From positions 6,449,477-6,513,476 of the forward strand of contig WARS01000043.1 in assembly GCA_008933995.1 (NCBI GenBank): 64,000 bases of DNA, given 5' to 3'. Below the pieces are notes generated by a model. The model made no database searches. It had not been told where the DNA came from and saw nothing but the letters and a program-made list of their open reading frames with translations. The translations under genes were made by a program, and so were the position numbers. The stretch's first letter is position 1, and each line of letters opens with the position of its first letter. Origin of the DNA: Datnioides undecimradiatus. Its lineage: Eukaryota > Chordata > Actinopteri > Lobotiformes > Datnioididae. Positions 1 through 64,000 of the stretch are shown one piece after another.

Positions 1-130
1 GGGTCAGCGGGCCACCGAGGACGCCGCCCTGCCCTCGCATCAAAACAGCGTCAGACAGCGCTGGGAGAGGAGGCGCGCCACTGTTACCTTAGTGCTTCAT
101 TTAACCACAGCAGAAATCTCTCTGGTTTAC

Positions 131-303
131 CACCTCCTCCATCACCTCCACCTCCTCCTCCACCACCTCCTCCATCACCTCCTCCTCCACCACCTCCTCC
201 TCCACCACCTCCTCCATCACCTCCACCTCCTCCTCCATCACCTCCTCCTCCACCACCTCCTCCATCACCTCCACCTCCTCCTCCATCACCTCCACCTCCA
301 CCT
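131..303 (+). repeat. (CCT/CCA)n trinucleotide-based minisatellite
   Basis: Alternating cctcct and ccacca/ccatca words for about 170 bases. Frame 1 reads as a poly-proline/serine stretch and stays open from base 1 to about 430, but no start or splice context supports a gene. Confidence 0.9.
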
Positions 304-2160
304 CAGTCACAGTTTCTAACACAAGCAGGACTCAGTCAGCTGTGTTTAGAAAGATTCCTGTGCAGCTCGTCTCTGCGTCTGCAGACAGATAACACGCCTT
401 TACCGTGTCGGACGACACATGTCGCAGTCTGAGCCGTCAGGCTGACTCCTGTGCAGGGCAGATGAGTCAACGATGTCATGTGACGTAGCTAAAACAGCGA
501 CAAAGTGCGTGAAATTAAACGACTGTGACGTTTGTCCTCCTGTGTCTCATTAGCAATGTATTAATTTGTATATTTGTCATAATTCGTTTTCTTTCTTGGT
601 GTGATTATGTAAAATATGACTCTCTGCTTTGAAACATGAAGTTCTCAGAGTTGAAGCTGTAAAAAGCCGCTGCACACAACCTGCAAACAGCATCGTAACA
701 GCTTCGGGAGCTGGTGGAGACCAAACCCAGAGCTAAAAGAGACTGATGGCTGTTAACTAACACGACTCTGTGTGAAGGATCATGTTGCTCTGCAAACGAG
801 CAAAGAGCGTGAAAACAAATGTACTTTATATTAACAGAAATTAGAAATATTAGAACTAAACACATGATCCTCTGCTCAAACAGTTTCATTGTGAAGTTAT
901 ATTTCAAACAGTGTCAGGATGAAATTCTATATTTTTCTTGGTGTTTCAGTCAAATTTTAAACTCAATAACAAGATAATTAGGATTATGATGTGAGGATAA
1001 TGGCTTTGGTGTTGTTTAGTGTTGGTAAAATGTTTGTTGCTAAAGTTCAGGTCAGACAGGCTCTGTGCTTCCTGTCACTGTGCACTCTGTTGGTTTCAAA
1101 GTGACTGCAGATCAGTAAGGGATCAGGTTTGTCTGTGACAGTGAGTGAACCGGGCTGATGTTCAGTGCTGAAGCTGTTTGCTCAGTTTGACTCTTAAACA
1201 CCTCGTTCAGCTCGTTAATGGCGGCCCATCTGAAGGCTCCAGTAATGAGCTCAGGCAGGAGCTCGGCTGCAGATGCTGAACAGACTGATGATGAAAAATC
1301 ATAAACTCTGATGAATCCGTCAGAGCTGCTGCTGCAGCTGCAGACTGATTTCCTGCTCCCAGAATCAGACTTTCTGGATGCTTCGGCTGCAAAAGTGATG
1401 AAACCAGGAAACATTTGCTGCTCTACCTGCTTTTAGAGATGTCCTGAACCAGACAAACACTTTTACACTTGAAGGCCTGTTCACTCATCACGGCTGTCAC
1501 ATAAATTATAACAGAAAAATCATATTCATTCGTACATTTGCAGAATTTCAAATTCAGACTCACTGTGTGGATGACACTAAATAAATTCAATTTGTGGAGG
1601 TTTTCTGATGCTGTTCTTTGAGATTAAATGAAAAATACATCTTTAGATTCTGTATTTAACCACATACGCAGAAAATCTGTTTCTTTGTTGTTTTCTGTCC
1701 AAATCCAATCAGGTTTCTTCTGTGAAACAAAATCTGATGTCATCTTGATCCGACCAATCACATGCTGCCATCCAGCCACCAATCAGAGTCCAGCTGTTAG
1801 CATCAGAGCTAAGCTTCACCAGTTAGCTAGCTAGCAGCAGCAGCATGCTATGTGGGTGTGTCTTCAGGTGTTGGTCTCCTCAAACCCTGTTGAGGTGGAG
1901 AACACCTGAACCTTGAGGCTCATCATCCAACTCTGAATCACTGGAGCTCTCCATGTTTGTTCTGACCCTGCCCACTTTTCAAACGGGCCAATCAGATTCC
2001 TCCAAACATTGCATCCCGCCTGCAGTTCCTGTTTCACTCCATATAGATAAATACTGTCAACATCATGTTGCAGGTTTCGTGACGTCAGTAACGTCTGTAA
2101 CTTCAGCAGAAAACAAACAAAATGCAGACGTTTCCTTCATGTTTGACGCTTCCCTCACAT
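304..2160. other. No gene seen
   Basis: AT-rich anonymous DNA. Two 100-codon minus frames (605-907 and 1112-1414) show no domain, splice or start context. Confidence 0.5.
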
Positions 2161-2164
2161 CCAC

Positions 2165-2350
2165 ATGTGATTTATTGGCTCCCGCAGAGGCCCTTCGAAG
2201 ATGTATTTCTGTCGCAGAGTGGAATCCTGGGAGGTTCTCCGCCCGCCAGCCCGGCGCCATCAGGAGCCTCGCCGCTGTAAGATGGCGACAGATTTGTGAT
2301 TAAACGGCCACTTTGTCATGCGAGAGGGACATAATGCATCAACACAGGTG
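2165..2350. promoter_or_regulatory. Enhancer-like island
   Basis: Non-repetitive, CpG-containing block with GATTTATTGG, GTGATTAAACGG and CATAATGCATCAA (homeodomain and Pou-like words). No supported exon. Confidence 0.3.
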
Positions 2351-2473
2351 AGCGTGGAAGCCTGTTGTGGAGTTTATCATCATGACTGCTTCAGAAATTG
2401 AAATGGGTTATTTATTGGGTGTCATTCACGTCAGGAACACACACACAGAGCTGCATTTCCCCGTCTGACTGTG

Positions 2474-2500
2474 GTTATTATTATTATTATTATTATTATT
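2474..2500 (+). repeat. (TTA)n microsatellite
   Basis: Uninterrupted TTA triplets, about nine copies. Confidence 0.95.
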
Positions 2501-2769
2501 TTCTTTTTTCTGACAGATTGCCCAAGCCACAAATCTTCAGCTGCAGCCCATTAGTAATCCTCCGCCGCCGTCGGCCTGGTGTTTATTATTTCCCAACAGC
2601 AGGACGGATAATTTATGAGGGGGAACCCGTCGTCTACCTGCAGGTTTCAAACAGGAAGCAGGTCAGAGACGATATTAAAGTCATCAAAACCAAATTCAGC
2701 AAAGTGACTCCAGCAGCAGCAGCAGCACAAAGCGAAGGGACCGTGTCGGAGATTCATGACGGAAATACA

Positions 2770-3125
2770 GATCCACCAGGACAAAGGGAGGAAGGAAAGG
2801 AAAGAAGGACAAAAGAGAAAGGGATCATGGAGGGAAAAGGTTAGAGAGGAGGAGATAAAGGAAGGAAAGAAGGAAAAATCTGTGGAAGGAAATGAGGAAA
2901 GAAGGAAGGAAGGAAGTTTAGTACAAGGGAAGGAAGAAGGTTGGAAAGTAGGAAAGGATGGAAGATAGATGAACAAAGGAAGGAAGAGAGAGTGCAGAGG
3001 TAAGAAGAGGAAGGAGGAAAGAAGGAGACAAGGATGAAGGGAAAGGAAGGGAAGTGTAAAGTGAAGGAAGGAGGATAAGGAATAAAGTCAGGACAGGAAG
3101 GAAGTTACGATGAAAGGATGAAAAT
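2770..3125 (+). repeat. (GGAA)n-rich polypurine tract
   Basis: About 350 bases of almost pure A/G on the plus strand with recurrent GGAAGGAA and GAAGG words. Frames read through it are composition artefacts. Confidence 0.9.
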
Positions 3126-4510
3126 GGACGGATGTGTTTAAAAAACAAAGATGTGAATGAAGAAAAGCTTTTTACACTTTGAGCTGAACAATCCAATGAA
3201 ACAGTGATTCAAAGTGCTGAAATCAGAAACAGACTTTTGGTGTTGATGGGCTTCCTTGTTGTCTTGTTGCTTATTATAATCAGATTTTAATGTGTTGAAG
3301 ACATGATTTAAAGATTTCTGGAGGATCGTTGTCTGTATCTGCGATGGCAGCCGGTGGAGATGTCACTCAGCGTGCAGGAAGTCTGCAGCACGAGGCCTCG
3401 CAGCTCGTCAGACGTCAGGATCAGACGTGTGATCCGTGCTACAGCCAAACTCTCTGACTCTTTGAGAGAGCGAGGAGTTCAGTTTCTTTTTGTTTTGCTC
3501 CTCAGGCTCGTGCAGAGGGTAGAGGGTCCCACCAAAACGCCTGTATGTAAAATGGCGCCGGTTTCTGTTTCCGAGTGAGTGCTCGTCCAGGTGACCCTCT
3601 CTCTGAGCAGTCGGAGGTTCGTAGTAGTCGGAATGTGGGGGCGTGCGAGGGTTACGCCTCCTGAATGGCGACGGGAAGTTGGACGGATGCAAATGAGCTC
3701 TCAGTTTAAATGGGGCTGTTTTTTTATTCATGAAGGATTGATCAAGTCGTGGTGTGGAGGAGATGGATGAAATATGCATGGAGCGGCCGCACTGTACCCG
3801 CCCGCCTGCCGGACCGATGATTAATGTCAGCTCAGTCGTGTGTGGGCTCGGCGTGCTGCGCCGCCCGGCGTCTCACGACCGAGCGAAATGGATCTGATGA
3901 CCGCACGGTGTCACTCTGCAGGCTGCTGACTGACTCGAACTGCTGAGCCTGTTCTGACAGAAACAGTTTTAACCTCCTCAGCCTTCATTTTAGCCTTAAA
4001 TTCCCCCTTAAAGGACCAACTTCTCACCATAAACCTCGTCAGTCATTAACAAACCTTTAACATTAGATAATGAACATTAAATATAACCAGCGCCCTGTTT
4101 TCACTTCTTCTTCTCCAAGAACAGAAGCTACAGGAGGCGTAACTCCACATTTTCTGTCCTGAAAGATGCTAAAATAATCCTCTGACCTGCTGAAATCTCA
4201 CATTTTTACTTAGCTCCAGCTGTTTTGTTTGCGTTTCAGGTGATGGATGCATATGACATGATGCGCTGTGTCTCAAACAGCAGGAGACATGTTGTTTTTA
4301 CAGTGCACACACACTTTTAATCACAATACACAGTATCTCTCTGAGACCTAACTCATACTTCAGAATTACTGTCAAGCAGTTTAGTTTGAGTAAAGTCTTA
4401 AAAAACTCACTTGTGTGCATGAAACATGTAGAAAACACTGCAGAACATATTACTGTATGTGCACATGTGAAGGCACAGCTGACACAAAATGGCGGCTGCA
4501 TATGGCACAG

Positions 4511-4512
<2 letters not shown>
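3126..4512. other. No gene seen
   Basis: Anonymous DNA with a CpG-rich patch at 3,340-3,900 that could be regulatory; a minus frame of 123 codons at 3408-3779 has no recognisable domain. Confidence 0.45.

Positions 4513-4546
<34 letters not shown>
4513..4546 (+). repeat. (CA)n microsatellite
   Basis: About 17 CA units. Confidence 0.97.
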
Positions 4547-4548
<2 letters not shown>

Positions 4549-5569
4549 TACTGACTGTAACTTAAAACACTAAGTTAGATCCCAGATCAACATTTTCACA
4601 GTTTAAATTAAGGAAAGTGTTTTTTTACCTTTTACGCTCTTTTTAAACAGACACTGAGTTTATTTTCTTTAAAATGAGCTGAGGTTCTTTTCCCACCTCT
4701 GCTCCTGTTTCCCCTCCGTCTCAAAGCTCTCTCAGCTGCAGCTCCTTCATCTTTTCGTTGTCAAACACGTTGTTGCCCGAGGCGTGAGCTGCCAAGTTGC
4801 GGCGATCACAGTGTTTTTATGACGTGTGGAGTTACAGATCGGCCAAAAGCAAGCAGAGACTTCACTTCACCTGCAGGAAGGTCTCATGTTTGCTTTGACC
4901 AACGTCCCGTATCGAGCGGCCGGACGGCTGCAGGTGAACATCATTAATGTCCAGGGAAAGCATTAACAGATTGATCGTTGCACGCGTCCTGACGTCAGCA
5001 GAATACAGTGTCAGCACGTCCGTCTTTCAGTGTGCAGCCTGAAGCCTGAGAGGAGGAGGGGGCATCGTAATGAGTCATTTAGCTCATTACTCTGAGCTAA
5101 AATTACATTTTCTTAAAACAAATCACATCATGATCTCTGTATTTTTCATGTAAAATCATTTTACAGTGCAAAAGTTTCCATTTTAAGGAGTAATTGAATT
5201 TATTACCCTAAAAACACTCATGCCCAATATTTTAATGTGAAAATGCAAAACTGGTTCTTTTTGAGTCATTTACTGAGCTCCCAGTGGGGGACAAAACAAA
5301 GTGAAATTGATTTAGTACAACTTTATGTTTCTGCAAGGTTTCTTCTGTTAAAAAGTAATTATTCAATACTACATATTATTATAAATTCAACCAGCTTTCC
5401 CAGCTTTGTGTCCTTTACAGGGGAACATTTCCAACAAACAGATGTCTCCTTTCTAAACATGGTTATATTCAAATAACAGTTTCAGACACTGTGAGGTTCA
5501 GTTATCCAATATTACACTAAATTTAACTGAAGAATATTAAACTATATGAAAGCTAATTAATATGATTAA
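4547..5569. other. No gene seen
   Basis: A mildly CpG-rich patch at 4,740-5,070, then AT-rich DNA. Nothing specific recognised. Confidence 0.45.
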
Positions 5570-5695
5570 TATGGAAACAAGTGATTTTTGCTACATTAAT
5601 CATCACATGACCCCTCAGATTAATCACATGACTCTTCAGAGAGGCCTGACCCCCAGGTTGGAAACCACTGGATTTAAGTTAGACCTGGCTCGACC
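5570..5695 (-). repeat. Dispersed fish repeat fragment (hAT-MITE-like)
   Basis: The minus strand reads CCAGTGGTTTCCAACCTGGG followed by GTCAGGCC and ATCACATGA words, a very common dispersed element start in fish. Only one end is present. Confidence 0.45.
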
Positions 5696-5789
5696 TCAAA
5701 CAAATACATGAATTCATTCAGTCATGAGTATTTTCAGATTGTGGTGATTCAAAACAGAAACTAATAAATATAAATTATTGTTTATCAAC

Positions 5790-6215
5790 AATTCACAGTG
5801 TTAGCCATGTTGTTTCTTGCTAGCATAATATTAACTAGTATAACATTAGCTATCAAGTTAGTTAATACGTTTGCTAGCATAAAGTTAGCTAACATAACAT
5901 TTGCTAGCATAAAGTAAGAATTACTTAACCCTTTAAAGGGCAAGTGACCATATTTGAGCACTTGCCCACATGTTAAAAACTACATTTTTTGTCAAAATGT
6001 TACAAAAGAAAAATGGTCATGTTATGTGCTCCAACACCACTCTGGGGTTGGGGGGGCTAATAACATTTGGTAGAATTAGCTAGCATAATGTTGGCTAATA
6101 TAACATTAGCTAGTTTATCGTTGGCTTAACATTAACTGGCATGCCGTTAGCTAGCATGACATTTGCTAGCGTAACATTAGCTAATATAGCATTAGCTAGT
6201 TAAAAATATAACATT
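5790..6215 (+). repeat. TAGC-rich AT minisatellite with an inserted MITE-like fragment
   Basis: Degenerate units of the type ACATTAGCTAGCATAA repeat from 5815 to 5930 and again from 6060 to 6210. Between them, 5931-6060 is different: it begins TTAACCCTTTAAAGGGC and holds a perfect 9-bp hairpin (GGGCAAGTG/CACTTGCCC, 5938-5967). The middle part looks like a TTAA-targeted MITE fragment familiar from fish genomes; class not proven. Confidence 0.6.
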
Positions 6216-7944
6216 AGCTTTCTGGCTATTGGCCGAGTCAGAGGTTCTCTAAGCTGATTGGACTAGAAATATCTGCTGTTGTCAACTCGTATGTAAGGTT
6301 CATTATGGGATGTCGGGGACTGTATTAGTGTTGCTATGGAAACATCAGCAAACCCATGAGAATATAAATGAACATTCTCTCTTTAATCGTGATCACGACA
6401 GAAGCAGGAAAACATCCCTCAAGATCAGAAATTAAAGGATTTTATGTTTCTGATCATTTCTTTTCTGCTTTAGTTTCTCTCTAGCATTTCTCAGCAGGAT
6501 ACAAAAACACTCTGGATGAGATCATACATCAACATGACCTTGATAAGTGGCTGAAAATAGAAATGATTAAGTTATAAACATCATTTCATTCAAGCATTAA
6601 CGGTCACATATTGGCTGAAACGCTTTACGCTTAGTTCAAACCTGACCTTTTTGCTTTTTTAAAGAATTCCAAGCAAAACTGTGAAATAAAGACCAAAAAT
6701 GAAAAGGTTAACTGCAGCCATGTAGTGTTTGTATGAAGCAGCCGTGTTGTGTGCTCCGGCTGCTCCTCTGGAGGCTCTTCTGCAGGAGTAACGTTGAACG
6801 ACTGGAGTCAGATATTTCAGCGGCGCGTCCTCCTGTTATCCACCCACTCATCCAGCTCGCAGGGTGACACTCTCATCGCCTCGCAGATGTCAGATGGATG
6901 TCTGCTGCTGGACTGAGAGTGTGTTTCTTTTCTTTCTCGCACAGCGATCAACATGCTGCACTTTGCCTCTCTATCAGCACCTTTCAGCCTTCACTTCAGA
7001 CCTCTCTGTGCATCTGAACCATCTGAACTCAACCACAGACAGAAAAGCATTGCAGCGCAGTGATTTCAGCCCAGAGTGAAGGTTTACTCATGAATGGGAA
7101 GGTGGTTTTAAGCTCAGAATGACATATTGTTCCTGGTAACAGCTATGATCCATGATATCCTGCAGGTTTATCAACCTGTGATGGTTGAACAGTTCAGAAA
7201 TAAGGCTGTCGTTCTCTGTTTGGATACCACGGTTTGAACATGAGAAGCTGTGATCTGTGAGGCTTTGTGAAATGCAGCTGCCCTCACACGTTAGCCACTC
7301 TCTCAGTTAGGCAGCAGATGCAGTGGGGAATAAATGCAGACGCTGGTAGTTGCAGCTAGCTAATATAGCTGGCTCAAACATATGAAGTGGTGTTTGAGTT
7401 CAGACATTACTTTCTTCCTCTTTTACTTCATGTCCCTGTCTTTATGTCTCTGTTTGTTCTTGAATTTCAGTTATAAAGTCATAAATTCCCCATTTAAGCT
7501 CAAACTTGTCTCTCAGGTTGAAATACAGAGGCGTCCCTGAATGAATTAATCTTTAAAGAGTTAATATATATTATTTTATTGCTAAAACGCCTCTTTTGTG
7601 CGTTGGGTTGTGGTTTTGGACGTGCACGTCCTAATAATGAGCACATGTGGCAGAGAGGATGTGCTGGATGTGCACCGATTGTGATTTCAGTGCTGTGTGT
7701 CCTGATGGAGAAGCAGAGCTCCACCTGTCCTCAGAGCGGTGCAGCAGAGCTCTCCACTGACAGTCTGACCCTGGGAGATGAATTCACGCTGCACAACCCC
7801 GCGAATGCACCAGAGATCAGGCATGTTCTTCTTCTGTCTTGCAGACTTTTGGTCCTCCAGCTGTGAAGATTCCTGTTTGGTTCCTTTGGTTGAGGAAAAT
7901 GTTCAGGTGGTGGTCAGATGTAATGAACCTCTTACTGCAGTCAG

Positions 7945-7945
<1 letters not shown>

Positions 7946-7984
<39 letters not shown>
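7946..7984 (+). repeat. (CA)n microsatellite
   Basis: About 19 CA units. Confidence 0.97.
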
Positions 7985-7986
<2 letters not shown>

Positions 7987-8585
7987 CCACAGGAAGTGTG
8001 TGCAGCAGCAGCTACAGTGAGCTGCTCGTCTGGAGTACATGTCGGTGTATCAGAACCCTCGGCCTTGTTATCGGTTCACTTTGAAAACCCTGCAGCTTGT
8101 TTCTCAGTCAAAGGCCAAATCCCTCCTCTCTGTTCAGATCTGACCTTCTGCAGGAATCAAAGGATTATGGGAAATGATCTGTGTTTCCTGTGCACTAAAC
8201 ATACGTCTGTGTCTGATAGGATCCAATGCCATCACTCATGTCAATCTGCAGGTAAAATAAAGCAGAGATAAGCCGGGTGTGATAAGCTGCAGCTCCTTGA
8301 AGTGTTCGATTCATTTCAGCGCTGGCTGTGTTTGATCCTATCACTGCAGGCCTGTATGCTAAACTGCAGCATTTCCATGCAGCCTGCGCTGTGTTTTAGC
8401 AATATATTCAGGACAGCGAGCGGCCTCGCTTAGCTCGATCACATCACGTTAGTGATCTCACAGGAGGACGAGGGGAAAGCCAATGAGCCGGCCCCACCAA
8501 CCCCGAAAATAACAACAACAGCAGCAGCAGCAGCGCCGCAGTGAGACACAGTCTGCCTCCAGATCATCTGTCACTGCTCAGTGCC

Positions 8586-8620
8586 GCAGACAGACAGGCA
8601 GACAGACAGGCAGACAGACG
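8586..8620 (+). repeat. (CAGA)n/(CAGG) tetranucleotide repeat
   Basis: CAGACAGACAGG words repeated in tandem. A similar short run lies in tmed9 intron 3 at 49266-49291. Confidence 0.9.
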
Positions 8621-10179
8621 GTTTATATTACACCTTATGAACTTAACATGTTCCAGTTTCTACCAACACCTCCTTTGTTTCAGGAACCTGAGGGGCGGAG
8701 CTCAGACCTCGTCAGAGATGCAGCACACCTGAGCAGGCTGCACTCAGGAGGCTTCAAGTCAGACCTGCAGGTTACTCATCTGTTTGCATGCACGCTGCTC
8801 TGCTGACACATGCTCCACACTGCATTTTGCTCTGGATGGAAACAGCTAGTTTCCTATCGCAGCAGTCTGGTGGCAGACACTAGCTTGGTGTCGCTTGGCA
8901 GTGAGATGAGTTCGTTGGGTCTGTAAAGCCCTGCAGACTCCTCCTCCTGCAGCCTTTGAAATGATGAACTTTTAACGCTAAGTTAGCTAGTTAGCCGCAC
9001 CTGCGCTTCCTGTCTAAAGCTAAATGCTAACGCATGTAAAAGGTGCATGTTAGCAGGTTTAAGGCTGATTTTGGTGCCAATGCTCAGCCTCATCTGTGTT
9101 CGTCGTCAGTCAGAAACCAGATGAGTGATCTGTCATCCTCAGCTCGTTCGTACCCACTTCGTGCCTCATGAATCCTTCACTTTACCATCTTCCTCTCTCT
9201 GAGGAAGTCAGATATGAACTGTGGTGTAATCTCATCAGTTTGGGTGTTGATGTGCAGGTGTCCCTCTGTTCTCACGCAGTTGTTTATGTTCCAGCTTCAT
9301 TTCGTGGATTCATGCATCTCATTCCTGTGGCGGCAGGACGCTCATCACCAACAGACTCAATAAATGAATTTTCAGTTTTCTCCTTCATCCAGTTTTGCTT
9401 TTCATGAACAAGCGTCTGATGCAACAGCTTCTCAATATATTTAAAATAAAGAGGGGAAACGTGCGGAGAGCAGTTTTATTTCCTGACGTAAAAAAAGAAA
9501 ATGTGTGAAACCGGGAAACGATCACGAGATGCAAATTCTGCTCTTTGAAATATGAATTGTTTTAATATTTCCCAGAATTGAGACAAATCACTTGATGATG
9601 ATCTCAAACCCTCTGAAGATGTGACTTATTTATTTATAACATGTAAAATATTTATTGTTGTGTTTTTACATTAACTCAATTGTTTCTAACAAACTCAGAC
9701 TCTGAATCCAGATCAGGCTCTGTGATCTGTGGCAGGACATGGCATTAACATAGCCTGACATGAAGGAAATGGTTAAGACCAGTTTTCATAACTTATCATG
9801 AATATTTGTTTACTTTGAGGCTGAAGTTACTCCAATAAAATCACATTTAGAAACGAGTTAACCTGATAAAATCAAAAACATACTTTTTAAAGTGTGAAAT
9901 CACTTAAGGTTAACATTTTGCAGTGTAGTTCAGGTGCTGAACACAGGTAACACCTGCAGGAAACAGGTTCTGTTTTGTTTTTGCGGTGCAGTGTTTTACA
10001 GTGCAACAGGTGCAGCGCAGCAGCTAAACTGACTTGTTGAAATGAATCTTTTATAGTGCAAAGATGAAGTGATAGAGATGGATATTAGTTTCCTCGGTGC
10101 ACACAGCGTTTAAATGTGAGGACATAAATAAAGAAGCAGCTTCTTCTGCAGCAGAACTCATGATGTAACGGCGTGAAAG

Positions 10180-10470
10180 CGTTCAGCTGAGCTGGGAGCC
10201 CGCTCTCTGATTTGCATGTGAGATAATCTGCGAGTTCCCTCTCTCGCTGTTCAAGGCGAGATCAAAGGACACGTCACCACCGTATCAGCTGATCGGAGTC
10301 GACCTCGAGGCGTCTCTCCGCTGCGACCGTTTCATGTTCACCAGTTCATCAAAGCATCTGGGAAATCACAGCTGAGCTAATTACAACCCCTCCAACACAC
10401 ATCGCTGCAATTAACCTTATTGAATTTTTCCTGCGGTTGGGTGTTTGACAGGAGTAACGGAGGCTGTCGT
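10180..10470. promoter_or_regulatory. Enhancer-like island with octamer
   Basis: ATTTGCAT octamer at 10210-10217, GAGATAATCTGC, GAGCTAATTACAACCCC and GCAATTAACCTTATTGAAT sit in non-repetitive DNA. No supported exon. Confidence 0.35.
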
Positions 10471-12119
10471 GCTTCCTGGATCACATTCGTGTGCGTTGTT
10501 TGTCTTTGTTTCTGTTGCCTCGGGCTCCGAACGCACGCAGGAAAACATGCGTCAGCCGCTCTCATCTGGAGACTTCAAGATGTTTCTCCAAAACCAGGAT
10601 AAAAACAGCCGGTTATCACATTTCCCACTCGTCTGAGGAGTTTGAACAGCTGAGGCACGGCAGGGTGACGCACATCACTTCATTAACGTATGAACACAGC
10701 AAACACACGGGTGCATCTGCATTAAAATAAAGTCAGTCTTAAATAAATAAACTCGTCTTTTCCTGCTTTTCCTTCTCATTTTGTGCAGGAGGAGCCGTGC
10801 ACAGCCACGGCGGCCATGTTTAAACTCAGGATCACTGTCGTCAGTCGTCAATCAAACCTGACTTCATTCATAAAACTCATTCAATAACAGCAGCAGTTGA
10901 CCAACATGCACCAGGTGACCTACACCTGTCAGCACACTGGCTGATGTCGTGTGGTCTGTAACCTTTATCTTCTCTCTGTACGCTGTGTTTTGCACTCAGT
11001 CAATCAAACAACCTGGGCTCTGATTGGGCCTTTTATTCAGATGACTGACGGGATTGACAGCGAACACGTGGCGCAGCGTCAGCCTGGACTCCGCCGGCCT
11101 CCATCTGAACAGCAGCCACTCTGAAGCAAAGGGCTCCAACAAAAAGAGGGAAAAGAGGCCGATTCAGAGGTTTCCACTCGGTGACAGAGGCAGCGGACCT
11201 TGACTGTGCTGTGATCAGTGTGCTTCTCCTGGTCTTTGCACACTCAGATGAATAGAGTAAAAACTGCTCAGTGCAGCGGCGCCGGCAGAACGGCTCACTT
11301 CAGTTCAATTCAAACCTTCAGTTATGGTTCCCGCTGCTCCTGGAAAAAGGATTAAATAATCGTTTTCTGTCTCAATCTCCACCAATCGCTCTGGTTGGTG
11401 CGTGGATGTCTGAAAAGATCTCAACAGGAGGCATTAAACCTCATCTGCAGTCCGGGCCTGCTGCTTGTTCACTGTTTAAGTTTGTGTGACTTACATTTAT
11501 TCCATGACGACCATTTCAAACAGACGCTTTGTCCTCTAAAGTGCAGTTTTATCACAGCCTGAGTGTCGTTTTCACAGTTTTCTATCAGTGACTGAAACCG
11601 CTGAGGTGGTGATAACAACTGAGATCTGAGTGAGGAACCACGAGGAGGGAAAACTAATCACACAACATGATTTAACACCTGGATGCATCAGGTTTGGCTT
11701 CGGGTCTGTGCAGGAGTGTACGGTGGCTGTCAGGGCCCAAAACATTTCAATGAGGTGAAACTGCTGCAACCTCAGAAACAATGACAATGCAGCAACAAGT
11801 ATGAAAAACAAATGCAACAGAAAACAAAACTAAATGAATGCATTAACAGCAAACACACTGCAAATACAGACGCATGTGCAAAGTGAAAAACACCAGAACA
11901 AACCCAACAGATAAATGTTGCGCGTCGTTTCAGTCTTTGCTGACTCGGCCTCGTTTCACCCGTCTGTTCTGTGCATTCTGGAGCTGGTTCTAAAGGTGCT
12001 AACTGACTCGAATGATGCAACGCAGTGAGTGAAGCTCCTCCTCAGAACAGTAAAGTGTCTCTGAAATGATCTCTGGTCCTTCAAACAGTTGAGGTCCGTT
12101 CCCTGTTTCCTGCCCACCT
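10471..12119. other. No gene seen
   Basis: Anonymous DNA; overlapping short frames around 10,420-10,730 are mutual shadows of a CpG-containing stretch. Confidence 0.45.
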
Positions 12120-12680
12120 GAGTCTGCAGCGCTGCATTCAGCGTTAAGCGCAGATCACGGACAGTGGGATGTTTGAGTCGTCACAGGCCGAAGTGACAGC
12201 GCCGGTGTTTAATTCTCTGCTCTGTCTCCTCCTGCGCCGTCCTCCCAGCTGCTGCTCAGGGCGCACGGAGAGGAAACGGCGAGCCGAGACCCAGATTTAA
12301 TTAGTTCCTCTCACTCTTCTTCTGCAAACCCGCCGTCGCCACTGTAAGGTTTCCCCGAGCAGGAAGGTTGTTGTTGTCAGGCAGCCCGTTCAGCCACTGA
12401 GGCCACTGATTCACCGCGCCGTGATCACACACTCTCCCCATTAATTAAAGTTTCATATGAAGTGTCTGCGGGGAATATCGCTGCTTCGCAGCCAAACTCC
12501 CATCCAGATGGCTGCTGATATGAAGCCTCGGAGGACGGCTCTTTTGTTTCTCGCCGCCACAGAGACAAATTTTTAATTTCTCAACAGTTAAATGAACTTC
12601 CTCTTAATTGTTGGATATCAAACAGAGCAACTTCTGATCACGGAGGAAACTTTGGAGAGCTCGTTGACTGTTGGAGTGAC
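12120..12680. promoter_or_regulatory. Enhancer-like island
   Basis: Contains GATTTAATTAGTTCC, CCCATTAATTAAAGTTTC and the E-box word CATCCAGATGGC, in CpG-rich single-copy-looking DNA. No reading frame is maintained. Confidence 0.35.
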
Positions 12681-13373
12681 GTCAGAGGACTGAGATGAAG
12701 GTGCAGCAGATCCCAGGGGACGGTCGGTGGATAATCAGGCTGATCTGATCTTTGATTTCACTTCTAGCTTGTTAGCTTAGCTCTTTTAATTTAACATTTA
12801 AAGTTGTGAAATATAAATTAGTCAAGTTGTTTTATCTCAGGTTTGGATGGTATTTCTGTTTTCACCTGAATGTTGTGTTCAAAGCCCCATCATGCTGCAG
12901 GTTAAATGTAAATAGGCAAATGTTAACTTTCAACATGTGATTCCCACAACACAGGCCACAAATCAGTGTATTCATATTGAATGAAAGCATAATTTTGCTG
13001 CATGCAAAGATTCACAAAAGGTTAAAGCGCACAAATAGAAAACAGTCAGAGGAGCGGCTTGTGACGCAGCCTTTAACCTGGCTCTGTACACCCCAAACAA
13101 TAACAGAAAAACAGCTAAAAACCAATAAAGTTAAATGTTAAAGTTACAACAAAATGCCTCAAAAAGCTTTAAAGAGGCTGTTAAATAGAAACAAAGCATG
13201 CAAATAACACAGAGGGTAAAATAAGCAGAAAATGATGTTTATTGTTTAGAACTGTTGACTGAAACTGAGGCCGGCGAACAGCGATGGTACAGAGTCCAGA
13301 GTGTGAAAACATTGATTCACAGCAACGTTTATACAGATGAACATCTTTATGTTTATACTCTGTCTCTTTTGCA

Positions 13374-13440
13374 GGGCTAGCAGTTTCCCTTTGCTCCCAG
13401 TCTTTATGCTAAGCTAGGCTAACGTATCCTGGACCTCTCT
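13374..13440 (+). repeat. Dispersed fish repeat, copy 1 (end fragment)
   Basis: Carries only the terminal block (GGCTAGCAGTTTCCCTTTGC, then CCAGTCTTTATGCTAAGCT) that ends copies 2 and 3. The rest of the element is not visible to the left. Confidence 0.5.
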
Positions 13441-13723
13441 CTGCTGAAACAAACACAGACTGAAGCTGCTGCTTTTCATCGTCCACTGACCTCCGCCGCA
13501 GCTCCAGCGCGGTTTTTCAGCTGACAGTGCTGCTAACCTCTGGCCGTAAACACTGATGTGGAGCTGTTAGCAGAGGGAATATCACACTGAACCTCATCAG
13601 CTCCTTACTGCCTCCATTTATCACAGAGCAGCTTGTTAACCTTTTACTGCCGACTTCCAGGAGAGAAGACTTCACAAACCAGTGGACTTCCTTCGGTCCA
13701 CGTCGTAAAGAAGACCAGCCCAC

Positions 13724-13758
13724 GTGTGTGTGTGTGTGTGTGTGTGTGCGTGTGTGTG
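13724..13758 (+). repeat. (GT)n microsatellite
   Basis: About 17 GT units with one GC interruption. Confidence 0.95.
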
Positions 13759-14494
13759 CAGGGATTACAGATAATGGAGCATAAAGAGCTGGGCAGCTTA
13801 TTTTCTAAAGCCCATAACTCACTTTACACCACTTTTCATTGCTCTGCCATCAAAAAGTAAATTAGAGGCCTATTTGTTCGGAGCAGTATTATGTTGAGAC
13901 CTTGTGTAACCACTGAATCACTGCAGCATCTAAAATTCATGAGACACGGTGTCATGTGATGAGGAAACTGGCCAGAATCATCACCACAGAGCAGACGCAG
14001 TGAATAAGAGTTTGACTGAAGTCCTCGTCAGCTCAGACCTGCAGCCTGCAGAGCTTTAAGGATTCACATTAAAATCAGTCACATCACTGTTTCCTGTTGT
14101 CAACACAACCGGTTAGTTCGCTCAGTTAACGGAGCTCAGACGGGTCCAAACCCTGCACGACCAAACACTTTCACTCGATTTCTGTAAAATTAGACTTTAA
14201 GGTTTTTTTTCTGTGGCACCACTCAGACACAAGCTAATTCAAAGTCCATTAAAACTAATTAGCATTTAATAAACGATAAACAAAAATGTGATAATTGATA
14301 AATAATATAAAAAATAACAGAAAGTTGCATTTAAAATCCAAGACATTCAGTTATTAGCGCTGTTAGCGGGTCGGTTCAGTTAGCTGTGAAGCTACTCAGG
14401 GTGTTTGTTTACAGTGTTAGCACAGGAGCATTTAGGGATGCTGGGAGGATGTTAGCATTTGAACGTTAGCATCCTGCGTGATACTACTGTACAC

Positions 14495-14600
14495 TGCTGT
14501 ACTCTAAATACTCTGATTACATCTGACTGCAGACACTACTGTACTCTAAATACTCTGATTACATCTGACTGCAGACACCACTGTTACTCTAACTACATTT
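14495..14600 (+). repeat. Two-and-a-bit-copy tandem repeat, ~49-bp unit
   Basis: CTGTACTCTAAATACTCTGA followed by TTACATCTGACTGCAGACAC occurs twice in a row, with a decayed third start. Confidence 0.85.
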
Positions 14601-14839
14601 GCCTTAATGCTACTCTGATCAGTTAGTTACTTTGGGATGCTAACCTGAAGACGCTGCAGTCATAGATCATTAAATATTCTCTTTTCCTGTTTTTAACCTT
14701 TCGATCAAACAGCGGCTGTGCGCTGAGGCTCAGGTAGCATCATTCATCCTGCCGGAGCTCGTGTCTTCATGCCTGTTCAAGTGTTTGTTCTAACAATGTT
14801 CAGCGACTGCCAACGCTGTCCTGAAAGCTAATCCTCCTC

Positions 14840-15077
14840 TATCAGGGTTCATGTTGCAGCTGAGCCAATCATGAACCAGATCTGAGCAGAACTTTTCCAT
14901 ATGAGGCTGCGAGAGCTCATCAGGTGGCGGCGAGGATATGAAGATGTAGCAACAGTCGCCATCTGACTCCCGGCAGCCACATGGAAACAAATATCTATCA
15001 GCCTGCACCAGCAGCTCGCTGTAAATCAGCATGTGGTGGAAACATATTTCCTGCTCTCGCTGCAGCCTATGGCAGCC

Positions 15078-15117
<40 letters not shown>

Positions 15118-15260
15118 GGCGCGGGGGCACTGGCTTCTATAATGTATGAGTGTTTGTGAAAACTTGTTGTAAACTGTCAAATGACCCATGGTGAAAAGTA
15201 AAAACAAGCACGGCAATGCATCGGCGCTGAAAATATGAAATCAAAGGGCCCATAGATCTT
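14840..15260. promoter_or_regulatory. Enhancer-like island split by a GT repeat
   Basis: Words such as GGAAACAAATATCTATCAGC, GCTGTAAATCAGCATGTGGT and AGCACGGCAATGCATCG lie on both sides of the 15083 microsatellite. Confidence 0.3.
15083..15116 (+). repeat. (GT)n microsatellite inside an enhancer-like island
   Basis: About 17 GT units; the flanks on both sides look like non-repetitive regulatory DNA. Confidence 0.95.
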
Positions 15261-15317
15261 CAGAAGACACGCTGCTCAGGTGTGACATCCGATTGGAATG
15301 CGCCTTGAAAAATGACC

Positions 15318-15505
15318 CGACAGAGGGGGGAGGAGAGGGAGGAGAGAGGAAGCAGGAGAGGAGAGGAAAGTAGGGTAATGAGGGAGGCAGATGGAAAGGG
15401 GACACAGGGCCGGGGACGGGAGGAAGTGTAGAGGGAAAGAAGAGGAGGGACAGGAAGTGAAAGAGAGGGATGAGAGACAAAAGAAGGGGAAGATAGCGCT
15501 TTCAG
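15318..15505 (+). repeat. Polypurine tract
   Basis: G/A-rich stretch with GGAGAGGA and GGGAAAGAA words, adjoining dispersed-repeat copy 2. Confidence 0.85.
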
Positions 15506-15540
15506 GCATGGGTTTGAAGGGGAGAAGAGAAGGGCTTGGC

Positions 15541-15925
15541 TTAACGTTTAGCTTAGCACAAAGACTGGAAGCAACGGGAAACTGCTAGCCTGGCTCTGTC
15601 AAAAGCTGACCCCACCAACGAAGCTTCAACCCCCGGAGCTGAACCCTGCAGCTGCGGCGTCACAGCTACGGCGTCAGGGCTGCAGCTCCTATCCACCAGA
15701 GGCTCCAGCAGCGAAATCCAGTCAGTCCCATAGACTCCCATGTTAAAATGCAGCAGTAAACATGTTTTGGCTAATTGCAAACAACGTTTTGGTCTCTGCA
15801 ACTAGTTTCCCCGTTCTGGCATGGCGGCTGCTCACGGGCTGAACTTATATAGAACTCACTCACTAAATCAGATTAACACACCTGATTATGCAGAATGAAG
15901 GCGGGGCTTTGCATTTGACCTTCCT
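15541..15925 (-). repeat. Dispersed fish repeat, copy 2 (inverted relative to copies 1 and 3)
   Basis: On the minus strand this segment reads ...CCCGCCTTCATTCTGCATAA... through ...CTGCTGCATTTTAACATG... to GCTAGCAGTTTCCC and TTTGTGCTAAGC. The same blocks in the same order occur on the plus strand at 19750-20125, and the last block also at 13374-13440. It is a non-coding interspersed element of unknown class. Confidence 0.65.
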
Positions 15926-18294
15926 CGCACCTTTTCCTTGTGGTACCAGCAACCATACACATCATTTGACCCACTTTCGCCTTCCACCTGGCACCTCTCA
16001 ATAATTTTTTTGGATTAGCAGAGCAACATCATACACTGCCAAGATATGCAGTAGCGTCCAGATCCACCACACCAAACTTCAGTCCTCTCTTAACTGAAAC
16101 ATTGGCTCCGCCCACGGTTTATACAGGTTATAACACTGAGAATGAAGGCAGTGCAAAGTAAGAACAACATGATAATTCATCAGTGTTTGCAGCTGCTGCC
16201 AACATTCGTGCCTTTTAATCATCGACATCAGCGCCACCTTCAGGACAAACCTTCATTTGTCCACAGGAAATATTAAACAGACTGGAAAACTGTCAGCTCA
16301 GCCTGCGGCTTTACAGCAAAATTAGGTGATTGAGAGTTAATATGTGCAGAGCAGGTGAGGTTCAGCAGCTGGCTCAGGCACGTGACTGCGCTGGGGACCA
16401 AACACTGTCGACTCTTTGCCATGCTGTCTGTCGTGCTTTGTAAATTACACCAACACTGCCAATCTGTTTTCACGCCACGGCATGTGAAGCGTTTCTCTCT
16501 GCTGGCTGTTAAAAGACGATTAGTGAGAGTGTCCACGCTTTACCGCCCAGAGCATTCAGCTAAATCTACAGCAAGCACGTTTATTTTAAAAAAGTAATTT
16601 AATTTAAGGGTTTTCTAAAATGTCACGAAAACCAGTGAATGATGAGAGGCCGTATCGCTCCAGAGGTGATGGAACATACTTGGCTGAATCATGGAGGAAA
16701 TTAAAATGCGGCGCTAGATTGAGCAGTCCGCTGCGTCTCTTTTCAGCCTCTCTTTCTCCATTAGCGGCTCTGGCTGACAGTTTGATTCAGCTGCAGCCCG
16801 ATGAGATCGCGCTCATCTTTACGACTTCACGATGACAGGAAGCTTCAGTCAGTCCCTGATGCTCTTCTGTGAATCTCCTCAGAAAGACAGCGAGCGAGAA
16901 GACCGCCATGTTTCCCGTGGGCTTCCTGTGTCAACGTGACCCACAGCTGTGAGCAGAGGGAAACTCAGTGTCATTCAAAAAGCAGTGGACAGCACTGCGT
17001 AAGGTGTTAGGAACTGAAAGGCAGTTGTTTGCACCTGAGCAAGTGTGTAAAACATCTGCCTCAGATGAAACCTGGGTGTGTGGTAAAACAAGCGGTTTGT
17101 GTTGTTTCCCTACCGACACTCATGTTGTAGTAGGAACCTGCAGATTAGCACAACAGTCGCCTCCAACAGTTGTTCAGAGCAGCAGTTGAAGCTGGTATTG
17201 CTGGCAGTGGAAGTTGACTTCCATGTAGTTTTAATGACACCTGGTCCTCGAGAGCAGCAAACACTGGCTGGCTCACGGAGAAACTCCAGGCTGCTGGGTC
17301 TCTAATTAAAATCCCATAACTGTGTCGTTCAGCTGAGAATAAACATGATAAACTCTGACAGTCACTCACTGTGTTGATTACACTGTTTGCTTTAATTGCA
17401 CATTAGGCTGCAGCATTTCTATGTATATATGGTATGTTTAAGTGGAGGCACATACACAGTATGTGATGGTCTGCTTTTAATGTGGGAAAGGAGGGAGAAC
17501 GGAGGAGAGACTCAGACCCAGGCCGTCCTGGTCCAGAACATTTAGCAGCTCATAATAAAAAGTCCAATCCTGCAGAAACCAAACTGACGTTTAACAACAA
17601 CTTTCGATATAAATCAAACTAAAGCACAGTTTACATTTTATATTCCATGGAGCTAAAAAGCTAGCTCAGCTCCAGGTAGCGTTGGTTTTTGGAGGTTCAA
17701 CACCAACACAAAAGCTAGAAGGAGGGCCCTACTGGCTAGTGACACTGCCCTCTTCTCCAGCGCCACCATGAGGTTGATCTTTGAGGTTCATTTCGATAAA
17801 GTGGAAGGTGTGTTGTGCACTTTGGTGCATTTGTGGTCTTTTGTGAACTTGGTAATCCTCTGCCCCTGAAACTTGACAGTAAAACTTTTTGGAGTAAAGA
17901 TGGTGCATATTTCACAAGCCTATAAATCACGGCAATTCCAGTGTACCGCGAACCAACTGAAACTTCAGGGCCCTTTGTAGTTGACCGTCTGCCTTTGGTT
18001 CACTTCTAAAGCTTGTTGTACCATGGAAAGACCAATCATCTGATTAATGATGGCGGTTCATCCCCTGGACTTTTAGTTTAGTGGAGTCCAGTGCCGGTTC
18101 AACAGCTCATCTCTCTTTGACCCCGTGATAAATAAAAACATCCTGCGTGTCTAAACAACTTAAGCGCTCAGTGGAGAAAACGATACAGTTTAGGAAAGAT
18201 CATTGTTTGGGGTTGAGGTTCGTCAGGTAACCAAATTACATACCACGACTTCCAGGTAAAGACATTGGTTTGATCATGTTTGGTCCGTAACTGT
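15926..18294. other. No gene seen besides one enhancer-like island
   Basis: Anonymous DNA. The part at 17,620-18,290 has the look of old interspersed repeat but no family could be named. Confidence 0.4.
16680..16930. promoter_or_regulatory. Enhancer-like island
   Basis: GGAAATTAAAATGCGGCGC, CCATTAGCGGCTCTGGCTGA and CAGTTTGATTCAGCTGC (homeodomain, Meis and E-box words). No supported exon. Confidence 0.3.
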
Positions 18295-18765
18295 TGTATT
18301 TTACACCTGTGTTTGTTTGTATTTCCTGTTTTATTCACCTGTCAGCACCACTTCTGTCTTGTTTGCACCTGTGACTCACATGCCCCTGATTTGCATGCAT
18401 AGTCAGCCCTGTATATCCTACTTCCCCATTACTCTATTTGGTTTGTCGTGTTTATCTCTCCTGCATTTCCTGGTGTTTTGTCTTTTATCCAGCCACTTCC
18501 TGTCGACATTCATTACGCTGTGGTTTGACAGACTCTTTCTTCTAGCTAGTAAAGACTTTTTTGGATTTCAGCCCGTGTCCTGCGTGGTTCTCTGCTCGAG
18601 TCTTAAGTGTTATCCAGCTGCATTGTCTCTCGCCTCCTCTGGACCCTCCATGGCGCCTCAGCCCCAGTGTTTATCCCCGCTGCTCGATTGACCTCAATAA
18701 AAGTTCAGTTCAACAAAGCTGAGTCTGGGGACTGGGATTCGAAATGACATTATCCAGCTTTTATT
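18295..18765 (+). repeat. LTR-like fossil repeat
   Basis: A T-rich stretch with repeated cttcctgt words ends in an AATAAAAGTTCAGTT segment, a layout seen in the LTRs of fish Ty3/Gypsy-type elements. No internal coding part flanks it. If correct it is an old, broken solo-LTR-like remnant. Assignment rests on composition and end structure only. Confidence 0.3.
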
Positions 18766-19749
18766 CATTTCAAGCATGTGGGAGATGATGATTTCTTTCT
18801 TTCTTCTGTTCAAGCTGAGGTGGAATTACACTGCAAGCGCTTTTCTTCTGGGTGCTTTGGATCTGCAGCTTCTCCTGCAGCAGAATGACTCCTAGTTATT
18901 AATCAGATTCACTAAATAATGAAGATGGTAGCAAGGCCAGGCTTTTTGAGGGCCACTGCTTCTTCACAGAGAGGGAGAAATGATAGAGAGGATAGTCAGA
19001 GGAACAATATTAACACAAAGCCAGCTGGATTTATCCAAAGTGTGCTTACAGTCCACCTGAGGAGGACACCGCTCGACGTCTTTATAAAACCCGAAGTGGT
19101 TAATATCAGCCTACCCAGCTCAAGGCATGGAAAATTAGCATGAGGCTAATCTCTGTAATACTCTGTGCTTAAGCTGGCAGTGCTGGCTATAACCTGCTAC
19201 CTGAGAGAAGAAGGACAGGTGACCTCTGCAGAAAAGCACTGTTATTCAAAAGTTTGCTCAAGGTGTTTGGAGCAACTTCACAGGAATATATGGATTTTAA
19301 TAATTCTTCTATTCCTCCTTAACTTTCATAAAATACTTTTTTTGAAAAAAGCAGCGTTCGAACTTTTCCGTTTTACTTCCTTTCTTGTTTTAAAATACAT
19401 GGTGGCCGCCAAAAATTAGTGCTGCTCTTCTCCTTTACAGATCTTCATGCTATAACGACTTTAAGCTATGACCTCGGTTTTAACTCCTATTTGTGACCTA
19501 AATGGTCAGTTCATCTGGTGTTTAGAAGATAAATGCATGTGTATTTGTGATGGCGGAGCCAGCGTGACATCACCCAGAGGTTCCTGCAGAGCGACTGTGG
19601 AGCTCAGCGTGTGGTGGATCTGGACGCCGGCCATCTTGGCAGCATGTGATGTCACCTAACCCCCAGCTAAATGTGGTCAAGCGATTGTCAGGTGGGCGGT
19701 GGAAGCCTGTCGCATGGTTGCTGAAACACGGCAGACAGCTGGCGGATAG

Positions 19750-20125
19750 CTGTCAGTCAAAGAAGCCCCGCCCCTTCATTCTGCATAACTTTAGGTGTTA
19801 ATCTGATTTAAAAGAGGTGAGTTCTATAAATTCAGCTGAAATTCGTCGCCAGGCAGAAACTAGCTGCAGAGAGACCAAACCGTTGTTTGTACTGGGCTGT
19901 AAACATATTTACTGCTGCATTTTAACATAAGAGGTCTATAGGGGACTGACTGCTGCTGGAGCCTCTGAGTGGGCTCAGGAACTGCTGGCTCTGGCTGCAG
20001 CTGCAGAGGTTCGCTCCGGGGGTTGATGCTCAGTTGGTGGGTTTATCTTCAGAAGGAGCCAGGCTAGCAGTTTCCCTCTGCTTCCAGTCTTTGCTAAGCT
20101 AAGCTAAGCTAACATCTGCCTCTGA
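19750..20125 (+). repeat. Dispersed fish repeat, copy 3
   Basis: Shares with copy 2, in opposite orientation, the blocks CCCGCCCCTTCATTCTGCAT, TGTAAACATATTTACTGCTG, GCTCCGGGGGTTGA and GGCTAGCAGTTTCCCTCTGC, ending in a (GCTAA)n run. The segment just upstream (19380-19740, with GGTGGCCGCC and CATCTTGGC words) may be a further part of the same element. Confidence 0.65.
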
Positions 20126-20204
20126 ACAAAGCTCTGAACAAACAGAACTGAACATCTGCGCCCCTTTCCTTCTTACCCTTTCAAATCCTGTTCTAAGCCC
20201 CCCT

Positions 20205-20637
20205 CCTCTCCTTTTCTTATATCCTCCTCTCCTTCCCTACCTCCTCTTTCCTCCTCGTTTACACACCGACTCGCTTCACTTCCCTTCAGTCGCCCAGTGC
20301 TGATCAAACACGAGCAGTCGCCGTCTTCTGACCGACGTGTGACCTCGGCTCATCAGAGGCTCAGGTGCAGCCGAACAACGCCACGCATTAAATCCTTGGC
20401 GTGTTTGCATCTGTGCTGCACCCACGCCTACATGTGGCCGGGTACACAGATAGCAGCACAAACATGGAAGCCGGACGGACGGGCCGGAGAGGAAGAGGAA
20501 ATTAGCAGTGGAATAGTGTTGAAGGATGCTGGGACAGATAAAACCATGAGAGCTGAACTAATGTGATGTTAAGATGCAAGAGGGAAGTCAGCTGGCTGAA
20601 ATGCTAGAACACACACACACACTCACACACACACTTT
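20205..20637 (+). repeat. Direct duplication, copy A
   Basis: Runs from a polypyrimidine tract (TATATCCTCCTCTCCTTCCC) through CAGTGCTGATCAA, GACCTCGGCTCATCAGAG and GAAGGATGCTGGGACAGATA to a CA repeat. The same series recurs in direct orientation at 22013-22450. No ORF is shared between copies. Confidence 0.8.
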
Positions 20638-21124
20638 CACACACTCACTGGCCTCTGCCTCTTAGCACAGTGGGAGCTGTGAAGGCTTCTCAGTCCTCTC
20701 ACTAATCACTATTTGTGTTTTAACAATGGATCAAATCAGAGCTTTTTAGCCTCTTTTAGCTCGTAGCTCTGCCGCACGTTTCCTGTCTCCGTGTTTCCAG
20801 CAGCTGTTTTCATCAAACCAGCTCCAATGAACTCACAGAACCCACACAGCAAGACGCTTGCTGGTGAACATGTTGATGAGATGAAAGCAAGTGAAGACTA
20901 GGCCAAAACATCCTGATTGGATAAAAATGTGTGTCTGTAAGCGTTTTGCTATAATCACAGACAAACAAGATAGCATACAGCTCCACACTTCCTCCCCACT
21001 GAATGGCGCCGCCATCTTGTTCTGAGGACGTCATTTGATATCTGTGATTGGGGACATGGAGCTGCTGTATTTAGGCCCTGCTCACTTTATCTGTCAATCA
21101 TGATCTCACGTCCCCTTTTTACAG

Positions 21125-21186
21125 CATCCAGACACCAGGGGGCGGGGCTTATGAGCTGCGCTGCAGCCAGACACCAGGGGAGCAAT
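21125..21186 (-). repeat. Same minisatellite unit as at 54.7 kb, about 1.5 copies
   Basis: The minus strand reads CCTGGTGTCTGGCTGCAG, then CGCAGCTCATAAGCCCCGCC and a second CCTGGTGTCTGG. This is the unit that is tandemly repeated in b4galt7 intron 1, here in opposite orientation and barely amplified. Confidence 0.75.
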
Positions 21187-21529
21187 CAGAGTTTCAATTA
21201 TATGTAAATTTACCTGCAATTGCGTTTAATTTAACTTTAATTCTTTAATTGCATTTTAATAAATGTAAGTAATTGTTTTAGAGTATTTTATTAATTTTTG
21301 TGGTTTAAAGCAGTTTGAAGTCAAGCTAAATGTCCTTTCTTGACAATTTTCACAGTTCAGTTTAACTTTTAAAGAAAGGCAAGTGTTTTTCCTCCAGCCT
21401 TGCTTACTGTCCAGGCTGAACTTCTGGATTAAATCATTGGAAAATTAAACGATTCCTCCTCTTTAATTTTCTGTTTAATAGAGTAAAAACTGTGTTAATG
21501 GCCTTCATATCAGAGCGAGTCAAACTTCT

Positions 21530-21790
21530 GTTTATTCTCCACCTTTGCAGTAATTCGGGTTCAGCGCTGTTGAACCCAGAACAGCGCCACCTCTGAGGTC
21601 ACGGCGACTTATCGGACCGCGACCTCTGCCCCCCCGGCGACTGAATGTGGAGGAATAAATGAGCAGGTATTAGAGGTCCAAACACGGCGGGCTGCGCAGT
21701 AAGTGGCAGTTTATGGAAATGAGAGGTGATCTTTCCACCTGGGCGCGATAACCTCCGCGTTAATCCCCCCGCAGCAGACAATCAACAAAC
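21530..21790. promoter_or_regulatory. Enhancer-like island
   Basis: GCAGTAATTCGGGTTCAGCG, GGAGGAATAAATGAGCAGG and CAGTTTATGGAAATGAGAGG in CpG-rich non-repetitive DNA, just left of a polypyrimidine tract. Confidence 0.3.
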
Positions 21791-21799
21791 GCCGGCTTC

Positions 21800-22090
21800 A
21801 GCCACCTCCTCCTCCCTTCCTGTCTCCTCCTTTCCTTCCCTAACTCCTCTACCTCCTTTATTTTCCTTCCCTAACTCCGTCTCACCTCTCTGCCTGCCTC
21901 CTTATTTCCCCTCTATCCTCCATCACAATACATTTTCTTCACTACTACCTCCTTGCTTCCTTCCCTACTTATTTTCCCTTACCTTAACTTTCCTACCTCT
22001 CCCCATACATACCTCCTCTCCTTTCTTATATCCTCCTCTCCTTCCCTACCTCCTCTTTCCTCCTGGTTTACCGCTTCCTTCACTTCCCTT
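21800..22090 (+). repeat. Polypyrimidine tract leading into duplication copy B
   Basis: C/T-rich with CTTCCCTAACTCC and CTCCTCTCC words. The last 75 bases are part of the duplicated segment. Confidence 0.85.
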
Positions 22091-22450
22091 CAATGCAGTG
22101 CTGATCAAGCTTGAGCAAATGCTTAAAATCTTCAAACCCGCGTCTGACCTCGGCTCATCAGAGCTTAAGGTGTTGGCAATTTCTTGCGCATTAAATCGCA
22201 GCGTGTGTTTGTCCTGTGCTGCATACCTGCATGTCGCGAAGGTTACACAGATGTAACGGCACAAACATGGAAGCCAGACGGACGGACGGAGAGGAAGAGG
22301 AATTAACGAGTGGAGATAATTGTTGAAGGATGCTGGGACAGATAAAAACCATGAGAGCTGAACTAATGTGTGATGTTAAGATGCAAAGAGGGAAGTCAGC
22401 TGTGAAATACTAGAACACACACTCACACACACACACACACACTCACACAC
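22013..22450 (+). repeat. Direct duplication, copy B
   Basis: Direct repeat of 20205-20637, about 1.8 kb downstream. The outer thirds are almost identical, whereas the middle (about 22100-22230) differs by many small changes. Both copies end in the same CA-rich microsatellite. Confidence 0.8.
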
Positions 22451-22469
22451 ACCATCTATCTCCATCTTT

Positions 22470-22830
22470 ATCATTTCTTTCAATACACCCTTGTCTCCTG
22501 TCCTTGTTTCCTTTCCTATAATTTCCTTTACCTCTTTTCCTTTCCTTCCCTCCGATCCTTCCTTAGCTGTACATACTTTCCTTTCCTCTGTCCATCCTTC
22601 CCTACACTTTCCTTTCTGCTTCCTTATTTCCTCTCCTGTCGCTTCCTTCCTGCTCCCTCCTCGCCTTCCTTATGATGACTTGCTGTCCTTCCCTACACTC
22701 TCCTCTCGACTTCCTCTCCTATCATTTCCTGCCTTACCCCCTCCCTCCCTTCCTTGCTTCCTACCCTTGCCTCCCCTCCCTCTGTGTCTCCTCCCCTCAC
22801 CTCCTCCACTCCTCTTTCCTTGATCCAAAC
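22470..22830 (+). repeat. (CCTT)n-rich polypyrimidine tract
   Basis: About 350 bases of CTTCC-type pyrimidine DNA on the plus strand, directly after duplication copy B. Long frames in it are artefacts. Confidence 0.9.
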
Positions 22831-23029
22831 ACACAAACAGGGTCTAAAGCTTCCTTGTTTCTGAACTTTCCTAAACTTGACGTATCCTTCCTTTAGGAGT
22901 CTGTTCTCCGCTCTCAGCTGAAATCATTAAAACCCATCGCAGAGTCTCTTTGTTCACCTCGCCGCTCTCCTCCAACTTCACCGCTCTCGCCGCCTTTTCC
23001 CTCAAACTGCCATTCTCTGCCTCGTCCTT

Positions 23030-23345
23030 TTCCCGCCTTTGTTTAATTTCTTCTGTAAGCACATGAAGATTAATTGGGCCTCGCTTTCAACTTTTCCTGG
23101 CACCTTTTTCCTCCTCGCCCGCTCTCTCCCTCTCGCAGGAATGCCTCTCATCATCTTTTCATTAGCGCTACCTCTGCCCTTATACATTATTCAGCCCGAG
23201 TCTCAGTGCAGAGCTTGTCCTTTATTAGACTGTCGCCAGAGTGCATTCCACAAACTCATTAAAAAACTATTAAAGGCTGATGATTTCCTGTGATAACGCC
23301 ATGCCGGCTCCACATTCGCCATTTCTGACTGATCTTCTGACGGGA
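23030..23345. promoter_or_regulatory. Enhancer-like island
   Basis: GAAGATTAATTGGGCC, TTTCATTAGCGCTACC, CCTTATACATTATTCAGCC and CAAACTCATTAAAAAAC. Single-copy appearance; no exon. Confidence 0.35.
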
Positions 23346-23487
23346 TCACACGCCGGTGCGGCTTGTGTCAAGAGGAACATCTGCACGCCGGCTCGGGCTC
23401 ACGCTTTTATTTAACCTGCAGATCAGACGTTTAATCCAGGAGGGATCTGTGGACACACACACACATCATACATGTCATATGCATCAT

Positions 23488-23592
23488 AAACACACACTCA
23501 GGGGGCTCAGTGTGTTGGCGAGCAGGCCGGAGGAGCTGGGGATCGAACCGCCGACCCTCTGATCGCTGGATGACCCGCTCGCTGCCGCAGTT
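23488..23592 (-). repeat. SINE-like (tRNA-derived) repeat fragment
   Basis: On the minus strand the segment reads GGTCGGCGGTTCGATCCCC and continues to a CACTGAGCCCC word. GGTTCGATCC is a pol III B-box, and the combination matches a dispersed repeat common in fish genomes. No A-box-bearing complete head is visible, and no cloverleaf can be folded, so it is not a tRNA gene. Confidence 0.45.
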
Positions 23593-23594
23593 TG

Positions 23595-23905
23595 TTTGTT
23601 GTTATTTGTTTACTTCCTGTTTTATTTTGTCTTTTCCCCTGTGACTTCCTGTTTTTAGATGATTAGTGTTGCCTGTCGCCTCGTTAGCCCTCCCTCAATA
23701 ATGTGTGTGTGTGTGTCACTTCCTTTGTTCATCATCAGCGTCCTCTCGTTGTTTCTGCTCCTCTGAGGTTTGGTTTTTAGGTTTTTTCTGTTTCTCTGTG
23801 AGTCAAGTCACTGTTACCAGATTACCAATAAAAACTGTAATCAGCTGCTCATCCCTGACGCATTACTGTGGCTTAAAATCACCAACCAGCACGTGACAGT
23901 GAAGT
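23595..23905 (+). repeat. LTR-like fossil repeat
   Basis: Another T-rich stretch with several cttcctgt words, an AATAAAAA signal and an end at CACGTGACAG, again resembling the 3' part of a fish Gypsy-type LTR. No internal coding region is adjacent. Old and broken; family uncertain. Confidence 0.3.
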
Positions 23906-24261
23906 GATGAAGGCATTAATGCACCAATAATAATAAACTGTCTTCTTTTTTATTCCTGGATTCTAATTAACAGATTCATCTGAGTTTGTCTGTAATTTAT
24001 AAGCAGCTGCATGTGTTTGATACATCATGTTTAATGTGTTGATAATGTTTTGCATCAGTAATCTGAAGCTGCAGAGTAACTTTATCTATTTAATGTACTT
24101 AGTTACTTTCCACCACTGGTCGTCAGGTTGAACACGTCGACCCTGATGCTCGTTTGGATTCATGTCCGACACCTTCAGCTTCACATTAATTATGATTTTA
24201 ACAGTTTTCTGACGTCTGTCTTTTGTCTGTCTCTTTCCCTAATTCCTCTGTGTGGCACACC

Positions 24262-24515
24262 TGAGATACAGTCACACCTGAGACACACGGTCACACCTGA
24301 GACACGGTCACACCTGAGACACGGTCACACCTGACACACAGTCACACAGTCACACCTGACACACAGTCACACCTGACACACCTGAGACACAGTCACACAG
24401 TAACACCTGAGACACAGACACACCTGACACACCTGACACACAGTCACACAGTCACACCTGACACACAGTCACACCTGACACACAGTCACACAGTCACACC
24501 TGAGACACAGTCACA
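24262..24515 (+). repeat. Minisatellite of CACACCTGAGACACAGT type
   Basis: Irregular alternation of two short words, CACACCTGAGACACGGT and CACACCTGACACACAGT, about fifteen times. No gene. Confidence 0.9.
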
Positions 24516-24929
24516 CTGTCCTGCTACAGATGGACGCCGATCATGGCTAAAACAGACGTGCGGCTGTTTCAACGTTGCATGAACATTGAATCAAAATCGA
24601 AACAGAGCTGAAATGAATAAATAATGCAGAAACATGTCGCACAAGTCATTTAGGAGTCATGAGCAGACTGTTTCCATGAATTTCGGGGGAAAATGTCACT
24701 TTTAATGCTTTTTAATTCAAATGAATCTGTTGTTTTCACACAACAAAGTCCGTCCAGGACCAGGCTGAGGGATCGAAAGAGGAGTTTATCCTCAGAGCGA
24801 CAGCTTCCTGCATCTGAAACCCGTTCTACGTTATTGATTTCGGATGTTTCAGAGCGTCGCTAACGTGTTCAGACAGCGGCTGATGAATGACACCTGTTCA
24901 CGCCGACTGCTCTGAACTCCACAGAGGAG

Positions 24930-25150
24930 CCGGTGTGATCTCCGCGCCGGTGTCGGCAGCGTCTTGCAGCTTGGCGCCGGCTCCTCTGCCTCCTCTGACA
25001 TGTTAATTGATGCTTTTGGGTTTTTTTAGCGCCTGCGTTGCCTCGGCTCTCTCTGGGGAGTTGCTTCCTGTCTGTGATTTGCCGTGGGAGTTTAACGGCG
25101 GCTGTGATCACAGGAGCGCAGATAAGACGAGAGCACGCACACAACAATCA
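24930..25150. promoter_or_regulatory. Enhancer-like island
   Basis: GACATGTTAATTGATGC followed by CpG-rich sequence and GCTGTGATCACAGGAGCGCA (palindromic TGTGATCACA). No exon. Confidence 0.25.
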
Positions 25151-26929
25151 GCCTCGCGGGGTGTCGGCTCAGTCGTCAGCCGCCACTTCTTCTTCTTCTC
25201 CTCCTTTTATTCCTGCTAAAGAGCGGCGGAGGTGTCAGGTGAAGAGACGATCATCTCTTCTTCTTCACTACAAACCAAAACATCTTTCATCGCCTTAAAT
25301 ATTCCTAATTTTTCCATTAAAACACTCAAACAGCAGAGCTCGGCTCAGGGTTTTACTCACAGCTGAAGCATCAACCACACGTTCATGAGGCTAAAGTTAA
25401 AGTTAAATCCTGAGTCCACAGTTTTTAAATCGTCACAAACTGAACGTCTCAGAGTTTGAACTGTCGATCGGACGCAGCGAGACACTTAGAGACGAGTCGC
25501 TGCGCTCTGATCAGCTGTTTTCACCCTTTAGACTTTTATTAGAATAAACATTAAATGTTCAGGTCTTAATAACACTAATACTGACCAGCTTCAGCTGCAG
25601 CGCTGATGTACCTGACCTCACTCTGTGCTGCAGGTCCTGGAAACCTTCCTCCAGAGCTTTCAGCTGCAGCTGCTGGGCTTCATCAGTCAGAGTCGTTGGA
25701 CAGAGAGACGCTGGTCGAATCAACATCCTCCACGCCGTGTGTTTGTCTCAAATAATAACTGAGATTAAAGTTTTTAAGCTTATTATTATTTTGAAAGCAG
25801 TGAAATCCACATTTACAGCTGCCCAAACTGTGGCCCGCGGGCCAAAGTCGGCCCTGCATTAGTGTGACCTGGCCCGTTTGTTTCTAACGACATTTACATA
25901 ATGTCTATCGCCTGAACTCGACACATGTGACACTTTGTGCAGGAAGTCCATCAGGTGACACAACCAGCTCAGACGTGTTTGTTTCAGGCTGCAGCCGAGC
26001 TCCAAGGATCAGTCTCCTCTAAACATTTGAGACACTGCTGCTGTGAAATCTCTGTAGCTCTTCTTCTTTCCTGCAGCCGAACGGTGATGTTACTCATTTA
26101 GTTGTTAATATTTAACCTTAAAGACAAATAATGATGGAATTTGGTCTCGTTTCTATGTTAATAAGCAGGTTTCCAGGGTTTTAACAAGTTGTTAATGTGA
26201 AAACAAACCAAAATCCATTAAATGACAAACTTTAAAGCTGTCAACAGTCATTAAAGTCCATGTCCATGCACACAAACATGGCGTCCTTTATCCTCATGAC
26301 TCTAAACGAGACGTTTAAAGTGACAAACACGAACGCAGTGTCATGTTGGGACAAGGTCAATGGGTCAAACTGAAACTAAGGTTCAGTTTTAATTGATTTA
26401 AAGTGTTATTTTCACATGAAAACTGAACGTTTTCCCAAACTAACAAAGTGTTTTTGTGCCTAATGTGAAGTGACTGGTCATATTATAGATCTACTGCTGC
26501 TAACTCGACTGTAGGATAGTATGAACCATGTGCACGTCCTGCAGAGTGGATGCACTGTACATTACACAGCCGGGTTAATGAGTTAATGTTAATGTTAATG
26601 TGTGTGAGTTAATGTGTTCAAACGATGTGATTACAGCCCGAAACATTTATTTTCATGAACAACATTAAAAATGTGAAATGTGTCGTAAATGAAAATGTGG
26701 ATAGAAGCGAATAAAACTGAAGCTCTGATATTCACTGACTTTAGTTCATGTTTTGTCATGAGGAAGCATGTTGCTCCTACACCTTTGGCAGGTGGGTGAA
26801 GGGCGGGTGGATGTAAATGTGAGTCTGTCCTGCAGCGTGCGTGTCTGTCGCTGTGGTTGTTGGTCTGTTGTGTTGCCGCGGAGCTGTTTCCTCCCTGTCG
26901 GCTTCATATTTGCTGTGAATGAAACGGGA
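25151..26929. other. No gene seen
   Basis: AT-rich anonymous DNA with one repeat fragment (25826). Confidence 0.45.
25826..25900 (+). repeat. GGCCCGCGGGCC-bearing repeat fragment
   Basis: GCCCAAACTGTGGCCCGCGG and GTGTGACCTGGCCCG match the look of widespread vertebrate hAT-like non-autonomous elements. One end only. Confidence 0.35.
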
Positions 26930-27450
26930 GGAAACTCGTCCTGACGTGAAATTTGCAGAAAGTGCTGCGGGTAATGAGCGTCTGCTCCCGGTGTCAAATA
27001 AGAGGATTACCTCGTTTGTGGGGCTTTCAAAAGATAAGTGGATATCTGAGCGCTCGCTCGGCCGCACCGTCTGAACCCTGACCTTTCACAGATGGAGGGT
27101 GGTGGCGCTGCCGCAGTGGACCCCCGCCCACCCGATCCGTCCGTCAGGGGAGCTGACATTTCCACCGCCCGAGGAAAACAAACCTGCGTCTCATTCATAT
27201 GGAAAATTTTATTCTAACCTTTCAGCCGGGCGCTAATCAAGACGACTCCACGTTATCTGGGTGTGATCACCTCAGCAGGTGCGGCACCAACGACCAGGAC
27301 GACGCCGGCGGGAGAGTGGATCCATCTGATCTGTCAGAATCAGAGCAGATCCATCACAGATCGGGATAATGGCCCCTGCAGATTGTGTGCAAAAATCTGC
27401 ATCAATAATTCAGCAGCGAGTTTTATTATTCATGAGATGGAGAGAGAGGG
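26930..27450. promoter_or_regulatory. Enhancer-like island
   Basis: AAAAGATAAGTGG (GATA), TCATATGGAAAATTTTATTC, GCGCTAATCAAGACGAC and CAATAATTCAGCAGCGAG occur in long non-repetitive DNA. The 104-codon frame at 27263-27577 shows no known domain and is judged chance. Confidence 0.35.
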
Positions 27451-28349
27451 AGCAGAGCGGGCGGGCGAGCGAGCTGCGAGGCCTGGACGCGCTGCTTTAA
27501 AGGAGCAGGGCGCGGTTTTTACCGCCAGGAAACACAAAGGAGAGCGGCGCTGCAGGTTTATACTGTCAGCCCCCTGAGCTCTGTGCTTCCTGGCGTTCCT
27601 TCACAATAAAAGTCATCTGTGGCCAGTTTAAACCGCAGCGGTAACTGCTGTTACCTGTTAGCTGTTAGTATTAGCACGTGGACTCTGAGGATAAGTGTGG
27701 ACAGTCATGTGACCGCACTGCACGCGCTCAGTGAAGGCCCCGTCACACTGGCTCGTCTTCTGAGCCTCCTGTAGTCATCTCCTCACAGCGGCTCTTTGAA
27801 GAGAGAAACGCTGCGTCTTATCTTATTGTCTTTGGGCAGAGCTTGATGTCGACTCTCCTCCTGGTTCCTCTGTGACAAGGACGAGGAACATTAGAAGTTT
27901 CAGCCTGATTAAAACTTTCTTTTTGGATGTTCTCTCTCACTACAGGTGCGTGGATGTTTAAAGAGCGCCGAGTGGAACTGACAAAGGCAGAGTCATCTGG
28001 AAATCCGGCCCTCGGATTAAAACCATCACACCTGAGCACAGAGGCAGAGAGTCGGTGTTAACTCGGTTTTAATGCTTTCTGTTTAATCTGGGTGGCAGCA
28101 GCCTCTCACCTTCATCTGTCTCCTGTGAAGTTCCTCTTTAAAATATTCAGAAAGTGAACCGAGGCAGGCGCACGTCTACGTTTAAACTTTAAAACCAGAG
28201 ACTCTCTGCGAGATGTCAGCAAAATTCATGTGAAAAGGAGCTGCGGCTTTGAGGCTCAGTTCATCGAGCAGCATTTGAATTTTATGACTTAATGTTGAAA
28301 GAGAAACGCCGTGATGGAAAATGTCACTTATTGACAGAGACCACTGCGA

Positions 28350-28370
28350 GTGTGTGTGTGTGTGTGTGTT
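28350..28370 (+). repeat. (GT)n microsatellite
   Basis: About ten GT units. Confidence 0.95.
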
Positions 28371-29421
28371 CTCCGGGAAACATTTGTTTCTGAGAGGAGA
28401 CGACAGACAAACAGAAGAGATGCTGATTAAAGGACCATACTGCTGTTTTTACATGTTTCCATTAATGTGCAGCCACCTTTATTTTGTTGCCAGACTCCTC
28501 CGTGGTGTGTTCAAGGACACGTGACGCTAATAAGGTGATTTGTTGTTGTTTCTTGTTTAAAAGTGAGATGTCCTCGAATGCAGCAATAAAGAAAAGCTCT
28601 CTGCAGCTGCAAAAAAGCAAAAACAACTGATTCTGTTTGTAAGAACAAATGTTTCCTCGTTTAAAGAAACGAAACTTTAAAGTCAAACGCACGGTGGAGA
28701 GAATTCATCTCAGTGCATGAAAGAAACTGGTTGCAGACACATGAAACGAGCCGCAGATCAATAATCCATCACAGACTATAGTTTTTCTTTCCTTTGTCAA
28801 AGTCACTTTGGTGGTGCGTTCGAGAACAGTCCAAGAACTGAAGCCTTCTTTTTAAAAATCACTTCATTTTCTTGTCTTCAAGTCATTAAAAGTCAAACAT
28901 TTACAGAGGAAACTTGTGAGTGCAGTAAAATGAACAGTGTTAGCATGTAGCTTTAGCTTCAACATGTAAAAGCTTTTATCTTAAACCAAACAGTTGCCAG
29001 TGACGAACATTGAAGCTGCTGTCGAGGTTAAATTAACGTCACAACCTGTAGGGCTGCAAACACTTCCTCCATACTGAGGAGATATGTCTGTTTCTGCACA
29101 GGAAGAGGAAGTGCAGCCGTCCTTAATCCCGCCCACAAAGCTCTGCTGTTTTTCCAACACCAGAAGGTTCAACAAGTATCGATTTAGAGGCCTCGAACTG
29201 CTGCAAAGCTACAGTTTATATGAGATAAACTGTGTTTATGTGACACACCAGGAATTTGTGCACGCATGGATGTGATTGGTTAATGCAGCATCTTGACGGA
29301 CGATGTCACTGTGCAGCAGGAGTTCAGCTGTTTTGCAGACGACACCGTGTTGTTTCCCCAGAATCCTCAGGGTTAAACTGACTGGTTTCATTCAGGTAAA
29401 CAAGTGGCTGCATGTTTGTTC

Positions 29422-29422
29422 T

Positions 29423-29450
<28 letters not shown>
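29422..29450 (+). repeat. (CA)n microsatellite
   Basis: About 14 CA units. Confidence 0.95.
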
Positions 29451-29454
<4 letters not shown>

Positions 29455-32238
29455 CCAGCCCAACATGGCCGACTCTCTCTGACTCTCTCAGACTCCCTTT
29501 GACTCTTTGAAACGTTATAAAACATGTTTTAGACGCTGTGTCTTGTCACGTGAGCTTCCTCAGGGTCAAAGTATCTAATTACATTTACTCACATGACTCT
29601 GAGTCCGCGTTTACCTTTATCAATCACTGATTTAATGTTCCGCCCGGTGAGCTCGCTAAGTAACAAACATCAAACGCACCCTGGACTTTACATGAACAAC
29701 AGGTGCTCGCAGGCTAAATGCTAAAGGCTAAAATGCTAACGGTGGATCCTGTGAGCAGATTGTTGATGTTCATGCAGGTGAGCAGCCATCAACAACTACA
29801 GACAACAACCACTGTGTTGCCTAGCAACCATAGCGCGTGATGTGTGGAAACTGTGGTAGCTTAATATGTGAGTTTGTGGCTGCAGCTGCTGTTGAGTTTG
29901 TGTTATTCTGTCACTTCCAGTTAATCTGCTGAGGCTATGCACAGAGACATTGATCAGTGGTTTAATCAACAAATGATCATTTTATTATTGATCAGTTTGC
30001 TGAATCTGCAAAATTGTCCTGAGTCGTCATAAAAAAACAAGAAAAGCAATAAATGTTTAAATTTAAGAGGCTGAAAACGACTTTTCCTGCCATTTTAAAT
30101 ATAAAATGATTTCATTTAATGGATTATTAAAGACCTGGTGATTATTTTCTGTTGGTCAGCTAATCAATTAGTGGGCTTATCAATTTGTTGACTAATATAT
30201 AATAATCCAGTACAGTGTCGTCCCTGCAGGTCTTAACTTGTCGTCTTTCTAATGAGTCGTCGCTGCAGTTTAAGTCTCTGCGATCAGCTGATCTGACATC
30301 GTAACCACGGTGACGATCCTTCAGTTATCTGCGCTCTGATTAGAGCTCCTCCTTGGCAGCAGGTGACAGACCGAGTTTTGTTGCGTCTTTGTGTTTGTGT
30401 CTTCCTCCGTGTTGCCGGAGGCTGGTGTGGTCCTGCTGTTTGTCTGTAATAAACATGCGCATCCTGATCCCTCGGAGTAAAACTTCAGTTTTTAATCACA
30501 GGCCGACTGGAGAAACAGCTGAAAACCTGTTTTCAGGTTTTATTGGATCCACGCAGCAGCTCCGTCCCCGCAGAGCCTGACGCCGAGATCCCTGGAGAGA
30601 TCCGTCCATCAGACCCAGAAAGTCGGACTGCCGGGTGCAGAAAATATAATACAGAGTTTGAGTCTTTGGTCGGTCTGTGAGCCGCCCCCGTCCTCCTGTG
30701 AGTGACGGGGGAGGCGGCTGAGGATCCTCTGGGAAAACGCTGCCGCCGAACGAAGCAGGTGGAAAAAACAGTTTGAGAAGCTCAGAACTCTGCTGCTCAG
30801 CCTCCTCCTCCTCTTCACACTCAGCTCCTCCTCCACCTTTGCTTCCTCTCAGAGACGCGAGAGGCAGGATTTCCTTTTTTAAATATAAAAGCATCACATG
30901 AACTCAGAAATCACATCAAACCTAAACTTTAAAAAGTAAAATGTGCACAGTTGTTTATCATAAAGAGGCCAGGATGTGATAAATCCATAAATATGATAAA
31001 TATATTGCAGGTTTATGTTTAAGTTAACGAGACACAAGTAAACTGGTTATTTCCATTATTTGCTCCTGTGATAATAAAACTGTCAAAATATAAAAACATT
31101 CATACAGAGAAGAATTATATCGTTGCTATAGAAAAATAAAAACAGGTCATTTGATGATAAATGATGGAAAATTGAGAAACGACTGTTTCAGGTGGTGTTT
31201 TCCTGCTGTGACAACGACCCGACATCACAATGACAACTCTCTGATTCACTGAGGAGCGAAGAAGCTTCAAACACGACCTTTGAATCATTATCATCATAAT
31301 TTTATTTAATACAAATCAAAATAAACACTATCAGGTGATTTTATGACACAACAGCCGTGGACTTCAACTCAAACAGCAGCGAAAAGGGGAAATGTGACGT
31401 GTTAATACGACAAAATGCTGCTTTTCAGGCACAAATCAGCCTTTAAACGTTAGCTAGCCAGACACGTTAGCATGCTAATGTTTGTTCTAAAGACAATAAC
31501 GCATTAAAACAACACTGAACTCAGACGATCTGACATCTTTATGTTGTTATTGTTGGGGAGCCATGTGTCCATTTCTTTTTGCTGAAGGTGAAGCTGAAGG
31601 TGGTGCTGCCTCCACCCACCTGCTGCTGCAAGTCTCTGTTTCATTGGCTGCAGACGTTATTGCAATACAGCTGAACATCAGTGAATTTGTGATTATATAT
31701 TATTTGTGTTGTTTTGTTTGGCTCAGGCGTAATGAATCTGCAGTCAGGAGGACATTCAGAGCCGGACTGTTACAGAACAAACGCTGAACGAACAGAAATA
31801 CAGTTTTTAACGACCCTGAATGTGAATTAAAGGAGGATCGTTATGACTCACGGCTCTTTCTCTGCCTGGAAGACAAAGACTTGCTCACAGGCTGAAGATG
31901 CTCGGAGGCTCCAGGACTCAGTAATCAGCTCGACAGTTTGTCTAATTCTCGTTGGACTAATGTGTTGCTGTACAGACAGAAGCGGATCCCAGTTCAGCCT
32001 CGCCTGCTTCCTGACTCTTTGTCAGTATTCGTCAGAGTCACTGAATCTGGATGAAAGAGCCAGAATCACACATTCGGCTCCTCAAAGCTCTTCCTCTTTT
32101 CTTCCTGTCTGTCTTTAATTCCTACAGTGGTGAAGCTGGACGAGCTGAATTCAAATGTTCCTGCTGGAGCTCGGTGTTCCTGTGTGGTCCCACGTCCCAA
32201 CACGTGCCAGGATTAAAGCTGGATTTAGCCATTTGTGG

Positions 32239-32252
32239 CCACTAGAGGGCGA
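32239..32252 (+). promoter_or_regulatory. CTCF-like site
   Basis: CCACTAGAGGGCGA matches the vertebrate CTCF core at 13 of 14 positions. Confidence 0.45.
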
Positions 32253-32461
32253 AACACAAAGGTTTACCTCCCACCTCCACACCCAGCTGACGGCACAATC
32301 ACATGATCAGTCTCAGTGCAGGTGCAATGCGCTGCTTTAACTTTGATTTATGCATGGGAGAGAATGTGGGGTTAATATTAGCAACACTGTTTACAAATGT
32401 GTGGACAAATCTGCAAATGCGTGATGTGTCTGCAAGTCTCAGTAGCTGTGCAGCCTACAGA

Positions 32462-32475
32462 CCACCAGGTGGCAG
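32462..32475 (+). promoter_or_regulatory. CTCF-like site
   Basis: CCACCAGGTGGCAG matches the degenerate CTCF core at all 14 positions. A ZNF143-like word (ACTACTGCTCCCATGATGC, several mismatches) follows at 32558-32576. Confidence 0.5.
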
Positions 32476-32659
32476 TAGTGGTTTGAAGCACAACATTGCT
32501 GGGTTGGGTCGGTGCAGGTTGACAATGATGGAGTGTTGGAGGGAAACTTGTAGTTGAACTACTGCTCCCATGATGCACTGCAACAGGAAACATTCAGAAG
32601 CTGTGAGTTCAGAAGCTACATGCATGAGTTAACTATGAGGTAAATCTCCACATGCATTT

Positions 32660-32870
32660 GCTGATCTTTACAGCAGACATTTACAGATTTATCTACAGAT
32701 TTACAGATTTATGTACGCGTTTACAGATTTTTCTATGTATTTACAGATTCATCCACGCAGTTTCAGATCTATGGACACATTTACAGATCTATAAACGCAT
32801 TTACAGATTATTATACACATTTACTAATCTATGGACGCATTTGCAGATTTGTGTACACATTTGTAAATAG
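32660..32870 (+). repeat. 20-bp minisatellite, about ten degenerate units
   Basis: Units follow TTTACAGATCTATGGACGCA with several changes each. The preceding 32390-32440 has related words (TTTACAAATGTGTGGACAAA). The 72-codon frame across it is a by-product of the period. Confidence 0.85.
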
Positions 32871-33469
32871 CTGTGTTACAGTGACAGCCCCACAGAAGAA
32901 CCTGAGGAACTGATCCATGTCTACATGCAGTAGGAGTGCACTTCCATCGAAGTGCATCACAGATTTTAACTGAAATTTGTGGAAAATCAACAAAAGAAAA
33001 TGCAAAATTACAGCTTAATTTCTGTGATTATTCAGAGATAAGTCGTCAGAGGTCAGACATTTGTGTTTGCGTCGGTTTCATCAGATCGGTGAGGAGGAAA
33101 CAGCTTCTTCTGCTCTGGCCACAGAAACAAAAGACAGTTTAAGAGCTTTATTCAGTAAAACTGACTCTTATCCACATTTTGTTGTTTCCATCAGCGTTTT
33201 CTAATATGATACTTTTAAAATGCTAAAAGTCTGTTGATGGAAGCGAAAAAGGCTTCATGCTCCATATCTTTGATGATAAATGAATAATGGTTAATTGGCT
33301 CATTTGTGGCTGTAGCTCAGTCTGCAGCAGCAGTCGAGTCTCGGTTGGTGTAAATGTCTTGAATCAACAGTTGCAGATCGGCTGATGTGTAGAAACAGTT
33401 TTTCTCCTTTGACTCTGACTTTTAGTCTCTGTTTGAACTAAATGAAGCTGATTCGGTCGTGTTAACAGT

Positions 33470-33840
33470 CAAATCACACAGCCTGTGTTTGGAGTCCATT
33501 TGCTCCCAGCCCAAGGCTTTTTAACACAATCAGACTGTTAATATTCACCTGACAGGTTCATATTTATCCGACAGAGTCTCGTCTTCTCGCCGTCCATCCT
33601 CCCCCTTCGTCGTGTCCGGCACTGTGTTTTATTTTAATCCTCCTCTCTGAGTAAAAGACCATTAGCAGCTGCTCTTTGTTGGAGCTGAAATGAAGCTGAA
33701 TGTGTCAGACTAAGAGGAACATGAATTAAACATCCGTGAGAGAGAGACGGAGAGTTATGAGCAGTGTCCGGTCTAATAAGGCTGAGCATTAACACCACCC
33801 TATCTCCACCCTGACTGACACAGAGACGTCCAGACCTCTG
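33470..33840. promoter_or_regulatory. Enhancer-like island
   Basis: GACTGTTAATATTCACCTGA, GACCATTAGCAGCTGC and GTCTAATAAGGCTGAGCATT. Non-repetitive, no exon. Confidence 0.3.
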
Positions 33841-36064
33841 TCGCTACAGCTCCAACCATAATACCCTGCTGTCAGAGAGGCGACGGTGAGCCAAACGTTC
33901 ATAAAGCACAAATAAAAACACTCCTCCCTCCGTCATCAGTTCACATTATCACTCTGAAAGCTCATTTACGCCCAGTGTTAAACTCAGACGGAGGCTTTTG
34001 TCTTCACTCTGCACTCGTTCCTTACGTGTATTGGAGACGTACTTCACTCCGACACGTGGACGACAGCTGGGAGGAGTTTGGACCTACGACTTCCTCCACC
34101 GACATCTGACTGCTGAGTGGACGTACAGCTCAATATCCATGCTTGGCTGAAGTATCAATACTTAAACTGTATCAATGAGCATCAAGTCTCGGGTGCATTG
34201 AAGGTAAAGATGAAAAAGCTTTAATGATGTTTATTTATGGTAAAAAGCTGCTTCCTGCTGCAAAGAATAATAATGGCAATAATAATAAGAATGAACTTTA
34301 TTTCTAGCGCAGTAAAGCGCTGCTACAGGCGTTACAAACAGGATTATTATGAGCTGTGTCTGATGCAACCGTACGCCGCCATTCTACAGGAAGTGGCTCT
34401 CATGTGACACCGGCACCAAAACAGGAATTGTCCTGCTGAACTAAGACCAGAGATATACATGCCTGCTTTTTGATCATGTGACCTGCAGACAACCAAGCAT
34501 GTCATGAAAGTAAGTGTTTGCATATTGTTGATGCATTGTGTGTGTTAGGGTAGGAAACCCTTATGGGACGCGATGGAGGCGTCCGACCGTCTGAACAGTC
34601 AACAATAAAAACAGAGATGCACAAAATGAGGCGTTCATCTCATTCTGCACATGCAAGAAACTCAAAGTGAAACAGTCGGTCGCTGCATCTGCAGCTCCAC
34701 ACTGCCCCTGCAGGCCATGTGTGAATTGACACTGTCCAAGAAAACATGAAAAACGACTTATATTCTGATTTAATATGAAATATCAGTATGAGCTTCACAT
34801 TTTCCTCCTCAGATTCAACTCTTTGTGTTGTTATTGTCGTTATGATGTCACTTCCTGGCTGATTAAGACACTTTCAGGCAATTTCACTCATCATCAATCA
34901 GTTTTCCTTATAGCAGCAAAACCCGTCACAGGTTACATGCAGTTGAACATAAGTGACTAAATGAAAGGAATAAACATGCTTACTGACACTTCGCAGGCTG
35001 AAAACACATTGTATTAATACATTTCTGTGCTTCCATTCAGTTTATGAGCAGGTGCTGTGCATAAACATGTGGACAGGAACATGTTGTCTGCTCTGAAGCA
35101 TCACTTTGTTGTGCAGCAGCGGCTTCAGGCATCTTTTCATGTCAGAGAATGTGTGAAGGGAAGCAAGGTCAGATGCCTTCATTGTGTCGCCATCACTGAG
35201 TCCATACTTCTGCTCTTACACGTGAAATAGAGGAAACATATGTGGTGAAAACACATTGAGCCGTCTGCAGGTGCAGCAGAGCGCAGCTCGGTGAAACGGC
35301 ACGATGCATCAGTGAGCCGAGTCCTGACGACAACGGGAAAATAACACGTAATTCCAGAAAATTCCAGAAATCAATGACGTAAAACAGCAAAATGTGATGT
35401 TATAAAGAAGCTAAATGTGAGGTCACAGCTGCACACTGTGAGGTGAAACAGCCCTCTGAGAGGACCTGCTGCTCCTTTGCATCAAAACAAACCAGCTGAG
35501 GTGCTTCCACAGACTTTCAGGTTGTGAGACCTCTCAACCAGCTAGCTCGTTAGCTAGCTCGTTAGCTAACAAACCAGCCTGTGCCCCACTTTTTCATTTC
35601 TACCTGTTGTCTTATCAGCAGAGTAGCTGTGATCAGATCTCTTCCTGCAGGACTCCAGAATATGATCATTAAATAAATCCAGTTTGATTTAATGCTGTGA
35701 ATTAAAAGGAGACGTTAGCGAAGCTCTGGTGAAGTTTATAAGACACCCTCAGTAAAATGTAATAAAACCATTTAGCTGCTCCTGCAGCAGCTGCAGCATT
35801 AACGTGATGAACACATTAAAGCATCAGTTGTGTGAACTGGGCCGTTCTGCATAAACACATAAACACACAAACACATAAACATAAACACACAAACACATAA
35901 ACACTAAAGTCCTGGATGATGCATCACAACATGATTTACCTGCATCTGTGCTGAAGCCGCTCCGCAGGATGGACAGACAGCAGACATACCTGGATGAATC
36001 ACCTGATCTACATTCTCCCTCATTGGCCGAGTTCTTCTTCTCTTGTTTTTCTGAAACTGTCCAT

Positions 36065-36067
<3 letters not shown>
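33841..36067. other. No gene seen
   Basis: Anonymous AT-rich DNA with one LINE-tail fragment (34262) and TAGC words near 35,540. Confidence 0.45.
34262..34345 (+). repeat. LINE 3'-end-like fragment
   Basis: An (AATAAT)n-like start followed by GAACTTTATTTCTAGCGC and AAAGCGCTGC resembles a common fish LINE/SINE tail. Very short. Confidence 0.3.

Positions 36068-36110
<43 letters not shown>
36068..36110 (+). repeat. (CT)n microsatellite
   Basis: About 21 CT units; a second, (CTC)n, run follows at 36206-36235. Confidence 0.95.
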
Positions 36111-36114
<4 letters not shown>

Positions 36115-36989
36115 CATCATTAGTATCATAACCTCTGTAAATATGCATCTTCCTCCAGTGTTTCTCTCTGACTGATCACATACATTATGGATGCTCTGCA
36201 GGCTTCTCCTCTTCCTCCTCCTCCTCCTCCTCCTCTCTTCTCCACCTTTTATGACAAATGCAGTTTTTTTATTTCCTCCTCTGTTTCAGCTGAATCGTGG
36301 TGCTTCACTGCCATCAAGTGGCTGCAGCGTCACAGAACTGAAGAAACTGATTCAGGATCAGAATTCAGACCTGTTTCTCCACCTGTTTGAGACGCTCAGA
36401 GGTGGAGAACCTGCTGATTTCCTGTACTTCCTGTTCTCCTTGTCTCTGTAAGAGCTGAATAAATACTGCATCACATCTGTAGAGAGTATTTATTTTATTA
36501 TGAGCAGAGTCTGGTTTCTTCTGTCAGTGCGTAATATTATTAGATTATCGTTGTTATTGACTAAATCAGTGTGTTTGAATGACGTCAGACATGATTGATT
36601 ATTAAGAAATAACTTTAAATCCAGCCGGTGTCCCTCACGGCATCCCTCAGGATCAGTACTTGGCCCACTTCCTGTTCATTTCAACTCGTCACCACAGCCT
36701 CCATCTTTACTTGTGAGCAGAAACATGTTGTAAACATATTGTCTGATGATTAAAATGTGATAATTGAAGCATTGTTAATTATACTGGAGCAACGTTTATG
36801 ATTAAAGGTTTAATTTTGGTTTTTGCCGTTGCCCACAGTCACATGACCTGCAGATCTCACAGCTGGTTTTTCTCATTTACAACGAAAAGGGAAAAGTTGT
36901 CAGATTTGAAACATGCATCTTTATCCATATGTCATTTTATTTACATTAGACAATATTCATTATGAAATCATCAGTTTCATGAATCTGAC

Positions 36990-37300
36990 CTGGGATCTGC
37001 AGCCAGCCGACAGGGCTCCATCATCTTCACCTGCGAGTCTTCGCCTCTCATCTCCCATCATGCCTCTGTGCAGCATTAGAAAATGATTCCAGGCTACTTC
37101 ATTTGTTTGTTTTTATTTATTTATTTATTTATTTTCTCCTTCCTGCGCTGCTGTAAACATAAATCACAGCGAGCCGAGCCCAGAGCTCATATAAATGTCA
37201 GGATAGACGGCGGCGCTCATAAACCTCTAATTTGATCTTTATTCATCTGGGACAAGGCGTGAATAAAAGCTCACCTAGTAAATCATCATTTTCTGCTTCC
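36990..37300. promoter_or_regulatory. Enhancer-like island
   Basis: TAAACATAAATCACAGCGAG (Fox-like), CTCATATAAATGTCAGGATA, CTCTAATTTGATCTTTATTC. Interrupted by a TTTA repeat at its left. Confidence 0.35.
37111..37134 (+). repeat. (TTTA)n microsatellite
   Basis: Five TTTA units within an enhancer-like island. Confidence 0.9.
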
Positions 37301-37615
37301 TGTCAACAGCTGAGGGGAGAGACACAGACACATCCATCCATCTGTCTCCATTAGCCCCGCCCACGCTCCTGATTGGCCGGATCAGCATCCAAACTCGTTA
37401 AGCACCCAGGTTTGAGTGTTGCAGACAGTTGTGCTCGTTAATGATGATGACTGACGAATATGATGCAGCCTGAAAATGATTCACGACACAAATCACTCGG
37501 GTTGACTTCAAACGACAGGATTACAAAAGTTATTAAATGTGCCAATTAATGATTTTATTTAATTATTCTGTCTTTAACTGAACATTAAAAGTGTTGACGG
37601 GAAATAAATGCAGCT

Positions 37616-37696
37616 TCCTCCTGCTCCTGCTCCTGCTTCTCCTCCTCCTCCTCCTCCTCCTCCTCCTGCTCCTGCTCCTCCTCCTCCTCCTCCTCT
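37616..37696 (+). repeat. (CTC/CTG)n trinucleotide repeat
   Basis: About 27 CTC or CTG triplets; frames of poly-leucine or poly-glycine across it are artefacts. Confidence 0.95.
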
Positions 37697-39119
37697 GGTC
37701 TCCAGGGCTGGTGTCAGCAGCTGCAGGTGGAGCAGCTCCTCCTGCTCTGACTGATGGAGCTTCACTGACCTCTGCTGGTGGGATGATGTCACTGCAGCAG
37801 AGACAGAGACTCGGAAACAGGATCAGAGAAGATGTTTGTTGAAATCAACAGGAAACAGAAACATTGTCAGAATCAGAATCGATCAGTCCTCCTGAAGCGA
37901 ACGTTAGAAACACAAATGTTACGTCTCAAATATGGAAATTAAAGATTAATTTGTCTCGCTTGAGTTTCAAATCATACAAAGGTGTGTTGAAGAGTATTAG
38001 AGTAAGAATTATCAAATATAATAATTATTAAAGTAGGTAAAGTATTGAAGTATTAGAGTATCAGTTACATATTTAAGGGTAATAAGTAATGAGTAATGGA
38101 TTACATGTTTGCTTCCTGACACTGAGCTCGACTGGTTTAATGCTTCAGACTTCAGCTGCTTCGCTTTCCTGTTTGAGTCGTTGGAGTTATTTATATTCTT
38201 TATGTTATTTATTTGGTTTTTGATGATCTGAGGTCAAATCATTTGATTTATTAAATGATCCGTGTTCTTATTTTTTATTTCCTGCCTCAAACAAAAACAA
38301 AGAAAATGATTTTTTGGCTTTTTGTCACATTTTATTTCAACCTGAACTGAACTTTTGTTTTAATTTATATGAAATAAAAAACCTGAATGTTACAGTAAAT
38401 GCACCTGTTACATGTAGAGTGAATGATTGAATCACGTACCTGCAACGTATCACTATAAATTATGAATAAATATTATAAGTTATGAATAAATGAGTGAATT
38501 TAACACATAAATCCTCACAATGTGTTATCTTTTTATAGTTTATTAAGATGAAATATGAGCAGAGGTGCATGAAAAATCTGTGTTTCCAGCCTTTAATCTC
38601 ACACTGGGGGGTTTTACATCAGAGAAACACTAAATTGAATAAATTTTAAGACTGAAACTGTCTGAGTTTCATGTTGTGTTCAGGCTGAAACTTCGTCTCT
38701 TATTAAAAGCTTTAAAGACGGCTCTTCACTGCTGGACTTTAATTCTAAGGAGGATAAATACTAAAGCTAATTATTATGATTATTATTTAATTTATCCGTT
38801 GTCTTCTTTAGTCGGGCTGAGGTGTAATAGTCTGTCCTGTGAGCTGCTCTGTGTTTCAGGTTTAACTCAGATCTGAACCCGGTGAAGCGTCCTGTCCTGA
38901 TCCAGTTGGACACAGATCTGAGGCCTGTTTGTCTAATCGAGGTTTCCTGAGTCAAAGTTTGAGCTGAGGTGCTTTTAGGATCCAAAGACAAACTGTGTAA
39001 AAATGTAAATCTCATCTCGTCTGCCGTGACTTTTCTTCCCGGGTGCGTCTCGCGGCCGTGGACTCGCAGATGAATGTGGGAGTTACGGCGGAGGTCGGTG
39101 CTCAACAAAGTGGCACAAT
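37697..39119. other. No gene seen
   Basis: AT-rich anonymous DNA. A 113-codon minus frame at 38767-39108 shows no domain. Confidence 0.45.
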
Positions 39120-39470
39120 TTAATTTGTGTGGCAGGAAGCGCTGCGGCTGCGATAGACTCAGTAATGAAACCTCTCAGCTTTAAGTTCTGTCTACTTTAT
39201 ATTCACAAAGAGAAACGAGCGAGGCAGCCATTGTGGAGACATGCAAATACACTGATCTCTTTAATACGGCCTTCACCCAATTGGACGCCGACTTTGACAA
39301 GCAGAACAAATGCCCCGCGAGCACAAACACGCGCAGGTCAGGAGGAGCGACGCTGATGGCCGAGGCGCAATTCAACTTTCTTTATCCTCTTTGCAACGCC
39401 GGCAGTCACATTCTGCCTGTTCGCTTACTGTTAAATTAGTCATCTGAGATTAGAGACGGCTTAAGGAAGA
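39120..39470. promoter_or_regulatory. Strong enhancer-like island with Sox and Oct sites
   Basis: Dense non-repetitive sequence with CATTGT (Sox, 39229-39234) six bases before ATGCAAAT (octamer, 39241-39248), an ATTTAATTTG word, and TTAAATTAGTCATCTGAGAT at the end. Stop codons interrupt all longer frames and no splice context fits, so it is not an exon. The tmed9-like gene begins 1 kb to the right, but enhancers of this kind often act over distance on developmental genes. Confidence 0.45.
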
Positions 39471-40319
39471 AAGTTTCCCTCTAAAGTTGATAAAGCTCCG
39501 CAACTCCATGTGCGCTGAACGCACGCGGGGACAAAACGTGGCCAGGAGTCAGTGAGACTGTGCTGCAGAGCCTCCACACGGCCTCACGGCTCCTCTGACA
39601 CCCGCTCTCCTTGCTGCTGCGATTGATAATTAGCTAATTTCGTGTACGGATCACTGATTTGAAATGTTTTCCGTGTTTAAATCTTCTACAGACGACAACA
39701 CGGCGGCTCAGCGGCGCAGACACTTAAACAATCAAAACTCCCAGATCTTCATCAGGTGGAGGCTTCAGCTCACAGCTCACAGCCTGCTGACGACCCGGGG
39801 TCAGAGGAGGGCCCAACGAGGTTTCTGAGGCGGCAATTCATTCTCCAGTTGAGATATAGATAAGTCTGTGCACACAAACACTCACACAAGGTTACACACA
39901 TATATAGTAATGCATTTAGGAGTACAGTCACTCTATTGAACAGCATCTAAACCTGAGAATAAAAACAAATGTATGAATTTTAATTCTTTTAAACTATTAT
40001 TGTGAACAACTCAGTTTTTGTCTGTGAGGAAACTCATTTCAGGTCTCACCTGAGCTCAGGTCAGGTCTTTGTCTCATAATCAGCATTAATATAAAAACCC
40101 AGAATCAATCAAACGTACTGTTGGATGGCAACAGAGGGGAAAGAGTAACAGCAGTAACAGAATATTGTGTTGTTTTTTGTTGTGTAATGCATTTTAATGG
40201 TGTTGTTTTAAATTGTGCTTATGTTTATTTCTGTTGTTTTGACTCTGAATACTGTTTTATTGTTTAACAGCTGGTTAAACTTCCCTGTGCAGCTCCTTCA
40301 GTCCGTGTCTTTCTATGAA

Positions 40320-40460
40320 ACGTGTTTCACGCAGTGAGCTGCCGCTCCGGCCGCCTGCAGTTCCGCTGCCGGCCGCAGGGGGCGGTGACGCGTCTACAGG
40401 CTGATTTGTCAACCGAAGAAGAAGGATGAGCAGTAGAAGAAGACGCAGATCGCGTTGACG
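40320..40460 (+). promoter_or_regulatory. CpG-rich probable promoter/5'UTR of the tmed9-like gene
   Basis: A GC- and CpG-rich block lies directly upstream of the first ATG, in contrast with the AT-rich DNA on its left. It contains GGCCGCAGGGGGCGG at 40371-40385, which resembles both a GC box and a CTCF core (about 10 of 12 positions). No TATA box is visible, as is usual for housekeeping genes. The transcription start cannot be placed from sequence alone. Confidence 0.45.
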
Positions 40461-42476
40461 ATGATGAAGATGAAGTCGTGTGTGTTTACAGTTTTACTCC
40501 TCAATATTTTCTTTGACTCCGTCGCTTCTTTGTATTTTAACATCGCGGACTCAGACCGGAAATGCTTCATACAGGAAGTCCCGGATGACACGGTGGTTAT
40601 CGGTGAGTTTCTAGCGGGATGACACTTCCTGTTAGCATCAACTTTAGCCAAGTTAACTTTAGCTAAGCTAACTTTAGCTAACAGGCTAACCTGTTGGGGC
40701 CTCCGGAGGGGCAGCTGATCCACTGAGCTGTTGAGTTTCATCGTGAAGCAAATGTTTAATTTATTAATTTTAATGTAAAGCTTCAGTCCGAGAGGAACTC
40801 ATGAATGATCAGAACTGTCCGGACACAGCCGAGGATCTCAGTTACTGTCTGAGTCTCTTCCTGTTCTACATCATGTTTTACTGTAATTATATTTATTTTA
40901 TTTTTCAGTCCTGGTGAGGTCCGGTGTTTGCAGGAGAAACGGGGAAAAGCTTTAAAACGAAATCAAACGAGATGAAAGCGAATAAAAACAGGACTCGGCA
41001 GTTTCAGAATCAAACATCTGGTCCCTGTTATTGGAGGAAACACAGCCAATATTCATTTTATATTCATTTAATACCCTTTGTATAACTTAAGGTGCAAACC
41101 ATTGTATTAACGCAGCTGCCTGATACATGTGTCACATGACCGTTGGTCTCCGGTGATTCATGCCCTCCTGGCTGTGAGGAGCATTGCATCAATAAACTAT
41201 AGAGAAACTGACTCATGCAGATATTTTAATCAACAAAACTCTAAATGAGGCATGAAGAATAAAGTGATCTTTCAGTTTTATACTTATATTTATTCCACAT
41301 ATGTTTTTTATGTAATTCTGATGATGAAAGTCTGTTTTTGTGGTTTCTGGTTATGAACTGATGCAGTTCAAAGGAAACAAGCCTCAGACCGACCACCTTT
41401 AACAGAGGAGCAGATGTTCAAACTGAATACGCTGCAAAACACAGCTTTATTCATTATATCACATATGATAATCAACGTGATCATAACATGATAACATTAT
41501 AAAACAAACAGATCTCTTTTTATTTTAGTAACTTAAAGACTGATACGCCCGATTTAATCATGTTAAATCAACAGTTTCTACCATTTGTGTCCATCACAGG
41601 AGCTGCAGGACAGTAAGTGACTGGTAATCAGCTACAGCTGCAAGTGGTTCAGATACTAAACTGAGAAACTGAAGGACTTTATTTAAATAAGAGCAGAACG
41701 TGTTTACAAAAGAAAAGAAGCTAAGAAACAGTTTCCATCAGAAGAAGAAGCTGCAGGTCTTTAGTCCAAATTAAGACCCTCAGAGTTTCCTTTGGTCTGG
41801 ACCTGGACCCGGAGCCTGACGAGTTATGTTGCACTGATATCAGGACACAGTGTGGCTGTGTTTGCCTCTGCAGGTAACTTCCAGATTCAGCTGCCTGATA
41901 AACAGCAGGACGACCTCGGGATGTTTGTTGAAGCCAAAGGTCCCGATGACAAGGTTCGTCTGGATTGAACCGAACATTCAGCTGAATCATCTCTGAGTTT
42001 GACACTGAGCAGCTCGTGATTCATGACTCAGCAGGATTTCACTCTGTGTCCCCTCAGCTGGTTCTGTCTCAGCGACTCGGCTCGAAGGGAAGCTTCAAGT
42101 TCACGTCCCAGAAACCAGGAGGACACCAGATCTGCCTGCAGCCAGACTCCTCACAGCGCCCCCCGTCTGCAGGAGGCGTGCTGGTGAGAAGACTTGTTTT
42201 TGCTGTCCAGCGTTACGATACACGCACAATATGTGATGCTGCGAGCAAGGCGACTAGAGATCAGTCACTTTCCCTCCTTCTGAACTTCCTGTTGTGTGTG
42301 TGTGTGTCTGTGCAGATGGTTCACCTTGACATCAGAGTGGGCGAACGCACAAACAACTACACTGAACTCATCAGCAGGGACAAACTGACGGAGCTGCAGC
42401 TGAGAGTGCGACAGCTGAGCGAGCAGGTCCTGCAGATCCAGAAGGAGCAGAACTACCAGAGGGTCAGTCCCACGCT

Positions 42477-42512
<36 letters not shown>

Positions 42513-42698
42513 CATCAGACATAGCTGAAGCATAATCAGCCGCCATGTTTGAACCCTGTGCGTCTATTTGTTTCGCAGCTCAGAGAGAAACGTTTCCGTG
42601 ACGTCAACAACAACACCAGCATGTGGATCTTCTGGTGGCCCGTCGTCCGCTCGCTCTACGTGGTCGCCATCATCATCTGGGTGACCAACTCCTGGTAA
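40461..42698 (+). CDS. p24-family cargo receptor, divergent tmed9-like paralog without cytosolic tail
   Basis: Five coding exons: 40461-40602, 41874-41953, 42058-42183, 42316-42462 and 42579-42698, all with GT-AG borders, giving 204 residues. Order: signal peptide (residues 1-23, cleavage probably before LYFNI), GOLD domain with the two disulfide cysteines (KCFI and HQICL), coiled coil ([12 protein letters not shown] through [10 protein letters not shown]), one membrane span, stop. p24 proteins cycle between ER and Golgi as receptors in COPI/COPII vesicles. Splice phases match tmed9 at 47.8 kb exactly, and both signal peptides contain SCV and VLLLN, so I infer a tandem duplicate of tmed9. Odd points: exon 2 is 21 bases (7 codons) shorter than in tmed9, and the protein ends VTNSW just after the span, so the usual FF and KKxx tail is absent. 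NNT and NTS glycosylation sequons precede the span. The start is the first of two adjacent ATGs, in a CpG-rich 5' region. Family assignment is sure; orthology to a named TMED gene is not. Confidence 0.88.
42480..42511 (+). repeat. (GT)n microsatellite in intron 4 of the tmed9-like gene
   Basis: Sixteen GT units, 18 bases after the exon 4 donor. Confidence 0.95.
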
Positions 42699-43463
42699 CA
42701 CTTCCTGTTGTCTCGCTGACTGTGGGGGACTGATGTGTCCTGCTCCTCTCTGTTGTTCTGCTTCACTCGGTCAGACTTAAACAGCTGCTGATGACCTTTT
42801 TAATTCTGACGGAGAAGGTTTGACAGGAAACCCGGAGGGGCGACGTCGACCAAACTGATTTATCATTATATCACGAGTTTCAACATGTGGCAGCAATAAC
42901 TTCTGCTGATATAACCCATAAATGAACGTGTGAACTCTGATCAGTGGCAGCAGCTAATTTAAAGTGTCGAGTTTCTTTTAGACGCTCGTAGACGGTGATC
43001 GTCCTGAACCGCCTCAGTTAGTTGACAGCTGGGCAGCAGAGACGCTCTGTGAGACCCTCTGAGGCTGCTTTGACTCTGCAGTTTCTATATTTGAGGATCT
43101 TTTTCATTCACTTTTGATTTTAGGTGTGAGTTGTGACTTTTATGATGTTTTTATTAATGAAAACGTTTATTTCAGCTCAGATCTTATTTACAGAACTTCG
43201 TCCATCATATTAAAATGCCTTTGTCTCAGCGATGGCACAGTTTGTAGAAAACCAGCAGCAGAGAACATTCACAGGATATTCCAACATATTGACTTTATCT
43301 TATTTACTCTGTAATATGAAAATAGAGTGTGTATTTACAGGATGCTGCTCTGTTTCAGGTGATGTCATCGATCTTTCTGCGTCAGTAAACTTTGGACCTA
43401 CGAGGGAAAAGACAGCAAAAGGGACAAACTTTAATTCCAGATGAAGCAGAATAATTGAGGTGT
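42699..43463 (+). other. Probable 3'UTR of the tmed9-like gene
   Basis: No coding sequence. ATTAAA at 43209-43214 is a candidate poly(A) signal. No exon encoding a p24 tail (HLKSFF-like) is seen here. Confidence 0.4.
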
Positions 43464-43469
43464 TTTATT
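43464..43469 (-). terminator. Polyadenylation signal of tmem216
   Basis: AATAAA on the minus strand lies about 37 bases past the tmem216 stop codon. It is the first such signal after the gene and would leave a 3'UTR of roughly 60 bases. A longer alternative 3' end is possible. Confidence 0.5.
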
Positions 43470-43505
43470 GAAGCGAGAGCCCCCAAATCAGACGCCAGGA
43501 CGGGC

Positions 43506-46357
43506 TCACCTGGAGAAGGTGGATATGGAGAGGAGTCCGAGCAGGAACTCGAGGCCGTAGAAGCAGAGCAGGATGGCGTTGAGCAGGAACTCGAGGCGCA
43601 GCACGAACGTCTGCAGCAGCAGGTAGTAAACAGCGAGCGCCGCGCAGGGAAACAGGGTGAAGAGCGACACGCACGACACCAGAGAGCGCTCACACAGGTT
43701 CCCCTTCCAACCTGCACACAGCACACAGCACACAGCGCTGAGGTCATCACCGCTCTGTCACATGACCCTGTCACATGACTCTGTCAGCCTGTGACCACTC
43801 ACAGTCTGAACACTAACTGGCTACATTTGACCGCCTGTTCACACCAGACGCCGTTTCTGAAAACCTGGAGGAACCTGATCGTTTTCAGATGTAGCCAGCT
43901 GAGTGTCACATGATCTCTGAGGCCGTTTACTGTCCAGTCAGACACCACCTGCAGCTCTGAGCTCAGCAGATTTTAGGATTTCTGTCACATGTTGTTTGAT
44001 CCTCTGGCCTGAAATGTGGCATCACTTTGATTCAGTGTCTGAACTGAAGTGAAACGGTTCTGCTGCGGTCCAGTCGTTCTCCTCGCCCTCGCTGGGAAGC
44101 GTCACACAGCTGAGGAGAATCCAGACAGTAAAGGCACAAGCTGTATTTTTATTCCCTCCAAAAAGCCTTGGACCTTAAACCTGCAGCCTGAAGAATTCTC
44201 TCAGCACTTAATGATCACTCATTTTTAACTAACTACCAATAAACTGTAACGTGCGCTGCGTCACCTGCTGCTCTGCGCAGCTCTTCCTAAATGAAGTTAA
44301 CGCGTGACAACTGAACTCTGCGTCCGACTCCAGGCTCCACTGCAGTTCATGCACTGAACTGACTTCCATCCCATAATGACCAGTTGTCTTCAGCCCTGCA
44401 TGCATTTTGTTTGTTTTAACTTTAAATGTTCTTATTGTTGATTCATTCGTTTTTTTATTCCTGCAGCTCCTCAGTGTCAGAGCTCCAGGTGAGGAGCAGG
44501 AAACTGACTCACAACTTATCAAATCAGTGAAAAATGCAGCTGTCATCCACAAGGTGGCAGCAAAGAGCCAGACCTGTAGGCTAGTTCTGCTCATGTTCAT
44601 CCTGATGTTCTGCAGACCAGTTAGTGATAGTCACACAGAGCAGAGAGTGTTTCTGTTTCCACCTGTCTCAGCGTTTCTCACCGTAAAAGATCCTGAGAGT
44701 CTCCAGACCGAGGAAGAGCAGCAGCAGGACCACATCCAGAACCAGATTATCTGACGGGTAGGGGAGTAAAATCCCTGCGCACACACAAACAATTCATGTG
44801 TCAACACAGCCAAAGGTTTTTATGTTTAGCATGAAGTCAAGATGAAGGAGGAGGTTGTTTGTCCTGTTGGGACACACACACTGATTCCTCGCCTCCAAAG
44901 AGTTTGGGTTTCCAGGAGTGAAGCATTTCACTTATTTGGACTCTGTGACGACACCTGGAGCTGCAGTTTCATTCTCATATGCCAGACACACTTTACTGTG
45001 TCTGATGTGCCGAAGATTTGTATGAACGTATTCTGAGTACGATATATGCACTTTGTTTTCAAGCCTGTGCTTTTTGTTGATTCATTTAAATGAATAAAAG
45101 GTGAAATTGTGAATGTTTGAACTTGGTTTTTGTTGCAGATGTGCAGCTCTTTACAGAGCAAACCACGGATTCATGGAGAAAAGAATCAGCAGCTGCAGAA
45201 CGACTACAAGACAGACAGGAGTGATAGTACTCGAGTACTGCAGAGCTGAAGTATTGAAACAGAGGTCACATGACACACCATCAGCAGGATGCTGTCAGTC
45301 ATAAATACAGAAACCAGCTCCGTCTGATGACGTGTGACGGCAGCTTCTTACACACCTTTATAGATGAACATGAGGATCTCAGCCACGTAGAAGGCAGCAA
45401 AGTACCACCTGTTCAGGTAGAGGAGGACCTGCAGAGAGGTGGATGAGAGCTGGGGAAGAGCAAGTCAAGGACAACACACGCACACACTCAGCCTGAGCAG
45501 CAGGGTCAGTTTGATGTAAAGGATACGATTGGTTGGCTGCCTGCAGACAGAAAGAATGAAACAAACATGATCACTGCAGCAGTCTGGGGCGTTCAGACGA
45601 TCACGTGACTTTACTATAGTGACAGGATATTAAAACAGGAAAAGACATTTATGCAATATCACGAGTTTATGACACATTATATTTCATGAACACCTCGTAT
45701 GATCTGTGGCTTAATAGTGTCTTTTACTTTGTCATGTATGCTTTTAGTTTTTTTAGCTTTTGCTCTTCTTGCATATTGTTAAATAGTTTTAATCTCTGTC
45801 AAATCTTCCTTCATTATTCAGCTCATTCATTCTTTTTTATTACCGTGTGTGTGTTTGTGTTGTTTTGCACCGTGAAGCTCTTTGTGTTACATTTTGTTTG
45901 CTTTATAAATAAAAAGTCTGATTGACTAAAGTACAGGACAATAATAATGTATTATGTGCACCCAGCGCTGATTAGCAGTTTGAGGTGTGATAAAACATGT
46001 AACTTAAACAGCGTTGTTAGTAACGAGTTTTTGTACCAGTAACGAGTTTTTGTACCAGTAACGTTAGCAGAGGCTTTAACTGTCCGACAAGAACAAACTG
46101 TCGGTGTGATCCTCGGTTTTGCGATCGTAACCTCACATTAATATTAAATCCCGTTAGCTACATTTAACTTAGCTAACCTGCTAACGCTGCCTGAGTCCTG
46201 AGCTAACATCGGCTAACGGCTAAACCTTTTTGATTCTGTCACAGTTTCCTGGGAAGCGTCTGAATGGTAGAAACATTTATGCAAACTTTACTTACATGCC
46301 TTTGTGACATGTAACGAGCACAAAGGCACAAAGAATCTGAGACTTACCTGGCGCCAT
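43506..46357 (-). CDS. tmem216: Transmembrane protein 216, ciliary transition-zone tetraspan protein
   Basis: Read on the minus strand, three exons are clear: 45449-45356 (LSSTSLQVLLYLNRWYFAAF onward), 44774-44682 (ILLPYPSDNLVLDVV onward) and 43711-43506 (GWKGNLCERSL to the stop after STFSR). They match vertebrate TMEM216 closely, for example KGNLC, YYLLLQT and VLRLE, and make four hydrophobic spans. TMEM216 is part of the MKS/B9 complex at the transition zone of cilia; human mutations cause Joubert and Meckel syndromes. A first exon at 46357-46348 is proposed from ATGGCGCCAG followed by a strong GTAAGT donor (human also has MAP), but its phase does not fit the next exon, so a short linking exon is probably missed in the 0.9-kb intron. 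A polyadenylation signal at 43464-43469 would give a very short 3'UTR. The gene lies tail-to-tail with the tmed9-like gene and head-to-head with tmed9. Confidence 0.85.
46018..46062 (+). repeat. Short tandem duplication, 21-bp unit
   Basis: AGTAACGAGTTTTTGTACC occurs twice head to tail, then AGTAACG begins again. It lies in the proposed first intron of tmem216. Confidence 0.9.
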
Positions 46358-46434
46358 GTTTGATTGCCATGGAAACGGCTTGGGAAGGGAAGTGCATCTT
46401 CTTCGTGTTGAGTTAAAGCGTAGCTGAGACGTTG

Positions 46435-46448
46435 TTGCCCTCTAGTGG
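46435..46448 (-). promoter_or_regulatory. CTCF-like site at the tmem216 5' end
   Basis: Minus strand CCACTAGAGGGCAA, 13 of 14 positions, about 80 bases upstream of the proposed tmem216 ATG. Confidence 0.45.
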
Positions 46449-46682
46449 CTGCATGTAATACTACTACTATTACTACTGTTACCACTTGTCAGTGTATGAA
46501 CACTATGTTACAAGTAAAAATTCTAATTCTGTAGGAATACCCACTACAGATAAATAACGACAATACAGTTACATTATTAATCACTGACCTGACTACCATA
46601 TTTACCCAGGAAACATGATGGAGTAGAAGTACTTTTTGTTATTATAGTGTGTCTTTAGAATGTTTTTGGCATTTTTCCTACT

Positions 46683-46718
<36 letters not shown>

Positions 46719-47530
46719 CTTTATTAATCCCGAGGGAAATTCAGGTATCCAGCAGCAGTGTAAAATTGTAAAATTGTGCAAACACTTGCATGTATAAAAA
46801 ACTTCAGAAAATGGAGAAATGAAATAAAGTAAAAATAGACATAAAATTAAATAAAGTTAAATAAAGTTAAATAAAATAAGGTGGAGTAGGGTAAAGGAAA
46901 TTAAGAGTATATAAAGATACATACACATACACATACTTATAAATATGCATATACATGTACATATACCATATACATCTACATCTACATATATACACACACA
47001 CACACACACCAGCATATACACACATGCTCACAAACATATGGTGGGGCTGTGGTGAATGTTTGGTGGTGTCCATCATGAGCACAGTCCAGGACAGTCCTCA
47101 CTGGGAGGAGCTGAAGAGCCGTATGTCCTGCAGGACAAACGACTTCCTCAGCCTGTCAGTGGAGCAGGTCAGAGACAGCAGCTGCCACTGAATGTGCTCC
47201 TCTGCGTGGTGATGATGTCATGCAGAGGGTGATGGACATTGTCCAGGATGAGCAGAAGCTTGCTGAGGGTCCTTTTCTCTGCCACAGATGTAAGAGAGTC
47301 CAGCTCTGCAGCCACTACAGAGCCGGGCCTCCTCACCAGTTTGTCCAGCCGTGAAGCGTCCCTCTTCTTAATGCTTCCTCCCCAGCACACCACAGCACAG
47401 AAGAGGACACTCAGTGACAGTGACAGTGACAGTCTGGTAGAACATCTGCAGCAGCTTCTGGCAGATGTTAAAAGACCTCAGCCTTCTCAGGAAGTAGAGC
47501 TCCGTCCCTTCCTGTAGAGCACTTCTGTGT
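46683..47530 (-). mobile_element. 5'-truncated non-LTR retrotransposon (LINE), 3' end with (GATA)n tail
   Basis: The minus strand at 47393-47169 encodes VCWGGSIKKRDASRLDKLVR and later VAEKRTLSKLL and HPLHDII, the typical C-terminal end of the reverse-transcriptase polyprotein of fish LINEs. A further upstream piece (LDWSANTEVLYRKG) lies in another frame after a short GACAGT expansion. The 3' side contains the fish-LINE word CTTTATTAATCCC and ends in a (TATC)n array at 46683-46717. Only about 0.85 kb of the element is left, so it is a dead-on-arrival 5' truncation. It lies in the intergenic gap between tmem216 and tmed9. I place it in the L2/CR1/Rex-like group without firm clade assignment. 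Confidence 0.7.
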
Positions 47531-47731
47531 TAGCTGACCAGTCCAGTTTATTGTCTATTTGATAACGGCTGCAGGGAGGAACCAGGAAAGGCAGTGGAAG
47601 GATACAGTATCTTCAGTGGTACATTAGCTTTTTGTCTGGTTGTTCTGTTATTACCTTACAAAAAACAAACAAAACCAACCACATTTAATGCATGTTAATG
47701 CAACATCATGAAAAGGCCCAAAGTCCTAAGA

Positions 47732-47817
47732 ACTACAACACCCAGCATTCTCTCACAGCGCGCTGATTGGCCAGACTTCAGCGATGGTTTACGTGGCATT
47801 GCTGGGTCCGCGCATGC
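47732..47817 (+). promoter_or_regulatory. tmed9 core promoter with ZNF143, CCAAT and NRF1-like sites
   Basis: Within 115 bases upstream of the tmed9 ATG there are three recognisable housekeeping-promoter words. ACTACAACACCCAGCATTC at 47732-47750 fits the ZNF143/STAF consensus with few mismatches. TGATTGG at 47764-47770 is an inverted CCAAT box (NF-Y). GCGCATGC at 47810-47817 is an NRF1-like half. No TATA box is seen. The spacing and order suggest a real promoter rather than chance. Confidence 0.6.
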
Positions 47818-47844
47818 TCAGTCGAGCTCCCTCCCGGCAGGAAG

Positions 47845-50383
47845 ATGGTGTCTGTCAGGATGCGGTCGTGTGTGTTGTCAGTTTTACTTCTGAACGTGTT
47901 TTACAGCGTCGTCTCCTCTTTGTACTTTCACATCGGAGAGACCGAGAAGAAATGTTTCATAGAGGAAATCCCAGACGAGACGATGATTATCGGTGAGTGT
48001 CAGAGGCGGCAGGATATCGCGGTGCTAATGCTAACTGCTAGCTCACCAACTTCAGCTAGTTAGCTAATCGGCTAACTGAGCTCAAGTTGTCTTAGGTGCC
48101 TGCAGAAAGTCCGCCCAGACGGCTCTGAACTGCAGAGGACCAGGTTTACAGCCCGGGAAACAAACACAGCCTGACTCGGAGCAGCTAATTAGGAACCACT
48201 TAATTACTTTTTACATATTTTCACTGTTTCTCAGCGTTAAATCGTAACACTGGCCCGATTTATACTGCGAAATGTTCACAGCGGTGCGTTTCTGTCTGCT
48301 TTGGTTGTGTTACCATGATATTCAGGCACCATCAGGGAAACTGTGTTCATGCTTACGCTCCTGACTCATAACTGACAAGGTGTTCATGAGCCCTTCTGAC
48401 CTAATGTGACGTGTTAATGTACCTGATGGTCACCTGTTTGTTTGAGAACAGCGCGAGCCGTTTGAATGACAGTGACAGGAAGTGACTGCAATACCTCACG
48501 TCAGAACTGAGCGAGATGACCTGAAGCCTGCAGCCACGATAAGAGCCTGCTCACTTCTGTAATGTCAGAGAGAAGGCGCTTCAGTGTATGAGCTGAGCTG
48601 TGTGCTGATCTGTATCAGATTTAACGTGTTGACTTTTCCTGGTTGTAAAGGCTGCGTTACACTAAAGTCACGACATTAAAGTAATTTATCAAACCTGTTA
48701 AGCTGTTGTATTTCTCCCTAATCACTCTATTATACACATTATTGATTATTATTAATGAAAAATCATTAATGTCATCCCTACGTTCCCATATCAGTCAGGC
48801 TCCGCTAAGAGCTGATCTCAGGTGAATAAACCAAAATGTTTCCTTTGAAGCTGATTTGGCTCATGTCTAAATAACCAATGAGTACATTCAGGAACCTGTA
48901 ACGATGACGCACCTGTGTGTCCCTGCAGGTAACTATCGCACTCAGCTGTATGATAAACAGAGAGAGGAGTATCTGCCAGCCACTCAGGGTCTGGGGATGT
49001 TTGTGGAGGTCAAGGATCCCGATGACAAGGTGAACAAAACACTCAACAAGTTGTTCTTCATCACCTTCTTCATCGTGTCTTTGTCGTCATCAGCTCACAT
49101 TTGCATCTCGTCTGTCTCCTGCAGGTGATTCTGTCCCGGCAGTACGGCTCCGAGGGAAGGTTCACCTTCACCTCACACACACCTGGAGAGCATCAGATCT
49201 GCCTGCACTCCAACTCGTCCAAGTTTGCCCTGTTCGCCGGAGGCATGTTGGTGAGGAGACGCCACAGACAAACAGACAGGCAGACAGACAGGCGTCACAT
49301 GGCGTCTGTTAGCGCCGCAGTTTAAATTGGAGCTTTAACGTTTTTTTCTGGTTGAATGTTTGAAACTTTCCGTCATTTTCCTCCAGTTTTTTTCTTTTTG
49401 CTTCTCTTAATTCTGTGTAATTATTAAAATCCGTAACCGCAGGTTATTTACTGACAAACAGACAAACGTTTTCGTTTGACTCCATTTAAATTTCAGTTGG
49501 ATCGTGTTAAATGTCAGTGCAGGTGATGTCAGCTGCTGTCTCAGTGTTTGATCAGTAACGCGGCGCTGCTTTGTGACTTCCTGTGTTGCAGAGGGTTCAC
49601 CTGGACATCCAGGTGGGCGAACACACCAACAACTACGCTGAGATCGCTGCCAAAGACAAACTGACAGAGCTGCAGCTGAGAGTCCGACAGCTGGTGGAGC
49701 AGGTTGACCAGATCCAGAAGGAGCAGAACTACCAGCGGGTCGGTCTCATTGTGTTTTACTGTCTGTGCTCACATAACGACGATAATGATGTTTGTGTCAA
49801 AGCTGTTTGAGGATTTCAGTCATTTAATTATTTTAGATTTATGTTATAATGTAATAGTTTATGCAACGTCTTGACTTTTATAGAAAACATGTTCTTGAGT
49901 TTGCAGCTGCCTCAGAGTAACACGTTAGAGTTAGCAGCTCTGAGTCGGGCTGAGTTAGTGAGGAGCTGCAGGCAGAGCTGCATTTGTTCAGCCGTGTTCA
50001 GCCGGTTGTGCCTGATGAAAGTGCTGCACCGTGAAAACACAAATCCACACAGGAAACCAACAAACCTGGTTGAATCACCTGAATCCTGACTGAAGTTTGG
50101 TGGCGGCTGAACCGAAATGTCTGAAGTTTAAATGATGAACTGAACTATTATTGAGTTTCTTCTTCTCTTGATGTTGAAATGGTGAAATGTGAGCCGTTGC
50201 TGAGCGCCGCCTGCTGTCTGTCCTCTCCCTCAGTATCGTGAGGAGCGTTTCCGTCAGACCAGTGAGAGCACCAACCAGCGGGTCCTCTGGTGGTCCATCG
50301 TCCAGACCCTCATCCTGGTCGCCATCGGCATCTGGCAGATGAGACACCTCAAGAGCTTCTTCGAGGCCAAGAAGCTGGTGTAA
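47845..50383 (+). CDS. tmed9: p24 cargo receptor TMED9 (p24 alpha-2)
   Basis: Five coding exons: 47845-47992, 48929-49029, 49125-49250, 49592-49738 and 50234-50383; 223 residues. Signal peptide at residues 1-28, mature start [20 protein letters not shown], then GOLD domain with paired cysteines, coiled coil ([20 protein letters not shown] through [10 protein letters not shown]), one membrane span, and the tail [14 protein letters not shown]. The tail carries the FF motif (COPII binding) and terminal KKLV (COPI retrieval). The mature part is nearly identical to human TMED9, including the LYDKQREEY segment, while the signal peptide differs as expected. TMED9 cycles between ER, ERGIC and cis-Golgi in p24 hetero-oligomers. 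The next gene is b4galt7, the same order as on human chromosome 5q35.3, which supports TMED9 over TMED4. The ATG has an in-frame alternative five codons downstream (MRSCV), either of which leaves an intact signal peptide. Confidence 0.95.
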
Positions 50384-51669
50384 CTTTACTCCTGGAGGAG
50401 TGTGTGAGCCTGTGTGTGTGCGTCAGTGTGTGAATGTGTGTGTTTGGTCTCTACTGATTGATGCAGTACTGAGCGGCGGCGGTCGCTGCCATCGGAGGAG
50501 GCGCTGCAGAGGAGACGTGAGGCGGACCTCCTGCAGCACGATAGAAAACAAACATCTTTGATTGTTCTTATTATTTTTAATGTTCTCGTCGTTTCTTCAC
50601 CGACCCTGTTCAGTAACGAGCCCCTCCTGTTTGCAGTAGACTATCAGGGAAACTGTGACGTCTGTATTTATTACACAGGTTTTCTTCCACATGCAGACAA
50701 AAGAACTAAACCAGGCAGATCATCATCATCAGGCTCTGATTTGTTTTTATGAATTAGCTGTTTTTCCTCCTCGCTATTTGCTGTGATGAGTTCATGACGT
50801 GTTACTGGCCGCTGGAGAAGAACCATGTTCAGTTTATGAGACATATCAGTTGATTAACAGCACAGGTCATCTGTGAAATAACAGCTGAGCGAGCAAAGCC
50901 GGAGGACGATGCCAAGAACGTGTAGATTAAACAAAGTGAATCAGTTCTGACGGAGAAGCGGCGAGAGAACGGTGAAGTTAGTTTGAATCATTCGTCGTTT
51001 ATGAGGTGAAGTATCGCTTAAAGAGGAAAATGTTTGTTTCTACGGTGACGAAGTCTCTGATGCAGTTTGTGTGAAATCCAACCAAATGTTTGTTACTGCG
51101 CGAGTGAAGCTGCTGTCTTACCGCGTCCAATCTGAATGTACGTTTCTGCTCATCTGATTCTGACTCTGTCAATCTTCTGATCGTCCTCCACCAATCAGGC
51201 GCCCCCGCCAGATCTTTAATCCCTCGATCTGCTGAATCTTCACAGATCTGTTATCAGTTGCATCTTTCTGCTGCAGCACTGCCACTGACGCCTCGCTGTG
51301 ATCGGTCTCATTCACGTGAGCTCCTGCAGCTCGTTGGCTCTTCACCTCAGATCGTAACAGACTGAATGTTGAGCTGACGTTCAGGGAGAAATGAGCTGTG
51401 AGACGTTTCTGTGGAGGATCTGAAAAAGTCCTTCAGCTGTTAAAGACGACAGATTCTCCTCTCCATCACTCGAGTCTTCACAGTTGTCTCCTCCGGCTGC
51501 TTTTTGCTTCCTCTTTTCTTTTCTTCCTTCCTCTCTGGTGGTTTGTGTTAAACTGTTTCTGGTAGATTTCAGAGTTTGAATCAGTCGTTTTGGCCGAACG
51601 AGGGGCTTGAATTTATTTTATTCTTAGGGAGATTCTGTCCATGTGAAATCTGTCGAAAGTTGCACTCGA

Positions 51670-51675
51670 AATAAA
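51670..51675 (+). terminator. Polyadenylation signal of tmed9
   Basis: AATAAA 1.29 kb after the tmed9 stop, followed by a T/G-rich stretch (gttttgtcacatttggtt). It is a good candidate for the main 3' end. The intervening 50384-51669 is then 3'UTR; I see no coding sequence in it. Confidence 0.5.
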
Positions 51676-51825
51676 GTTTTGTCACATTTGGTTTAAACAG
51701 CTGACCGTTTCATTTGTTCTGAAACAGTTTTTATGAGTTTGAACTGTGTTTTATTTATGGGAAAACGACTTTAGACAGAAAAATGTGAAATGATGTTAAA
51801 AACTACACACAAACTGTGATATATT

Positions 51826-51895
51826 ACATTTATCTGATGCTTTTATCCAAAGCAAATTTAATATCAATGCATTTTAATACATGTGGGTTCAAACA
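51826..51895 (+). repeat. Dispersed fish repeat fragment
   Basis: ACATTTATCTGATGCTTTTA followed by TCCAAAGC matches a dispersed repeat end very frequent in fish. Class not certain. Located just after the tmed9 poly(A) signal. Confidence 0.4.
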
Positions 51896-52499
51896 GCTGC
51901 AAGAGTTGTTAACTAAACAGTGTTGTTAAATCAACACTAAGTTTTTAGTCACTAAGCAGCAGAACTCTGCAATTATTACAACATGTTATTTTCATTAATT
52001 GATGTAAAAGCAGCATTTTAATGTGTCGTGTAGCAGCCGCTGAGCTCATGTTCTGTATTTATCAATAAGCATGAACAGTCACTGTATTCCAACAGTTTTT
52101 ATCCTCATTCCTTTTGAATTTGACTCAATTTGTTCAACAAAGTAACTTCAACTAACATACTGTGATGTTAGTAATTAAAGCAGATGTAATAGATTACACT
52201 AATTAAATGCTATTCTGTGCGTCTGTGTGTGTTTTCACGCACTTCCTGCCAACTCTGCATGAGTCTGGACACGCCACTGATTACACTGTGATAGTTCTAC
52301 TATAGTGTAGTTAGTGTAAAGTGAATTAATGTTTTACTTCTTTATCATATTTCATGAAAAACTAAAGTCAAACTGTCAAATGTTGAAATGTGTGAAACTG
52401 TAATATTTCCCTGTAAAATGTTTTAAATCTGTTGAAGTGCAAAGATAAGTAAACCGGGACAGGTTGAGTCTCTGTTAACGGTATAATATTCCTTTAATG

Positions 52500-53100
52500 T
52501 CACAGGGGCGGAACCTTTGCTACTTATCGCCGCCGTTTCCGGTCGGACTCGTTTTTAAGTCGGACCGCATTACAATCGGCTTCTGTTTGATATTTTCCAG
52601 CCTGAACTGATGCTGAAATATTCACCTTTTCTTTCTTGTTGCGTTATTTTTTTTATTTTAGCTGAACTGACGCGTCAACGGACGCTCGGTGTCGGTGATT
52701 AAAGACAAATAAAAGGAGAATATGTTGAACCCGGAGCGGCGTCGCGTCTGAACCGCTACATGCTACGTGTACACTTAGTTAGCCTGAGGGAGGCAGGTAG
52801 CTAACAGACAGACATGGATCCAGAACAAACCGGTCACAGGTTTACTTTGAGTTTTAATTTATGAGTTTACTGATCAAATGTTTACAAGCTGCCGAACAGT
52901 CGCCGGAGGGTCTGTAAGTTAGCAAAGACTTAGCACAGAGTTAGCTAACAGTTAACGGAGAGTTAGCCGACTGTTAGCATGCGGGACAGTTTGCTCTGAG
53001 ACGAGGATGGAGGATGGGCAGTCGATGAAGGCTCATTGGTTTTCTTTCTCTGTGGTTTTCTGATTTAATCTGGACCGCAAGCAGCTGTGCCATTATAAAC
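52500..53100 (+). promoter_or_regulatory. Probable promoter and 5'UTR of b4galt7
   Basis: A CpG-enriched block begins near 52,500 with an ETS-like word (TTTCCGG near 52537), and runs through TAGC-type repeats to the b4galt7 ATG. No ORF of note is present. An intron inside the 5'UTR cannot be excluded. Transcription start not placed. Confidence 0.35.
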
Positions 53101-56064
53101 ATGATGTATTCATCGAGGAGGAAACCTGTGCTCTACTTCAAAGAGGAGAGAAGGTGAGTTCGCCCTGATGTCTGTGTTTCTGTGGATTCAAAGGTGAAGT
53201 GAGTGTGTGAGTGAGTGAGATGCCACATCAGTCTGTCCTGCTTCTGTTCACATCGATAACAGATTAAAACAGTGAACATCTCTTTGTTCTAAGACACGGG
53301 ATCTCCAGAGTTCCTCATCAGGAGCCGGAGTGAGTACATGACCGAGACTGGTTTCAGCGGGGGTTCCCAAACTGTGGTTCAGGGACATTTAGACTTTATT
53401 TTAAATTCTGGCGAAGTTCATAAAGTTTCCAAAGATCCTGAATGTCTCAGGATCTTTGTTTTTTTCTGTTTGATGGACAAAATGCAGCTGTGGAAGGTTT
53501 TAAAGGACAGTTCATGTGAAAAGCAGGAGGCGGGGAAATGTTCACATGAGGTGTAGGAACACATGAATATGACACTTGGAAAACATCAAATGGAGCTGGA
53601 AGATGATATAAAACAAAAACACAACCTGTTACAGGTTTAACGGTCGTGAGGTTTCATCATCAGTCGTCCAGAATCTTAAACTGAGCTTTAGATGGTCACA
53701 GCCAAATCTCGTGGTGCATGTGTCAGTGTGGTGTTTGTGTGTCAGCAGCTTGATAAACTGACTCTGGATCAGCTGTAAGACACATTTCTGTGCTCCTCTT
53801 TTCAGCCGCTGCTTGTTTTTAACTCTGTATCTGAAGCAGATGAAGGATTTCAGTCGTCGGACGTCTGGATCTGAAGTTATCAGAGAAACAAGCTGAGCAA
53901 ACGTTAGCAGCAGCAGCAACTGGGAGAAGCTGATTGACAGGAAGACAACAACTCCCAGCATCCCACGCTGCTGCACCACGTCACATGACTGCAGCTGCTG
54001 CTGTTTTGAGACACATCAGATGTTAGTCTGTGTTGTGCTGCTCTGCAGGTCTTCTCACGGTTTTATAAACAGTGTGGGAGCCCCTGTCGTCGTCTGCCTG
54101 TGTGTTTTCACGTCTCTAACTTTGAGCAGCTGAGTCTCAGGAATATCACACATGAGGAAGTAAACGATAAAATGATGCCGACGCGGCTGCACATGATCAG
54201 TTTCACTCATTAAAATGAAGCTCGGGATACGTTTGCATCCGTTTTTGTTAGTCAGTTAACAGTTCACACAGCTAATTATCAAATTTAGGCCAAATGTGCA
54301 TCTCTGACAGTGTGAATGCAGCAGTTTCCCACATCTTCTGTCTCAATTAACTGATATTTGACGTTAGATGAAATGAAAGTACAAAAAGCTCAGTGCTGCT
54401 CTCTGTTGATTGGCTTGTCTCTGTGTCGGCTCTTTGCTGCTCCTCCTGCTGTAAGACTGATCTCTGCAGGTGACCACTGAAGCTGAGTCTAACGCCCTAA
54501 CCCTGCATGAACAGCTGTAATCGAGCTGCTGACACTAAAAGATAAAAGTGTGAATCTGTTAGAAAAAACATGGAAATATTTTTTAAAAAAACTGGAGCAA
54601 AGAAAGAAATTCATTTGAGTTAAAGAGAAACAAGAAGAGAAGTTAGGTTTTGATCTGAACTGTAGAAACGTAATGCTGTCCGACATGACAGCTCCCCAAA
54701 ACACCTGCTGCCCCCTGGTGTCTGTCTGCAGTACAGCTCATAAGCCCCGCCCCCTGGTGTCTGGCTGCAGTACAGCTCATAAGCCCCGCCCCCTGGTGTC
54801 TGGCTGCAGTACAGCTCATAAGCCCTGCCGTCTGGTGTCTGGCTGCAGTACAGCTCATAAGCCCTGCCGTCTGGTGTCTGGCTGCAGTGTCAGCTCATAA
54901 GCCCCGCCCCCTCCCTGTCAGCAGATGGTTCCTCATCTCAGCTTGTTCTCATCACACTGATGTTTGTTTAACTGATCATTTCTCTGATCAGATCAGTTTG
55001 AATCAGTTATTGATGGTGAGAAAAGGGGTTGTGGCTTCATGATTGACAGCTAAAGTGGGCGGGAACTCGATACAGCGGCTCCACGCCTCTGATCACTGCT
55101 GCACAGACATCAAAGCTTCTTGTAGAAAGTGGAGATGTGGCTGCCATCTTTGTTTGCAGCCTTTGGTTTTGGATGTTGTTGCTGTGTGGCTGCATGATTT
55201 TGTGTGTGTGTGTTCATTCAGGCTCTATTTGAATATGTTTAATGTAGTCAGGGTTCAGTTCTCCGAGGCGGCGGCGTCACTCGTCTCTCGCTGCTCTGTG
55301 TGTTCACAGGTTCCTGTCTGGGAAGTGTACGGTGTACAAGTTGTTCGGCCTCTGCATGGTGCTGCTGCTCGTCTCGCTGCTCTGGCTTCAGCTCAGCTGT
55401 TCAGGTGACATGTCCGCCACTGTGCATGAAGGCAAACGCTCCCCGCAGCAGCAGCAGCAGCCACCGCCGCCACCATGCGCAGCTGACAGTCAGGCATCTA
55501 TGGCGGACGACCTGTCCTGGGGTCCTCACAAACTGGCCCTCATCGTCCCCTTCAGAGAGCGCTTCGAGGAGCTGCTGGTGTTTGTTCCCTTCATGCACGC
55601 GTTCCTCAACAAGAAGAAGATCCGGCACAAGATCCTCATCATCAACCAGGTGGATCATTACAGGTGAGGAGGGAGGAGTCACCTGCCCAGGTGTGCGTCT
55701 GCAGAGAGAACGCTGTTTCATTTAAAGCACACAGTTTGTGTCACAACCTGCTTCTCTCTGCTCACTGATGACGTCACTGCCAGGTTCAACCGAGCGTCTC
55801 TGATCAACGTGGGTCACCTGGAGAGCGGGAACGACACGGACTACCTGGCGATGCACGACGTGGACCTGCTGCCCCTGAACGATGCGCTGGACTACGGCTT
55901 CCCTGAGGAGGGACCGTTCCACGTGGCCTCACCTGAGCTGCACCCACTGTACCACTACAAGACCTACGTGGGAGGAATCTTGCTGCTCACCAAGCAGCAG
56001 TACAGCCTGGTACTGAGCCGCCGTCCGCACGTCACTTCCTGTTTGTCTGTCAGTGTCCAGTCTG

Positions 56065-56128
<64 letters not shown>

Positions 56129-57254
56129 TCAAATTAACCCTAAAGTTACTGAGGGAAAATGTAAAAATTGAATTATTTTCATCTTTTCACTGCAGGAAGT
56201 AAATTGAGGTCATCAAACTAACAACAACAACAAGAATGTAAATAATAACAAAACACAAACCAGATCAAACCAGAACAAACAGGAAGTGAACAGAATCCTG
56301 AGGTTTCACTGTAAAGAGGCAGAAACAGGAGCGACGCAGCTGCACCTGTTGGCTGCGCAGCCTCGTCAGTTTAAAGCTTTTTGATGAAGAAAAGTGGAAA
56401 ATTCCAGTAATTTACCCTAAAAATACATAAAACTGTAGATTCTGTGGTTCCAGAGTTTCAGACGTTTTAAATGATGCAGAGAAGCAGGAGCATCAGGTAT
56501 TTCAGTGTTTCTCTGCAGCGTCACCACGACGGAGATGTGACGACTCAACCATCTCAGAGTCCGACAGGTGGAAACAGAGCGTCACTCAAACATGTAGTGA
56601 CTGCAACTGTCCAGCAGGCGGAGCCGAGTGACCGCAGATATTAAAAACACTGAAGCACAAAACTAAACGGCTTCCTCTCGTGTGTGTTTGTTTGTTTGCT
56701 CAGTGTAACGGGATGTCGAACCGGTTCTGGGGCTGGGGCCGAGAGGACGACGAGTTCTACAGACGGCTGAGAAAAGCTGAGCTACAGGTGACACGTCATA
56801 GCTTCACCGGCAGCATCAGGACTTTCAGTGTTTGTTTGTTTGTTTGTATGTTCCTGATCTGTTGTTGTTTTTCTGTGCAGCTGTTCAGACCGAGTGGGAT
56901 CACGACAGGATATAAAACCTTCCTGCACATCCACGACCCAGCCTGGAGGAAGAGGGACCAGAAGAGAGTCGCGGCACAGAAACAGGTACGAGGAACCGGC
57001 TGGATGTTACTGTGTGACGTCATCTGAGCCCAGAGCTAAACCTCCTTCCCTCATTCCTTCCCTCATTCCTTTCCTCGTTCCCTCCCTCCTCCCTGAAGGA
57101 GCAGTTTAAGGTGGACCCTGAGGGGGGGCTGACGAACCTGCGCTACCAGGTGGAGTCCAGACAGGAGCTGACCATCAGCGGCGCCCCCTGCACCGTCATC
57201 AACACCAAACTGGAGTGCGACCAGGACCGGACGCCCTGGTGTCTTCTGGGATAG
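53101..57254 (+). CDS. b4galt7: Xylosylprotein beta-1,4-galactosyltransferase 7 (galactosyltransferase I)
   Basis: Six coding exons: 53101-53153, 55310-55663, 55784-56009, 56704-56787, 56881-56985 and 57099-57254; 325 residues (human 327). The enzyme adds the first galactose to xylose in the GAG-protein linker of heparan and chondroitin sulfate proteoglycans, in the cis-Golgi. Layout: short cytosolic N-terminus (MMYSSRRKP), type II anchor ([20 protein letters not shown]), proline/glutamine-rich stem, then the GT7 catalytic domain. Visible motifs: FRERFEELL, the Mn-binding DVD at residues 161-163, [20 protein letters not shown], the WGWGREDDE acceptor/catalytic loop (residues 220-228), GITTGYKTF, and the C-terminal cysteine pair. 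One sequon (NDT, residue 152) corresponds to the human site. Exons 1 and 2 end in AG completed by G of the next exon. The stem contains a CAG/CCG run. Start chosen at the first of two tandem ATGs. Confidence 0.95.
53343..53400 (+). repeat. hAT-MITE-like end fragment in b4galt7 intron 1
   Basis: GGGGGTTCCCAAACTGTGGT is the same kind of terminal word as above. The body is not recognised. Confidence 0.3.
54710..54912 (+). repeat. Minisatellite, about five units of ~39 bp
   Basis: Tandem units built around CCTGGTGTCTGGCTGCAGTA followed by CAGCTCATAAGCCCCGCCCC. The third and fourth units share a variant (CTGCCGTC for CCGCCCCC). The array is in intron 1 of b4galt7. Open frames on both strands here only reflect the period, which is a multiple of three. 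Confidence 0.9.
56068..56127 (+). repeat. (GT)n microsatellite in intron 3 of b4galt7
   Basis: Thirty uninterrupted GT units, about 58 bases after the exon 3 donor; the longest dinucleotide run of this type in the window. Confidence 0.97.
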
Positions 57255-59320
57255 CGGCCGGGTCTCTGTGCCCCCCCACGCCACCCCCCACCCCCCTTCA
57301 CAGAGACGCTGGTCGTTGCTTCTGTTTTTGATGACTCAGCTGCGCTGACTCAAATCAAGGCGACGGGAAACGATGACGTACGGAGTCGGGACTCGAGCGC
57401 GGCGACCTGCAGCTTCAGGACGTTTTCAGATGATCAGGTACGTAACTGAGCTCGCCTGAAGCGGCCGGCGACGTGTGTCAGCTTCATCATCAGGGCCGAA
57501 GCTGCTGCGAAACGAACTGAAAACTCTGTTTTTATCATTTTTACTGTGCAAACGGAGCCGAGGCGGTGGAGCGGCCGCCGCCAGCACAGCCTCAGATACC
57601 CGATCACCCGCCACACGTGCTGAGGTCACAGGGTCGACTTCAGCTCCCGGGTCTTCACGAACAAAAGACATTTTAATTTTCCTGCTGATCTCCAGGTCTC
57701 AGCTCCGCCCGTCTGACAGGGAAGTGTTTTTACAGTTCGTCCGTCACTTCACCAAAGCAAACGCGGCCTCGTCATCAGCTCAGGATGATTATTCATCAAC
57801 TGGACTGAACCGAGCACAGGAAGTTCAGCTGAGCCGTAAACCAGAAGCCACGCTGATCAGGAAATATGAAATAATGAAATTAATAATGAATCCAAGGTTA
57901 AACCATCAGTGAGATGGAGCCATGATGATTGTTGTCATCAGTTCATTGATTCCTATATTGATTGATTGGTGTGTGTGTGTGAATGAAAACTCACATCAGT
58001 CAAGCATCTGACCGGATCACATGACCGTCATCAGCCAATAATGATCCTCGAACTGGACACGAGGATGAAGGTCATGTGATGTGATCAGAGGCTGCTGATG
58101 GACTGATCAATATCCTGTTGCTTGATTAAGCTGAAGGTCTGCGCAGGGCGATCAGCTGTCTGTCTCTGCTGATGATCCAGTGGGTCAGGTCAGCTGATCC
58201 ACGGCAGCCCTGACGGCTGGATTAGGGTCAGTCCGGCGCCGCGGTGCTGCCGCGCGAGGGAAACATCAGAATTCAAACACTGTCATATTGATTATCAGCT
58301 GATTGTCGCTGCTCGATCAATCACAGCTGGATCGGTCTCAGACTGATTTTATCCAAAAGAGTCAAACTGAATATTGAAAACATTTCAGCTGTTGGACGCC
58401 GTCGGTGGAGCTGCTGACGGAGCTCAGACAGGAAGTATTTATTACTGAGAAATATTCTTTTAATCTGTTTTTGGTTTTATTTCTACATTTTTTTTAATGT
58501 AAGACGCCAAAAACCATGTTTAATGTTCGGCTTCCTGTTGGAAAGCGTCCGGGTCTCCAGTCTGCGCAGGCCTCAAACTAAACCTGGATCGAGTTGAAAG
58601 TCCGAGTCCAGCCGGAGGGTGAAGTGTTTCTGAGACCAGGTCCTGCTAAAACTAAAGTGATTTAACTCGTCCGGCTGATTGTTTAGATTTTATCCTTCTG
58701 AACATGAATAACTAACAAACGGCTGCTGCTGAAGCCGCTGCAGGTTCGTTTAGTTCTCAGCCAGCTTCCTGTTTCCGGTATGTTAACGCCTGCAGACAGA
58801 ACTCAGGGCCCAGACCTCCTGAAGACATGCTGTGCTGGTGGGAAGCCAGTGAGGGATCTCTGAGTTAACCTTGAAAGTGCTGAATTTGGCTCCTTGAATC
58901 AGACAAAAGACTTGGAGAGTCATTGGAAGGTCCTTGAATCAGTTCTCCAGGACAGCGTGTGAAGCCTGGACTTCCTGAATGTGCTCGCTGTCTGCTGTGC
59001 TCTGTGCTGGTCTGCCTGTGGGCGGCGCTCTGGACCTTCATGCCGCTGTAAGCGATGGTTTTTGACCGTCTGAGCGCTCGGCGGCCGCCATGTCAAACTG
59101 ACCCAACGGTACCATGTGTTTGTACAATGTTCAGTATTTATATAAACCTGAGTCGACAACAAACAAGTTGTTGTGTTTTCTGTGACACGCCTCATCACAT
59201 GACTTCACTCTCCATGCCTTGTGTTAGCTGGAGTTAGCAAACAAGCTGTTAGTTGGTAGCTTGAGTTAGCTAACGAGCCAGTCCCTGGTTGTCCCTGACT
59301 GGCTGATGAAAAGGAATAAA
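57255..59320 (+). other. Probable 3'UTR of b4galt7 and following anonymous DNA
   Basis: No convincing coding exon is seen. A candidate polyadenylation signal AATAAA lies at 59315-59320. A short open frame at 58951-59051 after a CAG could encode a hydrophobic end (LLCSVLVCLWAALWTFMPL), but nothing upstream connects to it, so it is not called as a gene. Confidence 0.3.
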
Positions 59321-59681
59321 TCTTTATTTATTCAGCAGGGAATCGAAAGTTATTAAATTATTTATGAATCCAACACAAAAACAAACAGCTTCTAACAAAT
59401 AAAAACAGGAAATCACAATTAGATTTTAGTGTTTGAAGTGTCAGATTTGTGGACCAGGTCTCAGAGTCCGACAGCTGTGACTTAATGTGACAAACATGAG
59501 TTTAATGGGTGTTTGCGGTTTCCATGGAAACATTGCACTTCCTGTTTGTTGTAAAAGGTGATCGGTTCACACGAGAGTCGACCTTTAGCTCAACATGCTA
59601 ACGTTAGCTCATATTCACCACATGAAATCAGGAGTCTCAGTTTCACATCTGATCACAGCCGTACATGTGTTTCCTGCACCA

Positions 59682-59731
<50 letters not shown>

Positions 59732-60714
59732 GAGAGATCTATACAGCACCATATATAGTATCTGTACGTGTCACTTCCTATTCTCTCCTCATTTGCATGT
59801 TCAGGTGTTGCCCGAGTAACTCTTAGCACGTCCACGGGGGGGGGGGGCTTCAGTCAGAGGAATGCAAGTAAACGCAGGTGCCTGCAGAGAGATGCAGGTG
59901 TGCATTTACCTGAGTGACAGATCAGAGGTTAGCAGAGCCATTAGCAGGTGCTAACTGCAGGCCTTTGCAGCCGGTTAGCCTGTCATCCTGCTCTGCCTAA
60001 TGAGACGCTGTCGATCCGCTGATGAAAGCTCTGAGCCGATGATCCACAGGCACTGCTGGTGCAGGCAGTCGACCCCACTTCAGACTCACATCCACACATT
60101 ATTACTGTGGAGGTTTGTTAGCATTGTAGCCAATCAGAGCCCAGTCCTCAATCTGCTTTTCATGTTCAGCTCAGGCTAATGCTAGCTAGCATGCATGCTA
60201 GCTAGATGCTAAACATCACAGCAGGAAGTTGTCACAGGATGACAGTCTCAGGAGCTGGTTCATCCAGCGCTCCCTCAGGCTCTATGATCTTATTAACGTC
60301 CGAAATGTGTGTTTGAAAAAGAGTGTTCCTGTTCCCAGACTCCTGCAGCCTGAGGCTTTTATTGTGAAAGGCCAAACTCTGATGTTCCAGCTTCCTCCCG
60401 TACCTGAGCTCGTGTAACTTCATCACAGACTCTTTGGTTGTGTTCTGTCTGTTAGCATTAGCGTTAGCATCTTCGTGTCCTGTTGATCAGGTCGTCTGTC
60501 TCTGGATCAGTGTTTCCCGCCCGGAGGCCTCAGTCACACAGACACACAACAGCTCTGTTGGTGCAGTCATGTTTTTCTGGGGACGAGCCAAAGACGACAA
60601 CAGAGACAAAGAAGATGGGGTGACTCTGCCTCCCTCATCCTCCCCCCTTTCCTCCAATCCGGGTGCAATTTTCACCTTTTCTCTGAGGTGACTGCAGCGG
60701 GAGAAAAACACCTC
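59321..60714. other. No gene seen
   Basis: Anonymous DNA with a compound microsatellite, a G12 run and a 24-bp perfect palindrome at 60182-60205. Complementary short frames at 60229-60426 are shadows of each other. Confidence 0.45.
59683..59737 (+). repeat. Compound (GT)n(GA)n microsatellite
   Basis: GT units change directly to GA units. A G12 homopolymer lies close by at 59836-59847. Confidence 0.95.
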
Positions 60715-61110
60715 CCAGCCGCCACAAATAGACCCCGGCAGCTCTCCTGCTGCAGCGCCGTGCTAATTCTTTAATTCCCTGCTCAGTGATTATAAAGCTC
60801 CTTCTCAGCAGTAATATAAGATAATGGAAATAGTAAAATAATAAGTAAGAGAGCTGGGCGCTTCACATGTATTTACAGACGCTGAGGGCTCCAGAGCAGA
60901 CGTGGTGCCAACACTTCATTTTCAGCCTTTGTTAATGAATGTGGGGGATTATGCTTCTGTTATGCAGCAATTAGCAAAAAATAAGAGATAAACTGGAGGA
61001 AAGAGAGCGCGGGATCATGTTCACTGCACGGCTAATAAAACACCGAGGGACCAGGCGCAGCAGAAACACCAGCAAACATCTCATCTGCTGCCTCCTGACC
61101 GACAAACACG
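60715..61110. promoter_or_regulatory. Enhancer-like island downstream of b4galt7
   Basis: GTGCTAATTCTTTAATTCCC, TTTGTTAATGAATGTGGGGG, CAGCAATTAGCAAAAAATAA and CGGCTAATAAAACACC give an unusually high density of TAAT cores in non-repetitive DNA. Confidence 0.4.
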
Positions 61111-61435
61111 GGCTTTAGCCTCAGCTCTGTTACGTTAATATTAACGTCACATGCAAACATCACTGTCTCCTCATTATGCAGCTGCATTTGGCTGATTATA
61201 CTGAAGGTGTTATAAAACAGTAAACACGGAACAGTTTTTATCACATGCATGTGTTTTTCCTTCCTCAACATATTCAAATATTCTTTTATTGACATTGAGG
61301 TGGCGCCGACCCTGAAATTAGATCCTTACAATGATTTCAAACCAGACGCAGCAGGTCACAAAATAAAAGCATAGATTCAAAGCAGTTAAATAATTAAAAA
61401 AACCTTAAACTTAAAGTTGATCTGTGGAGTTTCTG

Positions 61436-61449
61436 CCAGCAGGGGGCAG
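61436..61449 (+). promoter_or_regulatory. CTCF-like site
   Basis: CCAGCAGGGGGCAG matches the CTCF core at all 14 positions. A weaker one, CCACCGGAGGGCGC, is at 62302-62315 on the same strand. Confidence 0.5.
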
Positions 61450-61823
61450 TGATGTGTCCACTGGTAAGTAATTGCTGCTAAGGTATTATTATTATTATTG
61501 TTGTGGCCAAAAGTATGTGGACACCTCCATCCATCTAGAGTAAAACTACAGTTTACAGGAGTAATCCAGTTACAGAACCAAAAGTAATCTGTTAATTTCA
61601 CATATTTATAAGAGAGAGAGAGAGAGAATGTGTGTTTGTGTTTCCGTGTGCATGTGTGTGTGTCAGTGTGCGTGTGTGTGTTTGTCGGCATCAGTCCACC
61701 TACAGATGGTCGGGCTCTCACTCGTCTGTCACACTCTGATTGGCTGCTTCGCTGCTGCTGCTGGAAGCTTCTGAACCAAACCTGACAGACATTTCACAGG
61801 ACAACACACACACACACACAGAC

Positions 61824-61837
61824 TATATACGTATATA

Positions 61838-61886
<49 letters not shown>
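61824..61886 (+). repeat. (AT)n microsatellite
   Basis: About 30 AT units with one GT and one TT interruption; self-complementary. Confidence 0.95.
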
Positions 61887-61887
<1 letters not shown>

Positions 61888-63469
61888 AGGGACATTATAG
61901 CAGTAATGTATAACCTGAACTGACAGCAGATCAGATGTGATGCACATGCAGCTCATACAGATTTCTGAACATATTAAACTAGAATCTCTTTTGTTTTACA
62001 GACATTAATGAACCATTAAAATGTTAATTAACCTCAGCTCTGCAACGAAACTCATCCAACTGTGTTTTTAGTTTTAAATGTTCTAATTTCCATTTTCACT
62101 TTTACATGTGTTTCAGTAAACGTCAGGCCAGAGTTTAACTTCAACTGCAGATTAAAATGAAAAATCTGAAAGTTGACATATTATTACACATTAAACCTCC
62201 CAACACTTTATAATTATATGCTTTTTTTATTTTGAATGGCTTTGAGATTGAGTTTTGTTCACACACCGTGACACAGACACAGTGTGTGGTTCAGCGTCCG
62301 GCCACCGGAGGGCGCCGTGCTGTTTGTAATGTGCAGCAGCGTTTGCTCGGTGTCTCTGCAGAGCCACATGTTGTCTGAGCAGCACAAACAAACCTCTGAT
62401 GTTAACTCTTTTCACAGCAGACGGAGGTGGAAGGAAACAGATCTCTATCAATTTGTCACGTGCTGACAAACAATCACTTACTGACAGATGAAGAGAAGAT
62501 GCTCGGCGACGCCGTCTCTGCAGCGTTTCCTCGGAGTTTCAACTGTTTTTGAATCATGTTTGTTCTAATTATCAGGTGTGACAAGTAGAAAATAAGCCTT
62601 CAGGAAGTTTTTCCTTCACAGAGCTGGAAAAACTGGGAAAATGAAGAGTTTCAGAAAAACAAAAGTAAAAATCCAGGTTTAAAATCAGATCAGAGACACG
62701 TCGCAGAGCCTGAAGTCTGCTGCTCCTGCTGCAGAAGCACAGAAAAGTTCAAATGATTAAAAATACAGAAAATGAAAAGGTGCACAGTGTGAACAGGCAG
62801 CTGATGCTGAGGGAGCAGGTTAGCATGTTAGCTCATTAGCTGCAGCCGTTCATTAACGGTGAGGAGTCACAGCTGAGTTTCAACCAACAGAAGCACAGAA
62901 TCTGTGAAAACTCATCCAGATTAAATCAACGACTATTTCATTAATGTGAAATTATAAAATATGAGTAACCAGTGGTGAAATGTAACTGAGTACATTTACT
63001 CTGAGCAGCAGTAATATTATTTTCTGCTACTTTTAAAGGGAAGTATTGGGCTTGTTACTCCATTACATCGTCTGACGCTTCAGTTACTCTTCAGATTATG
63101 ATTTCACAGACGACTCGTGATCAGGAAAGAAATCATGATGCTTTGTTGTTGATTTAACTTCCTAAAGCACTGATTACCTGTTTACTGATCATGTTTGTGC
63201 ACTTATTAACTTCATCTTCCTGTTGTGATCGCTCTGTAATCTATGAAATAATTATTTGTGATATAAAACAGGAAAGAAGTCAAACACTGGTGGATGTTTG
63301 ACTCACTAATGAGACGATTTACTGAGGCTCAGTTTCAGACCTTTAATTAACATCATCATGACTGTGTGTGTGTGTGTCATCAGTATGTTTACTTACATTA
63401 ATGCCAGTTTATGAGTGTGTGAGAACCAGTGGAGTGTATATTTACTGTGTGACAGAGTGTCATTAAGCC
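61887..63469. other. No gene seen
   Basis: AT-rich anonymous DNA with one weak CTCF-like word (62302) and TAGC words near 62,820. Confidence 0.45.
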
Positions 63470-63700
63470 TCTCTCTCTCTCCTCCCTGCTATAAAGCCTG
63501 TCTCTCGGCCCGGCGGCGGCCCGGCGCTGAGTTATGACATTTTTGGCATAGCTGTGCTGCAGGTGAAAACACGTCGCTGTGAAATGCAGTTTAGCTAATG
63601 GTGCAGCTCCTGCAGCAATTTGTCCTCCACAACAGCACATAAATTACCGTTTAGGAGACGAGTGCAGGCCCGCGGGGCTCCCCGACGCTGACTGACAGTT
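63470..63700. promoter_or_regulatory. Enhancer-like island
   Basis: GAGTTATGACATTTTTGGCA, GCAGTTTAGCTAATGGTGC and GCACATAAATTACCGTTTAG within CpG-rich single-copy-looking DNA. Confidence 0.35.
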
Positions 63701-63707
63701 TGGGCAA

Positions 63708-63782
63708 GTACAGCTGAGGTTCTCAAACCGAGGAGGCTCCCCCGGGGTCCTGGACGGGATTCGAGGGAGTCCCCGTTTAAAC
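63708..63782 (+). repeat. hAT-MITE-like end fragment
   Basis: GAGGTTCTCAAACCGAGG with a following CCGGGGTCCTGG block resembles the same family. Short and diverged. Confidence 0.3.
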
Positions 63783-64000
63783 TTCAGCTTTGATTTATAA
63801 GAACTTCAAAAATGACAGAACAGAGCCTTTAAGTTTCACCTTTAAATCCGTCAGACTGCTGTCTGATCCAGTCTGTCACACCTATATAAACTGTGCCAGA
63901 GCGGAGATCGACTTATTTAAATACTGTGGTTTTAATATAAAATGTATGGATGTAAATGTGAGAACTGAACCACCACAGGACATTTAATCTATGAGATATT

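Follow-up and report, generated by a model that had tools for sequence, protein, structure and literature searches.

The DNA analysed here, hereafter the window, is a 64-kb stretch of the Datnioides undecimradiatus genome (assembly GCA_008933995.1, contig WARS01000043.1, positions 6,449,477–6,513,476, forward strand). It contains two p24 genes on the plus strand, namely tmed9 (47845..50383; exons 47845–47992, 48929–49029, 49125–49250, 49592–49738 and 50234–50383), and a paralog of it (40461..42698), to which tmed9 is the parent or sister gene and downstream of which it starts at about 7 kb (also given as 7.4 kb). Between the two p24 genes, on the minus strand at approximately 43490..46400, lies a gene that we take to be tmem216-like: three of its exon pieces match PF09799 (Transmemb_17), of which one exceeds the Pfam cut-off and two fall just short of it. 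A b4galt7-like gene (Glyco_transf_7 pieces) is found at 55–57 kb; TMED9 and B4GALT7 are presumably neighbours in the human genome. Seven segments from other long open reading frames (ORFs) of the window matched no Pfam family. The strongest CpG peak of the window (52301–52850, observed/expected up to 1.58) lies between tmed9 and the b4galt7-like gene, and a short repeated peptide-like unit, apparently a minisatellite, occupies an open frame at 54689–55042.

The paralog consists of five plus-strand exons, which join into 615 nt and translate as 204 codons plus TAA. Exon 1 (40461..40602), delimited by its translation and a GT donor, contains the start, the putative signal peptide and the beginning of the GOLD domain, and shows 74% nucleotide identity to exon 1 of tmed9 (blastn). 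GOLD continues in exon 2 (41874..41953), which at 80 nt versus 101 nt in tmed9 lacks 21 nt (seven residues), and in exon 3 (42058..42183), which carries the second conserved cysteine. The end of GOLD and the coiled coil are encoded by exon 4 (42316..42462), the constrained part of the gene as described below, whose region is 82% identical in nucleotide sequence to tmed9 across 162 nt. Exon 5 (42579..42698) encodes the juxtamembrane segment and the membrane span. Five in-phase exons with good splice sites had been predicted; the start and frame are indeed intact and all four introns are of the GT-AG type, but the exon 2 donor (AAG/GTTCGT) is a weak GT site.

A CpG-rich peak (40311..40610; observed/expected 1.30) overlies the start of the paralog, its value being reached by 0.24% of the 300-bp windows across the 64 kb; further peaks are present at 39.0–39.7 kb, 50.8 kb and 52.4 kb. 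The peak at the paralog start is compatible with an active promoter, although it does not prove one. An upstream ORF on the plus strand (MSSRRRRRSR plus a stop; 40426..40458) ends 2 nt 5' of the main ATG. Only a transcription start further upstream would place this ORF in the mRNA, where it could restrain translation of the paralog.

Relationship of the paralog to tmed9 and other p24 genes

Against the PF01105 (EMP24_GP25L) profile, the paralog scored 135.5 bits (curated cut-off, 25.9; E = 2.7e-39) over profile positions 2–172 of 182. The complete p24 architecture originally proposed for it was largely recovered, in that the profile match, both GOLD cysteines (equivalents of C49 and C121), the coiled coil and a membrane span are present, but seven residues of GOLD are absent relative to tmed9. 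The putative signal peptide has a hydrophobic stretch like that of tmed9 (Kyte-Doolittle values of 2.59 and 2.62 over 11 residues). Likewise, hydropathy predicts insertion of a single span near the C-terminus (1.92 versus 1.69 in tmed9 over 19 residues). The arginine within this span and the polar TNSW end argue, by inspection, against GPI anchoring.

The cryo-EM paper on human TMED9 (PMC11414720) assigns trimer formation to the coiled coil and tetramer formation to the span. It further states that E52 is required to bind frameshifted mucin 1, a misfolded cargo, that E190R broke the oligomers, that R223 and H224, with which the tail begins, bind a phosphoinositide, and that KK serves COPI binding, with a role in COPII binding implied for FF. 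In the paralog, all four core layers of the coiled coil (L161, L164, L171 and I178) and 10 of the 14 inter-trimer residues are kept, whereas 8 of the 14 residues forming hydrogen bonds in the trimer have changed (6 kept). At the functional sites of human TMED9, it carries the substitutions E52Q and E190K; Q210R is a further change relative to both tmed9 and human TMED9, and everything past W220 has been lost.

Because all four intron positions are common to the paralog and tmed9, the paralog is, judged from gene structure, a DNA-level duplicate of tmed9; a retrocopy or processed pseudogene was rejected on the grounds of the four introns at tmed9 positions and the open frame. In nucleotide sequence, the paralog is 73.0% identical to tmed9, 61.2% to tmed4 and 50.2% to tmed11 (59% amino-acid identity to tmed9), and its NG86 dS is 0.58 to tmed9 and 1.58 to tmed4 (YN00 dS to tmed9, 0.90). 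These values indicate that the duplication took place after the split between tmed9 and tmed4, probably within fishes. The protein tree also placed the paralog with tmed9, but four alternatives were not rejected at the 5% level in the AU test (0.32, 0.32, 0.07 and 0.07; 0.32 with human TMED9 and 0.07 with tmed4/tmed11 as partner). The paralog itself is neither tmed4 nor tmed11, since both lie elsewhere in the genome and have tails (loci L021 and L027, presumed to be these genes from sequence resemblance). A protein search of the 581-Mb assembly found the paralog exons at one place, all other matches being to tmed9 and tmed4, and the 3' part of the locus (42560–43460) matched only once; a haplotig or extra copies were therefore rejected. 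Pattern searches for relatives in collections of viral and genome contigs, neither of which includes fishes, gave 14 and 20 hits, none of which was confirmed.

Absence of the cytosolic tail

The paralog ends in IWVTNSW, five residues beyond the membrane span, and its last exon encodes neither FF nor KKxx. A stop at VTNSW directly after the span had been predicted; the translation confirms it (TAA), and the PF01105 match breaks off at position 172 of 182. The downstream tmed9, by its exon translation and a profile match extending over positions 2–182, carries the full tail after its span, also as predicted. None of the three frames following ATC TGG encodes a p24 tail, and the tail codons of tmed9 and tmed4 aligned to the next 60, 300 and 760 nt no better than to shuffled sequences (six tests, P = 0.30–0.68). 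A tail hidden by a frameshift or base error was accordingly rejected: with no tail codons after the stop, a miscalled base there would not account for the missing tail. When the tmed9 tail was taken together with the first 60 nt of its 3' UTR, the alignment was slightly above shuffles (P = 0.010, 0.028 and 0.036), a weak hint that the paralog end arose by deletion and that its last codons may derive from EAKKLV and the 3' UTR.

A profile search of the assembly, in which a gene without any exon above the threshold would escape, returned 27 exon matches. Besides tmed9 and the paralog, these lie at 12 other places, two of which (L029 and L030) were counted as a single gene. A tail follows the span in all 12 of the other p24 genes, tmed9 included. 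The general conservation of p24 tails assumed in the original prediction thus holds in this genome, with lengths of about 13–20 residues, although the canonical KKxx end is missing from some tailed genes, such as two genes on C18 and L026. Since the tail is encoded in the same last exon as the span in tmed9, tmed4 and tmed11, no ancestral tail exon is expected. In L029, a p24-gamma gene, the tail appears to lie in a separate downstream exon, as read without splicing.

Two further observations were made on these genes. The tmed1-like L029 (G000:C44:3220500-3227500) and L030 (G000:C100:79000-85500) are identical over 6501 nt; with one copy at a contig end and the other on a short contig, they probably represent assembly redundancy. 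L031 and L032 (G000:C18) form a tmed6-like tandem pair about 10 kb apart, one with the tail LLFLKRLFVAKSGGEEEKPRC and the other with LLVLKRLFHTDSSRPRC.

Evolutionary rate and constraint

A three-gene codon model (a custom script, with tmed4 near saturation at dS above 1.4) yielded an omega of 0.57 for the paralog (0.74 for the mature part), 0.017 for tmed9 and 0.05 for tmed4, that is, 0.57–0.74 versus 0.01–0.05. Without a clock, a separate omega for the paralog was strongly favoured (p = 1e-8) and omega = 1 was not rejected (p = 0.4). When equal synonymous rates were imposed on the sister branches, the omega of the paralog was 0.73 (bootstrap 0.53–1.13, 40 replicates; p = 0.165 versus 1). Under the same assumption of equal synonymous rates on both branches, omega differed among exon groups (p = 8e-5): tested against 1, exons 1–3 gave 0.70 (p = 0.15), exon 4 gave 0.38 (p = 0.003) and exon 5 gave 1.59 (p = 0.12). 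The comparison of dN/dS with tmed9 therefore gave a divided answer as to purifying selection: over the whole gene, omega is indistinguishable from 1 with or without the clock, but exon 4 is constrained under the clock. Without the clock, the omega of exon 4 was 0.20 and not significant (p = 0.19), and the fit for exons 1–3 was not at its optimum, the free model lying 0.53 lnL under its own special case.

The divergence extends along the whole protein. Its amino-acid branch length is 0.571, compared with 0.012 for tmed9, and 26 of the 71 sites that are identical in human TMED9 and the fish tmed9, tmed4 and tmed11 have changed in the paralog, E52 among them. Considering the sites invariant in human TMED9 and the fish tmed9 and tmed4, the paralog has changed 32 of 78 within GOLD, 15 of 57 within the coiled-coil part and 10 of 14 within the span. 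In exon 5, 24 of the 39 residues differ, against a neutral expectation of 25.4 from an exon-wise simulation that places every difference on one branch and thus overstates constraint. The hydrophobicity of the span has been held despite these changes (P = 0.041; 1337 stop-free runs of 6000 simulated).

What had been proposed, a p24 protein that has lost its sorting tail, was borne out as far as an intact five-exon gene without FF or KKxx beside an intact tmed9 is concerned, but the whole protein has loosened. The E52Q substitution, the seven-residue deletion in GOLD and the changes at 10 of 14 span sites indicate that the loss of the tail belongs to a broader relaxation of the protein and should not be taken for the selective removal of a sorting signal from a receptor conserved elsewhere.

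Neutral evolution from tmed9 was simulated in 2000 runs, and the frame remained free of stops in 0.6, 0.2 and 0.2% of them at 0.28, 0.377 and 0.475 changes per site. When the start and the eight splice dinucleotides were included, the chance of intactness fell from 0.054 at 0.07 changes per site to 0.017 at 0.10 and 0.0005 at 0.20. For the paralog branch, about 0.37 neutral changes per site are estimated. An intact frame, start and set of splice dinucleotides is thus improbable under neutral drift at the age of the paralog, and because this chance is so small, selection has maintained the paralog over most of its existence; neutrality could have begun only recently, in no more than roughly the final tenth to fifth of that time.

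Interpretation of the paralog

In the light of its sequence, the paralog is a tail-less and rapidly evolving p24-alpha gene. It resembles TMED9 (p24-alpha2; tmed9 of the window and the human protein) in exon structure, putative signal peptide, GOLD cysteines and coiled-coil core, and differs in having no tail, seven fewer GOLD residues, E52Q, Q210R and a changed span. With tmed4 and tmed11 it shares the subfamily and the exon layout, but these genes keep their tails (one being KRLKDFFIAKKLV), whereas the paralog, as the fourth of the alpha genes, has none. Reviews count a short coat-binding tail in the shared organisation of p24 proteins (PMC7045115, PMC9888432). Our literature search, conducted mostly at the level of listings and covering TMED11 in teleosts, tandem duplication of TMED9 in fish, tail-less p24 and broader p24 terms, did not find a natural tail-less p24.

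We tentatively favour, while holding it at somewhat less than an even chance, the explanation that the paralog is a retained tandem duplicate of tmed9, a diverging p24-alpha subunit that has kept its coiled coil under changed constraints. Its protein would enter the ER by way of the predicted signal peptide and be anchored in the membrane by the still-hydrophobic span, and the preserved coiled-coil core may allow it to associate with tmed9 or another p24 protein. As it lacks both FF and KKxx, this protein would reach COPII and COPI vesicles only inside mixed oligomers, where each copy would leave fewer sorting tails and might weaken retrieval or ER export, by analogy with TMED2 and TMED7 lacking FF. 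According to the study of these constructs, they have a dominant-negative effect on ER export, and the ectodomain of TMED7 suffices to meet TMED2 (PMC10946956). The paralog is similar to them as a p24 protein without an ER-export signal; however, the engineered proteins are truncations of otherwise wild-type proteins, whereas the paralog has diverged throughout.

Retention is favoured by the gene structure, the closeness to tmed9 in nucleotide identity and dS, the coiled-coil layers, the GOLD cysteines, the omega of exon 4, the low chance of intactness in the neutral simulations, the span hydrophobicity, the CpG peak and the behaviour of TMED2 and TMED7 without FF. Against it stand the whole-gene omega, which is not significantly below 1, the exon 4 result, which is not significant without the clock, and the replacement of E52 by Q. 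As to pairing with tmed9, the change E190K at the site of the disruptive E190R and the altered hydrogen-bond residues (8 of 14) suggest that assembly may be poor.

The paralog may instead be a gene in decay that recently lost its constraint, with the tail gone early and the frame still open for lack of time, which we regard as rather unlikely. The whole-gene omega, the 26 changed sites among 71 otherwise invariant ones and the near-neutral number of differences in exon 5 would all fit such a course. However, the chance of intactness falls to less than about 5% beyond about 0.07 neutral changes per site, or 0.03 when indels are assumed at 0.1 per substitution, far below the length of the branch, and exon 4 is constrained under the clock.

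It is unlikely, in our estimation, that the paralog acts as a natural dominant modulator, that is, a p24-alpha protein relying on its coiled coil only and fixed in a fish lineage. Such a protein would enter tmed9 oligomers without a tail, lower their COPI/COPII valency and thereby tune or redirect cargo; the oligomer interface would be the target of selection, and the tail and span would have been freed.

That the paralog is a neofunctionalised p24, secretory or at the surface, appears quite unlikely. Such a protein, lacking retrieval signals, would leave the early pathway and act on new ligands of the GOLD domain in the lumen or on the cell surface. Accelerated change with an open frame, the omega of about 1.6 for exon 5 under the clock and a last exon without a retrieval signal are in line with it, but exon 5 does not significantly exceed 1, and exons 1–3, which encode most of GOLD, are neither clearly constrained nor above 1.

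It is more doubtful still that the gene ends elsewhere than in its annotated last exon, with a further exon supplying a tail. The original prediction would be overturned by such an exon, and our scan of 42579–47844 for retrieval-like ends found one phase-compatible candidate. This candidate (45878..45925, plus strand), LFVLHFVCFINKKSD followed by a stop, ends in KKSD and could be joined to a donor at 42681 (TGG/GTGACC), giving ...AIIIW plus LFVLHFVCFINKKSD; alternatively, exon 5 could be skipped and exon 4 joined to exon 5 of tmed9, both being of phase 0. The phases fit for both routes, L029 appears to have its tail in a separate exon, and a loose FF...KK-like pattern occurred four times versus 0.96 expected (P = 0.01). 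However, none of these four matches resembles a p24 tail, the donors at 42681 and 42695 (CTG/GTAACA) are both weak, the acceptor tract of the candidate is broken by purines, and tmed9, tmed4 and tmed11 have span and tail in one exon. Moreover, KKxx-stop occurred once, which is at chance level (0.33 KK..stop expected; P = 0.28 for KK and 0.61 for K[KR]), so that an addition of KKSD as a retrieval signal, although conceivable, is unproven and not believed by us.

Finally, an assembly or base-calling error that conceals an ordinary tail is very improbable: only a single assembly is at hand and redundant contigs do exist in it (L029/L030), but tail codons are missing from every frame past the stop, and divergence is seen throughout the gene.

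If the paralog is a dying duplicate, it is an ordinary one. If instead a tail-less p24 has been retained, it would constitute a natural experiment on whether each p24 subunit needs a tail of its own, and the paralog may be a natural counterpart of the blocking mutants. A retained tail-less p24 would also inform how the number of tails per oligomer sets the binding of COPI versus COPII, a relationship discussed in the TMED9 cryo-EM paper (PMC11414720).
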